Shown here in pieces: positions 1-64,000 of a stretch of DNA of 64,000 nt. Positions within the stretch are counted from its first letter, which is position 1, and each line of letters opens with the position of its first letter. The position numbers and the translations under genes were made by a program. Under the pieces are notes generated by a model that saw only the letters and a list, made by a program, of their open reading frames with translations, ran no database searches and was not told the origin of the DNA. This DNA comes from Candidatus Gastranaerophilales bacterium (GTDB taxonomy: Bacteria; Cyanobacteriota; Vampirovibrionia; Gastranaerophilales; Gastranaerophilaceae): the NCBI GenBank assembly GCA_947624975.1, contig CANQMP010000007.1:1-64000 (forward strand), read 5' to 3'.

Positions 1-57
1 CATTCCATAACTTCCTACCTCCGTTATTAGTATAGCATAAATTCCTTATTATTGCAA
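1..57 (-). promoter_or_regulatory. Promoter, RBS and start codon of a gene leaving the left edge
   Basis: Read on the minus strand there is a -35 TTGCAA (52-57), a 17-base spacer, a -10 TATACT (29-34), a strong GGAGG ribosome binding site, and an ATG at 8..6 (another at 3..1). The coding part lies outside the window, so the product is unknown. The divergent spacing from the repeat patch at 66-237 makes this an independent transcription unit. Confidence 0.55.
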
Positions 58-65
58 TGAAAAGT

Positions 66-237
66 TTACAAACCCCTCCCGCAGGGGGAGAGGGAACTGG
101 CTAAGGCATTCGCTTGCAATGACGACCTATTTTTACGTTTCACACAAAGAATTAAACCCACCCCTACCCCCTCCCTTTGTAAGGGAGGGGAAAAAATCAA
201 ACCCCTCGCCCCATGCAGGCGAGGGAAAATCCCACGG
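66..237. repeat. Composite intergenic repeat patch (three repeat units)
   Basis: Three short repeat types seen again near 42.3-43.0, 50.2-50.4 and 60.1-60.6 kb occur here back to back. The first is an inverted repeat of the form CCCCTCCCGCAGGGGGAGAGGG. The second is the reverse of the GTCATTGCGAGCGAATGC unit (about 104-123). The third is CCCTCCCTTTGTAAGGGAGGGG (about 169-190). A fourth palindrome, CCCCTCGCC with GGCGAGGG, follows at about 202-226. Short open frames across the patch have no ribosome binding site and simply read through the repeats, so no gene is called. Confidence 0.75.
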
Positions 238-277
238 TTAACATCAAATGTTGCGTGCAGACTCAGTCTGCCGCTGT

Positions 278-1630
278 TCACTTTTTCTCAGACTTTGACT
301 GTACTTTTTGCTGTTGTTTTTCGAGTTTTTTTAGCTCTCGTTGTTTTTGCTTTTCCAGCTTAATCTGCTCTTTTGCCTCTTGTTTGGCTTTTATTTCCTT
401 GTATTTTTCAACCGCCTCGTTACCCGATGTTGAACCGTTTATCCGCTGACGTAAATTGTAATCCTTTTGCTGTTCCCTAAACTCTGAATTCATCTGCTTA
501 ATTTTCATCTTGTAAGCCTTTTCAAGCTCTTTATCATCGGCTTTTTCCTGTTTTTTCTTATTCTTTGCCTGTTCTTTTTCTATACGTTTAAGCTGTTTTT
601 CCTCGTTTTCCGTAATCGTTGGCGGCACAACCCCGTCTTTTTCCAGCTTGTAACCGTTCATTAAAACTTGTACGTCACTATTCTTAAAAGTCACAAGTCT
701 TGACTGCTCGCCTTTTGAATTAACTTTCCAAATTCCCAGATTAACAGGTGTTTCGCCCGTATAAGCAAGTGCATTCACAATTATCCAGTCGGGATTATTT
801 GCGTCAAACCCCAGAGGGTAAACATCCCAGCGTTTGTCGTCAAGATTAAGATTTTTATTGGTTTTCCAGTAATAAATTATCGCATCTCTAACCTCAATAA
901 GCTCGTAAGATACATTCGTCGAAAAATCATAGACAATAGGGGTGGTTTTCCAAATTCCGTCTTTTGTGTTGCCTATTTTTTCTTTTATCAAAAGTTTTGT
1001 ACCGTCCGCTGAAAAATCAACGGGCGTAAGAGTTCTGAACGTAAAATAATTGTCATTGTCTTTGGTTGTTGATAAAATCGGTTCTGACATTCTGTGAACA
1101 ACATTTGCCGTAAGAATTCTGTCCATATTGGATTTTGCTTCTTCAAGATTTATCAAAAACAAATCACAAGCCGTTGATGCACTGTTCGGATAGTAATAAA
1201 CAGACGGGTAAACGAGTTTTGTAAAATCAGGCGAAACAATTCCCTGAGCATTTTGCTGACGTCTTTGGTAAAAAGTTCGGGTTAACGAAATTTCAGGACT
1301 TCCGGGCGGATTATTATACCGTACTATCTTGTAAGCGGGTTGAGGTACGTAAATCATATCGGCGGGAGTAGGGATTTTCGGAACTTCAATATCCATTGTC
1401 ATTCTGTCTTTCGGGGCGGAAAGAATTTCATATTCCTCAACCGTCATATAACCCGACGGGTTTTTCTCCAGTTTTGCCTTTTCGTACTTTTCTTTTTCTT
1501 CCTGCTTGTTTACGTTATGAATATATTTTGCCTCTTTTTTGTTAACATCGCCGTGAGGCATCGGGATTTCGTCCCCCCATTGAATAAACGCACAAAAAGC
1601 CGCAGCAATTCCAAGCAGTGCATAAATCAT
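278..1630 (-). CDS. Membrane-anchored protein of unknown function with coiled-coil tail
   Basis: A 450-residue protein I do not recognise. It opens with a hydrophobic segment (residues 1-17) that could be a signal anchor. A mixed region follows (about 90-340) with short WD/TolB-like strand patterns such as SPDFTKLVYPS and DFSADGTKLLIKE, suggesting a beta-propeller-like fold outside the membrane. The last ~110 residues are almost purely Lys/Glu/Gln/Arg and predict a long coiled coil. Its start codon overlaps the stop of the upstream response regulator by four bases, so it is translationally coupled to the two-component genes and may be their output or an accessory sensor. The gene ends next to the repeat patch, and I see no clear terminator. 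Confidence 0.6.
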   Translation of the reverse strand: MIYALLGIAAAFCAFIQWGDEIPMPHGDVNKKEAKYIHNVNKQEEKEKYEKAKLEKNPSGYMTVEEYEILSAPKDRMTMDIEVPKIPTPADMIYVPQPAYKIVRYNNPPGSPEISLTRTFYQRRQQNAQGIVSPDFTKLVYPSVYYYPNSASTACDLFLINLEEAKSNMDRILTANVVHRMSEPILSTTKDNDNYFTFRTLTPVDFSADGTKLLIKEKIGNTKDGIWKTTPIVYDFSTNVSYELIEVRDAIIYYWKTNKNLNLDDKRWDVYPLGFDANNPDWIIVNALAYTGETPVNLGIWKVNSKGEQSRLVTFKNSDVQVLMNGYKLEKDGVVPPTITENEEKQLKRIEKEQAKNKKKQEKADDKELEKAYKMKIKQMNSEFREQQKDYNLRQRINGSTSGNEAVEKYKEIKAKQEAKEQIKLEKQKQRELKKLEKQQQKVQSKSEKK

Positions 1631-2301
1631 ACAAGTCCTTCTTTCATTGCAGTTGAAATCGCTTTAGAACGAGAGTTTACATAAAGTTTTTGCAAAATAC
1701 TGTGAACATGAGTTTTTGTCGTGGAAATTGAAATAACAAGTTTTTCCGAAATCTGCGGATTAGTAAGTCCGTCAACTATCAATGCCAAAACTTCCATCTC
1801 ACGTTCTGTCAGTCCGTAAAGGTTTTTACCGAGTTTATAATTGATTTCACCGCGTCTTTCAAGGTTTTCATTTCCGCGTCTTATATTTGTCAAAACGACC
1901 TTTGCGATTGCGGGGTCTAACCAGCCCGCACCTTCCGATACCGCCTTTACGGCAGCAACAGTCTGCTCTGATGTCGCACCTTTTGTGATATAACCGTCCG
2001 CACCCGCTTTAAAAGAATCAAATATATCATCGTCACCCTCTCTTGACGTGTACATCAAAACTTTTATTTGAGAATTTGACATTTTAATTCTTTTGGTCGC
2101 TTCAATACCGTCAATAGTCGGTAAACCGATATCCATAATCACGACATCCGGTAAAAGTTCAAGTGCTTTATCAACTCCTTCTTTCCCGTCGGCTGACATA
2201 TCAATTACGTCAATATCCGCACAACTTCCGAGAATAACCGAAAGCCCCATACGTGCCATATCGTGATCTTCCACTATTAAAACTCTTATATTCTTAGCCA
2301 T
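1627..2301 (-). CDS. NarL/FixJ-family response regulator
   Basis: 224 residues with the classical two-domain layout. The N-terminal receiver has the acidic pair in VEDHD (residues 11-12), phospho-acceptor Asp57 in the VVIMDIGLP block, a conserved Thr in MYTS and Lys in YITKG. The C-terminal LuxR-type helix-turn-helix contains LTEREMEVLALIVDG and TKTHVHSILQKL (about 160-215). It should act as a cytoplasmic DNA-binding transcription factor switched by phosphorylation. It overlaps the upstream sensor kinase gene by eight bases and the downstream membrane protein gene by four, so the three form one operon. The target genes cannot be told from the sequence. Confidence 0.9.
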   Translation of the reverse strand: MAKNIRVLIVEDHDMARMGLSVILGSCADIDVIDMSADGKEGVDKALELLPDVVIMDIGLPTIDGIEATKRIKMSNSQIKVLMYTSREGDDDIFDSFKAGADGYITKGATSEQTVAAVKAVSEGAGWLDPAIAKVVLTNIRRGNENLERRGEINYKLGKNLYGLTEREMEVLALIVDGLTNPQISEKLVISISTTKTHVHSILQKLYVNSRSKAISTAMKEGLV

Positions 2302-3886
2302 TTATAACCTGTCTTTCTTTAGTTTTCGCATCAGTTACAACATCGGTCAAAACGAACGAAAACTCGCTTCCCTTATCTATCTTACTGTTAACCCAAATTT
2401 TTCCGCCGTGAGCCTCAATAATCTGTCTTGAAAGATACAGCCCCAAACCCGTTCCCGTCGAGCGTTTACGTGTAGTCCCCTGCGAAAAACGCATAAATAA
2501 GTTCGGAATATCTTCGGCAGGTATACCGTTTCCGTTATCTGCAACCGAAAATATAAAATCACCGTCCTGAGATTTTGCAAAAACATTTATTTCGCCGTTT
2601 TTGTTAGTGTAATTCAAAGCATTTCCGCACAAATTCGTTATAACCCGTTTGATTTCCGCTCTGTCGGCATATATATGCAAATCGTCGGGCAAATCATAAT
2701 TTACGCTAAACTTCAAGCTCTTATTAACTGCAAGCGGTTCAAGCTCACTGCAACACTGTTTAACCAAATCTTTTACGTTAAAAGCGGTTTTACAAAGAGT
2801 AAGTTTTCCGCTGTCAAAACGATAAACCTCCAAAAGTGCGTTAACAAGCCCCAGTAAGTCCTCGTTACTTTGCAGCATGGTCGATAAGAGAACTTTTTGT
2901 TTCTCACCGAGATTCCCCAAAGCACCTTCAAGGAAAAATTTCAAAGTCTGAATTGCGGCAAGCAAAGGTGTTCGCATATCATGAGTAAGAGTCGCGATAA
3001 AATCATCTCTGAGTCGTTCCGTTTCTTTTTGAATACTTACGTCCCTGATTACACCGACAAATTTATCATCGGCGTTTTCGTTTGAAACCACGGCAAAACT
3101 GATTTCCACGGGCGTATGAGCCTTGCTCAAAGAATTTACTATAAAATAATCTCTGAGAACGATTTCCGATTTGTCCTCGCCGAGTCCGAAAATTTCACCC
3201 GTTTTGTTATCTTTTGAGCTGTTCAGCTCTTTTACATTGGAATAAGCAATTTCCTGAAACTTTTTACCTTTAAGAGAGGTTTCCGACAGTCCTGTCATGT
3301 TCTCGCAAGCGGGATTTGCCTGTTCAATGTTTCCCGCTCCGTCAACGATAATTATGCCGTCCGCACAGTAATTGATAATTCCCGAAAGCTTTTTGTTCGC
3401 CTCGGATAAATCCGCCGTACGCTCGGCAACCAATTTTTCAAGATTTTGAGAATAATTTTCAAGTTCTTTCCTTGCAATTTCAAGCTCATTAATCTTATTG
3501 TGCAAATTTTGTAAAAGATGACTTCTTTCTATTCCGTTTCGGATATTCACGAGTAAATCATCGTTGTCCCAAGGTTTTTCAATATATTTGTAAAGCCCGA
3601 TTTCGTTAATCGCCCTGATAGCGTTTTCTTTATCCGCATAACCCGTCAACAAAATCATACTGACATCGGGATGAAGTTTTTTTGCCCCGGTGAGGAATTC
3701 CAAACCGTTCATCTCGGGCATGATAAAATCCGAAATAATCAAATCGGGAGTGTTTTCCTTTAAAAATTCCACCGCCTCTTTAGGGTTATTGAAAAGATGA
3801 ACGTCATCAAACCCTTCCACCTTAAAAAGAGTTTTAAAAGCGGACGTAACCATTTTTTCATCATCAACTACGATAATCTTACTCAT
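2294..3886 (-). CDS. Hybrid sensor: receiver-PAS-histidine kinase
   Basis: 530 residues from the chosen start. An N-terminal CheY-like receiver (about 1-120) has Asp53 in LIISDFIMPEMNG. A coiled linker follows (about 130-170), then a PAS domain (about 175-285), a HisKA dimerisation domain with the phospho-His in THDMRTPLLAAIQ (about residue 300) and a HATPase_c domain with the N, G1 and G2 boxes (NLCGNALNY, DNGNGIP, GTGLGLYL). No membrane segment is visible, so it is probably cytosolic. Having the receiver before the kinase suggests that another kinase feeds into it. The start at 3886 fits the receiver family's usual beginning and has a TATCAT hexamer six bases upstream (leaderless type). The frame stays open to a TTG at 3970, but that stretch lies in the ferritin terminator. 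Confidence 0.88.
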   Translation of the reverse strand: MSKIIVVDDEKMVTSAFKTLFKVEGFDDVHLFNNPKEAVEFLKENTPDLIISDFIMPEMNGLEFLTGAKKLHPDVSMILLTGYADKENAIRAINEIGLYKYIEKPWDNDDLLVNIRNGIERSHLLQNLHNKINELEIARKELENYSQNLEKLVAERTADLSEANKKLSGIINYCADGIIIVDGAGNIEQANPACENMTGLSETSLKGKKFQEIAYSNVKELNSSKDNKTGEIFGLGEDKSEIVLRDYFIVNSLSKAHTPVEISFAVVSNENADDKFVGVIRDVSIQKETERLRDDFIATLTHDMRTPLLAAIQTLKFFLEGALGNLGEKQKVLLSTMLQSNEDLLGLVNALLEVYRFDSGKLTLCKTAFNVKDLVKQCCSELEPLAVNKSLKFSVNYDLPDDLHIYADRAEIKRVITNLCGNALNYTNKNGEINVFAKSQDGDFIFSVADNGNGIPAEDIPNLFMRFSQGTTRKRSTGTGLGLYLSRQIIEAHGGKIWVNSKIDKGSEFSFVLTDVVTDAKTKERQVING

Positions 3887-3892
3887 AACAAT

Positions 3893-3898
3893 ATGATA
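3893..3898 (-). promoter_or_regulatory. -10 hexamer of a leaderless promoter (sensor kinase)
   Basis: TATCAT on the minus strand ends six bases before the kinase ATG, and there is no purine-rich ribosome binding site. This is the TANNNT-N6-ATG pattern shared by several genes in the window. Confidence 0.45.
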
Positions 3899-3973
3899 TG
3901 ATATTTTGTCATCGGGGACAAATACATTACAAAATCGCAATAAAGAGCGGAAAATTTTATCAGGCATCAAAAA

Positions 3974-3999
3974 AAATCAGAGGCAAGCCGCTGATTTTT
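3974..3999. terminator. Hairpin terminator after ferritin
   Basis: AATCAG and CTGATT arms enclose a short GC-rich inner stem, flanked by A and T runs on both sides. In the minus direction it follows the ferritin stop and ends in a T run. The symmetry also allows function in the other direction. Confidence 0.7.
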
Positions 4000-4020
4000 T
4001 TTATTATTAAGTGAATAAAT

Positions 4021-4533
4021 TTATTCTTTGTAAGAATGCTGTGTATAAGCTCTTTCGCCCATTTCCTTGTCAAGATGGTAAAGCGATGTGCATTCGTCGC
4101 CGAAAAGTTTTAATTTTTTGATTACATCAAGTACGTTTGCTTCTTCTTCAACCTGTTCCGAGATGTACCAATTTATGAAATGACGTGTTGCAAGGTCGCA
4201 TTCATCTTCGCTCAAGTGTGCGACTTCATTTATGCTTGAGGTCACGAATTTTTCGTGTTCGTAGGCTTTTTCAAAAACCTGCAAAGGGCATTCAAAATCA
4301 CTGTCGGGTGCATCAATTAAAGATAATTTTACAACTCCGTCCCTTTCAACAATGTAGTCAAACAAAATCATTCCGTGATCCATTTCTTCTTTAGCCTGCA
4401 CTTTCATCCAGTTAGAAAAGCCGTAAAGTCCGATTTCATCGAAGTATGCAGACATTGAAAGATATAAATATGCGGAATAAAACTCCTTATTTATCTGTGA
4501 ATTTAAAATATCCAAAACTTTGTCGTTAATCAT
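4021..4533 (-). CDS. ftn: Ferritin (bacterial non-heme)
   Basis: 170 residues of a four-helix iron-storage ferritin. The ferroxidase ligands are recognisable: Glu in NKEFYSAYLYL, the EEMDHG motif with the Glu and His that bind iron, and the later NWYISEQVEEE block. The protein oxidises and stores Fe as a 24-subunit shell in the cytoplasm. The start at 4533 is preceded by GGGAGGGAG at a good distance and overlaps the stop of the superoxide reductase gene as ATGA. A longer frame from TTG at 4551 would place the ribosome binding site inside the protein. Coupling with superoxide reductase suggests joint handling of peroxide and iron in an anaerobe exposed to oxygen. Confidence 0.95.
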   Translation of the reverse strand: MINDKVLDILNSQINKEFYSAYLYLSMSAYFDEIGLYGFSNWMKVQAKEEMDHGMILFDYIVERDGVVKLSLIDAPDSDFECPLQVFEKAYEHEKFVTSSINEVAHLSEDECDLATRHFINWYISEQVEEEANVLDVIKKLKLFGDECTSLYHLDKEMGERAYTQHSYKE

Positions 4534-4913
4534 TTTTTTTCTCCCTCCCAAAGTCCGTGAATATTACAATATTCACGAGCTTTGACAAATTTTTCATCGG
4601 TAAACATTTTCGGAATATCTCCGGGATAATAATATTGCAGTAATGCGCGGTTTCTGTCGCGGGAAATCGCTTCGATAAACATAATATGGTGTTCTTCAAT
4701 CATCGGATGTAAAACTTCACCCACACGAATTTCTTCTCCGTTTTCGGTTTCGATAAAAATCGGAACATGTTTTTCCATGAAAGCTTGTTCGTGAGTTTGA
4801 GGTTCGATTTTTTCCATGGGTTGCCCGCAACAGACCAATTCACCGCTGCCTGAAAGAATTACTTCAACAAGATTTCCGCAAATCTGACATTTATATAAGT
4901 CAAGGCGTTCCAT
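4530..4913 (-). CDS. dfx: Desulfoferrodoxin / superoxide reductase
   Basis: 127 residues of the two-centre superoxide reductase. The N-terminal desulforedoxin domain carries the Fe(Cys)4 ligands in KCQICGN and VCCGQP. The catalytic domain has the His ligands in KHVP and HPMIEEHH and the Cys/His pair in YCNIHGLW. It reduces superoxide to hydrogen peroxide without making oxygen, a typical strategy of strict anaerobes. The RBS GGAAGGAG lies just before ATG. A -10 TATAAT (minus strand, 4948-4953) gives a short leader. It is the first gene of a two-gene operon with ferritin, coupled by an ATGA overlap. Confidence 0.96.
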   Translation of the reverse strand: MERLDLYKCQICGNLVEVILSGSGELVCCGQPMEKIEPQTHEQAFMEKHVPIFIETENGEEIRVGEVLHPMIEEHHIMFIEAISRDRNRALLQYYYPGDIPKMFTDEKFVKAREYCNIHGLWEGEKK

Positions 4914-5026
4914 AAAAATCTCCTTCCTATGAATATATTACATGACTATTATACTTTTTCAATTAAACTTATGGCTATATTTTTAAAGTTATAAAAAAAT
5001 TATAGCAAAAAACGATAAATTTATGA

Positions 5027-5032
5027 TATAAT
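5027..5032 (+). promoter_or_regulatory. -10 box of the SRP RNA gene
   Basis: A perfect TATAAT lies seven to nine bases before the 5' end predicted from the closing helix of the SRP RNA, so transcription should begin at about 5039-5041. Confidence 0.6.
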
Positions 5033-5039
5033 TTTAACA

Positions 5040-5300
5040 AGGCCGTACTCCACGGGGAATTGCAATCTCTCGACCGGAAGCTTATGCCGGGTGCAGAGCC
5101 TGTTGTGAGGGTTAAGCGGGTAACTTTGACAAATGAATTATCGTTGACGTTTAAGGATATGGCGGCGTAAAATATTGAACCGTGTCAGGATGGAAACATA
5201 GCAGCACTAAGATAACCTTTACGGGTGTCGTATTTTTAAAAAGAGGTGGTTTGTTTGAAGATTTTATCTTCCGAATTCGATAGACAGTGGTACGGTTTTT
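5040..5300 (+). ncRNA. ffs: Large-type signal recognition particle RNA
   Basis: About 260 nt of long (Bacillus-type) SRP RNA with an Alu domain. The 5' GGCCGTAC (5041-5048) pairs with GTACGG (5290-5295) near the 3' end and closes the molecule. The 5' part has the Alu-like CCACGGGGAATTGC segment. A GTTGACGTTTAAG block matches the one found in Bacillus scRNA. The conserved S-domain apical helix is visible at about 5186-5216: GTCAGG, the GGAA tetraloop and AGCAGCA, which bind Ffh. A T run at 5296-5302 ends the transcript and reaches the stop codon of the convergent polymerase gene. The RNA scaffolds co-translational targeting to the membrane. Confidence 0.88.
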
Positions 5301-6518
5301 TTATACATCCTTTTTGATAAATCCTGTTTGGATTATGTCTTTGCCGAATTTTTTCTCCAAATTGTCAAAACATTTTGAAAGTTTTTCTTTTTTCAAATCT
5401 GTTTCCATGTCGGAAAACAAGGACATCTGGGCACTGCTGTTTAACTCAAATGTGTCAAGAATTATGCCCGTGCTTCTGTATAAAATGTTCGGGTTATACA
5501 TTTTATCAAGAAGATTAAAAACTATCTCCGATATTTCAAGCTCAAAATCCGTAGGAACATTCAAAACCTTCTTTTCACAATAAACTTTAAAATCTTTGGT
5601 ACGCAAAAACGTACTCACACCCTTGCATTTTGCGTTAATTCGCCGAAGTTTTACGCAAGCTCTGTGGATATGGTAGTTAAGCGAATTTTTTAGATAATTT
5701 TTATCGGACGTAAACTTTGCAAGTGCACTCGTTTTTTGAATAGATTTCGGAAGTTTAACCTCGTTTGACACAGGTGAAACCATCTCGCCCAAAAGCTCGT
5801 GTTTCATCTCCAGCCCGTGAATACCTATCTGCTTGTTCAACCACAAATCATCCTGAGAAACAAGCTCATAAGCCGTTAAAATCCCGTGTTTTCTCAAAAG
5901 TATGGAAAGATTTTTCCCTATCCCCCAAATCTCGTCAATACTCGTTTTTTCAAGCAGCGGCATAATTTTTCTTGAACCGACAAGAAAAACACCTTCCCCT
6001 GTTTTTTTTGCCTTATCGGATGCCAGCTTTGCAAGGGATTTTGAAGAACTTACTCCGATTGATACCGGAATATCAACTTTTTCAAGAACTTCATCACGTA
6101 TCATCTGCGCAATTTCAAGATAATTCCTCTTATATAATCTTTCCAAACCCGTCAAATCAACAAAAGCTTCGTCAATCGAATAAACCTCCACGAGCGGTGA
6201 AAACTGTTTCAAAACCTCCATAACCTTGTTGGAAATTTCACCGTACAAATCGTGGCTTGCGTTTATAAAAATCGCTTTTTTCATCTCGCCTTCGATTTGG
6301 AAATACGGCATTCCCATCCTTATTCCGAGCTTTTTTGCCTCCTTGGAACGTGAAATCACACACTGACCACGTCCCGACATAACGCAAACCGGCTTGCCTT
6401 TCAAATCGGGATTAACAGCCTGTTCGCACGAAACAAAAAATGAATCGCAATCAACCAATGCTATAACATGTTTCTTCGCCATAACATCATTATCGGATAT
6501 GTTTTGATTTTCTTCCAT
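5301..6518 (-). CDS. Y-family DNA polymerase (DinB/UmuC type)
   Basis: 405 residues of a translesion polymerase. The catalytic acids are in ALVDCDSFFVSCE and YSIDEAFVDL. The SIGVSSSKSLAKLASDKAKK block and the helix-hairpin IWGIGKNLSILL belong to the palm/thumb of the family. The little-finger region (about 235-350) resembles UmuC more than Pol IV. A beta-clamp binding motif QMSLF sits near the C-terminus (about residue 368). It has no neighbouring umuD or lexA. The start lacks a ribosome binding site but has TATAAT exactly six bases before ATG (6525-6530), suggesting a leaderless mRNA. The 12 residues before MAKKHVIAL may be an extension. Its stop overlaps the SRP RNA terminator. Confidence 0.9.
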   Translation of the reverse strand: MEENQNISDNDVMAKKHVIALVDCDSFFVSCEQAVNPDLKGKPVCVMSGRGQCVISRSKEAKKLGIRMGMPYFQIEGEMKKAIFINASHDLYGEISNKVMEVLKQFSPLVEVYSIDEAFVDLTGLERLYKRNYLEIAQMIRDEVLEKVDIPVSIGVSSSKSLAKLASDKAKKTGEGVFLVGSRKIMPLLEKTSIDEIWGIGKNLSILLRKHGILTAYELVSQDDLWLNKQIGIHGLEMKHELLGEMVSPVSNEVKLPKSIQKTSALAKFTSDKNYLKNSLNYHIHRACVKLRRINAKCKGVSTFLRTKDFKVYCEKKVLNVPTDFELEISEIVFNLLDKMYNPNILYRSTGIILDTFELNSSAQMSLFSDMETDLKKEKLSKCFDNLEKKFGKDIIQTGFIKKDV

Positions 6519-6524
6519 ATATCC

Positions 6525-6530
6525 ATTATA
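6525..6530 (-). promoter_or_regulatory. -10 hexamer of a leaderless promoter (Y-family polymerase)
   Basis: A perfect TATAAT on the minus strand followed by six bases and then ATG, with no Shine-Dalgarno. The divergent glmU gene, in contrast, has an AAGGAG site. Confidence 0.55.
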
Positions 6531-6569
6531 TTATATTTATTGTAAAATGAAACCAAAGGAGAAAGATTT

Positions 6570-7856
6570 ATGAATGACGAAATTAAAGCCGTTATTTTAG
6601 CCGCAGGAAAAGGCACAAGGATGAAATCCGATACGCCGAAAGTGCTTCACAAAATTTTTGAAAAACCGCTTTTGGGTTACGTTTTGGATAATGTTAAAAA
6701 CATAGTTAGCGAATCTTTTGTAATCGTCGGGCATCAGGCTGAAAAAGTCGAGGAATACGTTAAAAAAGACTACACAACGGCAAAAACCGTTCTACAATAT
6801 CCGCAATTAGGCACGGGACATGCAGTTTCGATGGTCTGCCCCGAACTTCAAAACTTCAACGGACAGGTCATAATTCTTTGCGGTGACACTCCTTTAATCA
6901 CAGAAAACACCCTCAAAAACTTTATTGATTACCACAATTCAAACAATTCCGATTTAACAGTAATGAGTACAATATTTGAAAATCCGACAAATTACGGCAG
7001 AATAATAAGAGAAAAAGACGGCTCTTTAAAATGTATTGTGGAAGAAAAAGATGCCGCACAGGAAGAAAAAGCCGTAAAAGAGGTTAACGCAGGAATATAT
7101 TGCCTTAACTGGGCAAAAATAAAACCTGCATTTTCGCAACTGAAAAGCAACAACGCACAAGGCGAATACTATCTTACAGACATTATCGCATGGGGCAAAA
7201 GCCAAAACCTGAACGTTAATGCCTATATTCTGGAAAATAATGAGGAAATTTACGGGATAAATTCACGTTCAAACCTCGCCCATGCAACAAAAATCATGAA
7301 TGAGAGAAAACTTAACGAACTTATGGACAACGGCGTAACGGTCGTAGACCCGTCATCAACATGGATTTCGCAAGACACGATAATCGGTTCCGACACCATA
7401 ATCTATCCCGCAACATATATAGAAGGCAAAAACAAAATAGGTTCTAACTGCAAAATCGGGCCGTGTGCACATCTTAGGGGTGATGTTGAAGTCGCTGACA
7501 ACTGCAAAATCGGAAATTTCGTCGAAGTTAAAAAAGCAAAAATCGACCATAACACAAATATCGGACATCTTAGCTATATCGGCGACAGCGAACTGGGTTC
7601 AAACATAAACATCGGTGCAGGAACTATTACGGCGAATTATAACCCGTTAACCAAAGTAAAAAGTAAAACCGTTTTGAAAAACGATGTAAAAATCGGTTCA
7701 AACACTGTCCTTGTAGCTCCCGTAACTGTAGAAGAAGGTGCAAACGTAGGTGCGGGAAGTGTTATAACGAAAGATATTCCAAAATGGGCTTTGGCGATAA
7801 CCCGTGCACCGTTAAAAATTCTGCCGGATTGGGTTCGTAATTATTTATTGAAATAA
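6570..7856 (+). CDS. glmU: Bifunctional UDP-GlcNAc pyrophosphorylase / GlcN-1-P acetyltransferase
   Basis: 428 residues. The N-terminal nucleotidyltransferase has the signature AVILAAGKGTRMKSDTPKVLHK (residues 7-28), the QLGTGHAV loop and the CGDTPLI metal site. The C-terminal left-handed beta-helix (about 240-428) has hexapeptide repeats with the acetyltransferase residues in HLSYIGDSELG and GAGTITANYN. It makes UDP-N-acetylglucosamine for peptidoglycan and envelope sugars. It is about 25 residues shorter than the usual 450-460, but both active sites are complete, so the shortening is in the tail. The RBS AAGGAG lies at 6555-6560 or so. Its 3' neighbour is an MFS exporter 22 bases away. Confidence 0.95.
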   Translation: MNDEIKAVILAAGKGTRMKSDTPKVLHKIFEKPLLGYVLDNVKNIVSESFVIVGHQAEKVEEYVKKDYTTAKTVLQYPQLGTGHAVSMVCPELQNFNGQVIILCGDTPLITENTLKNFIDYHNSNNSDLTVMSTIFENPTNYGRIIREKDGSLKCIVEEKDAAQEEKAVKEVNAGIYCLNWAKIKPAFSQLKSNNAQGEYYLTDIIAWGKSQNLNVNAYILENNEEIYGINSRSNLAHATKIMNERKLNELMDNGVTVVDPSSTWISQDTIIGSDTIIYPATYIEGKNKIGSNCKIGPCAHLRGDVEVADNCKIGNFVEVKKAKIDHNTNIGHLSYIGDSELGSNINIGAGTITANYNPLTKVKSKTVLKNDVKIGSNTVLVAPVTVEEGANVGAGSVITKDIPKWALAITRAPLKILPDWVRNYLLK

Positions 7857-7866
7857 TTGTTCGTGT

Positions 7867-7872
7867 TAGAAT
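7867..7872 (+). promoter_or_regulatory. -10 hexamer of a leaderless promoter (MFS transporter)
   Basis: TAGAAT followed by six bases and ATG, lying within the 22 bases between glmU and the transporter. No ribosome binding site is present, so the transporter may have its own leaderless transcript besides glmU read-through. Confidence 0.45.
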
Positions 7873-7878
7873 TAGAAT

Positions 7879-9267
7879 ATGAGCCATAAATTAATAAAAT
7901 GGATAATGTTTATAATCGTGGCTGTCGGGAATTTTATTGCCATGCTCGATTCCACAAGCGTAAACCTCGCATTATACCCCATGTCCGTGGATTTAAATGT
8001 TACGATGGGACAAATACAGTGGGTTATGATAGCTTATATGCTTGTCCTCACGGTTTTCCTGCCGTTTTTCGGCAAACTCGGAGATATTTTTCCGAAAAAT
8101 AAACTTTATTCTTTAGGTTTTTTCATATTCGGTGCAGGTGCATTTTTAAACACGACCGCACACAGTTTTATTCCGCTAATCGTTTTCAGATGTATTGAAG
8201 CTGTCGGGGCATCCGTTATGCTCTCAAACGCTCAAGCGGTAATCGCTACAATTTTTCACGGGAAAAGACGCGGAAAAGCTTTGGGGTTAAACGGCTGTGT
8301 TGTTGCACTCGGCGGAGTTACAGGCCCTGCAGTCGGCGGGATTTTAATACATCTTTTCGGCTGGCATGCCGTTTTTTATCCCTGCATTCCCGTGGCAGTT
8401 GCGGGAACGTATCTGGCATATAAATTTTTACCGTCAAAAGCCAAAAAACTTATCACTAATTTCAAATTTGACTACAAAGGCTTTATATATTTTACGATAA
8501 GTTTGTTTGCCCTTCTGCTTGCAATTTCTGAGGGCCACAGCTGGGGCTGGAACTCGGTTAGAATAATTATTCTCGGGGTAACAACTTTAATTTTCGGCGG
8601 ATTATTTTATTTTCGCGACCACAAGATTAATTACCCGCTCATTGATTTTTCCATGTTCAAGATTAAACCTTTCACGTACGGAAATCTTGCCGTTATGATG
8701 TCATATATGGCAATGTACACAAACAGCATACTTTTGCCGTTTTTTCTGCAAGAAATTTTAAAATATAACCCGTTTGTAACTGGACTTTTAATTTTGCCTT
8801 ATTCGCTTACATTATCTGTTGCCGCACCGATTAGCGGGCGATTATCGGGGATTTACGGAAGCCGTTATCTGACCTTAGCGGGTGCAAGCGTCTATTGTGT
8901 GGCACTTTTGATGTTCACGTTGTTTGAAAAAGATGCGGCAGTGTGGCAAATCATTCTTGCATCAGGGGTAATGGGAATAGGAAACGGGCTTTTTCAGTCA
9001 CCTTCCAATAATGCAATTATGACAAGCGTCGAAAGTCACGAACTCGGGATTGCATCGGGTATACTGGCTCTTTCCAGAAACATGGGAAACATTCTCGGCG
9101 TTGCCGTCACAATAACGCTTTTTGAAACCTTCAGAAATCTTTTTATTAACCACGGGAAAATTTATGAAACTGCATTTTTGTATTCTTACAAAACAACAAT
9201 GTGTTTCGGCATACTATTCGGGTTAATATGTCTTTGGTTTGCTTATATAGCCTACAAAAAGAATTGA
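7879..9267 (+). CDS. MFS drug-efflux transporter (DHA2/EmrB-QacA type)
   Basis: 462 residues with about 14 hydrophobic segments, matching the 14-TM DHA2 group. Motif A appears as GKLGDIFPKNK (about 63-73) after TM2. The motif D1-like start AMLDSTSVNLALYPM is in TM1, and the antiporter motif C-like sequence GGVTGPAVGGILI is in TM5. It should export small hydrophobic compounds by proton antiport across the inner membrane; the substrate is not predictable. No TolC/EmrA-like partner or local regulator lies nearby. It converges with the isochorismatase-like gene with only two bases between stops. Confidence 0.88.
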   Translation: MSHKLIKWIMFIIVAVGNFIAMLDSTSVNLALYPMSVDLNVTMGQIQWVMIAYMLVLTVFLPFFGKLGDIFPKNKLYSLGFFIFGAGAFLNTTAHSFIPLIVFRCIEAVGASVMLSNAQAVIATIFHGKRRGKALGLNGCVVALGGVTGPAVGGILIHLFGWHAVFYPCIPVAVAGTYLAYKFLPSKAKKLITNFKFDYKGFIYFTISLFALLLAISEGHSWGWNSVRIIILGVTTLIFGGLFYFRDHKINYPLIDFSMFKIKPFTYGNLAVMMSYMAMYTNSILLPFFLQEILKYNPFVTGLLILPYSLTLSVAAPISGRLSGIYGSRYLTLAGASVYCVALLMFTLFEKDAAVWQIILASGVMGIGNGLFQSPSNNAIMTSVESHELGIASGILALSRNMGNILGVAVTITLFETFRNLFINHGKIYETAFLYSYKTTMCFGILFGLICLWFAYIAYKKN

Positions 9268-9269
9268 TT

Positions 9270-9809
9270 TTACTTAATCAAAGCCTGAACTTCTTTAAAT
9301 TTCGGATGTTTAGAGCCTTTAAGCCACTCAAACAGAGTAATTTCAACGCTTGAAATTTTAACCCCGTTATCTCTCATCGCTTCAATTCCTTGTTTAAAAT
9401 TCTCTTTATCCCTGCTTGCACAAGCATCTTTGATAGCATAAACCTCGTAACCTTCTTCAACCAAAGCACAAGCGGTCTGATAAACGCAAATATGAGTTTC
9501 AATTCCTAAAATTACAATTTGCTTTTTGCCGTAAGACTTGATTTTTTCTTTCAAACCCTCCTCTAACAGCAGGTTAAAATAAGTTTTTTCGACCGTTTGA
9601 GAATTCTCGGACAAATATGCTTTTAAAGGCGGAACGGTAGAACCAAGACCTTTCGGGTACTGTTCGGTAACTAAAATCGGTATATCCAGCAAGCTCGCCG
9701 CATTAACCACTTTTACGGCATTGTTTACCGCTTTATGCTTGTTTAACGAGGCGACAAGTTTTTCCTGAATGTCAATAATAATTACCAAACTGTCCTGTGC
9801 GGATAACAT
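9270..9809 (-). CDS. Isochorismatase-family cysteine hydrolase
   Basis: 179 residues of the cysteine hydrolase fold. The catalytic triad reads as Asp13 (VIIIDIQEKL), Lys75 (QTVEK) and Cys108 (GIETHICVYQTA). The VTEQYPKGLGST segment is typical of the ISOC1/YcaC-like branch rather than nicotinamidase or true isochorismatase, so the substrate is open. RBS GGAGGAAA precedes ATG. It lies downstream of the degenerate GGDEF gene with nine bases between, so it may be the last gene of the ftsE-ftsX unit. Confidence 0.88.
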   Translation of the reverse strand: MLSAQDSLVIIIDIQEKLVASLNKHKAVNNAVKVVNAASLLDIPILVTEQYPKGLGSTVPPLKAYLSENSQTVEKTYFNLLLEEGLKEKIKSYGKKQIVILGIETHICVYQTACALVEEGYEVYAIKDACASRDKENFKQGIEAMRDNGVKISSVEITLFEWLKGSKHPKFKEVQALIK

Positions 9810-9818
9810 AATTTCCTC

Positions 9819-11018
9819 CTATAACGAACTTTTAAACTCTTTTATAAAATCTTCCGTGATGTCTGCGAGCTCTTTCTGCGTAACTTTTGTCAAAGCAAGT
9901 TTTATTTCACGATTTTCGGGCGTATCAAGTCCCGAATGAACAATATTTATAACTATTTTGGCAAACCCCGGATACAGAATTGTCAAAACACTCTCCCGCT
10001 TATCGCTTTTTAGCCTGAAAACACACTGTTCACTATCGGTATACTGTTCGATAACCGTGTTAAACAACTTTTCTTCATAAGCTTTTTGAAGCCGATAAAA
10101 AACAGGTGTGATAACTTTTTCGAGCTTTTTGTTAAAAAGTTGTCTGAATATTTTGTAATTTTTATCGGTAACATCTTCATCAACAAGCCATTCATCAAGA
10201 GTTTTTTCTTTTTCTTTGACAAAGATAATTTCCTGTTCCGTAGACAAAGCCTCCGACAATGCTTTAAGAGCCTCCCTTTCAAATTTCGGGAAAGATTTAT
10301 CGGCAATATCTGCAATACCCGCACAAATTTCAAATTCACCGTTGAGATTTTCTTTAATTCTGTCAAGAATTGCAACCGCACCCACAGCGTCAGTTTTGGG
10401 AAGTAAAATATAAATATTTACCCCGCGTCCCGAAGTTGTAATATCCGTAACACGTAGCGATGATTTTACCGCAGAAGCCATTTTTTCAATATTGAATTTC
10501 GGTTTATCCTTTTGCGACGGAGAAATTACAATAAAAGTTCCGTCCACGAGCAGATTATCGTCAATAAAATTCTCAATAACCTGCCTTGAATAAGCGTATC
10601 TGTAAATTCCAGTAAGCTCATCAATAATTTCCGACTGCTCAAGAAGTCTTAAATTCCTAAACTCCGCAACCCTTTTGGAATTATGTTTTATGTTATTTAC
10701 TATCCTCAAAACAAACTCATAACCTTTTGCCTTTGGAGAAATAAAATCATCAATTCCTAAATCATAAGCTTCCGTTATCAATTTTTGGCTATCGGAAATC
10801 AAAATTATAGTGATATTTTCATTTTTGCGAAGTTCTTCCAAAAATTCAATATCCGCCTCATGCACAAGAACGATTTCACACCTTGAAATAACCACCTGAT
10901 TAAGTGCGTTTTGAAGGGATGAAACTTGAATACTATCATCTTTTCGCAGAAAAATAAGTTTTTCGGCAAGTCGATTTGCATATTCATTATCGTCAGAAAT
11001 AAGAAGGATATTTTCCAT
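9819..11018 (-). CDS. Degenerate receiver plus degenerate GGDEF protein linked to ftsEX
   Basis: 399 residues. Residues 1-115 follow a CheY-like pattern (LLISDDNEYANRLAE, ILISDS, DDFISPKAKG). The position of the phospho-acceptor, in IVLVHEADIEFLEEL, does not look like a normal Asp-containing strand end. Residues 130-260 begin with DELTGIYRYAYSRQV, a clear GGDEF-domain opening. The active-site loop reads GRGVNIYILLP instead of GGDEF, so cyclase activity is very unlikely. The last ~130 residues are of unknown type. The gene starts three bases after the ftsX stop, so it is co-transcribed with the divisome ABC system. It may be a non-enzymatic signal-sensing partner; this is inference. Confidence 0.72.
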   Translation of the reverse strand: MENILLISDDNEYANRLAEKLIFLRKDDSIQVSSLQNALNQVVISRCEIVLVHEADIEFLEELRKNENITIILISDSQKLITEAYDLGIDDFISPKAKGYEFVLRIVNNIKHNSKRVAEFRNLRLLEQSEIIDELTGIYRYAYSRQVIENFIDDNLLVDGTFIVISPSQKDKPKFNIEKMASAVKSSLRVTDITTSGRGVNIYILLPKTDAVGAVAILDRIKENLNGEFEICAGIADIADKSFPKFEREALKALSEALSTEQEIIFVKEKEKTLDEWLVDEDVTDKNYKIFRQLFNKKLEKVITPVFYRLQKAYEEKLFNTVIEQYTDSEQCVFRLKSDKRESVLTILYPGFAKIVINIVHSGLDTPENREIKLALTKVTQKELADITEDFIKEFKSSL

Positions 11019-11021
11019 CAG

Positions 11022-11930
11022 CTATACCTGCAAATGCTTTTTAATACAGAGGAAACTTCCGCCGGCACCGAAAAGAATAGCCATGGCAAACATTACCGTT
11101 ATAACAAATCCTTGTGCGTACAAAGGTGCGGGTATCATAAAGAATTGGTGCATGTGATACAAACCGTTCTGGACGAAATTAAGCGGTATAAGAGCAATTA
11201 AAGCTCCCGAAAAGCCGTAAAACGCCCCCTGCATAATGAGCGGAAATCTTATATACCAGTTTGATACACCCATCAGACGCATAATTTCGATTTCGTCTTT
11301 CCTTGACTGAATAACAAGCTGAATTGTATTATTTATAATTGTAATAGTTAATATTCCCATAATAATCACGACAAACACCGTAATCATGTTTACAACACGG
11401 TTTAATGCCTCTATTTTTTTCGCCAAATCCTGTGCATAACTCATATCCTCAACGGATGTGAGCTGCTTTATGTTATTAAAGACCGACTCAATATTTTCGG
11501 GTTTATCAACTTTTACATGAAGTGTATCGGGCAAAGGATTATCAATATCGGGTAAATCCATTTCACGTTTCAAATTTGTCCACGAAGTATTTTTCGGTAT
11601 TATATTTACATTTTCAACATGTTCAAATTCTTTAACCCGATTTTTAACGATATTGGCATCGGCATTTTCTTTAAGATAAACGCTTATTTCAAGTACGTTT
11701 CCCAGTTCATGAGCAAATGCGGAAATCGTAAGTGCCGTTCTGAAAAATGACGCAAATATTGTCAAAATAGCCGCCATGGTTGTGATGATTATTATATTTA
11801 CTATCCCCGTCCTACAAACATCGGATATCGTTTCTTTGGTTAAGCGGTATAAAATTCTCAACTCGCATAACCAATCTTTCGGTATGTGTTTTTTTACTTT
11901 TTTCTTAATATTTGCTTTTGAACTATTCAT
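11022..11930 (-). CDS. ftsX: Cell-division ABC permease FtsX
   Basis: 302 residues with the FtsX layout: a basic cytoplasmic N-terminus, TM1 (about 42-66), a ~110-residue extracytoplasmic domain (VYLKENADANIVKNRVKEF onward), then three C-terminal TMs (about 175-300) with the RLMGVSNWYIRFPLI coupling loop. With FtsE it transmits ATP hydrolysis across the membrane to activate peptidoglycan hydrolases at the septum. The start overlaps the end of ftsE by eight bases. The degenerate GGDEF gene follows three bases downstream. No hydrolase partner (EnvC/PcsB type) is seen in the window. Confidence 0.93.
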   Translation of the reverse strand: MNSSKANIKKKVKKHIPKDWLCELRILYRLTKETISDVCRTGIVNIIIITTMAAILTIFASFFRTALTISAFAHELGNVLEISVYLKENADANIVKNRVKEFEHVENVNIIPKNTSWTNLKREMDLPDIDNPLPDTLHVKVDKPENIESVFNNIKQLTSVEDMSYAQDLAKKIEALNRVVNMITVFVVIIMGILTITIINNTIQLVIQSRKDEIEIMRLMGVSNWYIRFPLIMQGAFYGFSGALIALIPLNFVQNGLYHMHQFFMIPAPLYAQGFVITVMFAMAILFGAGGSFLCIKKHLQV

Positions 11931-12600
11931 ACGTACCTGCTTGTATATCCCTTACAACTTCACCTTTATCAAGAGTAATAACTCTTTTCCTGAAATAATC
12001 GACCATGGCATTATCGTGAGTAGACACAATAACGGTAATTCCACGCTGATTAATCTGGTCTAAAATCTGCATAATTTCCATCGAGTTTTTCGGGTCTAAG
12101 TTACCCGTCGGCTCATCGGCTATCAAAAGCGGAGGCCCATTAACTATTGCCCTTGCAATTCCGACTCTCTGCTGTTCACCGCCCGAAAGCTCAGATGGCG
12201 TTGCATTCATTTTATCGTATAAACCGACTATTTTCAATGCACCCGATACCCTAGCGTTAATCTCTCTTGAACTTATTCCGAGAGTTCTTATAACGTAAGC
12301 AACATTATCATAAACCGTTTGGTTTTGAAGCAATTTATAATCCTGAAAAACAATTCCCATGCATCTTCTTAAATTCGGCACTTTGTCACTCGGCAGATTA
12401 GCAACATTTATTCCGCCAATCGTAACCGTTCCGCTTGTCGGACGTTCTTCATTATACAAAAGCTTCATAAGTGTTGATTTGCCCGCACCCGATGCACCGA
12501 CAATAAAAACAAATTCACCCGACAAAATATCAAGATTAATATTTCGCAAAGCGTAATTGTCATTTTTGTATTTTTTTGTAACCGATCTGAATTGAATCAT
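11923..12600 (-). CDS. ftsE: Cell-division ABC ATPase FtsE
   Basis: 225 residues of a complete ABC ATPase: Walker A GASGAGKST (about 36-44), Q-loop in VFQDYKLL, signature LSGGEQQR, Walker B LLIADEPTGNLD and the switch His in STHD. The family placement as FtsE rests on its overlap with ftsX and on the MIQFRSVTKKY start. The RBS AAGGAAAA lies seven bases before ATG. It is the first gene of ftsE-ftsX-(degenerate GGDEF)-(isochorismatase-like). The transketolase subunit gene ends ten bases upstream, so transcription may come through from there. Confidence 0.95.
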   Translation of the reverse strand: MIQFRSVTKKYKNDNYALRNINLDILSGEFVFIVGASGAGKSTLMKLLYNEERPTSGTVTIGGINVANLPSDKVPNLRRCMGIVFQDYKLLQNQTVYDNVAYVIRTLGISSREINARVSGALKIVGLYDKMNATPSELSGGEQQRVGIARAIVNGPPLLIADEPTGNLDPKNSMEIMQILDQINQRGITVIVSTHDNAMVDYFRKRVITLDKGEVVRDIQAGTYE

Positions 12601-12609
12601 AAATTTTCC

Positions 12610-13572
12610 TTATTTTACAAGCCGATATTTATCAATATACCGCTTAATACTTAACTCCAGCTTTTCGGAATTTAATCCGTAATAATCAAGCAGAAAATCC
12701 CATTTACCGCTTTGACCGAATGTATCGTTAACCCCTATTCTGTGAACAGGTGTAGGATAATATTCCGCCAAAAGTTCGCATATCGCACTTCCCAAACCGC
12801 CGATTATCGAATGATTTTCAACGGTAATTACAAATTTTGTCTTTTTAACGCATTCAATAATTGTCGCTCCGTCAAGCGGTTTAACAACCGGAACATGAAT
12901 TATTTGTGATGAATAACCCTGTTTTTTAAGATTTTCGCATGCCTCTATAACTTCGGCAAGCGTTTCACCGTTCGTAATAACAGTTACATCAGTGCCTTCT
13001 TCAATAACTTTTGCCTTACAAAAATCAAACTCGTAATCGTCACCGAAAATATCACAAACGTTTGTTCTCGGAATTCTTATATACATCGCACCGTAATTTT
13101 CTGCGGCGAATTTGATAACCTGTTCACACTCTCTGCAGTCTGACGGAACAATTACGGACATGTTCGGAATACTCCTCATCAAAGAAATATCTTCAAGTGC
13201 CTGATGGCTCGCACCGTCCTCACCGACGGTAACTCCGCCGTGAGTGCCGACAATTTTTACGTTAAACTCGGGATAACATACGGAATTTCTTATTTGGTCA
13301 TACGTTCTGCCTGTCGCAAACATCGCAAATGATGAGGCAAAAGGTATTTTACCCACCGATGCCAACCCCGCTGCGGTTGCTATCATATCCTGTTCCGCTA
13401 TCCCCGAATTGAAAAATCTGTCGGGAAACTCTTTTGCAAAAAGAGCCGTCTGCGTTGAACATGACAAATCTGCATCCAAAACAACAATATTCGGGTTAAC
13501 TTTGCCAAGTTCGACAAGCGTTTTCCCGAAAACATTTCTTATTGATTTTCTGTCATCCTTATTTATTATCAT
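12610..13572 (-). CDS. Transketolase C-terminal subunit
   Basis: 320 residues carrying only the pyrimidine-binding and C-terminal domains of transketolase. The conserved Glu for thiamine-diphosphate activation is in FFNSGIAEQDMIA. GTHGGVTVGEDGASHQALEDI is the substrate/cofactor loop. The C-terminal domain begins about residue 190. Such split transketolases work with an N-terminal subunit encoded next door, but no such gene is present here: the upstream neighbour is a divergent unrelated gene. The start at 13572 matches other split subunits. The frame upstream is open but reads through a promoter-like TATAAT. A nine-codon frame (MDTVYGIFL) ends on this start codon. It ends ten bases before ftsE. 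Confidence 0.88.
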   Translation of the reverse strand: MIINKDDRKSIRNVFGKTLVELGKVNPNIVVLDADLSCSTQTALFAKEFPDRFFNSGIAEQDMIATAAGLASVGKIPFASSFAMFATGRTYDQIRNSVCYPEFNVKIVGTHGGVTVGEDGASHQALEDISLMRSIPNMSVIVPSDCRECEQVIKFAAENYGAMYIRIPRTNVCDIFGDDYEFDFCKAKVIEEGTDVTVITNGETLAEVIEACENLKKQGYSSQIIHVPVVKPLDGATIIECVKKTKFVITVENHSIIGGLGSAICELLAEYYPTPVHRIGVNDTFGQSGKWDFLLDYYGLNSEKLELSIKRYIDKYRLVK

Positions 13573-13699
13573 AAAAAAATTCCGTAAACCGTGTCCATAA
13601 ACATTATAACACAAATAAAAATTAAACAAAATTGTAAACAATAAAAAATTAATTGTAAAGAATTATTAAAATTTTTCTTAATTTTAGCAATTTTTATTC

Positions 13700-13729
13700 T
13701 TGACGAGTATTTAAACAGTAGAATAAAAA
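13700..13729 (+). promoter_or_regulatory. Putative promoter of the Pro/Gln-rich HEAT protein
   Basis: TTGACG (13700-13705) serves as -35, followed by an 18-base spacer and TAAAAA as a weak -10. A CTTAAT element (13677) and the segment TAGCAATTTTTATT (about 13685-13698), also seen before the gene at 30993, lie just upstream. Confidence 0.4.
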
Positions 13730-13756
13730 TATAGCTAATCGAAAGGAAGAAATAAA

Positions 13757-14782
13757 ATGATTCAAACACCAATGGTAAATCCTTACATGCAGCAGCCGAT
13801 ACCGGCTCCGAGTTACAATGCCGTAAAAATTGATGTACACAACCCCATGGTAAACCCGCCTTGTGTACCGCAGCAAACAGCAGCGATGTCGTCGCCGCAG
13901 CTATATTCATACCCGCAGGCGCAGTTATACCAATACCCACAGGCATCGACTCAACCTTATTACATGCCAATTCAGCAGCCATGCCCGCCCTGTCCGCCTT
14001 GTGAACAAGCGGCAGCTCCGGCACCAGTTCAGGCTCCCGTTGTAACACCCGTTGCAGTTCCGGTAGTAACAGCTCCGGCTCAACAAAATATTAACGTACC
14101 CGAACCGGTCGTAACAAAACCTGCACAACCCGCAGATGCTCAACCTGTACAAGTTACTCCGCCTCAAACGGTTACTCCGCAGGTCGACATAAACTCTTTC
14201 ATCGCTAAATTGTCAAACCCTGATTATGAAGTACAGGCGGCAGCAATGGAAGAAATCGCAAATTTAATAAACACTAACCCCAAACAGGCATCGGAATTGC
14301 TTGATGAAAAAATTGTAAACGCTTTGACAGGTATTATCAATGCTGATTCAAGTAAATTAGAAGGTCCTTCACCCGAGCAGGTTGCAGCAAGAGATAAATT
14401 GCTCAAAGGTCAACAGCTTAATGAAAATGAGAAAAAACTTGCAGCAACTATCACTCCGATGGAACAGGCAGAAAGAAATAAATGCTACGCAATGTTTACA
14501 ACCGCAATTATGCAAAAATTATTCGCAGACGAAGTTAAAACCCTCACAAACACAACAGTTCCTCTGACAGAACTTCCGGGCGCAATTTCAGTTGTTGAAC
14601 AACTGAAAAACAACCCCAACCCGATGGTTAGAACTTCAGCTATCGATGCTATGAGCTACATCCAAAAACCTGAATACAAAAAAGACCTTGAAACATTATT
14701 CACAATAGCAAAAAATGATCAAGACAAAAATGTTCAGGACGCAGCAGATGCAGCACTGAAAAAGCTCTCCCAGTTAAATTAA
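13757..14782 (+). CDS. Pro/Gln-rich N-terminus with HEAT-repeat C-terminus
   Basis: 341 residues, not recognised as a named family. Residues 1-150 are rich in Pro, Gln, Tyr and Ala (runs such as PQLYSYPQAQLYQYPQ and PCPPCPPCEQ) and look disordered. Residues 150-341 form alternating helices typical of HEAT/ARM repeats (KLSNPDYEVQAAAMEEIANLI; NPNPMVRTSAIDAMSYI; DQDKNVQDAADAALKKL). No signal peptide is visible, so it is probably cytoplasmic and acts as a binding scaffold. It stands alone, with RBS AAGGAAG before ATG and a strong terminator after it, which suggests a monocistronic and well expressed gene. Confidence 0.7.
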   Translation: MIQTPMVNPYMQQPIPAPSYNAVKIDVHNPMVNPPCVPQQTAAMSSPQLYSYPQAQLYQYPQASTQPYYMPIQQPCPPCPPCEQAAAPAPVQAPVVTPVAVPVVTAPAQQNINVPEPVVTKPAQPADAQPVQVTPPQTVTPQVDINSFIAKLSNPDYEVQAAAMEEIANLINTNPKQASELLDEKIVNALTGIINADSSKLEGPSPEQVAARDKLLKGQQLNENEKKLAATITPMEQAERNKCYAMFTTAIMQKLFADEVKTLTNTTVPLTELPGAISVVEQLKNNPNPMVRTSAIDAMSYIQKPEYKKDLETLFTIAKNDQDKNVQDAADAALKKLSQLN

Positions 14783-14815
14783 TTCATAACTTTCTTTCTT
14801 TTAACTACACAGGAA

Positions 14816-14839
14816 AAGTCCCCGAAAGGGGGCTTTTTT
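14816..14839 (+). terminator. Rho-independent terminator
   Basis: AAGTCCCC pairs with GGGGGCTT around a GAAA loop and is followed by TTTTTT. It closes the HEAT-protein transcript. Confidence 0.9.
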
Positions 14840-14918
14840 CTTTATATAACTTTACAAAAAAGTCAATTTCGGGATAAAATTTTTTTTTATATATACAGGG
14901 GATAAAAAGGGGATAAAA

Positions 14919-15437
14919 ATGCCAAATCCGTTAAATGTATATTCAAAATTATCGGGCGGGTCGTATCAATATATGGACGGCTCAAACTATACGTTTGCCG
15001 GTTTGGAAGGCGGCATAAAAAAAGACGGAAAAAGTATCGGAGCATTAGCCGCAATAGGCAGCGACTTTGAAACACGCACAGATTTAATGATCGATATAAA
15101 AGGTTCATCAGACTACGATAAAAAAGGGATTTTTAACCAAAATATAAGACTTCGTACAAAATTAGGAAAAGATAATTCAACATTTCAGGTAAGATATTCC
15201 CCGATAACGGTGAATGTACCTGTCGGAAAAGATTTGGAATTTTATACAAATTTACATTACAGCGGACAATATAACGGTGAAAAATGGAAAAACAGCATGG
15301 GTGCATTCTGCGGTGTAAGCAAAAGTTTCAAAAACACGACAATGAGCGTGGAAGTTCAAAGATACAACCTTCAAAATTTATCCGATAACAGCTCGGGTAA
15401 TTACGGCGTAAATTTCCTTATATCCCGGAGTTTTTAA
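14919..15437 (+). CDS. Beta-strand-rich protein ending in Phe, no signal peptide
   Basis: 172 residues of unknown family. The composition is rich in Gly, Asn, Ser, Tyr and Lys, with alternating polar/hydrophobic strands (NIRLRTKLG; STFQVRYSPITVNV; LEFYTNLHYSGQY; GNYGVNFLISRSF). The C-terminal Phe and the Tyr/Gly pattern recall outer-membrane beta-barrels, but there is no N-terminal signal sequence (it begins MPNPLNVYSKLSGG). It may therefore be a cytoplasmic beta protein or use another route. The GGGGATAAAA sequence is doubled just before ATG and supplies the ribosome binding site. Its last 20 bases overlap the end of the convergent folE2. Confidence 0.6.
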   Translation: MPNPLNVYSKLSGGSYQYMDGSNYTFAGLEGGIKKDGKSIGALAAIGSDFETRTDLMIDIKGSSDYDKKGIFNQNIRLRTKLGKDNSTFQVRYSPITVNVPVGKDLEFYTNLHYSGQYNGEKWKNSMGAFCGVSKSFKNTTMSVEVQRYNLQNLSDNSSGNYGVNFLISRSF

Positions 15438-16209
15438 TTTCATGCTGATAAGCCCATGCTGAGTGGTTGTGAATACTTTCAACCGCTTCGCATTCAACCT
15501 CAAATTCATCAATATCCTTGATGTTTCTGAGTTTGACAACCACATCACGAAGAACATCTTCGACAAATTTCGGGTTATTCCAAGCTTTTTCCGTAACGAA
15601 TTTTTCATCCTCTCTCTTTAAAAGCGGATAAACAGGGCAAGATGCACAATTTTCAATAAGCTCAATTAAATCTTCCAACCAAATCTGTTTTGACTCGTCA
15701 TAAGAAATTTTTACGTTAATAAAAGCCCTTTGATTATGAGCACCGTTATCAGAAATTTCTTTAGAGCAAGGACAAAGCGTCGTAACGGGTACTACAACTC
15801 CGAGGATGAATTTGTAATTTCCGTTTTCAATTCTTCCCTCAAACATGCATTCATAACTCATCGGAGCGGGCATAGAGGTCACGGGCGATTTTTTATCAAT
15901 AAAATATGTGAATTTAAACTCCAATTCACCGCTTTGAGCATCCAAACAGTTTATAATTTTTTCAAGACACCCTTTTATATCGACACCGAGAAGATTTTTG
16001 TTTTGCCATTCGCTCAAAACCTCAACAAATCGTGACATGTGAGTTCCCTTGTAATCTTTCGGCAAAGACACATTCACACGTGCTTTTGCGCAAACTATCT
16101 GATTAGAACTGTTTTTTCTTTGTATAATCAAAGGCATTTTCAGGTGTTTAATCCCGACCTTTTGAATATCTACGTTTCGGTTATCTTTAAGGTTTTGAAT
16201 ATCTTTCAT
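15418..16209 (-). CDS. folE2: GTP cyclohydrolase FolE2 (type IB)
   Basis: 263 residues of the metal-flexible GTP cyclohydrolase I that makes 7,8-dihydroneopterin triphosphate, feeding folate and queuosine synthesis. Family marks: KGTHMSRFVEVL, the zinc/catalytic Cys in TTLCPCSKEISDNGAHNQR, and ENCASCPVYPLLKREDEKFVT. An E. coli-type QueF, later in the queuosine branch, lies at 54.7 kb. The start has no ribosome binding site but TAAGAT lies six bases before ATG (16216-16221 on the minus strand), the leaderless pattern. A CTTAAT/CTTAAT direct repeat overlaps this promoter. Confidence 0.95.
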   Translation of the reverse strand: MKDIQNLKDNRNVDIQKVGIKHLKMPLIIQRKNSSNQIVCAKARVNVSLPKDYKGTHMSRFVEVLSEWQNKNLLGVDIKGCLEKIINCLDAQSGELEFKFTYFIDKKSPVTSMPAPMSYECMFEGRIENGNYKFILGVVVPVTTLCPCSKEISDNGAHNQRAFINVKISYDESKQIWLEDLIELIENCASCPVYPLLKREDEKFVTEKAWNNPKFVEDVLRDVVVKLRNIKDIDEFEVECEAVESIHNHSAWAYQHEIKNSGI

Positions 16210-16215
16210 AGTTTT

Positions 16216-16240
16216 ATCTTAATATTTCTTAATAAAACGG
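16216..16240 (-). promoter_or_regulatory. folE2 promoter with 10-bp-phased direct repeat
   Basis: The minus strand reads TTATTAAGAAATATTAAGAT, with ATTAAGA occurring twice at a 10-base period. The second copy includes the -10-like TAAGAT six bases before the folE2 ATG. Closely similar boxes lie upstream of the genes at 16982, 19428 and 30993. Confidence 0.4.
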
Positions 16241-16314
16241 AAGAATTTTAGCAAATTTTTTCCTCCGCAATACTTTATATAAATATAAAGCTCTCTCTTC
16301 TTATTTAAACGGAT

Positions 16315-16343
16315 AGGCCTTGAAAGATCAAGGTCTTTTTTTT
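16315..16343 (+). terminator. Hairpin with T run on the plus strand
   Basis: AGGCCTTGA pairs with TCAAGGTCT around an AAGA loop and is followed by a T run on the plus strand. No plus-strand gene precedes it, so it may end a small unannotated RNA. Alternatively it may act as a 3' hairpin for the minus-strand thioredoxin-like gene, whose stop lies at its edge. Confidence 0.6.
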
Positions 16344-16803
16344 ATGCTTTATCAAGCAAAGCTCTTATCCGCAAAAATCTGTCCAATTCAACTCTGAATT
16401 TAGAAAGATTTTGGTAAATTCCGTTTGAGATAAGCACTCTGTTATCGTATTTCGGGTCAATAATATAAACAGTCGGATAACCGCCTAACGCAACTTCTTC
16501 GGCAAGTTTTCTGTTAGCTTCGGTTGCCTCAACGTTCAACATAACAAAATTGAACTTATCTTTATAAATTTTGCTTAAAGTGTTAAACTTAGGCATAAAT
16601 CTCAAACAGTAACCGCACCAGTCGGCATAAAACACAACAAGCATCGGTTTGTCTTTTTGAATTGCCTCATCATAACTTATTCCGATATGATAATCCGACG
16701 GATGTTTCGGAGCATTGAAAGCGTTTTCTGCAGCAATTCCGCCGTATGTAATCAAAATCAACGAAAATAAAATACCTAATGTAATAAAAATTTTCTTTTT
16801 CAT
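16342..16803 (-). CDS. Membrane-anchored or exported thioredoxin-fold protein
   Basis: 153 residues. An N-terminal Lys-rich start with a hydrophobic stretch (about 5-25) forms a signal peptide or anchor. The thioredoxin fold follows with the active site YADWCGYCLRFMPKF (Cys at about 66 and 69) and the cis-Pro in GGYPTVYI. The CGYC dipeptide and the preceding 'DKPMLVVFYADWC' resemble DsbD-gamma/TlpA-like periplasmic reductants. It should carry out thiol-disulfide exchange outside the inner membrane. The start at 16803 follows GAGGG; an upstream ATG six codons earlier is less well placed. No partner DsbD or cytochrome maturation gene is nearby. Confidence 0.88.
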   Translation of the reverse strand: MKKKIFITLGILFSLILITYGGIAAENAFNAPKHPSDYHIGISYDEAIQKDKPMLVVFYADWCGYCLRFMPKFNTLSKIYKDKFNFVMLNVEATEANRKLAEEVALGGYPTVYIIDPKYDNRVLISNGIYQNLSKFRVELDRFLRIRALLDKA

Positions 16804-16903
16804 AAATACCCTCTTTTCCACTATTATACTACAAATTTTTTAATTTCAAGATTATTCTTCTTAATAAAACTTCACAAAGGACTTGAAATTTTATATATTA
16901 TGG

Positions 16904-16920
16904 TATATACTAAGTATATA
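16904..16920. promoter_or_regulatory. Perfect inverted repeat upstream of the sigma factor
   Basis: TATATAC-TAA-GTATATA forms a 7-bp perfect dyad about 60 bases before the sigma-factor start. It lies downstream of the CTTAAT-type box at 16857-16880 and close to possible -10 sequences (TATATT). Its symmetry suggests an operator. Confidence 0.45.
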
Positions 16921-16981
16921 CTTCAACTGAGCTTTTATATATTACACTGTGTCGTCAACGTTATAAGAAGGAGTTTTAGGT

Positions 16982-17884
16982 ATGCAAAACAGTTCGCTTA
17001 TTAAGATGAAAGAAACAAGTTCAAACCCCGCAAAGAATGAGGTTCTCGACGGGGACAACGTACTTTCGGATTACATCAGAGAGATTTCCGATTACAAATC
17101 TTTGAGTGCCGAAGAAGAAAGAGAAGTCGCAAAAAAAGCAAAAGAAGGAGATTTTGAGGCTAAGCAAAAATTAATCAAGGCGAATTTACGTCTTGTTGTA
17201 ACGATTGCCAAAAAAGCAATTCACATGTCCAATTTGCCGATGACTGACTTAATTCAGGAGGGTAATTTAGGGCTTATGGCAGCCGCCGAAAAATTCAACT
17301 ACAAACTCGGATACAAATTTGCGACGTATGCAAGCTGGTGGATTAAGCAGGCTATGTTCAAGGCAATATCCGAGCAATCACACTGTATGAAAATCCCTGT
17401 TTATATTCAGGAAACGCTTTCCAAATTTTCAAAAGTGAAACGTGAGATGGAGCGTGAAAATAATTGTCAGGTAAGAAACGAAGATGTCGCCAAAAGAATG
17501 AACATAGCACCCGACAAAATAGACACATTTTTAAGTGCTTATACAAAAACGATTTCCATTGAAAGCGGTCTTGAAAACAGCGACGGAAAAGAAATGAATA
17601 TCGCGGACATTATTGAAGATGAAAGAGCTTCGGCAACGGAATGTGCCGAATTTGAAAACTTAAAAAACGATATATTAAATGTTTTATCAACTTTAAAAGA
17701 GCGTGAACAGGAAGTTGTAAAACTAAGATACGGTTTAGAGGACAATGCAAAAATGACATTGGAAGAAATCGGAAACATTTACGGAGTAACAAAAGAATGC
17801 ATCCGTCAAACAGAATTGAGAGCTTTAAAGAAAATGAGATTCTCCGTGTTAGGTCAGGAGGTATTGGCGGGTTACGTAGGTTAA
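16982..17884 (+). CDS. Sigma-70 family RNA polymerase sigma factor (group 2 type)
   Basis: 300 residues with sigma regions 1.2 (SDYIREISDYKSLSAEEE), 2 (RLVVTIAKKAIHMSNLPMTDLIQEGNLGLM and KFATYASWWIKQAM), 3 and 4 (LKEREQEVVKLRYGL, with the HTH TLEEIGNIYGVTKECIRQTELRALKKM). The short N-terminus without a large region 1.1 and the total of 300 residues fit a group 2 (RpoD-like, non-essential) factor, as common in cyanobacterial relatives. It may direct stress or stationary-phase genes. The RBS AAGGAG precedes ATG. A palindrome and a phased CTTAAT box upstream suggest regulation. A terminator follows directly. Confidence 0.92.
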   Translation: MQNSSLIKMKETSSNPAKNEVLDGDNVLSDYIREISDYKSLSAEEEREVAKKAKEGDFEAKQKLIKANLRLVVTIAKKAIHMSNLPMTDLIQEGNLGLMAAAEKFNYKLGYKFATYASWWIKQAMFKAISEQSHCMKIPVYIQETLSKFSKVKREMERENNCQVRNEDVAKRMNIAPDKIDTFLSAYTKTISIESGLENSDGKEMNIADIIEDERASATECAEFENLKNDILNVLSTLKEREQEVVKLRYGLEDNAKMTLEEIGNIYGVTKECIRQTELRALKKMRFSVLGQEVLAGYVG

Positions 17885-17915
17885 ATTTGTGTGCTTGTAT
17901 TTAGAAAAAAGATTT

Positions 17916-17940
17916 GCCGCTTTTAAGCGGTATTTTTTTT
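17916..17940 (+). terminator. Terminator after the sigma factor
   Basis: CCGCT and AGCGG arms with a four-base loop are followed by a run of T on the plus strand. It lies immediately before the stop of the convergent nucleoside transporter gene. Confidence 0.75.
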
Positions 17941-19219
17941 AGTTAAACAAAACACCCACGATGGCGGCGGACATATAGCAGGTCAAAGTTCCCGCAATAA
18001 GTGCTCTCACACCGAGTCTTGCAAGATTTTTTCTCTGGTTAGGAGCAAGTTCTCCGATACCGCCAAGCTGAATTGCGATAGAACCTAAATTCCCGAAACT
18101 GCACAAAGCAAAACTTGCGATTAAAAAGCTTTTATCGGATAACATTGCGGGGAGATTTACCAAATCGTAATATGCAACCATCTCATTAAGCACAAGTTTC
18201 GTTCCCATAAGGCTTCCGACAGTTGCAGACTCGGATATCGGAACACCCATAAAGAAAGCAAATATTGAAAATATCTTTCCGAGAATAAGTTTTAAGGACA
18301 AATCGTTTAAATCAAAAGATGCAAAATTTATGTGCAAATATTTTACAATAAACGCACCTAAACCGCCCAAACACCAGTCGATCATTGCAACAAGAGCAAC
18401 AAGAGCCAAAATCATTGCAACAACATTAATTGCAACCTTCATACCCTCCGATGCTCCCGATGATATTGCATCAAAAAGATTAATATAAGGTCTTCTTCGC
18501 TTACTGTAGGTAATTTTAATATCTTCGCCCGTTTCGGTTTTGTTGGTTTCGGGATATATAATTTTTGAAATTACCAAAGCCCCCGGAACAGCCATAACCG
18601 AAGATGCAAGAATATATTGAGCAGGAATTCCCAAACCGATATAAATAGGCATGGTTGCTGCGGAAATACATGCCATGCTTCCCGCCATTGATGCCAAAAG
18701 CTCGGAACGCGTGAGCTGCGCAAGATAAGGTCTTATCATGATTTGTGCAGAAACCTGTCCCACAAAAGCACTTGCGACATTTGAAAGCGCCTCCGCACCC
18801 GATACATTCATAAGTTTGTTCATAAATTTACCGATTAAAGGAACAACCCTCTGCATTATGCCGTAATAGTAAAGGATATTGACCAGTATCATCATAAAAA
18901 TCAACGATGCTATAAGCTGTAAGGCAAATATTTGAACTCCAGCCCCGAATAACTCCGTTATTTTCTGCTCTGACATCAAAAATCCGAAAACAAACGATGC
19001 ACCTTCTTTCGCAAAATCCAATATTTTCTGTATGAATAACCCTAAATTAAGAAATATTAAGCGTCCGAGAGGAACTTTGAATATGAAAACAGCAAGCAAA
19101 ACCTGCAGTAAAAATCCCGTTCCGATGGTCTTATAATTTATTGCTTTCCGGTTATTTGATATAAGATATGAAAAAGCAAATATTAAAATTATCCCTGATA
19201 AACCTATGAATCTTTCCAT
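17939..19219 (-). CDS. nupC: Concentrative nucleoside transporter (NupC/CNT family)
   Basis: 426 residues with about ten hydrophobic segments. The two CNT hairpin regions are recognisable: GQVSAQIMIRPYLAQLTRSELLASMAGSMACISAATMP in the first half, and the gate FGNLGSIAIQLGGIGELAPNQRKNLARLGVRALIAGT near the end. It imports nucleosides with sodium or protons through the inner membrane. A lysine-rich cytoplasmic loop in the middle (about 225-245) is unremarkable. The AAGG of AAGGCGG before ATG serves as ribosome binding site. It stands alone, with no nucleoside-salvage genes adjacent. Confidence 0.93.
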   Translation of the reverse strand: MERFIGLSGIILIFAFSYLISNNRKAINYKTIGTGFLLQVLLAVFIFKVPLGRLIFLNLGLFIQKILDFAKEGASFVFGFLMSEQKITELFGAGVQIFALQLIASLIFMMILVNILYYYGIMQRVVPLIGKFMNKLMNVSGAEALSNVASAFVGQVSAQIMIRPYLAQLTRSELLASMAGSMACISAATMPIYIGLGIPAQYILASSVMAVPGALVISKIIYPETNKTETGEDIKITYSKRRRPYINLFDAISSGASEGMKVAINVVAMILALVALVAMIDWCLGGLGAFIVKYLHINFASFDLNDLSLKLILGKIFSIFAFFMGVPISESATVGSLMGTKLVLNEMVAYYDLVNLPAMLSDKSFLIASFALCSFGNLGSIAIQLGGIGELAPNQRKNLARLGVRALIAGTLTCYMSAAIVGVLFN

Positions 19220-19298
19220 TAAACCGCCTTTTTAAAACTTCCTTTTTTAATATTACTTTAAACTTAAAAAAAAAACTTAAAATATTGAAAAAAATTTA

Positions 19299-19364
19299 CT
19301 TAATATTTCTTCATAAAACGGTGATTTACTATTGAAAAAAATTATGTCCGTATTTTAGTATAAT
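19299..19364 (+). promoter_or_regulatory. Promoter region with phased CTTAAT box (GT gene)
   Basis: A CTTAAT/CTTCAT direct repeat with a 10-base period, followed by AAAACGG, lies at 19299-19321. A perfect -10 TATAAT is at 19359-19364. This gives a leader of about 57 bases before the ATG at 19428. The box is nearly identical to the one before folE2. Confidence 0.45.
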
Positions 19365-19427
19365 AGATGTAGAAAATAATTTTCTGTATCAAGGGTATAT
19401 ATTTAAAAAAAGGTAAGAGTGTAATTT

Positions 19428-22154
19428 ATGAGAATTAGTCCTATTTTGCCATCGACAGGTATCGTCACGCGTACAAACGCAGTAAAAAAAATCGAAGCAG
19501 CACCGAACTTAGCGGCACAGCAAGGTGTATTTATCACATTTACGGGAGCGGATAAGAATATTCATCAGTTTGCATCCTATGCTCCTGAGAACAAAAGATT
19601 AGGATCTAAGCAATACGACAGAGGCGGACTCGGAGTTGTTACTCTGGAAGCTCCCGAAAGCTGGAGAATTCACGAAGGTGCAGATGTCAGAGATTTTGTA
19701 CCGTATCACAGTTATGATAACGCAGACGGCGGCATAAGAGTTTTAAAACACAAAAAAGTGGAGGAACTTGATAAAAGTTACCCGCAGGAAAACTTTTTCA
19801 GCATAAAAAACGATGAAACACTTGAACAAGCGGCAAAAAGATACAAACTTAAAGAGGGTGAGGAATTGTCTTACGTTGTACAGAGTGCACCCGATTCGAA
19901 AGGTTTCTCAGAATTTATAAGAATGGAAGATACAGGCATAAAAGGTTCATTTGTAAGACCTTCAGATATATCTATCACCGTTGAGCAGAGAATTCCGTAC
20001 AGATTATTCAGAGCGGTTGGTTTATCCGATATAGTTAAAAAGAAAGAAAAAGATAATATTAAAGTTTTCGCCGCACCTGAGGTAAATGAACGCAACTCAT
20101 TGTATTTTGTACATACACCGGATTTGGCGAGATTTGAGAATGCCTACGGAGCTTTAGATTCAGTACCTAACGGGGGCGGTGGTTACGGAACATACGGAAC
20201 ATACGGAACATACGGAACATACGGAACTTATGGAACATATGGAACTGTTGCGGAAACAGCAGATGTCAAATCCGGAATGAATCTTCCCCAAAAGAGCTTT
20301 CGCACAATAAGCACAAACGTTGCATACGCAGATAATGCACGTGCTTTTACAACACTTATGCCAAATCTCAACATTTCCAAACACGGCGACTACAACCCCG
20401 CAGGCTGGTGGCTTCATGACCGCCCTGCATTTATGGTAATGAACTCCGTGGCAAACCTGTCAAACGCAGGCAAAAAATACTATAACGGGTTGAAAGTTCA
20501 CGGCAGTTTTCATAACCCCGGCAGAGATTATCAGGGAGCGGAAAGTAATCCGTTTGAGTTTTTCAGAATGGTTGCGGAAAGTCGAGATATAAAAAAATTA
20601 AATAAACACCCTCAAATTAAACAGCTCCGTGAAATTGAGGCAAAATGGGACAAAGCAACGCTTGAAGAACGAAAATTCGCAAACAGCATACTACGTCCGT
20701 TTTTGAGCAATTTCCTTGATGATTTTGTCGATGAGGCAACGGATACGAGAACTTACAACATCTCTATGACACCCGTTGCAGGAGCAAGGATTAATCCGAA
20801 AAACATGTCGGCAGGAACCGTTTCCATAACATACGGCAAAGAAATGAAATCAAAACTGACTCCCGATATAGCACAATTTATGACAAATAAACTTGCACAA
20901 ATCAAGACTATAGATATCACAAACGGATCTACACCCGCAAATTTAAAACTTGATAATGCGAATGCAAACTTTTGCAGAGGAAATGATATTAACGGTTTAA
21001 CAAAACTAAAAGCAGGTTTCACGCCCTATAAATACAAACCTGTCATAGAAAACGATGTTCTGATTTCCGATAACATACAAGAAGTCTTGCGTGCAAAAAA
21101 GGCTAACACAAAATGGCTTATTAATTCAATGGCAGATGCTGTGGATAAAGGCGGAATGAACGCTTTAAAACTGCTGTTTTTCACTCCGCAGCAGATTAGT
21201 GACGGTGCCGATGTTATAGGACACTTGTCAAAATACCAGGAAGGCGATATGCTTTTTATGGGTTGGGGACGTCCCGACAGACAAAAAGGTTATCCGTCAA
21301 CGTTTCAGGCATTTTTGGAATTTCTCAAAGACCCGAATGTCGATAAGGAAGTAAAGAAACACTCAAAACTTCTTATCGGTGCGGGTGTTTGGGATAACGG
21401 TGCAAGAGATTTTAATTGGTTAAAAGACATTATCCGTCAAATTGAAGAACTTGACAGTGGTACATACAAAGGAAATGTCTGCTATGTAAACGGGTTCTTC
21501 TCAAACAGACTTGTTGGCTGTGCGACAGATACCATTTTCACATCAAGGTTTGAACCATGCGGTATTACGCCGTTGGAATCGTTTGCGGCAGGAACTCCGG
21601 TAATTTCTACAGCAACAGGAGGAGCACCCGATTTTATCAGTGCAACCAGAGGTTATTTGACTAAACACGCATTTTTAAGAAGCGTTGAAGAATTAAATAT
21701 TGATAAAAAGATATTTGAAAGCAAGTCAGGTCAAGAAATTGGCGATATAATCGATACCCAGCGAGTATTTTCCAATGCCTCCGAAGTTCGTGAATGTATG
21801 ATTGCAGCAGTAACAGATTTCGGAAATCCTGAAAAATTCCGCGAAATGGCTAAAGATGCAATTACTCAAAAAACCGACTGGCATGAAAATGCGGCTTATA
21901 ACGGCGGGAAATCGGCAAACGAACGCTATATGACAGAAGTTTTTGAAGTCGATAAAGGCATGAAATCCCGATATAAAGGAAGATTAAAACGTCTTGTGGG
22001 CGAAGGATTCGGTTTAGCGGAATCAGCAAAGAAATCTATGAGCAGAGTGAAAAAAGGATTTTTAATTGCCGGTGCAATTCTTATTGGAATCGGAACAGCT
22101 CTTGCAATATTCTTAAAAAAATATCAACCCCACAAAAAAGAAGTTACTCAATAA
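19428..22154 (+). CDS. Large tail-anchored glycogen-synthase-like glycosyltransferase
   Basis: 908 residues, nearly twice a usual glycogen synthase. GT5-like features: YDRGGLGVVTLEAPESW (about 65-80) resembling the K-x-GGL sugar-nucleotide loop, YNGLKVHGSFHNPGRDYQG (about 344-362), and a GT-B donor site FEPCGITPLESFAAGTPVIS followed by TATGGAPD (about 707-735). A seven-fold YGT tandem repeat (about 253-273) sits in a long insertion. A single hydrophobic helix (about 876-895) near the very end, followed by Lys residues, looks like a tail anchor, so the enzyme would sit on the inner face of the membrane. The N-terminal VFITFTGADKN recalls the SFSGK motif of the protein at 30993. Substrate and product are unknown. 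Confidence 0.75.
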   Translation: MRISPILPSTGIVTRTNAVKKIEAAPNLAAQQGVFITFTGADKNIHQFASYAPENKRLGSKQYDRGGLGVVTLEAPESWRIHEGADVRDFVPYHSYDNADGGIRVLKHKKVEELDKSYPQENFFSIKNDETLEQAAKRYKLKEGEELSYVVQSAPDSKGFSEFIRMEDTGIKGSFVRPSDISITVEQRIPYRLFRAVGLSDIVKKKEKDNIKVFAAPEVNERNSLYFVHTPDLARFENAYGALDSVPNGGGGYGTYGTYGTYGTYGTYGTYGTVAETADVKSGMNLPQKSFRTISTNVAYADNARAFTTLMPNLNISKHGDYNPAGWWLHDRPAFMVMNSVANLSNAGKKYYNGLKVHGSFHNPGRDYQGAESNPFEFFRMVAESRDIKKLNKHPQIKQLREIEAKWDKATLEERKFANSILRPFLSNFLDDFVDEATDTRTYNISMTPVAGARINPKNMSAGTVSITYGKEMKSKLTPDIAQFMTNKLAQIKTIDITNGSTPANLKLDNANANFCRGNDINGLTKLKAGFTPYKYKPVIENDVLISDNIQEVLRAKKANTKWLINSMADAVDKGGMNALKLLFFTPQQISDGADVIGHLSKYQEGDMLFMGWGRPDRQKGYPSTFQAFLEFLKDPNVDKEVKKHSKLLIGAGVWDNGARDFNWLKDIIRQIEELDSGTYKGNVCYVNGFFSNRLVGCATDTIFTSRFEPCGITPLESFAAGTPVISTATGGAPDFISATRGYLTKHAFLRSVEELNIDKKIFESKSGQEIGDIIDTQRVFSNASEVRECMIAAVTDFGNPEKFREMAKDAITQKTDWHENAAYNGGKSANERYMTEVFEVDKGMKSRYKGRLKRLVGEGFGLAESAKKSMSRVKKGFLIAGAILIGIGTALAIFLKKYQPHKKEVTQ
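20184..20246 (+). repeat. Seven-copy 9-bp tandem repeat coding for YGT
   Basis: The unit TACGGAACA occurs four times perfectly, then three times with single changes (TACGGAACT, TATGGAACA, TATGGAACT). It is in frame inside the glycosyltransferase and encodes (Tyr-Gly-Thr)x7 after a Gly4 stretch. Near-identity of adjacent units suggests recent slippage expansion, and copy number may vary between strains without breaking the frame. Confidence 0.97.
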
Positions 22155-23028
22155 AACAAGAATCTATTAACTCGAAAATTGCGGTGAACCTTGCAATAAG
22201 GTCGTCGTAATTTTCGGGTTTCAATAATGTTCTGAAAAGGAAACCGAACTGCATCGGTTTCTTTTGTCGTAAAGCTATCAGTATTGTATTACCTCTGAAC
22301 GAGAGTGCCAAACCCTTTGCGATATATGCAGTGCCGAGTTTTTTAACGGCTTCCCAAAATTTTTCGCTTATGTAGTCTAAATCGTTTGTATTTCTTGCAA
22401 AAACGTAAACATATTCGTTCATGTCGCGGTTGTGAAGGTTGATTTGCCGATATCTTGTGTAAACACCTTCATTTTTGGAAAGCATTATTATATGATTTTG
22501 GATGTTAAAAGGCAGTTCAATCTGTATAAGAGTGCCTTTAAAAAGCGTTCTGTTAACAGGTGCGGTAAGAGAAGTGTTTGAAACGGTTATATTAACTCCC
22601 TTATGTATCCCGAAATAGCTTGCGGCATCTTCACGGGATTCAAAGTTATGAAGAATACCCGCATCAATTATCGTTTCCGTATCGCGGTTAGCAGGCCAGT
22701 TTTTGAAATTCGCAACGGGTTCTAGAAACAGCGGTAAAACATCTTTTACAAGTTTATTTTGATATTCTTTCCCCGCAACGATGACTGATGTAATACCTTT
22801 CAGAATAAAACAGTATGTTGCAAAAAGAATTACCGGAAGCAGCAAAGGCGGAATTAATTTGTTAAAAATCGAGTAAATAAATAACCCTGCAAGTGCAAAA
22901 CCTATTGCGACAAAAAATATCGCACAAATAACCACCTTACATACCGTGCTTACTCTTTCTTTTTCCATTTTGCCGATTACGGGCAGAATTTTTTCATTGA
23001 AATACTTATAATAAATCTGTTCGTACAT
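22144..23028 (-). CDS. Two-TM protein, DUF3137-like
   Basis: 294 residues. Two adjacent TM helices (about 31-53 and 57-78) follow a basic amphipathic N-terminus. The remaining cytoplasmic domain has TLFKGTLIQIELPFN and a FWEAVKKLGTAYIAKGLALSFRGNTILIAL block, the order of elements expected for DUF3137 membrane proteins. That assignment is from memory of the family and is moderate. The function of the family is unknown. Its last 11 bases overlap the convergent glycosyltransferase gene. No ribosome binding site is obvious before ATG. Confidence 0.6.
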   Translation of the reverse strand: MYEQIYYKYFNEKILPVIGKMEKERVSTVCKVVICAIFFVAIGFALAGLFIYSIFNKLIPPLLLPVILFATYCFILKGITSVIVAGKEYQNKLVKDVLPLFLEPVANFKNWPANRDTETIIDAGILHNFESREDAASYFGIHKGVNITVSNTSLTAPVNRTLFKGTLIQIELPFNIQNHIIMLSKNEGVYTRYRQINLHNRDMNEYVYVFARNTNDLDYISEKFWEAVKKLGTAYIAKGLALSFRGNTILIALRQKKPMQFGFLFRTLLKPENYDDLIARFTAIFELIDSCFIE

Positions 23029-23094
23029 GAGTTAAGAAAATCATACCCCAATTTGAGCATTAAAACAACTGATTTTTTTTCAAAAAAAATATAA

Positions 23095-23123
23095 TAAAAA
23101 AGAGGGCTTATACCCTCTTTTTT
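23095..23123. terminator. Bidirectional terminator
   Basis: AGAGGG and CCCTCT arms around CTTATA, flanked by A5 on one side and T5 on the other. It lies just downstream of tRNA-Lys and can stop transcription in either direction. Confidence 0.85.
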
Positions 23124-23127
23124 ATTC

Positions 23128-23200
23128 TGCGCTTGGCGCGATTCGAACGCGCGACCTATCCCTTAAAAGGGGAGTGCTCTACCTGCTGAGCTACAAGCGC
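23128..23200 (-). tRNA. trnK: tRNA-Lys (UUU)
   Basis: A complete cloverleaf: acceptor GCGCTTG/CAAGCGC, D stem GCTC/GAGC with AGCAGGTA loop, anticodon loop CTTTTAA giving UUU, and T stem GCGCG/CGCGC with TTCGAAT loop. The 3' CCA is not encoded and must be added. The anticodon stem has an unusual first pair (C opposite A). Confidence 0.95.
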
Positions 23201-23270
23201 AAATTTGCTATTCACTTCGCCAAATAATCGTATCAAGAACAATATTTATTGTCAACTGTTTTTTAGGATA

Positions 23271-23296
23271 AAAAAAATGCGGACTGAGCCGCATTA
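23271..23296 (-). terminator. Terminator of the XRE regulator
   Basis: ATGCGG/CCGCAT arms with a six-base loop and a T run in the minus direction, 18 bases after the regulator's stop codon. Confidence 0.85.
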
Positions 23297-23313
23297 ATCC
23301 GAGAAAAATAAAA

Positions 23314-23877
23314 TTATTTTAAATTAATGTACTTTTTCGCACAGTCAAACATTGAGTTTACAAGTGCGGCGTTGGAATAAATATTCATTCCGTTCAATTC
23401 CAATACCTGTTTCATCCGTTTTTCCCACATCGAATAAATATCGTCTTTGTTCAAATCCAAAACCTGACCAATCATCGTCAGTTCTTTAAAATCAATAGGA
23501 ACGGGTAAAGCTCCTCTTAACATATCGACAATATCCAATCTCTTTTTTCGCGGAAAAGATTTTAAGAAATTAATCATTGTAATGCCTTTTTCTTTCATGG
23601 CGTCTTTGAGAAATTCCACCGAATCATCAACCAAAATCGGCTCTTGTGGAATTTTATATTCTTCAAATTCCTCCGGTTCGATTTCCATGACGGTTGCGAT
23701 ACGTTCTAAAGTAGTTCCTCTGGTCGAAAAAGGGATTGCATTATCAATAAGGTTGTACACATAAGACAAAGTTACCCCTATCATTTCGGCAAAATCCTTC
23801 TTGTGTAAAGAATTTTTATCCAAAAATCTTGTGACTTTTTCGGAACTTTTTTCTTGTATAATAGGTTTGTTCTTCAT
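23314..23877 (-). CDS. XRE-family helix-turn-helix regulator with C-terminal extension
   Basis: 187 residues. An HTH_3-like domain occupies about residues 15-75 (NSLHKKDFAEMIGVTLSYVYNLID as the two helices). The segment after it is more remarkable: two further helical repeats with FLKSFPRKKRLDIVDMLRGALPVP and ELTMIGQVLDLNKDDIYSMWEKRM, the latter again resembling an HTH-type fold. The start at 23877 follows GAGG. An earlier in-frame ATG lacks an RBS. It is alone between its own terminator and the divergent pth gene, so the shared 124-base region may hold its operator. The ligand and target are unknown. Confidence 0.8.
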   Translation of the reverse strand: MKNKPIIQEKSSEKVTRFLDKNSLHKKDFAEMIGVTLSYVYNLIDNAIPFSTRGTTLERIATVMEIEPEEFEEYKIPQEPILVDDSVEFLKDAMKEKGITMINFLKSFPRKKRLDIVDMLRGALPVPIDFKELTMIGQVLDLNKDDIYSMWEKRMKQVLELNGMNIYSNAALVNSMFDCAKKYINLK

Positions 23878-24001
23878 AATATTATCCTCATTTGCATTCT
23901 CAAAATAAATGTATTTTATCATTTTGTTAAGCGAAAGCATGGTAAACAGGTGTGGTAATATTTATTTACGTTAAAATAATAAATATAAGGGACAGAAAAA
24001 T

Positions 24002-24547
24002 ATGAAATTAATTGCCGGACTCGGAAATATCGGAGAAAAATATTGTTTTACAAGACATAATGCAGGCTTTATGGTGCTTGATAAATGGGCTTATGAGGAG
24101 AATTTTTCATTCAAAGAAGAAAAGAAACTCAAATCGCTTATCGCAAAACATGATGACATTATTTTTGTAAAACCCACAACGTTTATGAACTTGTCGGGCG
24201 AAGCTGTTCGGGCGGCTGCGGATTATTATAAAATTGATTTTAACGATATTTTGATAATCTATGATGACCTTTCGATTAATTTAGGTAAAATAAGATTTCG
24301 TGCAAACGGTTCAGACGGCGGTCATAACGGAATTAAGTCGGTAATTTCGCATCTCGGGACAACCGATTTTGACAGATTAAAAATCGGTATAGGCCCGCAG
24401 CCTAACATTCCGTCCGAAAATTTCGTTCTTCAAAACTTCCCCAAAGAAAATTTAGATGAACTTAAACAGGTTTTAGTTAAATCTATCGAAGCGGTAAAAT
24501 TCTATCTTGATAACGGTATCGAAAAAACTCAAAATAAATTTAACTGA
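24002..24547 (+). CDS. pth: Peptidyl-tRNA hydrolase
   Basis: 181 residues. Catalytic and substrate-binding residues of Pth are present: Asn in GLGNIGEKY, His in FTRHNAGFMV, FVKPTTFMNLSGEAV, IYDDLSINLGKIRFR and GGHNGIKSVISHLGT. It recycles peptidyl-tRNAs released from stalled ribosomes. It is the first gene of a unit with the TPR protein and the metallopeptidase, which follow at short spacing. A weak AAGGGA serves as ribosome binding site. Confidence 0.96.
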   Translation: MKLIAGLGNIGEKYCFTRHNAGFMVLDKWAYEENFSFKEEKKLKSLIAKHDDIIFVKPTTFMNLSGEAVRAAADYYKIDFNDILIIYDDLSINLGKIRFRANGSDGGHNGIKSVISHLGTTDFDRLKIGIGPQPNIPSENFVLQNFPKENLDELKQVLVKSIEAVKFYLDNGIEKTQNKFN

Positions 24548-24605
24548 CAGAATTATTGATTTAAGACTTTTTCACATATATAATCAGATTAAAGGAGTAA
24601 AAAAA

Positions 24606-26003
24606 ATGAATTTAGCGGAACAATACGAAGAAAACGAGCAATATAATCTTGCTTATGAGGAATATAAGAAACTTCATGAGAAAAATCCGCGGGATTTAAG
24701 CGTTTTGGAGCGTCTTGCCCATCTTGCATCCATGCTCGGAAACAAAGAAGAATCGGCAGGGTATTATTCAAAAATACTTGATGCGGATGCGACAAACACA
24801 CTTGCTTATGAACAGTTAATGGACATCTACATTACAACGGACAAGTATAAATATTACGTTTGCAGAGGAAACCTTCATAACGTTGAACACAAATACGAAC
24901 AGGCAATAACAGACTACAAAAAAGCCATGAATTGTGCCAAAACCGATGAAGAAATGCTTACCGCAAGATTTGTAACGGGAACGCTCTACGAGCTTACGGG
25001 CAACAATACCAAAGCGATAGATGAATATTTAAAAGTTATTGATTATGAAAATATTTCGGAAGATGTTTATTTAAGGCTTGCGAACCTTTATTTGAAAGAA
25101 GATGCACCCGCAAGTGCCGTTGATGTTCTTGAACGTGCCGTTAATGCAGGCTTTGAAAGCATTAATATCAAAGAGCTGCTTTCCGATTTGTATCTTAAAA
25201 ACGGAAACGCACAAAAAGCAATGGAAACTTCAGGTGATGAGCTCACTAAAGTTAAGTGCCTCTTAGACATGGATAAAAAAGAGGAGGCGATAAAAAAATT
25301 AAACGAACTTGAAAATCAATATTCGCACATAGCACAATTTCATTCGCTGAAAGCTCAGTATTACTACATGACAGGCGAATACGAGAACGCACTTAAATGC
25401 GTGGAAGAATTTGACAACGCGGAAAAAAATTCTCCGCTGACGTATCAAATGCGTGCTTTGATTTATGAAGAAAAAAATGATGATTACAACGCACATATAA
25501 ATTGGGGCAAATATAATCTTGTCAGAGGAAATAAAGACATAGCAATAAACGAATTTTTGAACGCATATCAGCTTAAAAATGATGATTTGGATTTATTGAA
25601 CACACTTGCAATGCTTTTGGAAGAATCAGGCGACAAAAATCATGCCATGGAACTTTACGAAAGAATATCAAAACTTGATGAAAATGACAAAAAATCTTTG
25701 CAAAAACTCGCCGAATTCAGAGAAAGCATAGGCGATTACAAAGCTCAAGCAGATTATTTGCTTAAACTTTACAAGCTCGATAAGAAAAACGCACTTGTTG
25801 TAAAGAAACTCGGTGAGGCTTTTGAAAAAACAAGAAATAAAGCAGAAGCAGTCGAATGCTATGAAAAATTCCTTGAAATAGGTACAGGAAGCCCCGATTA
25901 TGACAAGGTAAAACAAAAATTGGATAAGCTTAACAACACTGAAATGAACAATGAAGAAGGACTGCTTGATAGGATTATCAGCTGGTTTAATAAGGAGAAA
26001 TAA
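24606..26003 (+). CDS. TPR-repeat protein
   Basis: 465 residues built of tetratricopeptide-like helix pairs from end to end (NLAYEEYKKLHEKNPRDLSVLERLAHLASML; QAITDYKKAMNCAKTDEEM; NKAEAVECYEKFLEIGTGSPDYDKV). There is no signal peptide or TM segment, so it is likely cytosolic. The start at 24606 is set by AAAGGAG seven bases upstream. An in-frame extension would begin inside pth. The stop is directly followed by the ATG of the metallopeptidase gene, so the two products are probably made in similar amounts and may interact. The last residues (ISWFNKEK) are aromatic and basic. Confidence 0.88.
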   Translation: MNLAEQYEENEQYNLAYEEYKKLHEKNPRDLSVLERLAHLASMLGNKEESAGYYSKILDADATNTLAYEQLMDIYITTDKYKYYVCRGNLHNVEHKYEQAITDYKKAMNCAKTDEEMLTARFVTGTLYELTGNNTKAIDEYLKVIDYENISEDVYLRLANLYLKEDAPASAVDVLERAVNAGFESINIKELLSDLYLKNGNAQKAMETSGDELTKVKCLLDMDKKEEAIKKLNELENQYSHIAQFHSLKAQYYYMTGEYENALKCVEEFDNAEKNSPLTYQMRALIYEEKNDDYNAHINWGKYNLVRGNKDIAINEFLNAYQLKNDDLDLLNTLAMLLEESGDKNHAMELYERISKLDENDKKSLQKLAEFRESIGDYKAQADYLLKLYKLDKKNALVVKKLGEAFEKTRNKAEAVECYEKFLEIGTGSPDYDKVKQKLDKLNNTEMNNEEGLLDRIISWFNKEK

Positions 26004-27731
26004 ATGAGAGAATTTGAATTTAATCTTTCAATGGAAGAACTTGAAAAACGTACTCACAAAGATTACCTGATGACTAAAAAAATGCTAACGCCCGATGCAA
26101 AAGAGTACACACAACTTGCACAAGGCGACAAAGATGCTCTTAAACATCTCGTTAAAGCCGCATATATTTTGGAAAAAATTAACATGCAGCTCGATTGTCA
26201 CGAAAATCTTGAATTTAAAGAATTCCTTGAAAGAGAGATTTCAAAGGGAAATAAGCAGGCAGAACTTACAAAAATCCTTTTCGATGCACAAAAAGGTATT
26301 AATGCCATTGATACGATGTCAAACGTTATTAACCTTGCAAAAGGGTATAAATCACTTCCGGGGAAAGGCGTTTACCCTGAAGATTTGTCTGTGGAAGAAT
26401 TTCATGCTATCTTAACAAAAATGATTAACGAAGGCAAAATTGACGAGGTTAAAAAAATTCTTACCCAACGCTCAGTTGTTGAACGCAAAGGCGATGAACT
26501 TGAAGGAATTGACTATATTGATAAATTCAAGGAAGATTTTTCCGAAATGGCGGATGAAATCGAAAAAGCATCGGAAGTTTCGACAAACTCAGATTTCAAC
26601 GAATATTTAAAACTTCAGGCAAAAGCTTTACGCACGGCAGATGCCATGCTTGATGCTTATGCGGATAAAAAGTGGGCAGAACTTCAAGATACACCGCTTG
26701 AATTCACAATTACCCGTGAAAACTATCAGGACGAAATGACAGGCACTATTGTCGAAAACAAAGAACTTTCAAAACTTCTTGAAAGCCACGGGATTTCACC
26801 CGTTCCCAAAGATTTCCTCGGTGGCAGGGTCGGAATAGTTAACAAAAAAGGTACTGAAACGTTAACCGAAATAAAAAAATATCTTCCGACACTTGCAAAA
26901 AACATGCCTTACGCAGATGAATACGAACAAAATATCAACCCTAATCAGGATACCAAACAGACCATGGTTGACGTTGATTTGGTTGCTGTTACGGGCGATG
27001 TGGGCGAATACAGGGGCGGAATTACTCTTGCGGAAAATCTGCCGAACGATGACAAATTATCTCTTACAATAGGCGGAGGCAGAAGAAATGTTTATCACCG
27101 TCAAATACGTTTTATCAGCGATATGAAAAAACTCCAAGAGCGACTGGATGCAATTCTTGATGAAAGCCAGCACAAATATTATCTCGATGAGGCTGATCAC
27201 TGGTTTACCATAGGGCATGAAAACGCACACTCTCTCGGGCCAAAAAAAGCATGCGAATCTTTGGGCAAATACAGAAACATCATCGAAGAAAACAAAGCCG
27301 ATATGGGTTCGCTTGCATTTGTCGATTTGCTTACCGAACTTGGCATGTACAGTGAAGAACAACGTAAACAAATTATCGTAACGACTATCGCCGATAATTT
27401 CCTTAAATCAAAACCGACACTTTCTCAAGCACACAGAGTCAGAACGGTTATGCAAAACAAATTTTTCGCTGAACGCAATGCATACGATATTATTGACGGA
27501 AAAATTCATGTTAACATAGACAAAGTCGTTCCGATAGCGAAAGAAATGCTTTCACAAATTGTCAGAATACAGATAGAAGGCGATTTTGAAAAAGCCGAAA
27601 AATACGTTAAAGATAACTTTGTTTGGACTGAAAACATGGAGCTTATCGCCCAAAAACTTCAACAGGTAAACAAAACCTTAAACGGCAGAACGGAATCAAA
27701 ACTCGCCGAGCAGCTTTTGGCTGAGTTATAA
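26004..27731 (+). CDS. M49 (DPP III)-like zinc metallopeptidase
   Basis: 575 residues. A zinc site is visible as TIGHENAHSLGP (HExxH, about residue 404) with a downstream EENKADMGS (about 430) that would supply the third ligand. This pattern, the VYPEDLSVEEF stretch (about 122) and the YRGGITLAENLPNDDKL block (about 334) resemble bacterial dipeptidyl-peptidase III-like proteins. Classical DPP III has one extra residue in its motif (HExxGH), so this is a divergent member. No signal peptide, so a cytosolic oligopeptidase is likely. It starts on the base after the TPR stop, with the AGGAGAAA ribosome site inside the TPR gene. Confidence 0.68.
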   Translation: MREFEFNLSMEELEKRTHKDYLMTKKMLTPDAKEYTQLAQGDKDALKHLVKAAYILEKINMQLDCHENLEFKEFLEREISKGNKQAELTKILFDAQKGINAIDTMSNVINLAKGYKSLPGKGVYPEDLSVEEFHAILTKMINEGKIDEVKKILTQRSVVERKGDELEGIDYIDKFKEDFSEMADEIEKASEVSTNSDFNEYLKLQAKALRTADAMLDAYADKKWAELQDTPLEFTITRENYQDEMTGTIVENKELSKLLESHGISPVPKDFLGGRVGIVNKKGTETLTEIKKYLPTLAKNMPYADEYEQNINPNQDTKQTMVDVDLVAVTGDVGEYRGGITLAENLPNDDKLSLTIGGGRRNVYHRQIRFISDMKKLQERLDAILDESQHKYYLDEADHWFTIGHENAHSLGPKKACESLGKYRNIIEENKADMGSLAFVDLLTELGMYSEEQRKQIIVTTIADNFLKSKPTLSQAHRVRTVMQNKFFAERNAYDIIDGKIHVNIDKVVPIAKEMLSQIVRIQIEGDFEKAEKYVKDNFVWTENMELIAQKLQQVNKTLNGRTESKLAEQLLAEL

Positions 27732-27750
27732 TCTTTCAAAAATTGAAGGC

Positions 27751-28125
27751 TCATAACAGCTCGAAAATTGCCGGCACAAAAAGAAGAATTCCGATAATTA
27801 CCGCAACAACGGAGGACACCATAACAGCACCGGCTGAGATGTCTTTTGCCATGCCTACGAGTTTTGAATACTTGTTATGAAAAACGGCGTCCAAAGAAAA
27901 CTCTATTGCGGAATTAATCATTTCGGAAACTATTACGAAAGAAACCGTCAAAAGAAGAATGCACATTTTTTCCGTACCGAAATCGAGTGCAAACCCGAAT
28001 GCCATAACTATCATGGCAATAATGAAATGAATTCTTATATTCACTTCCGACTTCAATACAAGCCTCATTCCTTTACGTGCATTTTTAAATGTATTTGAAA
28101 ATCCCTGCTGTTTATACTTCGACAT
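27751..28125 (-). CDS. dgkA: Diacylglycerol/undecaprenol kinase
   Basis: 124 residues, three TM helices, with the family active-site sequence SEMINSAIEFSLDAVFH (Glu and Asn ligands of Mg-ATP) and the amphipathic start FKNARKGMRLVLKSEVNIRIH. It phosphorylates undecaprenol or diacylglycerol at the inner membrane and so recycles the lipid carrier for peptidoglycan. The start at 28125 overlaps ybeY by 14 bases. The order pgpH-ybeY-dgkA is conserved in many bacteria, where era often follows, but here era is absent and the gene converges with the metallopeptidase. Confidence 0.93.
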   Translation of the reverse strand: MSKYKQQGFSNTFKNARKGMRLVLKSEVNIRIHFIIAMIVMAFGFALDFGTEKMCILLLTVSFVIVSEMINSAIEFSLDAVFHNKYSKLVGMAKDISAGAVMVSSVVAVIIGILLFVPAIFELL

Positions 28126-28603
28126 ACTCCAAAGCCTTTTTCTGTAACTCCACAACAAAATTATAATCTTCTTCCGTTTGATGGTCAAATCCCAACAAAT
28201 GCAAAATCCCGTGACTTATCAAAAACGCAAGCTCGTATTCCTTTGAAACGCCTTTTTTATCAGCTTCTTCGATAACTTTATCAAGTGCAATTATGATTTC
28301 GCCAAGGTTAATTTCTCCGTCAAAAATAAATTTTTCCTCACTGTCGGCAAATATCGCAAAAGTGATAATATCGGCAGGATAATCTTTTTTTCTGTATTCA
28401 CGATTAATTTCGTGCGTTTTCTCACTTGAACAATAAAGTATATCAAACGAAATTGTATCAAACTCAAATCCCTTAAGGCATGATTTGTTTTCGATTTTAC
28501 TCAAATAATACCGAAAAACTTCTCTTGCTTTTTCAATATATTTTTTTTCGTTAATCTGCCAATTATCAAAGATATTTTCGGTAAAAATATTTATCTCAGG
28601 CAT
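28112..28603 (-). CDS. ybeY: Endoribonuclease YbeY (rRNA maturation)
   Basis: 163 residues with the zinc motif SHGILHLLGFDHQTEED (HGxLHxxGxDH). The preceding YRKKDYPADIITFAI and the GEINLGEIIIA strand belong to the UPF0054 fold. It takes part in 16S rRNA 3' maturation and ribosome quality control. The start at 28603 has GAGG six bases upstream and lies eight bases inside the 3' end of pgpH, so the two are coupled. Sixteen in-frame residues further upstream are unlikely to be translated. Confidence 0.95.
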   Translation of the reverse strand: MPEINIFTENIFDNWQINEKKYIEKAREVFRYYLSKIENKSCLKGFEFDTISFDILYCSSEKTHEINREYRKKDYPADIITFAIFADSEEKFIFDGEINLGEIIIALDKVIEEADKKGVSKEYELAFLISHGILHLLGFDHQTEEDYNFVVELQKKALEYVEV

Positions 28604-30770
28604 CCTTGTCCTCATTGTTAAGCTGTTTAATTTTATTTTCCAAATCAGCATCTAACAGGGGCATGTTAATTTTATCTTTTTGAAGTTCTTCGGGCAAATC
28701 CTGATATTTAATCCTGTTGTGCTGCATGCCTCTGAGGATACGCAAGAACGTTCCCGCTATTTTTTTAATATCTTTCAGAGTCAGCGGGCTGTCAGAAAGC
28801 TGTGCATCGTTAAGCCTTTCGACAATAATTTTATCAATCATTGCTTCAATTTCTTCGGGCGTCGGATTTTTCAAAGACCGAACCGCCGATTCAACGGCAT
28901 CAGCGAGCATGAGTATTGCAGTTTCTTTCATATTCGGTTTCGGGCCTGTGTATCGGAATTGTTCTTCCTTAACGTTATCAACGCCTTCTTCTTTCACCGC
29001 CTGATTATAAAAATAACTTGTTAACCCTTCGCCGTGATGTTGAAGAATAAAATTATGAATAATCGGCGGAAGTTTATATTCTTTCGCAATTTCCACACCA
29101 TCTTTCGGGTGAGCCGTAATAATCATTTTGCTTATTCTCGGCGTAAATCCGTTATGCGGGTTTTCTATCATAAAATATGACTGGTTTTCCACAAAAAATA
29201 ACGGGCGTTTTAACTTTCCTATATCGTGATACAAAGCACCGACCCTTGCTAAAATCGGGTCAGCACCGATAGCCTCTGCGGCAGCTTCCGATAAACTCGC
29301 AACCATAAGGCTGTGATGATAAGTTCCCGGAGCATCCATTTGCAAACGTTTCAGAAGTTTTTGATTATGGTCGCCGAGTTCCGCAAGTCCGTATGGCGTA
29401 ATGATTTTAAACGTACTTTCAAACAGCGGAAGCGAACCCGATGCAATAATTGCACTGATAATTCCGTTTAGCAAAATAAAAATACAGTCTTTTACAATAA
29501 GTCCGTTACTTACGTCTATCAAGCATTTTTCAAGTGCATAAATACTCAAAACAACCAGAACACCCGCAAGTCCGATATAAAATCCTGTTTTAATAACGTC
29601 TGCACGTTCGGCGTAACGAATTTGCGAAACGGCGATAGAGGCAAACAAACTTAACAGAGCGAAAGCAACCAGATACTGAACATTATACTGATATCCGACC
29701 GACATGACACAAAGCATGATAATCGCACTGACAAACGCTATTCTCGGTTTTGTAAAAATTGACGTTAAAATCAAAAATGCAGGCACAGGCAATATGTACG
29801 GTGAAAATCCCGTCGGCAAAACAGCCCCCGTAAAAGCAAGAAAAAGCGTAAAAAATGCACAAATAGCAAGATATCTCGGTTTCAGGAAATCTTTTTCAAA
29901 GTATTTCATATAACTTAAAAACAACAATGTTCCTATGAAAACAATAACATAAACCGCCAAAAGTCCCTGTGCATTAAGCTCATAAACATTATACCCCGCT
30001 AATCTTAGGGCATCACGCTTTAATCTGGTAACGGGTTCGCCTTCAAACAGAATTTTTTCCCCTTTTTGGAAAACCACTTCATACGGTTTTACAGCATTTT
30101 GAGCGTTTTTCCTGGCGATTTCAGTTGCGAATTCATCCACCACAAGGTTTGGTACTATAACCTGTTCCAAAACGGCACTGATAATGGATATTTGCCTTTT
30201 TGAAACATTGGAAACAAGGTTATTACGGATAATATTCTTGATATTATCTCTTTCATAATCTCTTTCGGTTATACCCGTTCTCAAAATATTTGAAAGCGTA
30301 ACCGATGCTTTGTCAAAAGTTTCTCTTATGCTTGCATCATCAGCTTTGAGCATGAAATTTATAACGAAATTTCGGAGTTCATTATTTGATATATCAAACA
30401 AAACGCCTATTTCATCACGTTTTTCAGCTTCCTTAACCTCTTTTTTTCTAATCTGAGAAATAGAGTTTTGAAGCGTCTGCAAATTTGTTTTTATAAAATC
30501 ATCTTCAGCGGGAGCAAGAACCGGTTCAATTTTTTGTGCAACCTCTTTTCTCTGCTGTTCGGTACGTTTGACATCTTCAACCGTCAACGTTTTTTGGGCA
30601 ATAATGTCACGTTTGCTTATACCGTTTTCTATAATACTCTGGAAAAAGAAATTTTGAGAAGCTATTATAGCAGTCATTAAAACGGTAAATCCAAAGAAAG
30701 CAAATGCCTTACATGCCTGCATTGAAGTCAAAACTTCTTTTAACTTCTTTATAAATTCAGTTTTTATCAT
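28596..30770 (-). CDS. pgpH: 7TM-HD cyclic-di-AMP phosphodiesterase PgpH
   Basis: 724 residues in the 7TMR-HD layout: TM1 (about 21-43), a long extracytoplasmic domain (about 45-270), seven TM helices (about 275-475) and a cytosolic HD domain with HHSLMVASLSEAAAEAIG and LYHDIGKLKRP (metal-binding His-Asp) plus a later HHGEG. In the family this hydrolyses c-di-AMP to pApA. The extracytoplasmic domain may sense an envelope signal. The matching cyclase gene (cdaA) lies 4 kb away on the same strand in a separate operon. The RBS AAGGAAAA precedes ATG. It leads the pgpH-ybeY-dgkA operon. Confidence 0.93.
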   Translation of the reverse strand: MIKTEFIKKLKEVLTSMQACKAFAFFGFTVLMTAIIASQNFFFQSIIENGISKRDIIAQKTLTVEDVKRTEQQRKEVAQKIEPVLAPAEDDFIKTNLQTLQNSISQIRKKEVKEAEKRDEIGVLFDISNNELRNFVINFMLKADDASIRETFDKASVTLSNILRTGITERDYERDNIKNIIRNNLVSNVSKRQISIISAVLEQVIVPNLVVDEFATEIARKNAQNAVKPYEVVFQKGEKILFEGEPVTRLKRDALRLAGYNVYELNAQGLLAVYVIVFIGTLLFLSYMKYFEKDFLKPRYLAICAFFTLFLAFTGAVLPTGFSPYILPVPAFLILTSIFTKPRIAFVSAIIMLCVMSVGYQYNVQYLVAFALLSLFASIAVSQIRYAERADVIKTGFYIGLAGVLVVLSIYALEKCLIDVSNGLIVKDCIFILLNGIISAIIASGSLPLFESTFKIITPYGLAELGDHNQKLLKRLQMDAPGTYHHSLMVASLSEAAAEAIGADPILARVGALYHDIGKLKRPLFFVENQSYFMIENPHNGFTPRISKMIITAHPKDGVEIAKEYKLPPIIHNFILQHHGEGLTSYFYNQAVKEEGVDNVKEEQFRYTGPKPNMKETAILMLADAVESAVRSLKNPTPEEIEAMIDKIIVERLNDAQLSDSPLTLKDIKKIAGTFLRILRGMQHNRIKYQDLPEELQKDKINMPLLDADLENKIKQLNNEDKDA

Positions 30771-30921
30771 ATTAATTTTCCTTTTTTTTATATATTATTA
30801 CTTCCTGAAAATTTTTCAAGTATCAAACGGGTGTTGAAATTAATTATTATGTGATATAATGAAAATCTCAGGGATATAAATATCTGTTATGGGGATTTTT
30901 GTAAAAAGTTTGTAACGAAAA

Positions 30922-30975
30922 CTTAATAATTCCTCAAAAAATAGCAATTTTTATTTTGTTTGAGCGTCTATATAT
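30922..30975 (+). promoter_or_regulatory. Upstream box and promoter region of the membrane-protein pair
   Basis: CTTAAT at 30922 is followed by CCTCAAAAAATAGCAATTTT. The part TAGCAATTTTTATT also occurs at about 13685 before another gene. A TATATAT -10-like sequence lies at about 30970. The resemblance to the boxes at 16218, 16857 and 19299 is partial. Confidence 0.3.
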
Positions 30976-30992
30976 ATGGAAGGTTTGTAGTG

Positions 30993-32420
30993 ATGAAAGT
31001 GGAAAGTATCAATTCGAATCAGCTCGTTCGCTCATATCCCGCAAGGAATGCGAGCCAACCGTCTTTTAGCGGAAAAGCACCGGGCAATTTGACCGATCAG
31101 ATTAAAGATTTACTCTATAACAAAAAAACTTTAAATGTTTTATCAAAATTTAAAGATTTCAACGGCGAAGGCGGAGGAATTTTAATCAATTCAATAGGAA
31201 CAGGTGCTATTGCTCCCTTATTTATTGCGTTTAACCCGCTTGTAAAATCTCCTAAAAATGCAACAAAAGAGCAGAAACAGGATTTGGAAAACACGAAAAA
31301 ATACACCGCAATGCGCCAGCCCGTATCGGCAGTGCTTGCGATATTAATTCAATTCGGTATCCAAAAACCTATTGATGTGTTCCTTGATTCATTATTTAAC
31401 AACCCGAAAATCGCAAAACATTTGCTTGTACAGCTTGACCACAGCACATTGAACAATGATGAATATTTGTCAAGACAAGCTGCAAAAGATATTAAAAAAG
31501 AAAAACTTCATTTTGCCGATAAAAAATCTTACAAAGCAGCACTGGGCAGACGGGTTGAAATAGTAAATAACAGACAAATCAGCGAAATCGCCAAATATTT
31601 GGAACAAAACGGTCAAATTAAAATAGGTGAAAGACTTATTCCGGATACCGATGTTGCAAATGTTATAAATAAACAAATAGATAACTATCTTGAAGATGCA
31701 AGAAAATTTGTAATAGGCGAAAAAGGTTTATCTTATTATTCCGAAAGAGCGGAAATGCTTATCAATAACAAAGATGAGCTGACCCGAATACTCACAAATT
31801 TACCCAACGGTGAAAAATCACTTTCGGATTATCTGAAAAAAGCAATAAACAACAGCCAAAGCGAAGATGTTAAAACATTGCTCAAGGAAATCCTTGAATA
31901 TCCTACTCAGCAGCTTAGAGAAAGCAGATGCAAGAGAACTCTTAAACGTATTGATAAAATTATTAATGCCTGCAACGGTAATTATAATCGCGAAGCATAC
32001 TTGAACAGCATGCTGGAAGATAACAGCAAATTATATAAACTCATCGTAAATCTTCAACACGGAAAGATTAAAGATGTTAAAAATGCTAATAAAGACACAA
32101 TTAAAGCAGCTATTGACAAACTCGTCGAAAATTGCAGATTTAAAAAAGACAGCAGACTGGCAAATATCTTAGAAAAGAGAATTGACACATTTATGTCTGA
32201 CAAAGGTCTTTTATCCGAAAAAGTTCACAAAGATATAGCAAAAGGCTATAGAGTACTTCTCAAAAACAGATACAAAGGCTTTAACCAAATTTCAAAAATA
32301 TTAATCGGTGCGGCAATAATGGTTCCCATCACCTGTACGGCACTTAACTGGGTATATCCGAGATTTATGGATATATTCTTCCCGAAACTCTCCGGAATTA
32401 AGAAAGGAGGTGACAAGTAA
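30993..32420 (+). CDS. Uncharacterised protein with SFSGK N-terminus and C-terminal TM
   Basis: 475 residues, family not recognised. The N-terminus MKVESINSNQLVRSYPARN is followed by ASQPSFSGKAPGN. A hydrophobic segment is at about 55-80 (GGGILINSIGTGAIAPLFIAF) and another at about 100-118. The middle (150-430) is a long helical, Lys/Asp-rich region, and a TM helix (about 443-463) lies near the C-terminus. The start at 30993 follows GGAAGG; an earlier in-frame start is not supported. The stop overlaps the next start (TAATG), and the AAGGAGGTGA just before it is a near-perfect ribosome binding site. The two proteins are therefore probably made together as a membrane complex of unknown role. 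Confidence 0.65.
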   Translation: MKVESINSNQLVRSYPARNASQPSFSGKAPGNLTDQIKDLLYNKKTLNVLSKFKDFNGEGGGILINSIGTGAIAPLFIAFNPLVKSPKNATKEQKQDLENTKKYTAMRQPVSAVLAILIQFGIQKPIDVFLDSLFNNPKIAKHLLVQLDHSTLNNDEYLSRQAAKDIKKEKLHFADKKSYKAALGRRVEIVNNRQISEIAKYLEQNGQIKIGERLIPDTDVANVINKQIDNYLEDARKFVIGEKGLSYYSERAEMLINNKDELTRILTNLPNGEKSLSDYLKKAINNSQSEDVKTLLKEILEYPTQQLRESRCKRTLKRIDKIINACNGNYNREAYLNSMLEDNSKLYKLIVNLQHGKIKDVKNANKDTIKAAIDKLVENCRFKKDSRLANILEKRIDTFMSDKGLLSEKVHKDIAKGYRVLLKNRYKGFNQISKILIGAAIMVPITCTALNWVYPRFMDIFFPKLSGIKKGGDK

Positions 32421-33139
32421 TGGGCGGAATTTCAGCTATCGGAAATAAAGTAGTTACAAAACCTCTGTTAAAAGGCCTTAACTATTTTGCAAAAGATCCC
32501 GCAAAAGCAATCGCATACACAACAATAGCTTCATTACTTGTCAAAGACGGTATCGGATGCTATATGTATGTAAATCAGAGCCTTAACAACAAAAAAATTC
32601 CCGAAGATAAGAGAAAATTTGTTGCGGCACTTGATTTGACAAACGGTATTTTAATGATTATGACACAGTTGTTGTGTTTCTTCGGGATGAGAAAAATTAA
32701 TAAATCCTTGTTCCCGAAATTATTCAAAAAATCATTCGACAAAGAAGGCAATGTACTTAAAACTCTCGAAACTCAACTCCGACTCAATCAGGAAAAAGCC
32801 AATATACCAAAGAGCGGAAAAGTCATAATTCGCAAAGAATACGACAAAATTAAACAGGGATTTTTCGATATATTCTCATTTGTAACAGAACTAGTAGCGG
32901 CTACGATTTTTGCAAAACGTGTTGTTGTACCGTTCCTTGCAACCCCGCTTGCCGACAAAGTTAAACGTAAATGGTCAGCTACCGACGGTTCAAAAGACAA
33001 AAATTCTTCTACGGATGAAAAACAAAACGCAAAAGAAGAAAAACAAATCTCAAACCCGTATGACACATTCCAATTTATCTCAAATAAAAATCAAAACCTT
33101 TCTACAAACTTACTTGCAAAATACAAAAAAACCGCCTAA
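32420..33139 (+). CDS. Uncharacterised membrane protein, partner of the preceding gene
   Basis: 239 residues, not recognised. Hydrophobic segments at about 28-50 (AIAYTTIASLLVKDGIGCYMY), 70-90 (LTNGILMIMTQLLCFFGM) and 150-172 (FFDIFSFVTELVAATIFAKRVVVPF) suggest three membrane passes. A Lys/Ser/Asn-rich C-terminal tail follows (about 185-239). Its translation is coupled to the upstream gene through a TAATG overlap and a strong AAGGAGGTGA site, so it may be produced in excess of its partner. A terminator overlaps its stop codon, closing the two-gene operon. Confidence 0.7.
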   Translation: MGGISAIGNKVVTKPLLKGLNYFAKDPAKAIAYTTIASLLVKDGIGCYMYVNQSLNNKKIPEDKRKFVAALDLTNGILMIMTQLLCFFGMRKINKSLFPKLFKKSFDKEGNVLKTLETQLRLNQEKANIPKSGKVIIRKEYDKIKQGFFDIFSFVTELVAATIFAKRVVVPFLATPLADKVKRKWSATDGSKDKNSSTDEKQNAKEEKQISNPYDTFQFISNKNQNLSTNLLAKYKKTA

Positions 33140-33154
33140 AAAGCGGTTTTTTTT
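33128..33154 (+). terminator. Terminator overlapping the stop codon
   Basis: AACCGC and GCGGTT arms with the stop codon TAA inside the loop, followed by eight T on the plus strand. Confidence 0.85.
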
Positions 33155-33168
33155 AATAATGAATAATT

Positions 33169-33516
33169 CTAAAACGGTTTTGTCTGATTTAATTTCATTC
33201 TCAGTTCTCTAAACCTTGAAATATCCTCCTGAGTTCTTCCGGATTCCTGGAAAACCGCCTGTGACGAGGGGTGTACCATAAGAACATAATCCATGTGAAT
33301 TTCAAGAAAATTATATTTTCTCGGAGGTTGGTTTGAATTTCTCGGATAAATTTCCGCATTGGTTACGGCAAGAAAACGGCGTTCCCTGTCGTTCAACAAA
33401 TCCGTTAATTCTCTGTTCGTGTTAGTGTATTTTGAAACATGCACAACCCCTTTGATATCATGGTCGGCTGTCAAAATACTTACCTCTATTGGAACCGTAT
33501 CAGTGTTTTTAGCCAT
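33169..33516 (-). CDS. Small protein of unknown function
   Basis: 115 residues, no TM or signal peptide. The sequence is beta-rich in its first half (VPIEVSILTADHDIKGVVHVSKY; RFLAVTNAEIYPRN; YNFLEIHMDYVLMVHP), ending in a charged helix (EDISRFRELRMKL). The pattern is compatible with an SH3/OB-like small barrel, but I do not recognise the family. RBS AAAGGAAT precedes ATG. It stands 55 bases before the yitT stop on the same strand, so it could be the last gene downstream of another unit, but its own spacing suggests it is separate. Confidence 0.6.
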   Translation of the reverse strand: MAKNTDTVPIEVSILTADHDIKGVVHVSKYTNTNRELTDLLNDRERRFLAVTNAEIYPRNSNQPPRKYNFLEIHMDYVLMVHPSSQAVFQESGRTQEDISRFRELRMKLNQTKPF

Positions 33517-33571
33517 TTCAATATTCCTTTTTATAAAATCATACTACATTCTAAAACTTATGTCTATTTTG

Positions 33572-34450
33572 TTAAATTTTGTCAATACTTCCTTTAGTTC
33601 TTCCGCCGTATGCTTCATGGACATCTACGATCGAGATAAACGCTCGCGGGTCAATCTCTTTTATAATATCTTTAATTCTAGCGAGTTCAAGACGTGAAAC
33701 GACGCAATAAATAATGGTTTTTTCAGTACCCGAATAAGCACCCGTTCCTTTGAGATAAGTTACCCCCAAATCGAGCCTTTCAAGAAGTTCCTGACCGATT
33801 TCATAAGACTTTTCGCTGATAATTCTGATGGATTTAGACGAGCTTACACCGTCAATAACAACATCAATAACCCTATAGGCTACAAAGTATGTCAAAATCG
33901 CATACATCGCCTTATTCCAGCCGAAAACCAAACCCGATGCGCCGTATATAAAAATATTAAACGCCATAATAATTTCACCGACCGAATATCCGAATTTTTT
34001 CGATAATACAAGCGACATTATCTCCGTTCCGTCAAGCGAACCGCCGTTTTTCAGCACAAGTCCGACACCCGTTCCGAGAATTATTCCGCCGAAAACGGTT
34101 GAAAGCAGAAGGTCATGCGTTACGGGCAGAGGATTTTCGGTGAAAAAATTAACCGCCAGAGAAAGCATTCCTATTGCGTAGAATGTTTGGATTACAAAGC
34201 GTTTTCCGATTTTGTTAAACGCCAAAAAGAAAAACGGAATGTTGATTATAAAAATCAGCAAACCCAAATTCATTTTTGTTAAATAGCTCAATATTATTGA
34301 AACACCGACTATACCGCCATCAATAATGTTGTTCGGAACAAGAAAAACCTCCAGAGCAAACGCCGCAATAAACGGCCCGAGCGTCAGAAAAATAAATTTT
34401 ATTATGAAATCTCTGAAGAATTCTTTTTTAGTTAATTTTCTCTCCGGCAT
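33572..34450 (-). CDS. YitT-family membrane protein (DUF161/DUF2179)
   Basis: 292 residues. Five hydrophobic segments cover residues about 15-200, with the family sequences FLVPNNIIDGGIVGVSIIL and TGVGLVLKNGGSLDGTEIMSLVLSKKFG. The C-terminal cytosolic DUF2179 domain follows (VTYLKGTGAYSGTEKTIIYCVVSRLELARIKDIIKEIDPRAFISI). The family is widespread but its transport function is unsettled. Its start lies 23 bases inside the end of cdaA, so it is translationally coupled to the c-di-AMP cyclase in the lysA-cdaA-yitT operon. Confidence 0.9.
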   Translation of the reverse strand: MPERKLTKKEFFRDFIIKFIFLTLGPFIAAFALEVFLVPNNIIDGGIVGVSIILSYLTKMNLGLLIFIINIPFFFLAFNKIGKRFVIQTFYAIGMLSLAVNFFTENPLPVTHDLLLSTVFGGIILGTGVGLVLKNGGSLDGTEIMSLVLSKKFGYSVGEIIMAFNIFIYGASGLVFGWNKAMYAILTYFVAYRVIDVVIDGVSSSKSIRIISEKSYEIGQELLERLDLGVTYLKGTGAYSGTEKTIIYCVVSRLELARIKDIIKEIDPRAFISIVDVHEAYGGRTKGSIDKI

Positions 34451-35348
34451 AATTATCTTTCACATTTTTCTTAATAGTCATAAAGTTATTTATCTGAAAA
34501 ATCGTCTTTTTGGTATCTTCATTTTTATCTTTGTATCCGAGAATATTTTCCAAATCGGATTTGAGAGTAACCAAATCTTCATATTTTTTAAGATTACCGT
34601 CAAGAGCGATAGAAACATCACCTGTTTCTTCCGACACAACAAGGCAGGCTGCGTCGCTTGTTTCGGTCATTCCTATTGCCGCTCTGTGGCGAGTACCGTA
34701 CTTCCAGCTGAGTTTTGGGTCTTCGGTCAGCGGAAGAAGTACACCTGCCGAAATAATTTTATCGCCGTTAATTACAACCGCACCGTCATGCAGCGGTGTA
34801 TTCGTGTGAAAAATCGTCAAAAGCAATTCCGTTGACAAATCCGCATTCAGCTTTGTGCCGACATCGTAATAAGTGTTGCTCAAGTCGCTTTGAAAGACAA
34901 TTAAAGCACCCGTATGAGATTTTGAAAGGTATTTTACGCTTTCAATAAGTTCTTTTACCACATCAATTTGTTTATCTTTATTTTTGGTATTATTTGAACT
35001 GAAAAATCTTGAAACAATATCTACCTGACCCAAAAAGCCTAAAAAACGCCTTAGTTCAGGCTGGAAAATGACGATTAAACTCAATGAAACAAGTGTTACA
35101 ACGGCTTTTAAGAACAATCCTATAATCCTTAAATCGATCCAGTATAATATTTCGCTGAAAAACCAGACACAGATAAGGATTAAAATTCCTTTTACGAATT
35201 TTTCCGAAGATGTATTTTTGATAAATTTATGATAAACAACCGAAAGAACAAATGCCAGAAAGACAATCTGAGCCAAATCAATCCAGCTAAATGCCGAATT
35301 TGCGGTTCCAAAATATTTTGCTATGTACGTGAAAATGTCATTTATCAT
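34428..35348 (-). CDS. cdaA: Diadenylate cyclase CdaA
   Basis: 306 residues: three TM helices (about 20-95) followed by the DAC catalytic domain with the essential DGA motif (NTPLHDGAVVI) and RHR motif (YGTRHRAAIGMTE). It makes c-di-AMP, which controls potassium and osmolyte transport and wall homeostasis. The tail beyond the DAC domain (about 255-306) is longer than usual and Lys/Asp-rich. No cdaR/ybbR regulator is next to it; instead lysA lies upstream (ATGA overlap) and yitT downstream (overlap of 23 bases). Coupling with lysA, a cell-wall precursor gene, is suggestive. Confidence 0.95.
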   Translation of the reverse strand: MINDIFTYIAKYFGTANSAFSWIDLAQIVFLAFVLSVVYHKFIKNTSSEKFVKGILILICVWFFSEILYWIDLRIIGLFLKAVVTLVSLSLIVIFQPELRRFLGFLGQVDIVSRFFSSNNTKNKDKQIDVVKELIESVKYLSKSHTGALIVFQSDLSNTYYDVGTKLNADLSTELLLTIFHTNTPLHDGAVVINGDKIISAGVLLPLTEDPKLSWKYGTRHRAAIGMTETSDAACLVVSEETGDVSIALDGNLKKYEDLVTLKSDLENILGYKDKNEDTKKTIFQINNFMTIKKNVKDNYAGEKIN

Positions 35349-36673
35349 ATCTTTAACCTGTCGGGAATTTCATCGTGAGAAATTAAATCGTCTAAAGTTT
35401 CTCTTTTTATTATCATATCAGATTGTGAATTATTTACAAGTACCATTGACGGTTTTTGTACTCTGTTGTAATTCGATGCCATCGAATAATTATACGCACC
35501 TGTGTTATAAACGCAGAGTATATCACCTTCTTCTGTTTCGGGAAGTGAAATATCTTTAATCAAAATATCTCCTGATTCGCAAAATCTTCCTGCTATCGTA
35601 ACTTCTTTTACGGGCTTTTCATCGGGTTTGTTGGCGATTTCAGCACTGTAAGCTGCTCTGTACATTGACGGTCGCGGGTTATCAGCCATTCCGCCGTCAA
35701 CCGCAACATATTTTCTGCCCTGCGGAACTTGTTTTGAACTGCCGATGGTATATAAAGTCACACACGCAGTTGAAATAACACTTCTTCCGGGTTCAATGTA
35801 AAGAATAAGTTTTTCCGTGCCGTACTTTTCAATACACTCGTTGAGCTTTGAAATTATTTTTTGTGCGGTTTCATAAACAGATGGCGGGGTATCATCTTCC
35901 GTATACTTAACCCCGAATCCGCCTCCAATGTTGATTTCCGTGAGATTTAATGAATACTTTTCGTTCAAACGTGCTATCTCTTTTACAAGAATTTCTATTT
36001 CATCGGGATAAATTGAGGTTTCAAAAATTTGCGAACCGATATGAGCATGAAGTCCTTTCAGATTAAGGTTTTTATAACTTTCTAAAATCAATTCGACCGC
36101 CTCATCAATTTGCGTCAAGTCAAACCCGAATTTTGAATCAGTTTGACCTGTTTGAATGTATTCGTGTGTATGGCATTGAATTCCCGGAGTAATTCTCAAA
36201 AGTATATCGACATTTTTTTTGTAAGATTTTGCAATTTCAACCAATAAAGAGAGTTCAAAAAAATTATCGACGGAAATTCTTCCCACACCGAGTTCCAGTG
36301 CGAGCGAAAGTTCTTCAAACGACTTGTTATTTCCGTTGAACGTCACTTTTTTTACGTCAATTCCCGCTTTATAAAGCGTATAAATTTCCCCCGCCGAAAC
36401 AACATCAAACCCGAAACCCTCACTTTCAAGCAGTATTGAAACAGCTTGCGTACAAAGAGCCTTTGAAGCATACATCAATTTGGTTTGCGGATAATCTTTA
36501 AACGCCTCCCGAAAATCTTTACATATCGCCCTTACAGTAGCCTCATCAAGAACATAAAGCGGCGTATCGTACTTTTGCGCCAAATCTATCAAATCACAAC
36601 CGCCAATTTCAAGGTTTCCCTTGTTATTTACTTTTGTTGTGACAGGTTTTAATAATTGATTTGCGCTTCTCAT
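35345..36673 (-). CDS. lysA: Diaminopimelate decarboxylase
   Basis: 442 residues of a PLP-dependent fold-III decarboxylase that converts meso-diaminopimelate to lysine. Visible are the PLP lysine in KLMYASKALCTQAV (about 65), GLHAHIGSQI, the glycine loop INIGGGFGVKYT, and CESGDILIKD with the active-site Cys near the C-terminus. The start at 36673 has TATCTT six bases upstream (leaderless pattern). An ATG six codons earlier (36691) is possible and also lacks an RBS. The stop overlaps the cdaA start as ATGA. It heads the lysA-cdaA-yitT operon. Confidence 0.93.
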   Translation of the reverse strand: MRSANQLLKPVTTKVNNKGNLEIGGCDLIDLAQKYDTPLYVLDEATVRAICKDFREAFKDYPQTKLMYASKALCTQAVSILLESEGFGFDVVSAGEIYTLYKAGIDVKKVTFNGNNKSFEELSLALELGVGRISVDNFFELSLLVEIAKSYKKNVDILLRITPGIQCHTHEYIQTGQTDSKFGFDLTQIDEAVELILESYKNLNLKGLHAHIGSQIFETSIYPDEIEILVKEIARLNEKYSLNLTEINIGGGFGVKYTEDDTPPSVYETAQKIISKLNECIEKYGTEKLILYIEPGRSVISTACVTLYTIGSSKQVPQGRKYVAVDGGMADNPRPSMYRAAYSAEIANKPDEKPVKEVTIAGRFCESGDILIKDISLPETEEGDILCVYNTGAYNYSMASNYNRVQKPSMVLVNNSQSDMIIKRETLDDLISHDEIPDRLKI

Positions 36674-36774
36674 ATTCTCAAGATAACACATTTCTAATGA
36701 AAATTAAATAGTAAAAACAGTGGAGATTTTTAATTATTCTTTCTAATTTATTTGAACGATTTTATTAAGATAAG

Positions 36775-36804
36775 TTACAATTTTAAAAGAATTTAGGATA
36801 TAAT
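36775..36804 (+). promoter_or_regulatory. Promoter of the 73-residue protein gene
   Basis: TTACAA (36775-36780), an 18-base spacer and a perfect TATAAT (36799-36804) give a leader of about 40 bases containing GAGGTAAG before ATG 36849. Confidence 0.6.
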
Positions 36805-36848
36805 AATGACAAAGTTGAAAATATACTTAAAATCTAAATGAGGTAAGT

Positions 36849-37070
36849 ATGGCAGGTATTGTAAATTTATTATCGCAGATTTTTGTGCCACAGCAAGTTC
36901 CCGTAAGAACTCCGGCGGTAAATAATCCGTACGGCAACAACCCTTTTGTTAATTACAAAGGAAACAGCTTGAACTACGCAAAAAACAACCCTGTCAGGGG
37001 CGGATATTTTGCGGGTTACTACAACGGCAAACAAAACATTGTCGGAAGAAGATTATTCATTGAAGTGTAA
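36849..37070 (+). CDS. Small Asn/Tyr/Gly-rich protein
   Basis: 73 residues, unrecognised. A short hydrophobic start (MAGIVNLLSQIFVP) is followed by an Asn/Pro/Tyr-rich stretch (NNPYGNNPFVNYKGNSLNYAKNNPVRGGYFAGYYNG) without clear secondary structure. It has its own good promoter, an RBS and a strong terminator, so it is very likely a real, separately expressed gene. The FVNYKGN piece faintly recalls the F-x-G-K motifs of the proteins at 19428 and 30993. Confidence 0.7.
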   Translation: MAGIVNLLSQIFVPQQVPVRTPAVNNPYGNNPFVNYKGNSLNYAKNNPVRGGYFAGYYNGKQNIVGRRLFIEV

Positions 37071-37095
37071 AAAGCGGTTTAAAACCGCTTTTTTT
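37069..37095. terminator. Bidirectional terminator between convergent genes
   Basis: AAAAGCGG and CCGCTTTT arms around TTTAAAA, followed by T on the plus strand and, in reverse, by T after the A-rich edge. It serves the small protein gene and the convergent pilin-like gene. Confidence 0.85.
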
Positions 37096-37696
37096 AGTAA
37101 TCCATTACAAAGCCTTTATCTCTGAGAAGGCTGAAACAAGAATCTCCGGTAGAACTGCCTTTACATGTGCTTTCATTTACATCGGTATCCTTAACCACGC
37201 CATTGCTGTCAACCGTAAACGAGAACATATCCCGTCCACCCATATTAGGCGATTCGGTACTGTTAATATCAATATTAAGCGTAGCACTTTTTGCACTGGT
37301 ATCAAGCGTTACACATACAGCCGAACCATCCGACAAAGTATAAGAACTTCCGCTACATGTAAAATTTGCCTTTGAGCCGTTTATAGAGCTGTAAGAAGAT
37401 GCAAAACAATCATTTGACGAGGATGAACATGTTTGAACAACATTAAATCCGTTTTGCATAAATTTGTCTAAACCGCCGCTATCAAACAAATACGTTGATG
37501 CCAGACTCGTTTTTCCTTCTTCGGTGATAAACATATCAACCGCACTTGAAAATTCATAAACACTTTTTTTAATCTTAGCAGAATAAGTTTTGTAATGATA
37601 ATCGTTCATAAGCGTAGGAATAGTCATAGCTGCAACAATACCGATTACTACAACCGTTATAAGCACCTCGGATAAAGTAAAACCTTTTTTCTTCAT
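37094..37696 (-). CDS. Pilin-like protein with type IV prepilin N-terminus
   Basis: 200 residues. The prepilin signature KKKGFTLSEVLITVVVIGIVAAMTIPTL has a short basic leader, the cleavage Gly, Phe+1 and Glu+5, and a hydrophobic helix. The globular part contains several Cys (about 6) and ends in a C-terminal SLLRDKGFVMDY. It is probably processed by a prepilin peptidase and exported as a minor pilin or pseudopilin. It has the RBS AAAGGATT and lies 13 bases after the next pilin-like gene, sharing the NVGGRDMFSF / NMGGRDMFSF motif with it, so the two are paralogues in one operon. No assembly ATPase or secretin gene is in the window. Confidence 0.88.
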   Translation of the reverse strand: MKKKGFTLSEVLITVVVIGIVAAMTIPTLMNDYHYKTYSAKIKKSVYEFSSAVDMFITEEGKTSLASTYLFDSGGLDKFMQNGFNVVQTCSSSSNDCFASSYSSINGSKANFTCSGSSYTLSDGSAVCVTLDTSAKSATLNIDINSTESPNMGGRDMFSFTVDSNGVVKDTDVNESTCKGSSTGDSCFSLLRDKGFVMDY

Positions 37697-37709
37697 ATTA
37701 AAATCCTTT

Positions 37710-38363
37710 CTAATAATCCATAATCCAGTTATAATTCAAAATATTACTCAAACATCCTGCTCCTTCGGGAGATGAACTGCAAGCACTCGCTTTCTCATCT
37801 CTGTTTGTCTTTGCTCTTTTATCGGGAGCTAAATCATCAATAGAAAAATCCTCCCAAATATAGAACGAAAACATATCTCTGCCGCCGACATTAGGAGCCT
37901 GACTTCCGTTAGTATCGACATAAATATGTGCGGGAGTTGAAGGCGAAACAGCAGGAATTATACAATATGCCGAACCGTCTTTTACCAAAAAACTGTAACC
38001 GTTCGTGCATTTGAAATCTGTTGTTGTACTGCCGGAAATCGACTTATATTTCTGAGCAAAACAAGGTTGAGGTGTTGTACCGCAGTTTCTTGTCATATCA
38101 AAATATTCCATAAACTTCTGCATATTTCCGCCCCTGCTTTTTTCCAAAATCGAGTTATAAACATTACCTTTATAATATCTTTCGGAAGAAATCGACGTTA
38201 AAACATTGCCCAACTCTATATAACTTTTCTTGATAGCTGCCGCAAGTGACTTTTTATGTACTTCCGCTACAGTAATCGGCAAAACCAACAGAGCAATTAT
38301 ACCCAGCACGACTAAAGCTAACAAAATTTCAACAAGAGTAAAACCTTTAAATTTTCTTTTCAT
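37710..38363 (-). CDS. Pilin-like protein with type IV prepilin N-terminus
   Basis: 217 residues. The leader MKRKFKG is followed by FTLVEILLALVVLGIIALLVLPITV with Glu+5. The globular domain holds the paired Cys typical of this set (MTRNCGTTPQPCFAQKYKS), the APNVGGRDMFSFYIW motif, and ends NYNWIMDY, matching the downstream paralogue's terminal MDY. The RBS GAGGACAG precedes ATG. It is the first gene of a two-gene pilin-like operon ending in a shared terminator. Confidence 0.88.
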   Translation of the reverse strand: MKRKFKGFTLVEILLALVVLGIIALLVLPITVAEVHKKSLAAAIKKSYIELGNVLTSISSERYYKGNVYNSILEKSRGGNMQKFMEYFDMTRNCGTTPQPCFAQKYKSISGSTTTDFKCTNGYSFLVKDGSAYCIIPAVSPSTPAHIYVDTNGSQAPNVGGRDMFSFYIWEDFSIDDLAPDKRAKTNRDEKASACSSSPEGAGCLSNILNYNWIMDY

Positions 38364-38413
38364 AAATCTGTCCTCGTGAATATTATATATTATTTTTGCA
38401 AAAAGTCAATTAA

Positions 38414-40288
38414 TTAAAAATCATGTCTTTCAAGCATTACCATTAAAACGGAAATATCGGCAGGCTTAACTCCTCCGATACGAGAAGCCTGAGCAAGTGT
38501 TTTGGGTCGAATTTTTGTCAATTTGTCACGGGTTTCTGAAGAAATATGCTTAACTTTTGAATAATCAATATCATCGGGAATTTTAAATTTATCAAGTTTT
38601 CCAGCCTGTTCAACCTGAAATTCCTGACGTTTCAAATACCCGTCATATTTAACAAGAATTTCAACCTGCTCGGTTACGTCAAACGGCAAATTTGAATTCT
38701 TTGTAACATCGTCAATTTCTTTTAACAAACCGTAATCGACATCGGGACGTTTTAAAAATTCCGCAATTCTTATTCCCCTTTCCAAATGCAGCCCGTGTTG
38801 AGCCAAAATTGAATTTACACGCTCGTCTGCGGAAATTTTGGTTTCTTTAATTCTTTGCATTTCACGTTCTACAGCCTCTTGCTTAGATGTGAAAACCGCA
38901 AACTGCTTATCATCAACAAGTCCGACTTTCCGTCCTAAGGGAGTAAGTCTTACATCGGCATTATCCTGCCTTAAAAGAAGTCTGTATTCGGAACGTGATG
39001 TTAGCATTCTGTAAGGTTCTTCGATATCCTTTGTCACCAAATCATCTATCAGAGTTCCGATATAAGAAGAACTGCGAGAAAGTTCAATCATATCTTTGTT
39101 ATTGATGTAATTAAACGCATTAATTCCCGCAATAAGTCCTTGTGCTGCGGCTTCCTCATAACCGCTCGTTCCGTTAATCTGACCGCCCAAAAATAATCCT
39201 TTAACCTTTTTCGACATCAGAGAGTGCGTTGTTTGAACGGCAGGAACATAATCATATTCAACGGCATAAGCAGGTTTTATAACATGAGCTTTTTCAAGCC
39301 CCGGCAGAGTTCTGAGCATTTGCACCTGAACATCGGCAGGCAAACTGCTTGAAAAACCCTGAATATAAACCTCATAAGTCCCGAGTCCCTCAGGCTCAAT
39401 AAAAATATGATGCGAAGGATTTTCGCTAAACCTTACAATTTTATCTTCAATCGACGGACAATATCTCGGGCCTGTACCTTTGATTAACCCTTGATACATC
39501 GGGGATTTATCAAGATTAGATTTTATAATCCGATGAGTTTCTTCGTTTGTACGGGTTAAATAGCAAGGATATTGCGAACGTACAGGTCTTTCCGGCTTAA
39601 AAGAATAAAAATGCAAAAGCTCATCGCCATGCTGAATATCCATTTTTGAATAGTTAATCGTACGTTTATCAACACGCGGGGGTGTTCCTGTTTTAAGTTT
39701 TTTTACCGTAATTCCGAGTTTTTGAAGCGATTTTGAAAGTCCCAGAGCGGGTTTTTCACCGAGTCTGCCGGCAGGATACGACTGAAGTCCGACAAAAATC
39801 CTTCCGTTTAAAGAAGTTCCTGTTGTCAAGATGACGGCACGAGCCTTGTATTCAATACCGTATTCGTCAACCGCACCGCAAATTTTTCCGTCTTTGACTA
39901 GCAAATCCGTTATGCATGCCTGCCTTAGAAAGATATTTTCATTCTTTTCAATAACATTCCTGATATAATCCGAATAAGCCCGTTTATCCGACTGAGCTCG
40001 CAAAGCTCTGACAGCAGGACCTTTTGAGGAATTTAGCATTTTCATTTGAATATAAGTTGCATCGGCAGCTTCTCCCATAACTCCGCCGAGTGCATCTGTT
40101 TCCCTTACAAGAGTTGATTTTGCAGGGCCTCCGATCGCGGGATTACAGGGCATAAGTGCGATATTATCAACACTAAGCGTACACAAAAGCACTTTTGCTC
40201 CGAGTTTTGCAGTGCTTAAAGCGGCTTCACAACCTGCATGACCCGCTCCGACAACTATAATATCGTACTCATTTTTCATATAATCCAT
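38414..40288 (-). CDS. mnmG: tRNA uridine-5-carboxymethylaminomethyl modification enzyme MnmG
   Basis: 624 residues, full length. The FAD-binding [17 protein letters not shown] lies at the N-terminus, followed by [35 protein letters not shown] and [26 protein letters not shown] at the C-terminus. Together with MnmE it modifies U34 of several tRNAs using methylene-THF and FAD. The start at 40288 gives MDYMKNEYD and has TATAAT exactly six bases upstream (40295-40300), the leaderless pattern. ATG at 40279 is the alternative. It stands alone: mnmE, rsmG and parAB are not adjacent. Confidence 0.96.
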
Positions 40289-40294
40289 AAAAGT

Positions 40295-40300
40295 ATTATA
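40295..40300 (-). promoter_or_regulatory. -10 hexamer of a leaderless promoter (mnmG)
   Basis: A perfect TATAAT on the minus strand, six bases before the mnmG ATG, with no Shine-Dalgarno-like sequence. Confidence 0.55.
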
Positions 40301-40341
40301 TTATATAAAAGCTGTAAGTAAATGTTTTAAAACGACTTTGT

Positions 40342-40827
40342 TTAATCTTTATGTTTAATACTGCATCTTTCAAGCCATCTGGCAAAACGCACAATCGGAC
40401 GTTCCGTATCGGCGGTAATTGAATCCACAAGAACGGTTTTGCACCCCAAACTCTTACCGCAGGCAATATCCGTTAAAGGTCTGTCGCCGACAAAACAGGT
40501 GGTTTCGGGTTTTAAACCGTACGTTTTCATAAAATTCATGGCAACTTTTGTATCGGGTTTGCGTGCGTCAAACACAACGGGAAATTTAGAACACGAAAGA
40601 ACCTGCTGCATATAAAGCGGATTATTGTTATTAGACACAACACCCACAAAAAAATCTTTCTTTACAAGTTCTATCCATTTAAGTGTTTCTTCGCTGTAAA
40701 ACCCCGTTTTTGAAGCCATCAGCGTGCTATCCAAATCAAAAAGCATAGCTTTAATCCCTGCTTTTTTCATTTCATCAAGATTAATTTCATAAATATTCTT
40801 GTACTCATAATCAGGTTTAAGACGCAT
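40342..40827 (-). CDS. YqeG-family HAD phosphatase
   Basis: 161 residues of a HAD superfamily III-A phosphatase. Motif I is LFDLDSTLM (DxDxT, about residues 30-36), motif II is VVSNNN, and motif III is the Lys in DARKPDTKVA followed by CFVGDRPLTDIACGKSLG. The order and the short length match YqeG-type proteins, whose substrate is debated (phosphatidylglycerophosphate in some lineages). It overlaps the upstream U32 peptidase gene by 11 bases, so it is co-expressed with a tRNA-modification type protein. Confidence 0.88.
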   Translation of the reverse strand: MRLKPDYEYKNIYEINLDEMKKAGIKAMLFDLDSTLMASKTGFYSEETLKWIELVKKDFFVGVVSNNNNPLYMQQVLSCSKFPVVFDARKPDTKVAMNFMKTYGLKPETTCFVGDRPLTDIACGKSLGCKTVLVDSITADTERPIVRFARWLERCSIKHKD

Positions 40828-42058
40828 AAATTTTCACTCCAACCGTTCTAACTAAAGCATAATCAGGATTTTTCGGCATTTGAGAGAACTTTATAAACAC
40901 ATCGTCATTGGTGTTACCGAGTTCAACTTCCTCCCCGTCGGAATTTTTAATACTTTCCGCCGTTGCCGTAAATTGTTCATCAGGCGTAATTATTTCGACC
41001 TCATCATTCAAAAGCATTTTGTTTTTTATCTTTACGGAAGCATAACCGTCAGGGGCAGCTTCACGCTTGAATTCACACAAGAAATCCGCACCCGCAAGCC
41101 CTTTTGAAATGTTGTAACTGTAACTTTCGCCGTTGTTATCACCTAGTGCAAAACCCGTCGTATAACCGCGATTACCGACTTTTTGAAGTTCAACAAAATA
41201 TTTTTCCAAATCCGCATTACCTCTTAAAACATCGTTAATCGCCTGTCTGTAAGTTTTTGCGACAGCGGAAACGTAATAAAGACTTTTTGTACGTCCTTCA
41301 ACCTTAAACGAATCAATTCCTGCGTCAATAAGTTCAGGGAGGTATTTTACAAGGCATAAATCCTTAGGACTCAAAATATGCGAGCCTCTGTCGTCCTGAT
41401 TTATTTCCAAAAACTCATTAGGACGTGTTTCTTCAACGAGTTTATAGCTCCATCTGCAAGGCTGTGAACAGTTTCCGTGATTTGCTTTTCTTTCGCCTTT
41501 GGAAAAATAATCGCTTAAAAGACATCTTCCAGAAAACGAAACACATTGAGCGCCATGAATAAAGCTTTCAAGCTCAATATCAGGCACACGACGTCTGATT
41601 TCCGCAATATCCGATATCGGAAGTTCTCTTGCGAGAATAACTCTTGATGCACCCAGATCACGCCAAAATTTTACGCTTTCATAGTTTAGCGTATTGGTTT
41701 GCGTGCTGATATGAACGGGAATTTCGGGAACAGATTTCCTTAACATGTTAAAAATTCCGTAATCACTGACGATAAACGCATCGGGCTTAGCATCTTTAAA
41801 CCTGTCTAGACACTGTTCAAGCTGTTTTATATCGTTGTTAAACGCAAAAATATTAATTGTAACATAAGCCTTAGCCCCGAGTGAATGAGCTAAATCAACC
41901 GCTTGATGTAAATTTTCAAAAGTTATTAAATCGCCTTTTCTCATGGCTCTAAGACTGAAATCAACAACGCCGAGGTATACGGCATCAGCCCCGTACCTGA
42001 TAGCATATTCAAGTTTTTCGATACTGCCTGCGGGCATTAATAACTCTAAATTACGCAT
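40817..42058 (-). CDS. U32-family peptidase (TrhP-like tRNA hydroxylation protein)
   Basis: 413 residues. The U32 signature with its four Cys is visible in FIHGAQCVSFSGRCLLSDYF and NHGNCSQPCRWSY (about 170-205). The N-terminal TIM-like part begins ELLMPAGSIEKLEYAIRYGADAVYLG. The C-terminal barrel follows at about 330-413. Members such as TrhP help form 5-hydroxyuridine at tRNA position 34, a role more likely than proteolysis. The start has TAATAT six bases upstream (42065-42070) and no RBS. It heads a two-gene unit with the HAD phosphatase. Confidence 0.9.
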   Translation of the reverse strand: MRNLELLMPAGSIEKLEYAIRYGADAVYLGVVDFSLRAMRKGDLITFENLHQAVDLAHSLGAKAYVTINIFAFNNDIKQLEQCLDRFKDAKPDAFIVSDYGIFNMLRKSVPEIPVHISTQTNTLNYESVKFWRDLGASRVILARELPISDIAEIRRRVPDIELESFIHGAQCVSFSGRCLLSDYFSKGERKANHGNCSQPCRWSYKLVEETRPNEFLEINQDDRGSHILSPKDLCLVKYLPELIDAGIDSFKVEGRTKSLYYVSAVAKTYRQAINDVLRGNADLEKYFVELQKVGNRGYTTGFALGDNNGESYSYNISKGLAGADFLCEFKREAAPDGYASVKIKNKMLLNDEVEIITPDEQFTATAESIKNSDGEEVELGNTNDDVFIKFSQMPKNPDYALVRTVGVKIYAS

Positions 42059-42160
42059 AGTTGTATATTACCTTAAAGGATATAAATAATCAACCGATTA
42101 GGTGATGTCGAAAAACGATTAATGAATAAGATATAAGTATAGTTATTTTGGAGAAAAAAG

Positions 42161-42295
42161 ATGCAAACGATAGAAAATGCTGCGACTACGATTAAAGAAA
42201 TATGGGAATACCAACACCCCGTAATGCATACTTGGTTTTTATTAAGTTCTGTTTCACTTTGCGTGATGTTTGCACTGCTGTATTTTTTCATTTAG
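42161..42295 (+). CDS. 44-residue single-TM protein
   Basis: A short open frame reading MQTIENAATTIKEIWEYQHP at the start and ending in one hydrophobic helix (TWFLLSSVSLCVMFALLYFFI, shortened here in sense) that runs to the stop codon. A good ribosome binding site TTGGAG is seven bases before ATG, and a TATAGT -10-like box lies about 20 bases further up. It stands alone between the U32 operon and the repeat array. Small membrane proteins of this kind often tune a larger membrane complex, but no function can be assigned. Confidence 0.6.
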   Translation: MQTIENAATTIKEIWEYQHPVMHTWFLLSSVSLCVMFALLYFFI

Positions 42296-42319
42296 TTAAG
42301 ATGATTACAGTTTTGGCAT

Positions 42320-43050
42320 TTCGTGAGAAAATATAATACCCTCTCCACAAACAGGGAGGGGAAATTGTCTGTCATTGCGAGCAAATGCGAAGCAAACTGT
42401 AAGTTGGGGTTTTACCCCAACAAGTTATTAAAAGGTGAAAGGTGAGAAGTGAGAGGTTCATTACGGCACTTCATGCGGAAAATATAAATTCCCTCTCCCC
42501 TTGCGGGAGAGGGTTAGGGTGAGGGGTAAACCGTCATTGCGAGCGAATGCCTCAGCAAATAAAACCCATCCTAACCTTCCCTTAAAAAGGGAAGGAACTA
42601 ATTTTTCCCCCTCCCTTTTCCAAGGGAGGGTTGGGGTGGAATTAATTCTCAACATGAAATCTTAAAATCCCACGTCATTGCGAGCGAATGCGAAGCAATC
42701 CAGCTTATAAATTTAAGTGAAAAGTGAGAAGTGAAAGGTGAGAGGTTCATTTCGGCACTTCGTGCGGATAATATAATCCCCTCTCCCCCTGCGGGAGAGG
42801 GAAGAATTTCTTAGTGAACGCAGTGAACTTAGAAATTCGGGTGAGGGGTCATATATTATAATAAATCGGCACTTTGTGCAAAATAATTAGCTGGATTGCT
42901 TCGCATTCGCTCGCAATGACGACCTATTTTTGCTTTTCACGCAAAGAATTAAACCCACCCCTAGCCCCTCCTTTACAAAGGGAGGGGAAAACCGCACCCC
43001 ACCCCTGCCCCTATCTAACAAGGGAGGGGAAAAACAGATTATCCTGCAAA
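42320..43050. repeat. Composite intergenic repeat array (~730 bp)
   Basis: Gene-free stretch made of interleaved units. (a) GTCATTGCGAGCGAATGC, at about 42371, 42532, 42674 and reversed near 42900. (b) GGGAGGGG-type palindromes, with CCCTCCC opposite GGGAGGG, at about 42337, 42560-42640, 42780 and 42955-43030. (c) GTGAAAGGTGAGAAGTGAGAGG with GGCACTTC(A/G)TGCGGA, at about 42435 and 42720. (d) a TTGGGGTTTTACCCCAA hairpin at about 42402. (e) a nested palindrome with arms GAATTTCT/AGAAATTC at about 42804-42838. Open frames across it are repeat read-through with no ribosome sites. Confidence 0.85.
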
Positions 43051-43052
43051 AT

Positions 43053-43406
43053 TTAAAATTCATTATTCATTCTTATTTTTTCAAGGATTTCGTCAAGTCT
43101 TTGTTTATTTTCCAAATACCAAAAACCGATTAGGGCTTCAAACGCCGTCGCCTGACGATATTCCGTCTGATTAGAACGACGGGCAACAGGTATCGGCAAA
43201 TTTCTCGCACGCTTTGCAAGCTCTTTTTCTTCCTCAGTAAGGTTTCCCTCAATATTATGCAAAAGTTCCGCCTGATAAGATGCCTTAACTTTTTCCGTTG
43301 TGATTTTATGAAGTTTTTCGGAATTATTAGTCATGAATACGGTTTTTTCACGGATTAAAAGTTCCCAAACCGCGTCGCCTATGTATGCGTAATTCCTTAA
43401 ATTCAT
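43053..43406 (-). CDS. mrnC: Mini-ribonuclease III
   Basis: 117 residues carrying only the catalytic RNase III fold without a dsRNA-binding domain. Signature residues are in YAYIGDAVWELLIRE (with the catalytic Asp) and QATAFEALIGFWYLENKQRL (with Glu and the GFWYL pattern), separated by KVKASYQAELL. Mini-III matures 23S rRNA ends. The chosen ATG overlaps the stop of the BioD-like gene as ATGA; an ATG three codons earlier is also possible. It ends directly at the repeat array. Confidence 0.93.
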   Translation of the reverse strand: MNLRNYAYIGDAVWELLIREKTVFMTNNSEKLHKITTEKVKASYQAELLHNIEGNLTEEEKELAKRARNLPIPVARRSNQTEYRQATAFEALIGFWYLENKQRLDEILEKIRMNNEF

Positions 43407-44107
43407 TTGTTCCATTTGTTATCCTGAAGTTTTGCGATATTTATATCAAACACGGCTTCTATATCAACGCCGTTAAGAGTTTCGTTTATCAAGTCATTCG
43501 GGTTAATATTTTTTGAAAATTCCGGAAGTATTCCCAAAACTTTTGCGTTCGTGTATTCTTCGATTAATCGGGGAAGATTTTTGATATTTGAGTCGTTTGA
43601 ATTATGGATTATTACGCCTCTGATTTCTTCGGCACGGTTAACCGAAAGAATTACGTTATTAATTGCTTTTGATTCAGCGTTAACCGCAAATAAAACAGGA
43701 ATTTCCAAAATTTTTATCAAATCTTCTTCAAGAAAATCTTTAGCCAGCGGGGTTGCAGGCCCTGAATGTCCGTCAACAATTAAGACTTCGTTTTTGTTTT
43801 GAATTTCAATATAATTTTTTATTATGGCTTCTTTATCAATGGTTATGTTTTGTTGAAGTGCCGAGATGACGGGGATTGAGTTATCTTTGAGAAGATAAAG
43901 CGAATAAGTATCTATAAAAGGGTCGGTAAACTTTATAAACGCCAAATCTCTGGATTGAAAAAATCCGTCTTTTTCGGGCGTACCTGTTTCAACGGGTTTA
44001 AATACGCCCGTTGAATATCCGAGGCTTTGCATTGTGGCTGCAAGACCCGCGGTTACAAAAATCCTTGATGAATTTTGTTCTACACCTGTAACGAAAAGAT
44101 TTAGCAT
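43403..44107 (-). CDS. BioD-like P-loop NTPase with degenerate Walker A
   Basis: 234 residues with the dethiobiotin synthetase fold order: FVTGVEQNSSRIFVTAGLAATMQSLG at the N-terminus (where BioD has FVTGTDTxVGKT), then YSTGVFKPVETG, VDGHSGPATPLA (switch region) and INNVILSVNRAEEIRGVIIHN. The Walker A lysine is missing (NSSRI instead of VGKT), so normal ATP-dependent activity is doubtful. No biotin genes are nearby. A BioD-like domain also occurs at the N-terminus of some phosphotransacetylases. The start has TATTAT six bases upstream and no RBS. It is coupled to Mini-III by an ATGA overlap. Confidence 0.75.
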   Translation of the reverse strand: MLNLFVTGVEQNSSRIFVTAGLAATMQSLGYSTGVFKPVETGTPEKDGFFQSRDLAFIKFTDPFIDTYSLYLLKDNSIPVISALQQNITIDKEAIIKNYIEIQNKNEVLIVDGHSGPATPLAKDFLEEDLIKILEIPVLFAVNAESKAINNVILSVNRAEEIRGVIIHNSNDSNIKNLPRLIEEYTNAKVLGILPEFSKNINPNDLINETLNGVDIEAVFDINIAKLQDNKWNK

Positions 44108-44113
44108 AACTTT

Positions 44114-44119
44114 ATAATA
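44114..44119 (-). promoter_or_regulatory. -10 hexamer of a leaderless promoter (BioD-like gene)
   Basis: TATTAT on the minus strand, six bases before ATG, in the 24-base gap after the preceding gene. No ribosome binding site. Confidence 0.45.
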
Positions 44120-44131
44120 GCATGGAAATTT

Positions 44132-44671
44132 TTAATCAAACCATTTTATTAAGGGTCTTATTTCACCGGGTTCAAGATTATAAATTTCGGCGTCCTCACA
44201 TCGAAGAATACTGTCGATTTTAAGGTTTTCCGTAACGGGGTTCGGCAAAAATACTTCTCCCGTTTGTCTGTCAAAAACTTTTGAATAATTCAAACCTTTG
44301 TTCACGCAGTAGGGAAGTTTTATTTTGTTTTCGTTTTCATCGTACCATGCAAGTCCGTGAATTCTGCAAACTAAGCCTCTGTACGGGTAAACACAACAGC
44401 TTTTGTCAATCAGAAACGGACATTGATACATTTTAGGGTGTTTTTGTTTTAAATCTTTTATATTATTTTTTACTTTGGATTTAATTTCTTCGGGAAGTTT
44501 AATAAACCCTTGCATCAAATATTCCGCCTCCAACCTTGAAAACGGGTATTCTCCGACTTCACAGCACATCGAACAGCCCTGCCTGCATTTTATAAATTCG
44601 CAATGTTCTTCAAAATATCTTTCAAGTCGTTTGTCAAACTTTTGAAGAAATTTTTCGTATCTTTTCAGCAT
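44132..44671 (-). CDS. YkgJ-family cysteine-cluster protein
   Basis: 179 residues. The Cys-rich pattern KCRQGCSMCCEVGEYP, CPFLIDKSCCVYPYRGLVCRIHG and a later YCVNKG is that of YkgJ/UPF0153 proteins, which probably bind zinc or an Fe-S cluster. The N-terminal helix (MLKRYEKFLQKFDKRLERYFEEH) is strongly charged. The function is unknown. It starts one base after the end of the GT39 gene and is thus its operon partner. Confidence 0.88.
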   Translation of the reverse strand: MLKRYEKFLQKFDKRLERYFEEHCEFIKCRQGCSMCCEVGEYPFSRLEAEYLMQGFIKLPEEIKSKVKNNIKDLKQKHPKMYQCPFLIDKSCCVYPYRGLVCRIHGLAWYDENENKIKLPYCVNKGLNYSKVFDRQTGEVFLPNPVTENLKIDSILRCEDAEIYNLEPGEIRPLIKWFD

Positions 44672-44672
44672 T

Positions 44673-46307
44673 TTAATGCACCTTAACGAGTGAAAATTTC
44701 CGTCCTTCGGTTATTGTATCAAAGTCAAGAACTTTGGAAATTTCAGGAATTTGTTTATTTTTAATTATAACGACCGTATTATCATCATACATAATGTGTC
44801 CGTAATCTTCCATTTCTTTTTCATTCTCAAGAGTAAGATAATAAACGTGAGAGCCGTAATAGTAAAGCACGGAATATTTTCTTTCGTTATTCAGAACGAC
44901 GATTTGTTGATTATTTGTTTTAGCGGATTTGGCGTAGTTCATCAGTTCGTTTTGCCCGAACTTATAGTCCAAATTATAGAAAAGTTTCGTTCCGAAAGCA
45001 GATGTTACGATAATAAACAAAGCATAGCAGGCAAAAACACCTTTACGCCACTCTTTCAGGCTGCATAGAACACTTGAAATCCCGAAACACAACAAAAGAA
45101 AAATGCTGAACCACTGTATTGAGCTTATGTCAGAATAAATTTTTTCGGGAAGAAAATATTGCATAAAACAGCCTGCAATTCCGCCGATTATACAAATTCC
45201 GCCAAACGCCCAAACGGTGTAATCAATAATTTTTCCGCCGTTTTGAATGTATTTTTCCCAAACAAAACCGCCTAAAAATGCCGTGAAAAAGTAAATCGGC
45301 AAAATATACGTTATGAGTTTTGTGCTTGATGATGAGAAAAACAGCATTGTAACAACAAAAGCAATACCGTTAAAGAGCATGAATTTTTGCGGATTAGTTA
45401 ATGTTTTAACGGAAAATTTCTTAATTGATTTGATTTTTGAAATTCCGACGGCAAGCGTGGAAAGTACCCACGGCATAAATCCCCATAAAACATTCAGAAA
45501 ATAGAAATAAAACGGTTCTTCTCTGTGGATTTCGCTTGAGGAGAAAAATCTGTTTAAATGGTGTTTTATAATGTATTCGTTGAAAAATAGCGGGTCATGA
45601 GTTTTCAGCATAATAATATGCCACGGCAAAACTATAAGTAAGAATAATAAAAATCCGACAAATATATATTGCGGCTTAAATATTTTTTTAAAAGTTTTGT
45701 TAGCCAAGGTTACAAAAAACATAACCGCAAACGGAACGACAAACCCGGGAATTCCCTTTGCCATAACCGCAAGCCCCGAAAAAATATAAAACAACCACCA
45801 AAAATATTTTTTATTTTTTTCTTCAACAAACTGTGTAAGCATACCAAACATTATGGAAAAACCTATGCAGGCGGTCACGACAATATCAAGAATTGCAAAT
45901 TTTGCGAGCACGACAAATTCCAAAGTTGTAGCAAGAATTATTGCACTGATAAATCCGAAACGCTCTGAAACGACTTTCCTTCCCGTAAAATAAACTAGAA
46001 ATACGCACATTGCACCGTAAAGACAAACCGGAAATCTTGCCGTGAATTCGTTTATCTTCCCAAAAATTGCGAAAGACAAGCATTCGCCCCAAAAATAAAG
46101 CGGAGGTTTTTCAAAGAAATATTCCCCGTTTAAATACAACGTCATAAAATCTTTTGTATTAAACATGTCCCTTGCCATTGAAACATATCTGGTTTCATCA
46201 ACATCCATAAGTGCGTAATTACCGATATTAAAAAAGAATACAAAATAACAAACTACAAGCAAAATCAGTATTGAAAACAACCCTTCATGTTTTTTTATAA
46301 ATTCCAT
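44673..46307 (-). CDS. ArnT-like GT39 family glycosyltransferase
   Basis: 544 residues with about 12 hydrophobic segments. The first extracytoplasmic loop has the GT-C signature DVDETRYVSMARDMF and FEKPPLYFWGECLSF (about 33-82), as in ArnT/PMT-type enzymes that move sugars from undecaprenyl-phosphate carriers to lipid A, protein or other envelope acceptors. A soluble C-terminal domain (about 440-544) follows the last TM. The start at 46307 has GAGGGAAG nine bases before it; longer readings of the frame lack support. It is divergent from carbonic anhydrase and followed by the YkgJ-type gene. Confidence 0.88.
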   Translation of the reverse strand: MEFIKKHEGLFSILILLVVCYFVFFFNIGNYALMDVDETRYVSMARDMFNTKDFMTLYLNGEYFFEKPPLYFWGECLSFAIFGKINEFTARFPVCLYGAMCVFLVYFTGRKVVSERFGFISAIILATTLEFVVLAKFAILDIVVTACIGFSIMFGMLTQFVEEKNKKYFWWLFYIFSGLAVMAKGIPGFVVPFAVMFFVTLANKTFKKIFKPQYIFVGFLLFLLIVLPWHIIMLKTHDPLFFNEYIIKHHLNRFFSSSEIHREEPFYFYFLNVLWGFMPWVLSTLAVGISKIKSIKKFSVKTLTNPQKFMLFNGIAFVVTMLFFSSSSTKLITYILPIYFFTAFLGGFVWEKYIQNGGKIIDYTVWAFGGICIIGGIAGCFMQYFLPEKIYSDISSIQWFSIFLLLCFGISSVLCSLKEWRKGVFACYALFIIVTSAFGTKLFYNLDYKFGQNELMNYAKSAKTNNQQIVVLNNERKYSVLYYYGSHVYYLTLENEKEMEDYGHIMYDDNTVVIIKNKQIPEISKVLDFDTITEGRKFSLVKVH

Positions 46308-46331
46308 GACTTCCCTCTTTTTTTTAAATTT

Positions 46332-46353
46332 TATCATAAAATTATGATATAAT
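46332..46353 (+). promoter_or_regulatory. Carbonic anhydrase promoter with overlapping palindrome
   Basis: A perfect dyad TATCATAAAATTATGATA (46332-46349) runs into a perfect -10 TATAAT (46348-46353), which ends six bases before ATG 46360. There is no ribosome binding site. The dyad is well placed to act as an operator for a repressor, also covering the divergent GT39 gene. Confidence 0.55.
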
Positions 46354-46359
46354 AATTTT

Positions 46360-46938
46360 ATGAACGAAAATGCACAAAAAGAGCTTGAAAAACTTCTTGC
46401 GGGGAACAAAAACTTTGTAAACGGCACGCCCGAAACAAAGAACATGACACTTGAAACATTAAAAAAATATGCGTTTCATCAAGAGCCTTACGCCTGCGTT
46501 TTGACCTGTTCGGATTCCCGTGTCGTTCCCGAAATTATTTTTGACTGCGGTATTGGAGAACTTTTTGTCGTAAGAACCGCTGGCATGACAACGGGTGCAA
46601 ACGTTATTGAAAGTATTGAATATGCGGTTAAAAAGCTTGAAGTTCCGCTTTTAGTGCTGTTGGGACACGACGACTGCGGTGTTATGAAATACGCAAAAGA
46701 ACATTACCCCGAGCCGGTTTCAGATTTCCAATCCATTATTAAATGTGTCTATCCCGTACTTAACCTTAAAGAAGATATTACCTGTCACAATTTCTTCGCA
46801 CAACAGCACACGGTTTGGGTGGAAGATTATTTGATGAAACATTCGGTTATAATTAATGAGGCGGTAAAAAACGGAAAACTTTTAATCGCAAAGTGCCATT
46901 TTAATCATTCGACCGGATTAGTAAATATTATTGAATAA
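46360..46938 (+). CDS. Beta-class carbonic anhydrase
   Basis: 192 residues. The zinc ligands are Cys50 in LTCSDSRV and His/Cys in LLGHDDCGV (about 103 and 106); Asp52-Arg54 form the catalytic dyad. The length and the FVVRTAG strand fit clade-type small beta-carbonic anhydrases. It interconverts CO2 and bicarbonate in the cytoplasm, supplying carboxylases under low CO2. The mRNA appears to be leaderless (TATAAT-N6-ATG). It is followed by nadB 28 bases later. Confidence 0.95.
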   Translation: MNENAQKELEKLLAGNKNFVNGTPETKNMTLETLKKYAFHQEPYACVLTCSDSRVVPEIIFDCGIGELFVVRTAGMTTGANVIESIEYAVKKLEVPLLVLLGHDDCGVMKYAKEHYPEPVSDFQSIIKCVYPVLNLKEDITCHNFFAQQHTVWVEDYLMKHSVIINEAVKNGKLLIAKCHFNHSTGLVNIIE

Positions 46939-46966
46939 ATATTTCTTTTGGATTACGATATAGATT

Positions 46967-48583
46967 ATGAAGTACTCAAAATATTCAACAGTAATTATAG
47001 GAAGCGGAATCGCAGGTTTATACGCCGCGCTGAAAATCCAACAGCAGGTAGCTTTGCCCGACGGATTACTTCTGGTAACAAAATCTAAATTGGGCGAAAG
47101 CAATTCCCGTTACGCGCAAGGCGGTATCGTCGGCGTGATGAAAGAAAATAAATCCGATTCAACGGCTTCTCATATATCGGATACTATCAAAGCGGGTGCG
47201 GGTTTGAGCGAATTTAATACCGTAAAATATATCTCCGAACACTCGGATGAAGTGGTTAAAGATTTGTTAAAATTCGGTGTTGAATTTGACAGAGATGAGG
47301 ATAATAATTTCTGTTTTACGAAAGAAGCTGCCCACAGTGTAAGAAGAATACTGCATTCGGGCGGTGATGCAACAGGCAGAATGATCGAACAGGCTTTGTG
47401 CAAAAAAGTTCTTGAAAATAGTGAGATAGAGATTTACGAACAGTCGGATGCCGTTGAACTTCTGGTTAAAAATAACGAATGCAAAGGAGTTGTATTATTT
47501 AATAACCTTACACAGCAATATGAAACGGTTTATTCTCCCGCGATAATTCTTGCAACAGGCGGTATAGGACAGCTCTACAAATACACCACCAACCCCGCAG
47601 GTGCAACAGGCGACGGTATAGCTCTCGCATACAGAGCAGGTGCAGTATTGCAGGATATGGAGTTTGTTCAGTTCCATCCGACGGCGCTTGCAATAGATGA
47701 TGCGGAAAACAGATTTCTCATAAGCGAAGCCGTCAGAGGCGAAGGCGCAAAACTTTGCGATGCCGACGGCACTGAATTTATGTATAAATACGATGAAAGA
47801 AAAGAACTCGCCCCGAGAGATATCGTAACCCGTGCAAACTTTAACGAAATGCTCGAAAATAACACTAATTGCGTTTATCTTAATGCAACAACCATCGACA
47901 GCAGAAAACTTGCGAAACGTTTTCCTAATATTTCAAAAAAATGCTTTGAAAACGGAATTGATATCGCGCACGATTTTATCCCCGTTGCACCCGCCGCACA
48001 CTACTTTATGGGCGGTATAAAGACGAATATTAAAAGTGAAACCTCAATAAACGGACTTTATGCTATCGGAGAAACCTCATCAACGGGTTTGCACGGCGGA
48101 AACAGACTTGCAAGCAATTCTCTGCTTGAATGCGTGGTTTGCGCATATTCTGCCGCGGAATATTTAAAATCTATTGAATTAAAGACACCAAAACAAATTG
48201 ATGAGGGAATCAAGTCGGTTATTGATATTTACAACAATGAGGATTTAGTCCTTGAAGAATTTGATATCAAGCAATTAAAGAGCAAACTTCAAGATGTCAT
48301 GTGGGATTACGTCGGAATATTACGGGACGAAAAATCGCTCACTAATGCACTTGAAGAAATTTATAAACTTAAACTGAGTTTCCCGAGAGCATCAAAATGC
48401 TTGAACAGAGAAGAATACGAGTTTAGAAATATGCTTATAACCGCTGAATTGATTACCCAATGTGCAATATCAAGAAAAGAGTCGCGCGGAGCACATTACA
48501 GAACGGATTTTCCGACCCCGCTTGATGAATGTATTCATAGCTGTACGAGTATTGAAAAAGGAGTAATTGACCTTGTTAAGTAA
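46967..48583 (+). CDS. nadB: L-aspartate oxidase
   Basis: 538 residues of the flavoprotein that oxidises L-aspartate to iminoaspartate. The FAD-binding GSGIAGLYAALKIQQ is at the N-terminus, followed by SNSRYAQGGIVGVM, LATGGIGQLYKYTTNPAGATGDG, QFHPTAL and GLYAIGETSSTGLHGGNRLASNSLLE; the C-terminal helical domain ends in RGAHYRTDFP. It feeds quinolinate for NAD synthesis and needs fumarate or oxygen as acceptor. nadC follows with an overlap, but nadA, usually in the same operon, is not in the window. There is no strong RBS; TACGAT lies seven bases before ATG. Confidence 0.96.
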   Translation: MKYSKYSTVIIGSGIAGLYAALKIQQQVALPDGLLLVTKSKLGESNSRYAQGGIVGVMKENKSDSTASHISDTIKAGAGLSEFNTVKYISEHSDEVVKDLLKFGVEFDRDEDNNFCFTKEAAHSVRRILHSGGDATGRMIEQALCKKVLENSEIEIYEQSDAVELLVKNNECKGVVLFNNLTQQYETVYSPAIILATGGIGQLYKYTTNPAGATGDGIALAYRAGAVLQDMEFVQFHPTALAIDDAENRFLISEAVRGEGAKLCDADGTEFMYKYDERKELAPRDIVTRANFNEMLENNTNCVYLNATTIDSRKLAKRFPNISKKCFENGIDIAHDFIPVAPAAHYFMGGIKTNIKSETSINGLYAIGETSSTGLHGGNRLASNSLLECVVCAYSAAEYLKSIELKTPKQIDEGIKSVIDIYNNEDLVLEEFDIKQLKSKLQDVMWDYVGILRDEKSLTNALEEIYKLKLSFPRASKCLNREEYEFRNMLITAELITQCAISRKESRGAHYRTDFPTPLDECIHSCTSIEKGVIDLVK

Positions 48584-49403
48584 ATTTTATGTAAAAGAAC
48601 ACGTTACCCAAGCCCTGAAAGAAGATATCGGGTTCGGAGATATTACGACCGAAAACCTTGCAGGCGAAAACGATTATCTCAAAGGTGAGCTTAATACAAG
48701 AAGCGAAGGGGTTTTGTGCGGATGCGATGTATTTAAAACGGTTTATGAAACTCTTTCCGATAATGTGAAAATAAAATTTTATTTTAAAGACGGCGACAAA
48801 ATAAAAAAAGGCGATAAAATTGCGGATATTGAAGGTTCTGCAAAAGATTTGCTTATGGGTGAACGGGTTTCGCTGAACTATATTCAAAGAATGTCAGGTA
48901 TAGCAACGGAAACAAGAAAATATCAAGACGTAATCGCACCATACAAAGCGAAAATAGTCGATACAAGAAAAACAACCCCCAATTTCAGAGCGTTTGAAAA
49001 ATATTCCGTAAAAATCGGCGGCGGTGCTTTACACAGATTTAATCTTGCGGATTGTGCAATGATTAAGGATAATCACATTAGGCTTGCAGGCTCAATTACC
49101 GCTGCTGTAAAGAAGTTGAGAGAAAATATTTCGCACGCACACAAAATTGAAGTTGAATGTGATACTTTCGAGCAGGTCAAAGAAGCCTTAGAGTGCAGAG
49201 CGGATATTATTATGCTTGACAACATGCCAGTTGATACGATGAAAAAAGCCGTTGAATACATTAATCACCGTGCTATTGTTGAGGCAAGCGGAAACGTTAA
49301 TTTGCAAACGGTTAATTCTATTGCATCGACAGGCGTTGATATTATCTCATCAAGCGCCATCGTTGCGAAAGCACCGACACTCGATATTGCTTTAGACATG
49401 TAA
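48573..49403 (+). CDS. nadC: Nicotinate-nucleotide pyrophosphorylase (quinolinate phosphoribosyltransferase)
   Basis: 276 residues with the QPRTase signature: DIGFGDITTENL, VDTRKTTPNFRAFEKYSVKIGGG, HRFNLADCAMIKDNHI, EVECDTFEQV, MLDNMP and EASGNVNLQTV near the phosphate-binding loop. It converts quinolinate and PRPP to nicotinate mononucleotide. TTG at 48573 is the most likely start because AAGGAG lies nine bases upstream; another TTG two codons earlier is too close to it. It overlaps nadB by 11 bases. The last 12 bases overlap the convergent DJ-1 family gene. Confidence 0.95.
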   Translation: MLSKFYVKEHVTQALKEDIGFGDITTENLAGENDYLKGELNTRSEGVLCGCDVFKTVYETLSDNVKIKFYFKDGDKIKKGDKIADIEGSAKDLLMGERVSLNYIQRMSGIATETRKYQDVIAPYKAKIVDTRKTTPNFRAFEKYSVKIGGGALHRFNLADCAMIKDNHIRLAGSITAAVKKLRENISHAHKIEVECDTFEQVKEALECRADIIMLDNMPVDTMKKAVEYINHRAIVEASGNVNLQTVNSIASTGVDIISSSAIVAKAPTLDIALDM

Positions 49404-50078
49404 AAATTTCAAAACAGCCTTTGTAAACGCTTCAGCGGACTGATAATTTTGTGCGGTAATAAGATTTCCGTCCTCAATTACGTTGACTTCGCCGATTACC
49501 CCTTGCGTAAATACCGCCCCTGCGTCCCTTAGGGCATCTTCAAGGAAAAACGGGATTACGCTTTCTTTTCCCGCATAAATTTCTTCTTCGTTCGTGAAAC
49601 AGGTTAGTTTTCTGCCGTTTACAAAGGGAATTCCGTCCTCCTTTGCCGAAAGCAGACCCGCAGGCCCGTGACATATTGCCGCAATAAGTTTTCCCCGTTT
49701 TGCAAAATCGTTTATTATAACCCCGAGAGCTTCATTGTTGTATAAATCAACTAACGGCCCATGCCCGCCCGGAATTATCAGACCTTCATACTGCGTAAAA
49801 TTAATTTTATCAAGAGTTTGGGTGTCAGCGAGCGCCTGTTTTGATTTATTCCATTTAATATCATTAAAAAAACTTTTACTTGCCTCATCAACGGGTGCTT
49901 CGCCGCCTTTGGGGCTTGCAACCGTCACTTCAAAACGATTATGAACCAAAGCCGTATACGGAACAGCGAATTCCTCAAACCAAACACCTGTCGGATAATT
50001 ATCTTTCAATTCCGACGCACTTGTTACCACCATTAGAATTTTTCTTTGCCCGAAATTGCATTCACAAGAGTCACTCAT
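49392..50078 (-). CDS. DJ-1/PfpI-family protein (Hsp31-like)
   Basis: 228 residues. The nucleophile elbow AAICHGPAGLLSA carries the conserved Cys, with the Glu in WFEEFAVPY and the IIPGGHGPLVDLYNN strand in front. This layout matches the class I glutamine-amidotransferase-like/Hsp31 group that acts as glyoxalase III, deglycase-like or chaperone proteins. The N-terminal MSDSCECNFGQ contains two extra Cys. RBS GGGAGGG precedes ATG. It converges with nadC with a 12-base overlap, and the repeat patch follows on the other side. Confidence 0.9.
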   Translation of the reverse strand: MSDSCECNFGQRKILMVVTSASELKDNYPTGVWFEEFAVPYTALVHNRFEVTVASPKGGEAPVDEASKSFFNDIKWNKSKQALADTQTLDKINFTQYEGLIIPGGHGPLVDLYNNEALGVIINDFAKRGKLIAAICHGPAGLLSAKEDGIPFVNGRKLTCFTNEEEIYAGKESVIPFFLEDALRDAGAVFTQGVIGEVNVIEDGNLITAQNYQSAEAFTKAVLKFLHV

Positions 50079-50149
50079 AAATTTTCCCTCCCGATAATAT
50101 AAAAACTTTTAGTTACGTTTTTTTCATTACCTGCAAGGGTAGATGTGGG

Positions 50150-50460
50150 GATTATTGTAAGTGTTAAGGGTGAGAAGTGAAAGGTGAGAAGCGGATTGCG
50201 AGTTGAGGGCGAAGGCTTGACGGCGAAATGACGAAGTCATTGCAGACGTCAACCGCAGACCCGTTAAACGCGAGCAACCAAGCAGACCATATCGGCACTG
50301 CGTGCGGATTATTTAACCCCTCACCCTAGCCCTCTCCCGCTGGGGGAGAGGGAATTAACCCACCCCTAGCCCCTCCCTTGAAAAGGGAGGGGAAAAAGAT
50401 TTCGGCACTGCTTGCAAATAAGCTGAGGCATTCGCTCGCAATGACAGTCTGCTCATAACC
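50150..50460. repeat. Composite intergenic repeat patch
   Basis: Gene-free. Units: GTGAGAAGTGAAAGGTGAGAAG (about 50168), ATCGGCACTGCGTGCGGAT (about 50290), CCCTCTCCCGCTGGGGGAGAGGG (about 50331), CCCTCCCTTGAAAAGGGAGGGG (about 50372), and the reverse of GTCATTGCGAGCGAATGC (about 50425-50443). A stretch around 50200-50280 with GACGAAGTCATTGCAGACGTC has its own dyad. Same families as at 0.1, 42.3 and 60.2 kb. Confidence 0.8.
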
Positions 50461-50461
50461 A

Positions 50462-50492
50462 CAAGCAGAACGATACTTAATCGTTCTGCTTG
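50462..50492. repeat. Long perfect hairpin (13-bp stem)
   Basis: CAAGCAGAACGAT, loop ACTTA, ATCGTTCTGCTTG. The core ACGATACTTAATCGT recurs inside the nested element at 60.19 kb, so this belongs to a palindrome family and not simply to a terminator, although it sits 65 bases downstream of rplA. Confidence 0.7.
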
Positions 50493-50504
50493 CCAAAATT
50501 CTGC

Positions 50505-50537
50505 TTAAAAAAGGAAGCACTCCTTTTACGGAGTGCT
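50505..50537 (-). terminator. Terminator of the rplK-rplA transcript
   Basis: AGCACTCC/GGAGTGCT arms with a six-base loop, followed in the minus direction by TTCC and six T. Confidence 0.85.
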
Positions 50538-50556
50538 ATTAACGCTATGAAAAAGA

Positions 50557-51282
50557 TTATGCCATAAGTTCTTTAACTTCTGCAGCAATGTTTCTCGGAT
50601 CAAGTTTGATTCCGGGTCCCATTGTTGTTGAAAGATAAACTGATTTAACAAATGTACCTTTAGCTGATGAAGGTTTTGCTCGCAAAACCGCATCTGCCAA
50701 TGTCGCATAGTTTTTCAGTAAATCTTCCTCGCTGAACTCAATTTTGCCGACAGGACAGTGAATCATCCCTTGTTTATCGGCTCTGTATTCTACTTTACCA
50801 GCTTTAGCATCAGATACTGCTTTTGCAACATCCATAGTCACCGTACCGGTTTTGGGGTTCGGCATCAAGCCTTTCGGACCTAATACACGACCTAATTTAC
50901 CGAGCATGCCCATACAATCAGGCGTTGCAATTAACGTATCAAATTCAAACCAGCCGTCTGAAATTTTATCGATAATTTCTTCAGCTCCCGCAAAATCAGC
51001 ACCCGCTTCTTTTGCTTCGGTAGCTTTAGCACCTTTTGCGATAACGCATACTCTGACGGTCTTACCCAAACCTGCGGGCAATACAACCGTCGAACGTATC
51101 TGTTGATCTGCCTGACGAACATCAATACCTAATCTCATGTGGCATTCAACTGTTTCGTTAAATTTTGAAACTTCTTTTGAAATTTCTTTCAATTTTTTAA
51201 TCGTATCAACTGCAGTTGCCGGCTGAACAAATCCTTCCAGCATTTCCTGCATTTTCTTTTGTTTTTTAGTTAATTTTGACAT
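50557..51282 (-). CDS. rplA: 50S ribosomal protein L1
   Basis: 241 residues with the L1 signature [33 protein letters not shown] and the N-terminal domain [34 protein letters not shown]. It binds the L1 stalk of 23S rRNA and controls E-site tRNA release. It also represses its own operon in many bacteria, and two copies of an L1-site-like hairpin lie before rplA and rplK here. The RBS AAAGGAAC precedes ATG. It is the last gene of rpmG-secE-nusG-rplK-rplA; rplJ-rplL do not follow. Confidence 0.97.
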
Positions 51283-51297
51283 TTTATTGTTCCTTTC

Positions 51298-51326
51298 GTG
51301 GTACTAACGGGTTTTACCCCTTCCAT
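51298..51326 (-). promoter_or_regulatory. L1-binding-site-like leader before rplA
   Basis: The minus strand reads ATGGAAGGGG, four to five bases, then ACCCGTTAGTACCAC. Outer arms (TGG/CCA) and an inner GGG/CCC stem flank an asymmetric GTTAGTA bulge. The same structure occurs before rplK, and it resembles the mRNA sites bound by L1 in other bacteria. Confidence 0.55.
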
Positions 51327-51755
51327 CTAACCTTCTTTTACCGTAACACCCATAGCTCTGCAAGAACCTTTAATCATGTTCACCGCAGATTCTAATGTTG
51401 TTGCATTTAAGTCATTCATTTTTATTTTTGCGATTTCTTCAAGCTGAGCCTGAGTAATTTCGGCAACCTTGTCCTTGTTCGGAGCTGATGAACCTTTTGA
51501 AAGATTCAAAGCTTTTTTAATAAGAACGGGTGCCGGAGGTGATTTTACAATAAATGAAAAACTTCTGTCCTCGTAAACATCTATCACAACCGGAATAATG
51601 TATCCTGCTTGAGATTCTGTTTTAGCGTTGAACTGTTTACAGAAATCCATAATGTTTACACCGTGCTGACCTAATGCCGGGCCGACCGGAGGTGACGGAT
51701 TTGCTTTTCCTGCCTCAATTTGAAGCTTGATTTTTCCTACTACTTTTTTTGCCAT
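51327..51755 (-). CDS. rplK: 50S ribosomal protein L11
   Basis: 142 residues: [36 protein letters not shown] at the N-terminus, the flexible linker [19 protein letters not shown] and the C-terminal RNA-binding [17 protein letters not shown]. It forms the GTPase-associated centre with 23S rRNA. RBS AAAGGAG precedes ATG. It is separated from rplA and nusG by two near-identical hairpin leaders. Confidence 0.97.
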
Positions 51756-51768
51756 TTTTTTCTCCTTT

Positions 51769-51796
51769 GTGGTACTAACGGGGGCGTCCCTTCCAC
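51769..51796 (-). promoter_or_regulatory. L1-binding-site-like leader before rplK
   Basis: GTGGAAGGGACGCCCCCGTT followed by AGTACCAC on the minus strand: outer GTGG/CCAC, inner GGG/CCC. It is near-identical in shape and unpaired bases to the element before rplA, so a feedback site is likely duplicated in this operon. Confidence 0.55.
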
Positions 51797-51806
51797 GTGT
51801 TTCGTA

Positions 51807-52445
51807 TTACAATTTATTTATTTGTTTGTATTCCAATTCAACGGGCGTTTCACGTCCAAAGATAGAAACATTTGCACGAAGTTTCGATTTATCGGGATAA
51901 ACTTCAATAATATCCGCAATAAAGTCTGCAAAAGGCCCTGATGTAATTCTGACCTTGTCGCCCGCTTTAACGTCAAGTTCAATTTTTTGAGTTGTTGAAG
52001 TCGAACGGTTAATAATCTTTTTAATCTCGCTGTCACGTGCGGGTATCGGACGTTTTGCCGAACCGACAAATTTTGTAACGCCTGATGTGTGTCTTACAAC
52101 GTACCAACTGTCCTCATCCATTATCATTTCGACAAGAACGTAACCGGGGAATATCTTTTCTTCACGTTCGTGTTTTTTACCGCCTTTAAGCTGAGTTACG
52201 GTTTTTTGCGGAACTTCTATTCTGAAAATTTTATCACCCATGTTCATGTATTCGATACGTTTTTCAAGGTTAACTTTAACTTTATTCTCGTAACCCGAAT
52301 AAGTATGGACAATATACCAGCGTTTCTGGTTTTTCTTAGCTTTTTCTTTTTCGGCTTCCTGTTCTGCCTCTTGTTGAGCCTGTTCAGCCTCCAAAGCTTT
52401 ATCTTCGTCTAATTGCTCTTTCATAGATTTTTCTTTTTTAGTCAT
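51807..52445 (-). CDS. nusG: Transcription antitermination factor NusG
   Basis: 212 residues. The NGN domain has RWYIVHTYSGYENKVKVNLEKRI, IFPGYVLVEM and RHTSGVTKFVG. The C-terminal KOW domain contains AGDKVRITSGPFADFIADIIEVYPDKSKL. The first ~40 residues form a Glu/Gln/Ala-rich charged extension (EQAQQEAEQEAEKEKAKKNQ) that is longer than in E. coli NusG; KOW-domain contacts with Rho or S10 should be unaffected. It is co-transcribed after secE with ten bases between. Confidence 0.96.
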   Translation of the reverse strand: MTKKEKSMKEQLDEDKALEAEQAQQEAEQEAEKEKAKKNQKRWYIVHTYSGYENKVKVNLEKRIEYMNMGDKIFRIEVPQKTVTQLKGGKKHEREEKIFPGYVLVEMIMDEDSWYVVRHTSGVTKFVGSAKRPIPARDSEIKKIINRSTSTTQKIELDVKAGDKVRITSGPFADFIADIIEVYPDKSKLRANVSIFGRETPVELEYKQINKL

Positions 52446-52455
52446 AGCACACCTT

Positions 52456-52674
52456 TTATTTTATCAAACCGAGTAATCCTTTAAATATAATATCCATCAA
52501 ATATACAGCCACAGTGAAAACAAAAACTATTGCTATTACAAAAACTGTTTCCGCAACGACCTGTTTTTTTTCGGGCCAGCTTATTTTACCCCATTCGGCT
52601 CTGACACCGCGGAAATAAGTTTTTAATGAATTTGTACTGTTTTCAAACCAAGATGGTGATGAATTTTCAATCAT
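52456..52674 (-). CDS. secE: Preprotein translocase subunit SecE
   Basis: 72 residues: an N-terminal amphipathic part TYFRGVRAEWGKISWPEKKQVVAETVFV, then one TM helix (about 45-65). The short form with a single TM is typical of most bacteria outside the enterobacteria. It stabilises SecY in the inner membrane. The start at 52674 has AAGGAAAA upstream; an earlier in-frame start would run into the tRNA-Trp gene. Confidence 0.95.
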   Translation of the reverse strand: MIENSSPSWFENSTNSLKTYFRGVRAEWGKISWPEKKQVVAETVFVIAIVFVFTVAVYLMDIIFKGLLGLIK

Positions 52675-52704
52675 ATCAGTTTTCCTTATGTTAGTTTTAA
52701 AAAC

Positions 52705-52777
52705 CGCGCCCTGAAGGACTCGAACCCTCGACATCCGGTTTTGGAGACCGACGTTCTACCAACTGAACTAAGGACGC
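52705..52777 (-). tRNA. trnW: tRNA-Trp (CCA)
   Basis: Acceptor GCGTCCT/AGGGCGC with one GU pair, D stem GTTC/GAAC, anticodon loop CTCCAAA (CCA), T stem GAGGG/CCTTC with TTCGAGT loop. It is placed between rpmG and secE, an arrangement conserved in many bacteria. The CCA end is not encoded. Confidence 0.96.
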
Positions 52778-52808
52778 CTGAAGTCCTTTTTGTCAATTTG
52801 AACTTCCG

Positions 52809-52976
52809 TTATTTAGTTTCCTTGTGAGTGGTATGTTTCTTGCATGTCGGGCAATATTTGCTCAATTCAAGTCTTTCTTTAATATTTTTTTTGTTTTTCG
52901 TTGTTGTGTAGTTTCTTTCTTTGCATTCTTCACATGCTAAAACTACCATTCTGTCGTTTTTTCCTTTGATACCCAT
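52809..52976 (-). CDS. rpmG: 50S ribosomal protein L33
   Basis: 55 residues starting [19 protein letters not shown], with the CxxC pairs [11 protein letters not shown] and YCPTCKKHT that bind zinc (C+ form), and the family core [14 protein letters not shown]. The RBS AAGGAATA precedes ATG. It is the first gene of the rpmG-tRNATrp-secE-nusG-rplK-rplA transcript. A hairpin with a T run sits in its leader. Confidence 0.94.
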
Positions 52977-53013
52977 TGTTTTTATTCCTTTTTGATATTT
53001 TTTCTTAGTCTTT

Positions 53014-53044
53014 AAAAAAGAATGTGAGAGAAATCACATTCTTT
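53014..53044 (-). terminator. Attenuator-like hairpin in the rpmG leader
   Basis: AAAGAATGTGA and TCACATTCTTT form an 11-bp stem with a six-base loop, followed in the minus direction by TTTTTT. A TATAAT -10 box (minus strand, 53059-53064) lies only ~15 bases upstream, so the hairpin begins within about ten bases of the likely transcript start. It would terminate the operon transcript early unless bypassed. A -35 box is weak. Confidence 0.6.
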
Positions 53045-53116
53045 ATTTATCGGCTTTGATTATATAATAAAACGAAAAAAAATAAAATGCAAACAAATGT
53101 TAAAAAACTATAAGCA

Positions 53117-53145
53117 AAAAAAAAAGACCTCTTAGGTCTTTTTTT
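53117..53145. terminator. Terminator after the coiled-coil protein gene
   Basis: AAAAGACCT/AGGTCTTTT arms around CTT, A- and T-flanked on both sides, overlapping the stop codon of the coiled-coil protein gene. Confidence 0.85.
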
Positions 53146-53737
53146 ATTTAATAACGAAGTCTGAACTCGGCGGTTGAGAATTATACTGCATATCGTAGTT
53201 TCCGCCGTAAGAATCGCTTCTGAGTTTTTCCATATAAACCTGACCGTTTTTAACAATTTGCTGTTGTTGAGTCAGATTTTTTTCAAGGTTCGTCAAAACC
53301 TGTTCCGCATAAAGTTCAGCACCTTCTTTGGTTCGCATAGCATCTTCGGTTGCCTGAATTCTGATATTTTCGGCTTCTTCCATGGCTTTGCGTTTAATTT
53401 CTTCACATTCCTGCTGAACCTGAGTTCTAATCCTTATACCTTCACGTTCAAGAGCTTTGATAAAATCAGCTTCCGAAAGTTTTCTGTCAGCTTCCGTTTG
53501 AGCATCGCTGATAATTTTTTCAGCCTTTTGCTGTGCTTCAGCCTGAAGTTCATCTCTGCGTCTTAAAAACGCCTTTGCCTCTTGTACCTCAACAGGTAAT
53601 GAGGCATAAATTCTATCTATCAATGTCTCAATTTCTTTGGTTTTTACAACCGTAAACTTGCGAGGTATTATCGGAAAACCTTCTTCCAGAGAAATTTCGA
53701 GCATTCTTAACAAATCATATACACCGTTTTGCTGCAT
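53144..53737 (-). CDS. DivIVA / V-ATPase-subunit-like coiled-coil protein
   Basis: 197 residues. The N-terminal part (DLLRMLEISLEEGFPIIPRKFTVVKTKEIETLIDRIYASLPVEVQEAKAFL, given here as its general pattern) is the module of small coiled-coil proteins that follow coaD in many Firmicutes. It is followed by a long Glu/Gln/Arg coiled coil (about 60-160) and an Asn/Gly/Ser tail. It resembles DivIVA-like and ATPase-subunit-H-like proteins; a role in envelope growth or division is plausible but not shown. It sits 72 bases after coaD, as in those genomes. RBS AAAGGGAT. Confidence 0.75.
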   Translation of the reverse strand: MQQNGVYDLLRMLEISLEEGFPIIPRKFTVVKTKEIETLIDRIYASLPVEVQEAKAFLRRRDELQAEAQQKAEKIISDAQTEADRKLSEADFIKALEREGIRIRTQVQQECEEIKRKAMEEAENIRIQATEDAMRTKEGAELYAEQVLTNLEKNLTQQQQIVKNGQVYMEKLRSDSYGGNYDMQYNSQPPSSDFVIK

Positions 53738-53809
53738 TTTTTTTATATCCCTTTCTAATAATTACATTCTACATAAGCTGTAAATAATTGTCAAATAATT
53801 TTAAAAAAT

Positions 53810-54289
53810 TTATTTTTTGTAAAAATTTGTAAGATATCTGTAAACCTCCTCCGGCACAAACTTTGATATATCGCCGTTATTAAGAAAAATTTCTTTTATC
53901 GTGCTTGAAGATATGAAGTTATATTTAGGTTTTGTTGTTAAGAAAACAGTTTTAATCTCCGGTGCAAGCGAGCTGTTAGCCTGAGATAACTGCATTTCAT
54001 ATTCAAAATCCGACACCGCCCTAAGTCCTCTGATAAGAACCGACGCACCTTTTTGCCTTGCATAATTTATCGTAAGCCCGTCAAAAGAATCCGCCTCAAC
54101 ATTTGGCATGTCCTTAATGCTTTCTTTAATAAGTTTTACCCGAACATCAACCGGTAAAAAGCCATGCTTATCGGGATTTTTTGCAACGGCAATAATCACA
54201 CGGTCAAAAATTTCCGATGCGGCTTTCAAAATATCTAAATGTCCTTTTGTAACGGGATCAAAACTCCCCGGATAAATTGCTGTTTTCAT
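53810..54289 (-). CDS. coaD: Phosphopantetheine adenylyltransferase
   Basis: 159 residues. The nucleotidyltransferase motif YPGSFDPVTKGHLDIL (HxGH as KGHL) lies at the N-terminus, followed by RGLRAVSDFEYEMQL and SSSTIKEIF. It makes dephospho-CoA from 4'-phosphopantetheine. The RBS AAAGGGAAAA precedes ATG. The downstream coiled-coil protein is its conserved neighbour. The queF-yraN unit ends 29 bases upstream. Confidence 0.97.
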   Translation of the reverse strand: MKTAIYPGSFDPVTKGHLDILKAASEIFDRVIIAVAKNPDKHGFLPVDVRVKLIKESIKDMPNVEADSFDGLTINYARQKGASVLIRGLRAVSDFEYEMQLSQANSSLAPEIKTVFLTTKPKYNFISSSTIKEIFLNNGDISKFVPEEVYRYLTNFYKK

Positions 54290-54318
54290 AAATTTTTCCC
54301 TTTTGATTTAATTATAAA

Positions 54319-54660
54319 TCAAATATTTTTCAAATGTTGAATTTTTATTTCGGGTTTAAGAGTAATTCCAATTAAATCAATGCGAAATTTTTTTATTTTA
54401 TGCTCCGAAAGATAATTGTAGACGCCTTTTTTAATATTTTCATACTTGGTTTTTGTAATTGCATCGGCGGGAGTTCCGAAATCATCCGTTTTTCTCATTT
54501 TAACCTCAACAAAAACAATTATATCTTTATATTTCGCAACAATATCAATTTCGCAAAATCTTGAGTAATGTAAATTTCTTTCTATAATTTCGTAACCTTG
54601 TTTTTGCAAATAGCGGCATGCCAAATCTTCGCCCGCCTCACCGAATTTCCTGTTATTCAT
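54319..54660 (-). CDS. yraN: YraN-family (UPF0102) endonuclease-like protein
   Basis: 113 residues of the restriction-endonuclease-like YraN fold: GEAGEDLACRYLQKQGYEII, FCEIDIVAKYKDIIVFVEVKMR (E-x-K active-site strand) and AITKTKYENIKKG. It is a predicted Holliday-junction-type nuclease of unknown role. Its ATG overlaps the queF stop (ATGA). Confidence 0.92.
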   Translation of the reverse strand: MNNRKFGEAGEDLACRYLQKQGYEIIERNLHYSRFCEIDIVAKYKDIIVFVEVKMRKTDDFGTPADAITKTKYENIKKGVYNYLSEHKIKKFRIDLIGITLKPEIKIQHLKNI

Positions 54661-55544
54661 TGTTTTACACCCGCTCTTGTAAAATTGTCCAAATCAACAA
54701 GTTTTTTAAAATCATCGGCATGACAATTTTTGGAATATCTTAACGGCGAAATATCAATACCGCCTCTGCGTGTGTATAATGCACAAACCATGAGTTCCGC
54801 ACCGCCGAGCAAATCGGAAAGCCTTTTGAAAATCATCTCACAGCATTCCTCGTGAAAATGGTATTCCGAGCGGAAAGAAGTCAGATATTTAATCAAACTT
54901 TCTTCTTTTATGTGTTTTTCACTTTTGTAGTAAATATAAACATCGCCGAAATCGGGCTGGTGCGTAACACGGCAGTTTGAACGCAAAGATTCAAACATCA
55001 GTCGATATTCTTTTTCCTGTGAAAGCTCAAATTGAAGAACTTTGGGCGATTCCTTAAACTTTTCAATTTTGATTAAATTTTCATCGACAAAATCGTAAAG
55101 ATTTTTGTAATCGCCGAAGATTTGGCTTTTCAACGAATTATTTTCAATAAAATTTAATTTAACTTCCGTTTGAAGTTTTTCGCTCAAATCGTGTTCAATA
55201 TGGCGTTTGCAGATATCAAGACACTCTTTTATCGAAGTTCCGAAACGTGACATATTAAACGAATTAAGATAAAGTTTAAGCGATTTTGATTCAACGATGA
55301 ATTCGCTGCCGCAGTCGTAAACGATTTTAGCTAATCTTGTGACGGGCAAACCGTTTTGGGTTAATGCCGAAAATTCATAAGCATGCCAGACATCGCACCC
55401 CAAAAAAGGTAAATTATTTTTTTCAATGTTGTATAGTTTTCTGTTTTCCTCACGTGGAACGGCGACCAAAAGCGACGGGTCGTAACTTTGACTTCCCGCA
55501 GACTTTTTACCCAAATGTGTCGATGCGATTTCATCGGTTCTCAT
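54657..55544 (-). CDS. queF: NADPH-dependent 7-cyano-7-deazaguanine reductase (E. coli-type QueF)
   Basis: 295 residues in the long bimodular form. The N-terminal half has WHAYEFSALTQNGLPVTRLAKIVYD and SKSLKLYLNSFNMSRF; the C-terminal half carries the catalytic Cys in LRSNCRVTHQPDFGDVYIYY and the FHEECCE block. It reduces preQ0 to preQ1 in queuosine synthesis. Other queuosine genes are not in the window, but FolE2, which makes the first intermediate, is at 15.4 kb. The start at 55544 has TAGAAT seven bases upstream (55552-55557) and no RBS. It is coupled to yraN. Confidence 0.95.
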   Translation of the reverse strand: MRTDEIASTHLGKKSAGSQSYDPSLLVAVPREENRKLYNIEKNNLPFLGCDVWHAYEFSALTQNGLPVTRLAKIVYDCGSEFIVESKSLKLYLNSFNMSRFGTSIKECLDICKRHIEHDLSEKLQTEVKLNFIENNSLKSQIFGDYKNLYDFVDENLIKIEKFKESPKVLQFELSQEKEYRLMFESLRSNCRVTHQPDFGDVYIYYKSEKHIKEESLIKYLTSFRSEYHFHEECCEMIFKRLSDLLGGAELMVCALYTRRGGIDISPLRYSKNCHADDFKKLVDLDNFTRAGVKQ

Positions 55545-55575
55545 AACAAAAATTCTAGCATAAAAATACTTTCTA

Positions 55576-55815
55576 CTAAGGTTCACCTTCAATAAGTGCT
55601 TTTACAAAATATGCATAAGAATGTGATACAGCACAACCTTTAACAATCGCAACCTGCTTGCTTTTCGGGTATCTCTCAAATATATAATAATCCGATGGTC
55701 TACATTCCGGATGTGCAGATAAGTAGTAATGCAATTTTGCATTCATTTTTTGATTATAACAATTTATTCCAAAAACTATTAATACAAATGCTATTAACAG
55801 AATATAATACTTCAT
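55576..55815 (-). CDS. Small membrane-anchored protein of unknown function
   Basis: 79 residues. A hydrophobic N-terminal segment MKYYILLIAFVLIVFGINCY looks like a signal peptide or lipoprotein-like anchor (Cys19). A short polar part (HPECRPSDYYIFERYPKSK) with three more Cys follows. The RBS AAAGGAATT lies well before ATG. It is the last of three small genes (after 56134 and 55827) whose base composition is more AT-rich than the neighbours, suggesting recent arrival. Confidence 0.65.
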   Translation of the reverse strand: MKYYILLIAFVLIVFGINCYNQKMNAKLHYYLSAHPECRPSDYYIFERYPKSKQVAIVKGCAVSHSYAYFVKALIEGEP

Positions 55816-55826
55816 AATTAATTCCT

Positions 55827-56120
55827 TTAAAATAGAGAATATATTTGAGGGGAACTATTATACATATAATTATTATTCATTTGTTGCATTTGTTGTCTTT
55901 GCATTCTCATCATTTGTTCATTATATTGTCGTTGTTGCTCCATTTGTCGTCGCTGTATATTCAGTTGTTCTTGCTGCATATTTAACTGTTGTTGTCGCCA
56001 TCGTTGCTCATCCATCCTATCTAAATTAGAACGTATACGTTCTAAATTATAGTCATAATATGCAAAGCTAATATTTTGAAATAAAAATATTAAAGTAAAT
56101 ATAATTAAAAATTTTTTCAT
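55827..56120 (-). CDS. Secreted Gln/Met-rich small protein
   Basis: 97 residues. A clear signal peptide (MKKFLIIFTLIFLFQNISFA) with a likely cleavage after Ala20 precedes a mature part of extreme Gln/Met/Arg/Asn composition (RQQQLNMQQEQLNIQRRQMEQQ) that predicts a single long amphipathic helix or coiled coil. It ends NSSPQIYSLF. RBS AAGGCAGG. It probably acts in the periplasm or outside. No family is recognised. Confidence 0.7.
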   Translation of the reverse strand: MKKFLIIFTLIFLFQNISFAYYDYNLERIRSNLDRMDEQRWRQQQLNMQQEQLNIQRRQMEQQRQYNEQMMRMQRQQMQQMNNNYMYNSSPQIYSLF

Positions 56121-56133
56121 ATTAAACCTGCCT

Positions 56134-56442
56134 TTACTGATAAGTTACCATGAATGATACTTTTATATCTTCCGATTTTATTGGAATAGTTTTCAAAAAA
56201 TTTTGTATCATTTCTTGATTTACACATTCTGATATATGAATATTTTCTAAACCCATTTTAGAAAAAAAATATTTAATATCATTAAATATTTCATCTTTAT
56301 ATTTTTCAAACATATTTTTTTTAGCAGATATTATAATTACATCTTTAAACAGTAATTCATTATTATCTCTATTTAATGTAATTTCAAATTTATACTTTTT
56401 ATTTAATGCTAGCTCTATTTCTTTGATTTTTTCCTCATCCAT
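56134..56442 (-). CDS. Small protein of unknown function, first gene of AT-rich trio
   Basis: 102 residues, charged, without signal peptide. The pattern (helix MDEEKIKEIELALNKKY, then strands FEITLNRDNNELLFKDVIIISA and a final DIKVSFMVTYQ) suggests a small alpha/beta domain. RBS GGAGGATT before ATG. Its promoter region contains two dyad operators shared with the divergent XRE repressor gene at 56564, so its expression is probably controlled by that repressor. Confidence 0.6.
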   Translation of the reverse strand: MDEEKIKEIELALNKKYKFEITLNRDNNELLFKDVIIISAKKNMFEKYKDEIFNDIKYFFSKMGLENIHISECVNQEMIQNFLKTIPIKSEDIKVSFMVTYQ

Positions 56443-56480
56443 ATAAATCCTCCGTTTATGTATACATATTCTATTATAAC

Positions 56481-56513
56481 ATGTTTAACATATAAATACA
56501 ACATGTTAAACAT
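56481..56513. promoter_or_regulatory. Two matching dyad operators between the trio and the XRE gene
   Basis: ATGTTTAACAT (56481-56491) and ATGTTAAACAT (56503-56513) are each near-palindromic, and together they form a larger inverted repeat. Their centres are 22 bases apart, about two helical turns. The minus-strand -10 TATAAT of the trio lies beside the first one. This fits cooperative binding of two repressor dimers. Confidence 0.7.
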
Positions 56514-56563
56514 TGTTAGATTAGTTTATTATTCCCGTTATAATTGCTTTTAAGGTTATTTTT

Positions 56564-56893
56564 ATGAAAAGTTACATTTCGCAACAATTAGGAAAAAGAA
56601 TTCAGTGTTTAAGGAAAATAAAGGGCTACAGCCAAGAAAGTTTCGCCGAAAAAATCGGTATTGCTACGAATACATTAAGCAGTATTGAAACGGGTAATGC
56701 ATTTATGACCGCACAAACTATGGAAAAAATTATTGAAATCCTTAATATCACTCCTGCAGAGCTATTTTCATTTTCTGAAACAGTCAACAGTAACGATATC
56801 TACACTTATATTTTGGAAAAGTTAGATTTTCTGAAAAATGACAAAGATAGACTCAAAGTTGTTTATAATGTTATAAAATCACTTTTAGAGTAA
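56564..56893 (+). CDS. XRE-family repressor of the AT-rich trio
   Basis: 109 residues. Helix-turn-helix at about 9-65: LGKRIQCLRKIKGYSQESFAEKIGIATNTLSSIETGNAFMTAQTMEKI, then NITPAELFSF. A short C-terminal helical part (FLKNDKDRLKVVYNVIKSLLE) probably dimerises. It is divergent from the small-gene trio over an intergenic region with two dyads, the usual design of an autoregulating repressor. The C-terminus and length resemble the regulator at 61989, so the two are related. Confidence 0.88.
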   Translation: MKSYISQQLGKRIQCLRKIKGYSQESFAEKIGIATNTLSSIETGNAFMTAQTMEKIIEILNITPAELFSFSETVNSNDIYTYILEKLDFLKNDKDRLKVVYNVIKSLLE

Positions 56894-56903
56894 CAACTTT
56901 TAT

Positions 56904-58226
56904 TTATGCAATATCTTCGTATGCTTGCGGGTTATTGAGTAAATCGTAGTTAATCTCGTTTTCGTTATCCGCAATAGTTGCCGCAACAACGGCATCGGAT
57001 GTTACGTTCACCAAAGTCCGCATCATATCGGTAATTCTTTCAATCGTAAACAGGAATGCAAATCCTGCGATAAGCTGTTCGGGGCTTAAACCCATACCGT
57101 TCAGGATAAGTGCGATGGTAATAAGTCCCGCACCGGGAATTCCAGCACAAGTTGATGATGCAATTATTGCCAAAAGTGCAATTTCGATTATCAAAAACGG
57201 AGTAAGAACAACACCGTACGCCTGTGCCAAAAATATTACCGCAACCGTTTGCAGCAAAGCCGTTCCGTCCATGTTTAAAGTTGCCCCCAAAGGCAGGACG
57301 AAACTTGAAATTTTATGAGAAATTCCTCGTTTTTCGCAGCAGGCAATAGTTAAAGGCAAAGTTGCCGATGAACTTGCGGTTCCGAAAGCGACCATCATGG
57401 CTTCTGCTATCGCGGAATAAAGTATTCCGACATTGACTTTTGAGAAAAATCTTAAAAACAGCGGATAAACAACACACAACTGGAGCATAAATCCGATGAA
57501 TAAAACGAGTAAATATTTTGAAATACTTTGGAAAATATCAATACCGAAGCTTGAAACGGCACTTGCAGTAAGTGCAAACACACCCGGAGCCGCGAAGTAC
57601 ATAATCCAATCGGTAATTTTCATTGTTGCCGCAAAAACGGATTCAAAGAACGAAACAATCGGTCTGTTGACGTCACCGACTCTTGCAAGTGCTATTGCAA
57701 AAATCAAAACAAACACAATAATCGGCACCATATCGCCTTGAGCAAACGAATGCATTGGGTTGCTGGGCAGAAATCCGAGGAAAATATTTAAGATATTACC
57801 TTGTTGTTCCGCCATAGCTGAAGCGACAGTGGTTTGAACTTCGCTTGCGGCGTTAGCGGTAATATATTCTGCCGCCCCCAAACCGGGTTTAAACACGAGT
57901 GATAAGACCGCACCGATCGTAACTGCAATGACGGTAATTATACCGTAATAAAATACCATTTTTGTGCCGAATTTACCGAGCTGTCTGTTGTCACCTATGC
58001 TTGTAATTCCTATAATAATAGCAGAAACAACGAGCGGAATAACAACCATTTGAATAAGTCTTATAAACATTTGACCTACAAATGTCAACAAAGCCATAAC
58101 TGTTGGATACGGGTGTGCGTGAAGAAAAATTCCTGTAAGAATACCGAGAATTATACCCGAAAAAATATGCCAGTTACGCTTAATTCCTAATCCCAGAGCG
58201 ATTAGAATCTGCATGTGTAATTTCAT
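56904..58226 (-). CDS. Dicarboxylate/amino acid:cation symporter (DAACS)
   Basis: 440 residues, about eight TM helices plus two re-entrant loops. Family marks: FGTASSSATLPLTIACCE (serine-rich HP1), FVLPLGATLNMDGTALLQTVAVIFLAQ and GAGLITIALILNGMGLSPEQLIAGFAFLFTIERITDMMRTLVNVTSDAVVAATIA (shown in parts), with the substrate Asp/Asn near the end. It takes up glutamate, aspartate or C4-dicarboxylates with H+ or Na+. The start at 58226 follows AGAGG; a start seven codons earlier has no RBS. No TCA or amino-acid genes are adjacent. Confidence 0.93.
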   Translation of the reverse strand: MKLHMQILIALGLGIKRNWHIFSGIILGILTGIFLHAHPYPTVMALLTFVGQMFIRLIQMVVIPLVVSAIIIGITSIGDNRQLGKFGTKMVFYYGIITVIAVTIGAVLSLVFKPGLGAAEYITANAASEVQTTVASAMAEQQGNILNIFLGFLPSNPMHSFAQGDMVPIIVFVLIFAIALARVGDVNRPIVSFFESVFAATMKITDWIMYFAAPGVFALTASAVSSFGIDIFQSISKYLLVLFIGFMLQLCVVYPLFLRFFSKVNVGILYSAIAEAMMVAFGTASSSATLPLTIACCEKRGISHKISSFVLPLGATLNMDGTALLQTVAVIFLAQAYGVVLTPFLIIEIALLAIIASSTCAGIPGAGLITIALILNGMGLSPEQLIAGFAFLFTIERITDMMRTLVNVTSDAVVAATIADNENEINYDLLNNPQAYEDIA

Positions 58227-58354
58227 TTGTTGAACCTCTTTTCTCATAACGTTACGCGAAAATTATACAACACCTTTCGGAAAATATCAAATATTTTTAA
58301 CAAAAATCATAATATTGAGGGATAAACTTAAACGCAAAAAATTTTTAACAGAGT

Positions 58355-59431
58355 TTACAAAATATTTTCATATAATTCATCAAGTTTATATTTTCGCTGT
58401 TTACCGTTACCTGATGCTGTCAAAAAGCCTTTGTCCACCCATTGTGAGGCTAAAAGTCTGGCACTTCGGGCGGAAAATTTAAAGAATTCGGCAATATCTT
58501 TGGAAGTTATAAATTTTTGGGTTTCAAACAGGGTTAAAATTTCTCGTTGTTTAGCGTCAAGCTCTCTTAGAATTTTAAATTCATCTTTTGAATTTTCCTG
58601 TTTTTGTGCTTTAATGCAGACGGCATTAAAGGCTTTAGCCATGCCGTTTATAAAATATTCAACCCATTTTGTAATATCTGCATTTTGTCTTCCGAGGTAA
58701 TAGTTATGGGAATTTCCGATGGTTAAAGCGTCATAATAACCTTGCAAATCTTTTGCATAATATTCTTCCAAGGAGTAAATTCCTTTCAAATCGTATCCGT
58801 ATCTGTGCAGGAAAAATGTTGTAAGAAGTCTTGCCGTACGACCGTTACCGTCGAAATACGGATGAATAGTCACAAACTGATAATGAATAATAGCTGCTTT
58901 AATCGGCACGGGGATATCGTCATCGGAATTTATCCACCGGACAAACTCTTTCATCAAACCTTCAACATCTTTAGCCTCCGGGGGCATATAGACAATACCG
59001 CCCGTAAGCGAGTCAGTAATGACATTTTGAGCTTGCCTGTATTCGCTTTTTTTCAATTTTGAATTTGAACCGCCCGTAACCAGAGCATGAATATATTTAA
59101 TATTATCTTCTGTCAGCACAGATTTATCTTTTATAAGTTTTTCGATGTAATCGAGTGCGGCATAATAACCCTTAATTTCTTTTTCATCGCGTATTCTTCC
59201 GGTATTTGAGACCTTGTGATTAATAAGATTACTGACTTCTTTTTGTGTAAGCTTGTTGCCTTCAATTTGTGTTGAATAATGGATAGCGGAAACTTTTGCG
59301 GTTTCTCTGAGGGAATTCAACAATTTAGGGTTAATTGGCAGGCTTTTAACGGTTTCTTTCACGCGTTCTATCTCGATAAGATTATTTGCTATCGAGTTAG
59401 TTATTGAAAAAACAGGATTAAAATTTGCCAT
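58355..59431 (-). CDS. Fic-domain AMPylation protein with N-terminal inhibitory helix
   Basis: 358 residues. The N-terminal helix carries the inhibitory motif STQIEGN (about residue 52-58; Glu blocks the ATP site), placing it in class II. The Fic core HPYFDGNGRTAR (about 193-204) has the catalytic His. The last ~70 residues form a winged-helix-type domain (LTLFETQKFITSKDIAEFFKFSARSARLLASQWVDKGFL), usual in chromosomal Fic regulators. It may AMPylate a housekeeping target or control its own gene. Its ribosome binding site is embedded in 11-bp repeats that could be an operator. Confidence 0.9.
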   Translation of the reverse strand: MANFNPVFSITNSIANNLIEIERVKETVKSLPINPKLLNSLRETAKVSAIHYSTQIEGNKLTQKEVSNLINHKVSNTGRIRDEKEIKGYYAALDYIEKLIKDKSVLTEDNIKYIHALVTGGSNSKLKKSEYRQAQNVITDSLTGGIVYMPPEAKDVEGLMKEFVRWINSDDDIPVPIKAAIIHYQFVTIHPYFDGNGRTARLLTTFFLHRYGYDLKGIYSLEEYYAKDLQGYYDALTIGNSHNYYLGRQNADITKWVEYFINGMAKAFNAVCIKAQKQENSKDEFKILRELDAKQREILTLFETQKFITSKDIAEFFKFSARSARLLASQWVDKGFLTASGNGKQRKYKLDELYENIL

Positions 59432-59433
59432 AA

Positions 59434-59473
59434 AATTGCCGCCTTTTTGCCACTATTTTGCCACTATTTTGCC
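59434..59473. promoter_or_regulatory. 11-bp iterons over the fic promoter and RBS
   Basis: Plus-strand units ending in TTTTGCC or TTTTTGCC repeat at an 11-base period (59441-59451, 59452-59462, 59463-59473, with a partial unit 59434-59440). Two are identical (ACTATTTTGCC). They cover the AAGG ribosome site and run to three bases from the fic ATG, as expected for a DNA-binding autorepressor, possibly the Fic C-terminal domain itself. Confidence 0.6.
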
Positions 59474-59518
59474 GTTAAGTCAAGATGGGGTGTAATCCAA
59501 AAATCAGAAATAAAAAAA

Positions 59519-59592
59519 TCGGGATGACAAGATTCGAACTTGCGACCCCCGCGACCCGAACACGGTGCGCTACCAGGCTGCGCTACATCCCG
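59519..59592 (-). tRNA. trnP: tRNA-Pro (CGG)
   Basis: Acceptor CGGGATG/CATCCCG, D stem GCGC/GCGC, anticodon loop TTCGGGT (CGG), T stem GCAAG/CTTGT with TTCGAAT loop. The CCA end is not encoded. A tRNA-like leader precedes it. Confidence 0.95.
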
Positions 59593-59732
59593 ACGATTTT
59601 TGTTTTTATTGCTATTCAGTTGTCAATTTTAACTTTATCTTATACGGAATATATCTGAATAGCAAGGCGCTACCATTCCCTCTCGCGGAACAATTCACCG
59701 GATTGTTCCGCTCGGCAGAGTGCTACATCCCG
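59593..59732 (-). other. tRNA-half-like leader before tRNA-Pro(CGG)
   Basis: The minus strand repeats the first 11 bases of tRNA-Pro (CGGGATGTAGC). It then has a 46-base insertion (59676-59721), with an inner hairpin GGAACAAT/ATTGTTCC, in place of the D-loop, then TGGTAGCGC. It diverges where the anticodon arm should start. The rest holds a 10-base inverted repeat TTGCTATTCA/TGAATAGCAA (59609-59618, 59656-59665) with TTGACAACTGAATAGC. There is no anticodon arm or T arm, so it is not a tRNA. Confidence 0.65.
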
Positions 59733-59746
59733 ATGAGTTAAAAAAT

Positions 59747-59820
59747 TCGGAACGACAGGATTTGAACCTGCGACCTCTACCACCCCAAGGTAGCACGCTA
59801 CCAAGCTGCGCCACGTCCCG
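59747..59820 (-). tRNA. trnP: tRNA-Pro (GGG)
   Basis: Acceptor CGGGACG/CGTTCCG (with GU and mismatch-like pairs), D stem GCGC/GCGT, anticodon loop TTGGGGT (GGG), T stem GCAGG/CCTGT with TTCAAAT loop. The CCA end is not encoded. It lies 15 bases upstream of the leader of the next tRNA-Pro in the direction of transcription. Confidence 0.93.
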
Positions 59821-59955
59821 ATTTTTTTTTAAGATTGCTATTCAGTTGTCAATTTTGGTTTTGTTGTACAGGGGACATGCTTGAATAGCAAGACGCTACC
59901 AAGCCTCTCTCGAAACGATAATCAATCGTTTCGTTCGGCAGAGTGCCACGTCCCG
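59821..59955 (-). other. tRNA-half-like leader before tRNA-Pro(GGG)
   Basis: Same architecture as the other leader: CGGGACGTGGC copied from the tRNA 5' end, a D-loop insertion (59902-59944) with hairpin GAAACGAT/ATCGTTTC, TTGGTAGCGTC, then the inverted repeat TTGCTATTCA/TGAATAGCAA (59835-59844, 59882-59891). The sequence follows its own tRNA's 5' half rather than the other leader's. A -10 TATAAT on the minus strand (60000-60005) can drive the whole set. Confidence 0.65.
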
Positions 59956-60084
59956 ATTTTTTTCACGTTGTTTTTGGATTTTCAATTTACCGTATTACTA
60001 TTATATCACCTCAAAATTTTTTGCAATACTTTTTTATAAATCTGTCATGGAATTTGTGTAATTTTCATAAATTGACTTTCGTGC

Positions 60085-60660
60085 GGGAGATGAGTTTTTA
60101 TTCCCTCTCTTGAAAAGGGAGGGGGAAACCGCACCCCACCCTAACCGAAATTTCTAAATTCGCATGGCTCATTAAGAAATTTCCCTCTCGCAAAACGATA
60201 CTTAATCGTTTTGCTCGGCAGAGTCCATTTGGGGAGGGGAAAATCATCTGTCATTGCGAGCGAATGCCTCAGCTAATAAATTTGTTGGGGTAGAAACCCC
60301 CAACTTACACTTTAGTTCTCAACATGAAAAATCAAAATCCGACGTCATTGCGAGCGAATGCGAAGCAATCCAGCTTATTATAAGCACGCAGTGCCTAAAA
60401 GAACCTCTCACTTCTCACTTTTAAAAAATTTGTTGGGATGGAAACCCCCAACTTACACTTTAGTTCCTTCCCTTTTTAAGGGAAGGTTAGGATGGGTTAA
60501 TATTTTTTGTACGAAGTGACGATTTACCAGACCCCTCACCCGAATTTCTAAGTTCACTGCGTTCACTAAGAAATTCTTCCCTCTCCCGCAGGGGGAGAGG
60601 GGAATATATTATCTGCACGAAGTGCCGTAACGAACCTGCCACCTTTCACCTCTCTGTCTA
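60085..60660. repeat. Composite intergenic repeat array (~570 bp)
   Basis: Gene-free. Units as at 42.3 kb: GGGAGGG-type palindromes (about 60105, 60470, 60585), GTCATTGCGAGCGAATGC (about 60252 and 60343), TTGTTGGGGTAGAAACCCCCA (about 60281) and TTGTTGGGATGGAAACCCCC (about 60430), AACCTCTCACTTCTCAC (about 60404), GCACGAAGTGCCG (about 60615). Nested palindromes with arms GAAATTTCTAA/TTAAGAAATTTC (about 60147-60183) and GAATTTCTAAG/CTAAGAAATTC (about 60541-60576) are inserted. Confidence 0.85.
60186..60233. repeat. Third copy of the CTCTCGC-hairpin-CGGCAGAG element
   Basis: CCCTCTCGC, hairpin AAAACGAT-ACTTA-ATCGTTTT, then GCTCGGCAGAGTCC. Copies with other hairpin sequences lie in the D-loops of the two tRNA-like leaders (59676-59721 and 59902-59944). 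The ends are constant and the inner stem covaries. Confidence 0.7.
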
Positions 60661-60714
60661 TTGTATTTTCAAAATTTTTAATGTATTCTGATATTTGTAG
60701 GAGGAGAATTCATA

Positions 60715-61986
60715 ATGCTTGCTTTAGACGAATTAAAAATTATCAACGATGTTATCAAGAATATTGCGGATTTTGTGCAAAACGATCCTAAGGTCAAACC
60801 TGATTTTCAGGAGTATCTGAAAACTTTGGGAAACAATAATAACATAAGTTCTGCGTATTTCACGTACATTTTTGAAAGAATTTTAGGCGGAAAGAGTATT
60901 CTTTCGATTTATCTGGAAACTTCCGCCAAAGGGGAAGAAAAGAAAATTGTGAAAGCGTTAATGAATTCGCTGTCGTCGATTTATGAAGTTAAAAGGGTTT
61001 TGCAGAACGGTTTTGAGCTAAACAATATTATTAATGAAAAGAATTACGATGTAATCTCTCTGGTGAAAATGACGTCATTCAGGGGCATAGGCTGTGGGCA
61101 GTATGTTGTTGCGAGAATTTTTGAATACGAAAAGGCATACTATCTGCTTGAGATTTCGGGGGTTTTACCATCATCAAGGCGTGATGATGCCCTGAGATAT
61201 TCGGTTGCAAAGATTATTCAGAATCCCGAACTTGTATATCGTGATAATCCGCAGAAACAAAAGGAAATTGAAGCAAATGTTAAGGAAATTTACGAAAAAT
61301 TTATGGAATTTTTCTCGACCGATGAAGTTGTGACGACAAACAGGTTTGCGGATGATTTGATAGGTGCGTTTAACGATTTTGCGGAAGGCGGAGAAAAGAC
61401 CGATTTTTCGGACAAAATTAAGACACTTGATAATTATAAATATTTTAATGTAACAGAATTTAACAATTCTTACGACAATTTTCTTGAAAATTCTTTGGGC
61501 GGATTTTCTTCGCACAAGGAGGAATACGATGTTGCGATAATTTTTGATAAAGAATTGGGTTTGTACGCCGTTCCGTTTTACGAAACATTCAACCGTGCGG
61601 TTGAAACCCCTGACGATGTGGAAAACGCAAAACAGTGCGTTGAATTTTTCTTACGGAACGACAAATTTTCGGCAAACATCATAAAACGTGTTGCAGAGCG
61701 TCATGCCAAATTCACGGAAAATGTAAACAAACTTTTGGGTACAGAGTTCAAATCCGTTGATGAAGTTCTTGAAACATACAAATCGAGATATCTTGAAAAC
61801 AAAATATTTTCATCGACGACGGTTTTGTACAAGTCGAAGGCGTTTTCAAAGACTCTCGGTATAATAGAGGAAGAAATAGAAAAACCTCAGCTTGAAGGTG
61901 TTGATTTAAGCAAAATCGGAAGAAACGACCCATGCCCGTGCGGCAGCGGTAAAAAGTTTAAAAAATGCTGTGGAGCAAAGCTTTAA
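60715..61986 (+). CDS. SEC-C zinc-motif protein
   Basis: 423 residues. The C-terminus (about 401-423) is a SEC-C metal-binding motif, [21 protein letters not shown] (in sense; Cys-x-Cys...Cys-Cys), as found at the end of SecA and in many accessory proteins. The rest is alpha/beta of unknown type with [29 protein letters not shown] (about 125-155) and a helical second half. No TM or signal peptide. The strong AGGAGGAG site precedes ATG. It converges with the XRE gene with two bases between stops. SEC-C often mediates protein or ribosome contacts; the function here is unknown. Confidence 0.75.
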
Positions 61987-61988
61987 AC

Positions 61989-62306
61989 CTAAGAAAATAC
62001 CGATTTTATTATTTTATATATAAGGAATTTATTTTCCTCATTTTGTTGTGCGATAATTTTAATAATTTCATCGTCAATGTTTTCAGGCACATCGACCGAA
62101 ACGAATTTAAAAAATTCAAGAAGTTCGACATTGAGTATTGATGCAATTTTATTAAGCAGGTGAAGTGATGGGAAAAATCTTCCCGATTCGATTCCGCTGA
62201 GCGAAGAAGTTTCAATACCTGCCATTTCGGACAATTTTTCTTGGGTTAATCCCTTAGTTTTACGTATTTCTTTAATACGTTTGCCTAAAAGTTTTTTATT
62301 ATCCAT
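61989..62306 (-). CDS. XRE-family regulator upstream of the pilin genes
   Basis: 105 residues: HTH at about 8-62 (LGKRIKEIRKTKGLTQEKLSEMAGIETSSLSGIESGRFFPSLHLLNKIASILNV), then a short helical tail similar to the regulator at 56564. Its start has TAATAT seven bases upstream and no clear RBS. The 210-base region towards the divergent pilin gene contains several AGTG/CACT-type inverted repeats around that gene's promoter, so this protein is a good candidate to control it. Confidence 0.85.
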   Translation of the reverse strand: MDNKKLLGKRIKEIRKTKGLTQEKLSEMAGIETSSLSGIESGRFFPSLHLLNKIASILNVELLEFFKFVSVDVPENIDDEIIKIIAQQNEENKFLIYKIIKSVFS

Positions 62307-62338
62307 AAAGATAATATTAATTCTTTTTAAGCAGAAAA

Positions 62339-62424
62339 ATAAGTGATAATATTACTTATTTTATACTAAATTAAGTAATTAATACTTAAAACCACTTGAC
62401 AAACACTTAAAAATAGTGTAAAAT
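62339..62424 (+). promoter_or_regulatory. Pilin promoter with AAGT/ACTT dyads
   Basis: -35 TTGACA (62396-62401), 17-base spacer, -10 TAAAAT (62419-62424). Upstream are the dyads ATAAGT...ACTTAT (about 62339-62359) and TTAAGTA-ATTAA-TACTTAA (about 62370-62388), with more ACTT half-sites overlapping the promoter. They lie between the XRE gene and the pilin gene. Confidence 0.65.
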
Positions 62425-62517
62425 AAGTGTACAGTTTATATTTTTTGTGATGAATTTTTTAAATTTCGTCTGCAAAAAGAGTATTACAAAAAAGAAAGAA
62501 AGAAAGGTGAAAAGATT

Positions 62518-63186
62518 ATGACAAAACATTTTGGCTTCACACTCGCGGAAGTGTTGATTACTCTTGGTATCATCGGTGTTGTTGCAGCAATGACCATGCC
62601 GACATTGATTAACCAAACAAGAGGCGCTGAATTCAGAGCAGGATTTAAGAAAACATTATCAGTATTATCGCAAGCAGCTGCTTTAAACCAAGCTTTGGAT
62701 GATTGGGATTTTGGTGCTGTTGATTCATCATCAAACAAATTAGAAGATATGTTAGATGAACGTATTAACGTTATCAGTAAAGAGGAACCTACAGATTATA
62801 GCCCAAATCCGGCATTTAAAGATGGAGACGGTGATATTAAAGTTGTAAAACCCGGCACTACAGAAGCTGCAGCAATCGAATTTAAAGCTCCAACAACATC
62901 AACTAAATATGTAACTATGAACGATGGTTCTATGTTTATATTTGATGAACCTTCTCACGATTGTACTCAAAAAACTCCATGCTTTGGATACATTGACGTA
63001 AACGGTGCAAAAAGACCTAACAAAATTACTACTTGTGACGACGGTACAGAGGATAAATGCTATGTAAGAGATAACATAGGCGATATCTTCCCCGTATACT
63101 TCTATGAACAAACTGTTTTACCCGCATCTTACGCAGGTAATGCTGTTTTAGCTGATAAAACAAAAGCAGAAACACCTGCTGAATAA
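62518..63186 (+). CDS. Pilin-like protein (paralogue 1 of a tandem pair)
   Basis: 222 residues. MTKHFG leader, then FTLAEVLITLGIIGVVAAMTM (processing Gly before Phe+1, Glu+5). The globular part contains a Cys pair in DCTQKTPCFGYIDVNGAKRPN and TTCDDGTEDKCYVRDNIGDIFPVYFYEQT, a common ending in this pilin-like group. It is likely exported by a type IV pilus or type II-like system and exposed at the surface. A proper promoter, RBS AAAGGTGA and terminator make it a single-gene unit. The next gene is a close paralogue with a similar promoter. Confidence 0.9.
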   Translation: MTKHFGFTLAEVLITLGIIGVVAAMTMPTLINQTRGAEFRAGFKKTLSVLSQAAALNQALDDWDFGAVDSSSNKLEDMLDERINVISKEEPTDYSPNPAFKDGDGDIKVVKPGTTEAAAIEFKAPTTSTKYVTMNDGSMFIFDEPSHDCTQKTPCFGYIDVNGAKRPNKITTCDDGTEDKCYVRDNIGDIFPVYFYEQTVLPASYAGNAVLADKTKAETPAE

Positions 63187-63216
63187 AAGCTATAAAAAAT
63201 ATCGAATCTTTTTGTT

Positions 63217-63245
63217 AGAGCGAACCTTTTCGCTCTTTTTTTTTT
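63217..63245 (+). terminator. Terminator between the two pilin genes
   Basis: AGAGCGA/TCGCTCT arms with a short loop, followed by a long T run (63236-63246) on the plus strand. Confidence 0.88.
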
Positions 63246-63261
63246 ATGATTTTATTTTTAA

Positions 63262-63295
63262 ATACTTGACAAAACTTAAAAAATAAACCAGAATA
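63262..63295 (+). promoter_or_regulatory. Promoter of the second tandem pilin gene
   Basis: CTTGACAAAACTTAAAAA and, downstream, CACAGTTTATAT match the first pilin gene's promoter region. The AAGT/ACTT dyads found upstream of the first copy are absent, so only the first gene may be under the XRE operator. Confidence 0.5.
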
Positions 63296-63356
63296 AAGGC
63301 ACAGTTTATATAAATACAAATTGTAAGTATTACAAAAAAAGAAAGGCGAAAAGATT

Positions 63357-64000
63357 ATGACAAAAAGATTCGGTTTCACACTCGCAGAAGTGTTGATTAC
63401 TTTGGGTATCATCGGTGTCGTAGCTGCAATGACTATGCCGACATTGATTAACCAGACAAACGGTGCTCAATTCAGAGCAGGATTTAAGAAAGAATTATCT
63501 GTATTGGCTCAAGCAGCAGCACTGAACAAAGCTTTAGACGATTGGGATTTCTCAGGTGTTGGTAAAGCAAAAGGAGAGGACGGTTCAGCAGCAGGCGAAA
63601 GTTTGACAACTTTACTCAAAGACCGCATAAACACCGTTGGCGGAGATGATTTAAGCAAACTTACAGAAAATGACTATGCAACTACAGCAGGCAAATTTTC
63701 AGTAACAGATACTGTTAAACCTGATGGCACAAAAGCTATAGAATTTAAGAATCCATCAACACCACAATATGTTAGATTTAATGACAGCGCTATATTTATC
63801 TATGATGAATACACATCAGATGGAAAAGGATGTGTCAGCGATTCTCCTTGTTTTGGTTACATTGACGTAAACGGTACTAAAGGACCGAACAAAGTTACTA
63901 CTTGCGATGACAGCTCTAAAGGAGATGACTGCTACGTAAAAGCAAATATCGGCGATGTATTCCCTGTTTACTTCTATGACCAAACAATTTTACCCGCAAC
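63357..64000 (+). CDS. Pilin-like protein (paralogue 2), truncated by window end
   Basis: About 214 residues visible, with the 3' end outside the window. It begins MTKRFGFTLAEVLITLGIIG, and the first 50 residues differ from the preceding gene at only a few positions. The middle has diverged (KGEDGSAAGESLTTLLKDRIN). The tail again has CFGYIDVNGTKGPNKVTTCDD and IGDVFPVYFYDQTILPAT. RBS GAAAGGCGA. It is a recent tandem duplicate of the 62518 gene including its core promoter; the variable middle may be the exposed surface. Confidence 0.9.
   Translation, partial: MTKRFGFTLAEVLITLGIIGVVAAMTMPTLINQTNGAQFRAGFKKELSVLAQAAALNKALDDWDFSGVGKAKGEDGSAAGESLTTLLKDRINTVGGDDLSKLTENDYATTAGKFSVTDTVKPDGTKAIEFKNPSTPQYVRFNDSAIFIYDEYTSDGKGCVSDSPCFGYIDVNGTKGPNKVTTCDDSSKGDDCYVKANIGDVFPVYFYDQTILPA

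Follow-up and report, generated by a model that had tools for sequence, protein, structure and literature searches.

Leaders that copy the 5' part of the following tRNA, often with antisense to it, in Gastranaerophilales: candidates for control of a tRNA by its own folding

Two tRNA-Pro genes of a Candidatus Gastranaerophilales bacterium, one of the uncultured gut relatives of the cyanobacteria, are each preceded by a leader that copies the 5' end and part of the D arm of the very tRNA it precedes, carries a hairpin in place of the D-loop, and ends in a tail that can pair back to the copy. Leaders of the same layout stand before other tRNA genes of this genome and in further families of the order, and their tails are often antisense to the tRNA that follows. 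We tentatively propose, with slightly less than even confidence, that the leader is an RNA acting in cis and specific to its own tRNA, with strands exchanged among copy, antisense, and tRNA so as to tune the amount of mature tRNA.

The two genes lie in a stretch of 64,000 nucleotides (contig CANQMP010000007.1 of assembly GCA_947624975.1, positions 1 to 64,000), referred to here as the window. On the minus strand, positions 59955 to 59518 read in order a copy of tRNA nucleotides (nt) 1 to 11, a hairpin, a D-arm copy, a tail, and tRNA-Pro(GGG), and then the same series for tRNA-Pro(CGG) (Table 1). An initial annotation, made from the letters of the window, had described before each tRNA-Pro a module of about 140 bases with its own tRNA's first 11 bases and part of the D arm. 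Both copies proved to be exact, and they differ from each other at precisely the positions where tRNA-Pro(GGG) and tRNA-Pro(CGG) differ. The D-loop hairpin that it had described is present as well, but at 41 nt (GGG) and 43 nt (CGG) rather than the 43 to 46 bases given. The 10-base inverted repeat TTGCTATTCA/TGAATAGCAA with TTGACAACTGAATAGC, which it had placed at the end of the module, was found in both leaders; allowing up to two mismatches, the window has no further match to TTGACAACTGAATAGC (0.03 expected). Each tail contains a strand able to pair with the copy upstream of it: in the GGG leader GCATGTCCC with GGGACGTGgc, and in the CGG leader TATATTCCG with CGGGATGTA. Structure prediction gives the GGG leader a three-way junction together with a native tRNA fold (state A below). 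In the leader region, tRNA was the sole Rfam family to match at curated cutoffs.

Several neighboring features were recorded. A T run directly follows each tRNA-Pro (59745 to 59736 and 59517 to 59511, minus strand), also in relatives, as if the tRNA stem served as a terminator. Directly downstream of both genes, on the same strand, lies a gene for a Fic-type protein (58355 to 59431, minus strand; motif HPYFDGNGRTARL, recognized by eye). A bacterial large SRP RNA is encoded at positions 5043 to 5295 of the window on the plus strand (RF01854, 71.2 bits).

Table 1. Positions of tRNA-Pro genes, leader parts, and related sites in the window
Feature	Position	Strand	Basis
tRNA-Pro(GGG)	59746..59821	-	ARAGORN and Rfam RF00005, 59.8 bits
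tRNA-Pro(CGG)	59518..59593	-	ARAGORN and Rfam RF00005, 58.4 bits
GGG leader: copy ("mimic") of tRNA-Pro(GGG) nt 1 to 11, CGGGACGTGGC	59945..59955	-	Exact match to own tRNA
GGG leader: D-loop hairpin, ACTCTGCCGA...GAGAGG, 41 nt	59904..59944	-	Family pattern; stem covariation in relatives
GGG leader: copy of tRNA-Pro(GGG) D-loop and D-stem 3' strand, CTTGGTAGCG	59894..59903	-	Direct match
GGG leader: pairing strand GCATGTCCC	59872..59880	-	Complementary to the mimic, hence to tRNA nt 2 to 9
GGG leader: boxA-like TTGACAACTGAATAGCAA	59835..59852	-	Sequence; motif position before leader-bearing tRNAs
GGG leader: inverted repeat, TTGCTATTCA pairing with TGAATAGCAA	59891-59882 and 59844-59835	-	
CGG leader: copy ("mimic") of tRNA-Pro(CGG) nt 1 to 11, CGGGATGTAGC	59722..59732	-	Exact match to own tRNA
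CGG leader: D-loop hairpin, 43 nt	59679..59721	-	Same sequence as dispersed copies elsewhere in the genome
CGG leader: copy of tRNA-Pro(CGG) D-loop and D-stem 3' strand, TGGTAGCGC	59667..59675	-	Direct match
CGG leader: pairing strand TATATTCCG	59645..59653	-	Complementary to CGGGATGTA; from sequence
CGG leader: internal promoter-like site, TTGCTA-17-TAAGAT	59637..59665	-	Spacing kept in relatives
CGG leader: inverted repeat, TTGCTATTCA (5' arm) and TGAATAGCAA (3' arm)	59665-59656 and 59618-59609	-	
CGG leader: boxA-like TTGACAACTGAATAGCAA	59609..59626	-	Sequence; motif position before leader-bearing tRNAs
Likely promoter of the whole unit, TTGCAA-15-TATAAT	60000..60026	-	Upstream of the first leader; read from sequence
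Hairpin-element copy outside leaders, within a composite intergenic repeat	60184..60224	-	Dispersed-repeat scan

Leaders were sought in the source genome (1.91 Mb, 59 contigs) and in a search set of 33 genomes of its genus. A scan independent of the hairpin, with the 5' ends of other tRNAs as the control for expectation, found an 11-nt self copy (at most one mismatch, within 140 nt) at 6 of 39 tRNAs in the source genome, compared with 0.42 expected; an exact copy at such a distance, as in the window, greatly exceeds chance. Own 5' copies were likewise found at 5 of 38 tRNAs in a congener (control, 0.27) and at 13 of 35 in a genome from a different family of Gastranaerophilales (control, 0.0). 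The layout occurs before tRNAs for Pro (all three), Leu (CAG, GAG, TAA, and TAG), Lys-CTT, elongator Met, Val-GAC, and Thr-GGT and, with other hairpins, before Phe and Gln tRNAs of the source genome; arrays of two to four tandem units are common (loci L048, L049, and L107). Two families besides that of the window show the same layout with hairpins unrelated to that of the window: the one with 13 of 35 tRNAs and a third family with one leader, before Leu-TAG. No leader was seen in two small samples, one of 3 tRNAs from a further family within the order and one of 9 tRNAs from a family elsewhere in the class. Public genomes were scanned with a 15-base pattern that needs just tRNA nt 7 to 11 and the start of the hairpin. 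Among the matches listed, those in Gastranaerophilales almost all precede a tRNA on the same strand and follow that tRNA's own 5' end sequence, and those in unrelated bacteria show no tRNA at the match. The initial annotation had proposed looking for the module in this genome and its relatives; it is present in relatives, linked to tRNA genes, and not randomly placed. Its presence varies among species of one genus, with gains and losses, so no single leader is indispensable, a point against the proposed function. Phage origin was considered and rejected: 33 viral contigs carry the 15-base pattern, none of them with an adjoining tRNA and none with the full hairpin.

A partial tRNA copy beside an intact tRNA is usual at integration sites, and most leaders have the junction between copy and hairpin at nt 11/12. 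The leaders might then be scars of integrative elements that entered tRNA genes at the D arm and restored the gene by duplicating its 5' end. We regard this as very improbable: the "element" would be just 80 to 140 nt long and would precede many kinds of tRNA, in one species after another, the hairpin sequence is family specific, the antisense to the tRNA would be left unexplained, and no integrase-like open reading frame (ORF) was seen at 56.5 to 64 kb (ORFs judged by eye). The last point, together with the unrelated hairpins found in the same place, leaves the earlier suggestion of scars of insertion into duplicated tRNA genes standing as a possible origin only.

Each copy follows its own tRNA, as the initial annotation had held. 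Over 9 nt the copy is identical to its own tRNA in 113 of 139 units, compared with 5 of 619 comparisons with tRNAs of the same anticodon that have another 5' sequence. Across six isoacceptors, conservation is 0.78 to 0.94 in the copy, 0.75 to 0.93 in the D-arm copy, and 0.88 to 0.97 in the tRNA (the lowest value coming from only 4 Lys leaders), figures that cover recognized units only and are biased upward because those units were required to have at most 1 to 3 copy mismatches. Copy and D-arm copy are thus kept about as strongly as the tRNA; the linkers reach 0.40 to 0.54, and shuffled linkers reach 0.28 to 0.35.

The main rival explanation for these data is that the leaders are a DNA by-product without function, produced by template switching or snap-back copying at tRNA genes, with a mobile palindrome in the D-loop of the copy and with tandem duplication and loss keeping the units young. 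It is a serious contender, though we rate it as somewhat improbable. The series copy-antisense-tRNA is the expected residue of a tandem inversion duplication, tandem units are near-identical to their neighbors (flank identity, 0.83), and degenerate leaders occur (L019 and L037), all of which the by-product explanation would accommodate. Recent tandem duplication as the sole cause holds for the arrays; it fails for nearly half of the single units. In 30 single-unit leaders whose flanks are unlike the tRNA flanks, at background similarity, 28 nevertheless have an identical 10-nt copy, which recent duplication cannot account for, and the homology between copy and tRNA ends at the mature 5' end, which also argues against a by-product. 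Correction of the copy guided by the antisense was likewise considered and rejected, since copies without antisense are equally well kept (identical in 37 of 44 leaders). For the recognized units, which have at most 1 to 3 mismatches, these data favor constraint on the copy over recency or correction. Of the two causes that the initial annotation had offered, concerted evolution or selected pairing with the tRNA, the second is favored because the copy is kept despite diverged flanks and because the tails carry antisense.

The hairpin by itself is a new representative of a known kind, the dispersed palindromes. The family ACTCTGCCGA-stem-GAGAGG has 41 copies in the source genome (reversed pattern, 0), most of those examined lying in composite intergenic repeats away from tRNAs; the idea that the hairpin is unique to the module was thus not borne out. 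Among 386 Cyanobacteriota genomes the hairpin family is confined to the bacterial family of the window, plus a single genome from a second one, and it was not found in 200-odd other Cyanobacteriota genomes. Like cyanobacterial small dispersed repeats, Rickettsia palindromic elements, and REP elements, the hairpin alone is a short palindrome of about 40 nt with many dispersed copies per genome, nested in other repeats. Dispersed copies in the same genome match the CGG leader's hairpin exactly, so it has probably moved or been exchanged lately, and identical copies at unrelated sites suggest mobility, as the by-product explanation would have it. In the stem, 8 of 10 inner base pairs covary, and no shuffle reached the observed covariation score; G-U steps are few (1.5% of paired cells), so that the stem resembles a palindrome in DNA more than a helix evolving as RNA, which again agrees with a by-product and counts against a leader RNA. 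Unlike in the known palindromic elements, however, the hairpin here sits within a tRNA copy with antisense, and elsewhere unrelated hairpins substitute for it. What defines the leader is therefore not the sequence of its hairpin, given that different families have different hairpins at this position, and this recurrence speaks against a mere by-product. Dispersed repeats were also noted around and inside leaders. At positions 60080 to 60600 the window holds nested short dispersed repeats of the CCCTCCCC.../CATTGCGAGCGAATGC... types, one with the hairpin element inserted, and composite repeats of this sort recur through the genome. Larger dispersed repeats are inserted in the leader hairpin at L036, L059, L066, and L111, so the D-loop position tolerates long inserts.

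The tails are complementary to their own tRNA more often than chance allows. In the window's family, complementarity of at least 8 nt was found in 31 of 95 tails compared with 3.6% of swapped tails, and complementarity of at least 10 nt was found in 14 of 95 compared with 0 of 2850. This antisense often spans tRNA nt 11 to 25, a region missing from the copy, and thus goes beyond what the copy would need; about half of the family's leaders, however, have little antisense or none, which counts against the proposal. In a second family, 7 of 35 tRNAs are preceded by about 12 to 17 nt of perfect antisense to their own nt 5 to 28 (control, 0.34%), and a third family offers an example before Leu-TAG. 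The clearest cases, with about 13 to 17 nt of perfect antisense to the D arm, are L180 in the source genome and L341, L339, L338, L353, and L344 in genome G062, which precede tRNA-Phe, Asp, Arg, and Ala genes. The middle segment is accordingly complementary to both of its neighbors, as in strand-exchange leaders; the statistics beyond chance concern the tRNA side, and the pairing with the copy was read directly from both window leaders.

A leader of this kind could also act in trans. RNase P might release a copy-hairpin-antisense RNA that must resemble its tRNA because it acts as a decoy or sponge, whose targets might be tRNA 3' halves, RNases, tRNA-modifying enzymes, or small RNAs. Spacer-derived sponges are known, 3'ETS-leuZ of Escherichia coli being one. 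The copy keeps the acceptor 5' strand and the GG of the D arm while its D-loop is blocked, and tandem units (L107 and L048) would yield several decoys per transcript. We nevertheless consider a trans-acting decoy unlikely, because it would not need to adjoin its own tRNA, yet nearly all leaders do (among the matches listed), and because tail antisense specific to the tRNA fits cis action better.

The boxA-like site between tail and tRNA also recurs. The motif TTGAnAAyTnAAT, mostly 15 to 30 nt before the tRNA, was found at 51 of 97 leader-bearing tRNAs (0.6 expected) and at 21 of 108 tRNAs without a hairpin leader of the window type (1.4 expected), several of these inside tRNA operons. The initial annotation had noted a likeness to sequence next to 23S genes in the rRNA spacers of relatives, and as a resemblance this stands: the rRNA spacer of a congener carries GTACATTGAAAATTGCATAAG upstream of 23S, a boxA-like site of the same type as that of the leaders. 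No 23S gene or rRNA operon was found in the source assembly. As in the boxA antitermination leaders of rRNA operons, a TTGAAAAyTnAATA-like site thus precedes a stable RNA; here, by contrast, it stands between a tRNA copy and the tRNA.

Promoter-like sites were seen both before and within the leaders. In Pro-CGG leaders, TTGCTA and a -10-like hexamer downstream are spaced by exactly 17 nt in every one of the 8 species that have TTGCTA, and the inverted-repeat arm covaries with its partner, C/G to T/A. The TTGCTATTCA arm of the Pro-CGG leader doubles as the -35 region of a conserved promoter-like site. The GGG leader of the source genome shares the tail type of the CGG leader; the GGG leaders of relatives are without that tail. 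A TTGCAA-15-TATAAT-like arrangement also precedes the Pro-GGG leaders of relatives, and a strict consensus promoter scan did not list the one in the window.

For the cis-acting leader, these parts suggest a transcript that would carry, after the promoter, the tRNA 5' copy (nt 1 to 11 plus the 3' half of the D arm) with its D-loop hairpin, a tail often antisense to the tRNA 5' half, the boxA-like site, and the tRNA. Copy, antisense, and tRNA could then form two mutually exclusive folds. In state A, the antisense would pair with the copy, and the tRNA would fold normally. In state B, the antisense would instead base-pair to the 5' half of the tRNA, whose place on the 3' acceptor strand would go to the copy; the result would be a dead tRNA-like fold. 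The balance between the two would be set during RNA synthesis, perhaps by factors on the boxA-like site, and would tune the amount of mature tRNA. Folding predictions do place the tRNA 5' half in an antisense hairpin and, in the window's family, let the copy occupy the 3' acceptor strand. By computation, state B is preferred to state A (-5.9 kcal/mol), in secondary-structure energies that exclude tRNA tertiary structure and modification. A sign of design was considered in this preference and rejected: tails swapped from other tRNAs give the same preference (-5.5 kcal/mol), so energy is not evidence of design.

The scheme has partial precedents. Amino acid attenuators and T-box leaders likewise consist of three segments, the middle one pairing with either neighbor, upstream of the regulated gene. 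Here the tRNA itself would be the regulated product, positions 59400 to 60150 of the window contain no terminator-like stem with a T run, and no Rfam T-box matched. The thrS operator of E. coli is an mRNA leader that imitates anticodon arms for ThrRS binding and is thus also a cis-acting leader imitating a tRNA; the present leaders instead copy the acceptor strand and D arm of the tRNA encoded next. The tyrT repeats of E. coli (rtT RNA, RF00391) carry a tRNA 3' end downstream of one tRNA, and they too are tandem units containing part of a tRNA within that tRNA's transcript. The leaders described here differ in carrying the 5' part, upstream, at many tRNAs, with a D-loop hairpin and antisense, and those of the window gave no Rfam match to that family. 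The leader layout was not found described in the literature, as covered by open-licence papers, and to our knowledge the architecture is new.

The cis-acting leader and the template-switching by-product could both be right, the by-product as origin and the leader as present use. More broadly, the leaders may form an order-wide bacterial class in which tRNA copy and antisense compete for the tRNA halves and each gene controls itself by leader-specific strand exchange, a generalization that we hold as possible and with more reserve than the proposal for the leader itself. We know of little control of single tRNA genes by structured leaders in bacteria. A self-copying leader, often with antisense, offers a testable case of tRNA supply set by tRNA folding, and leader and tRNA together are a natural experiment on their coevolution. 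If the leaders should instead be a by-product of DNA template switching, they would preserve a striking record of it at tRNA genes throughout a bacterial order.
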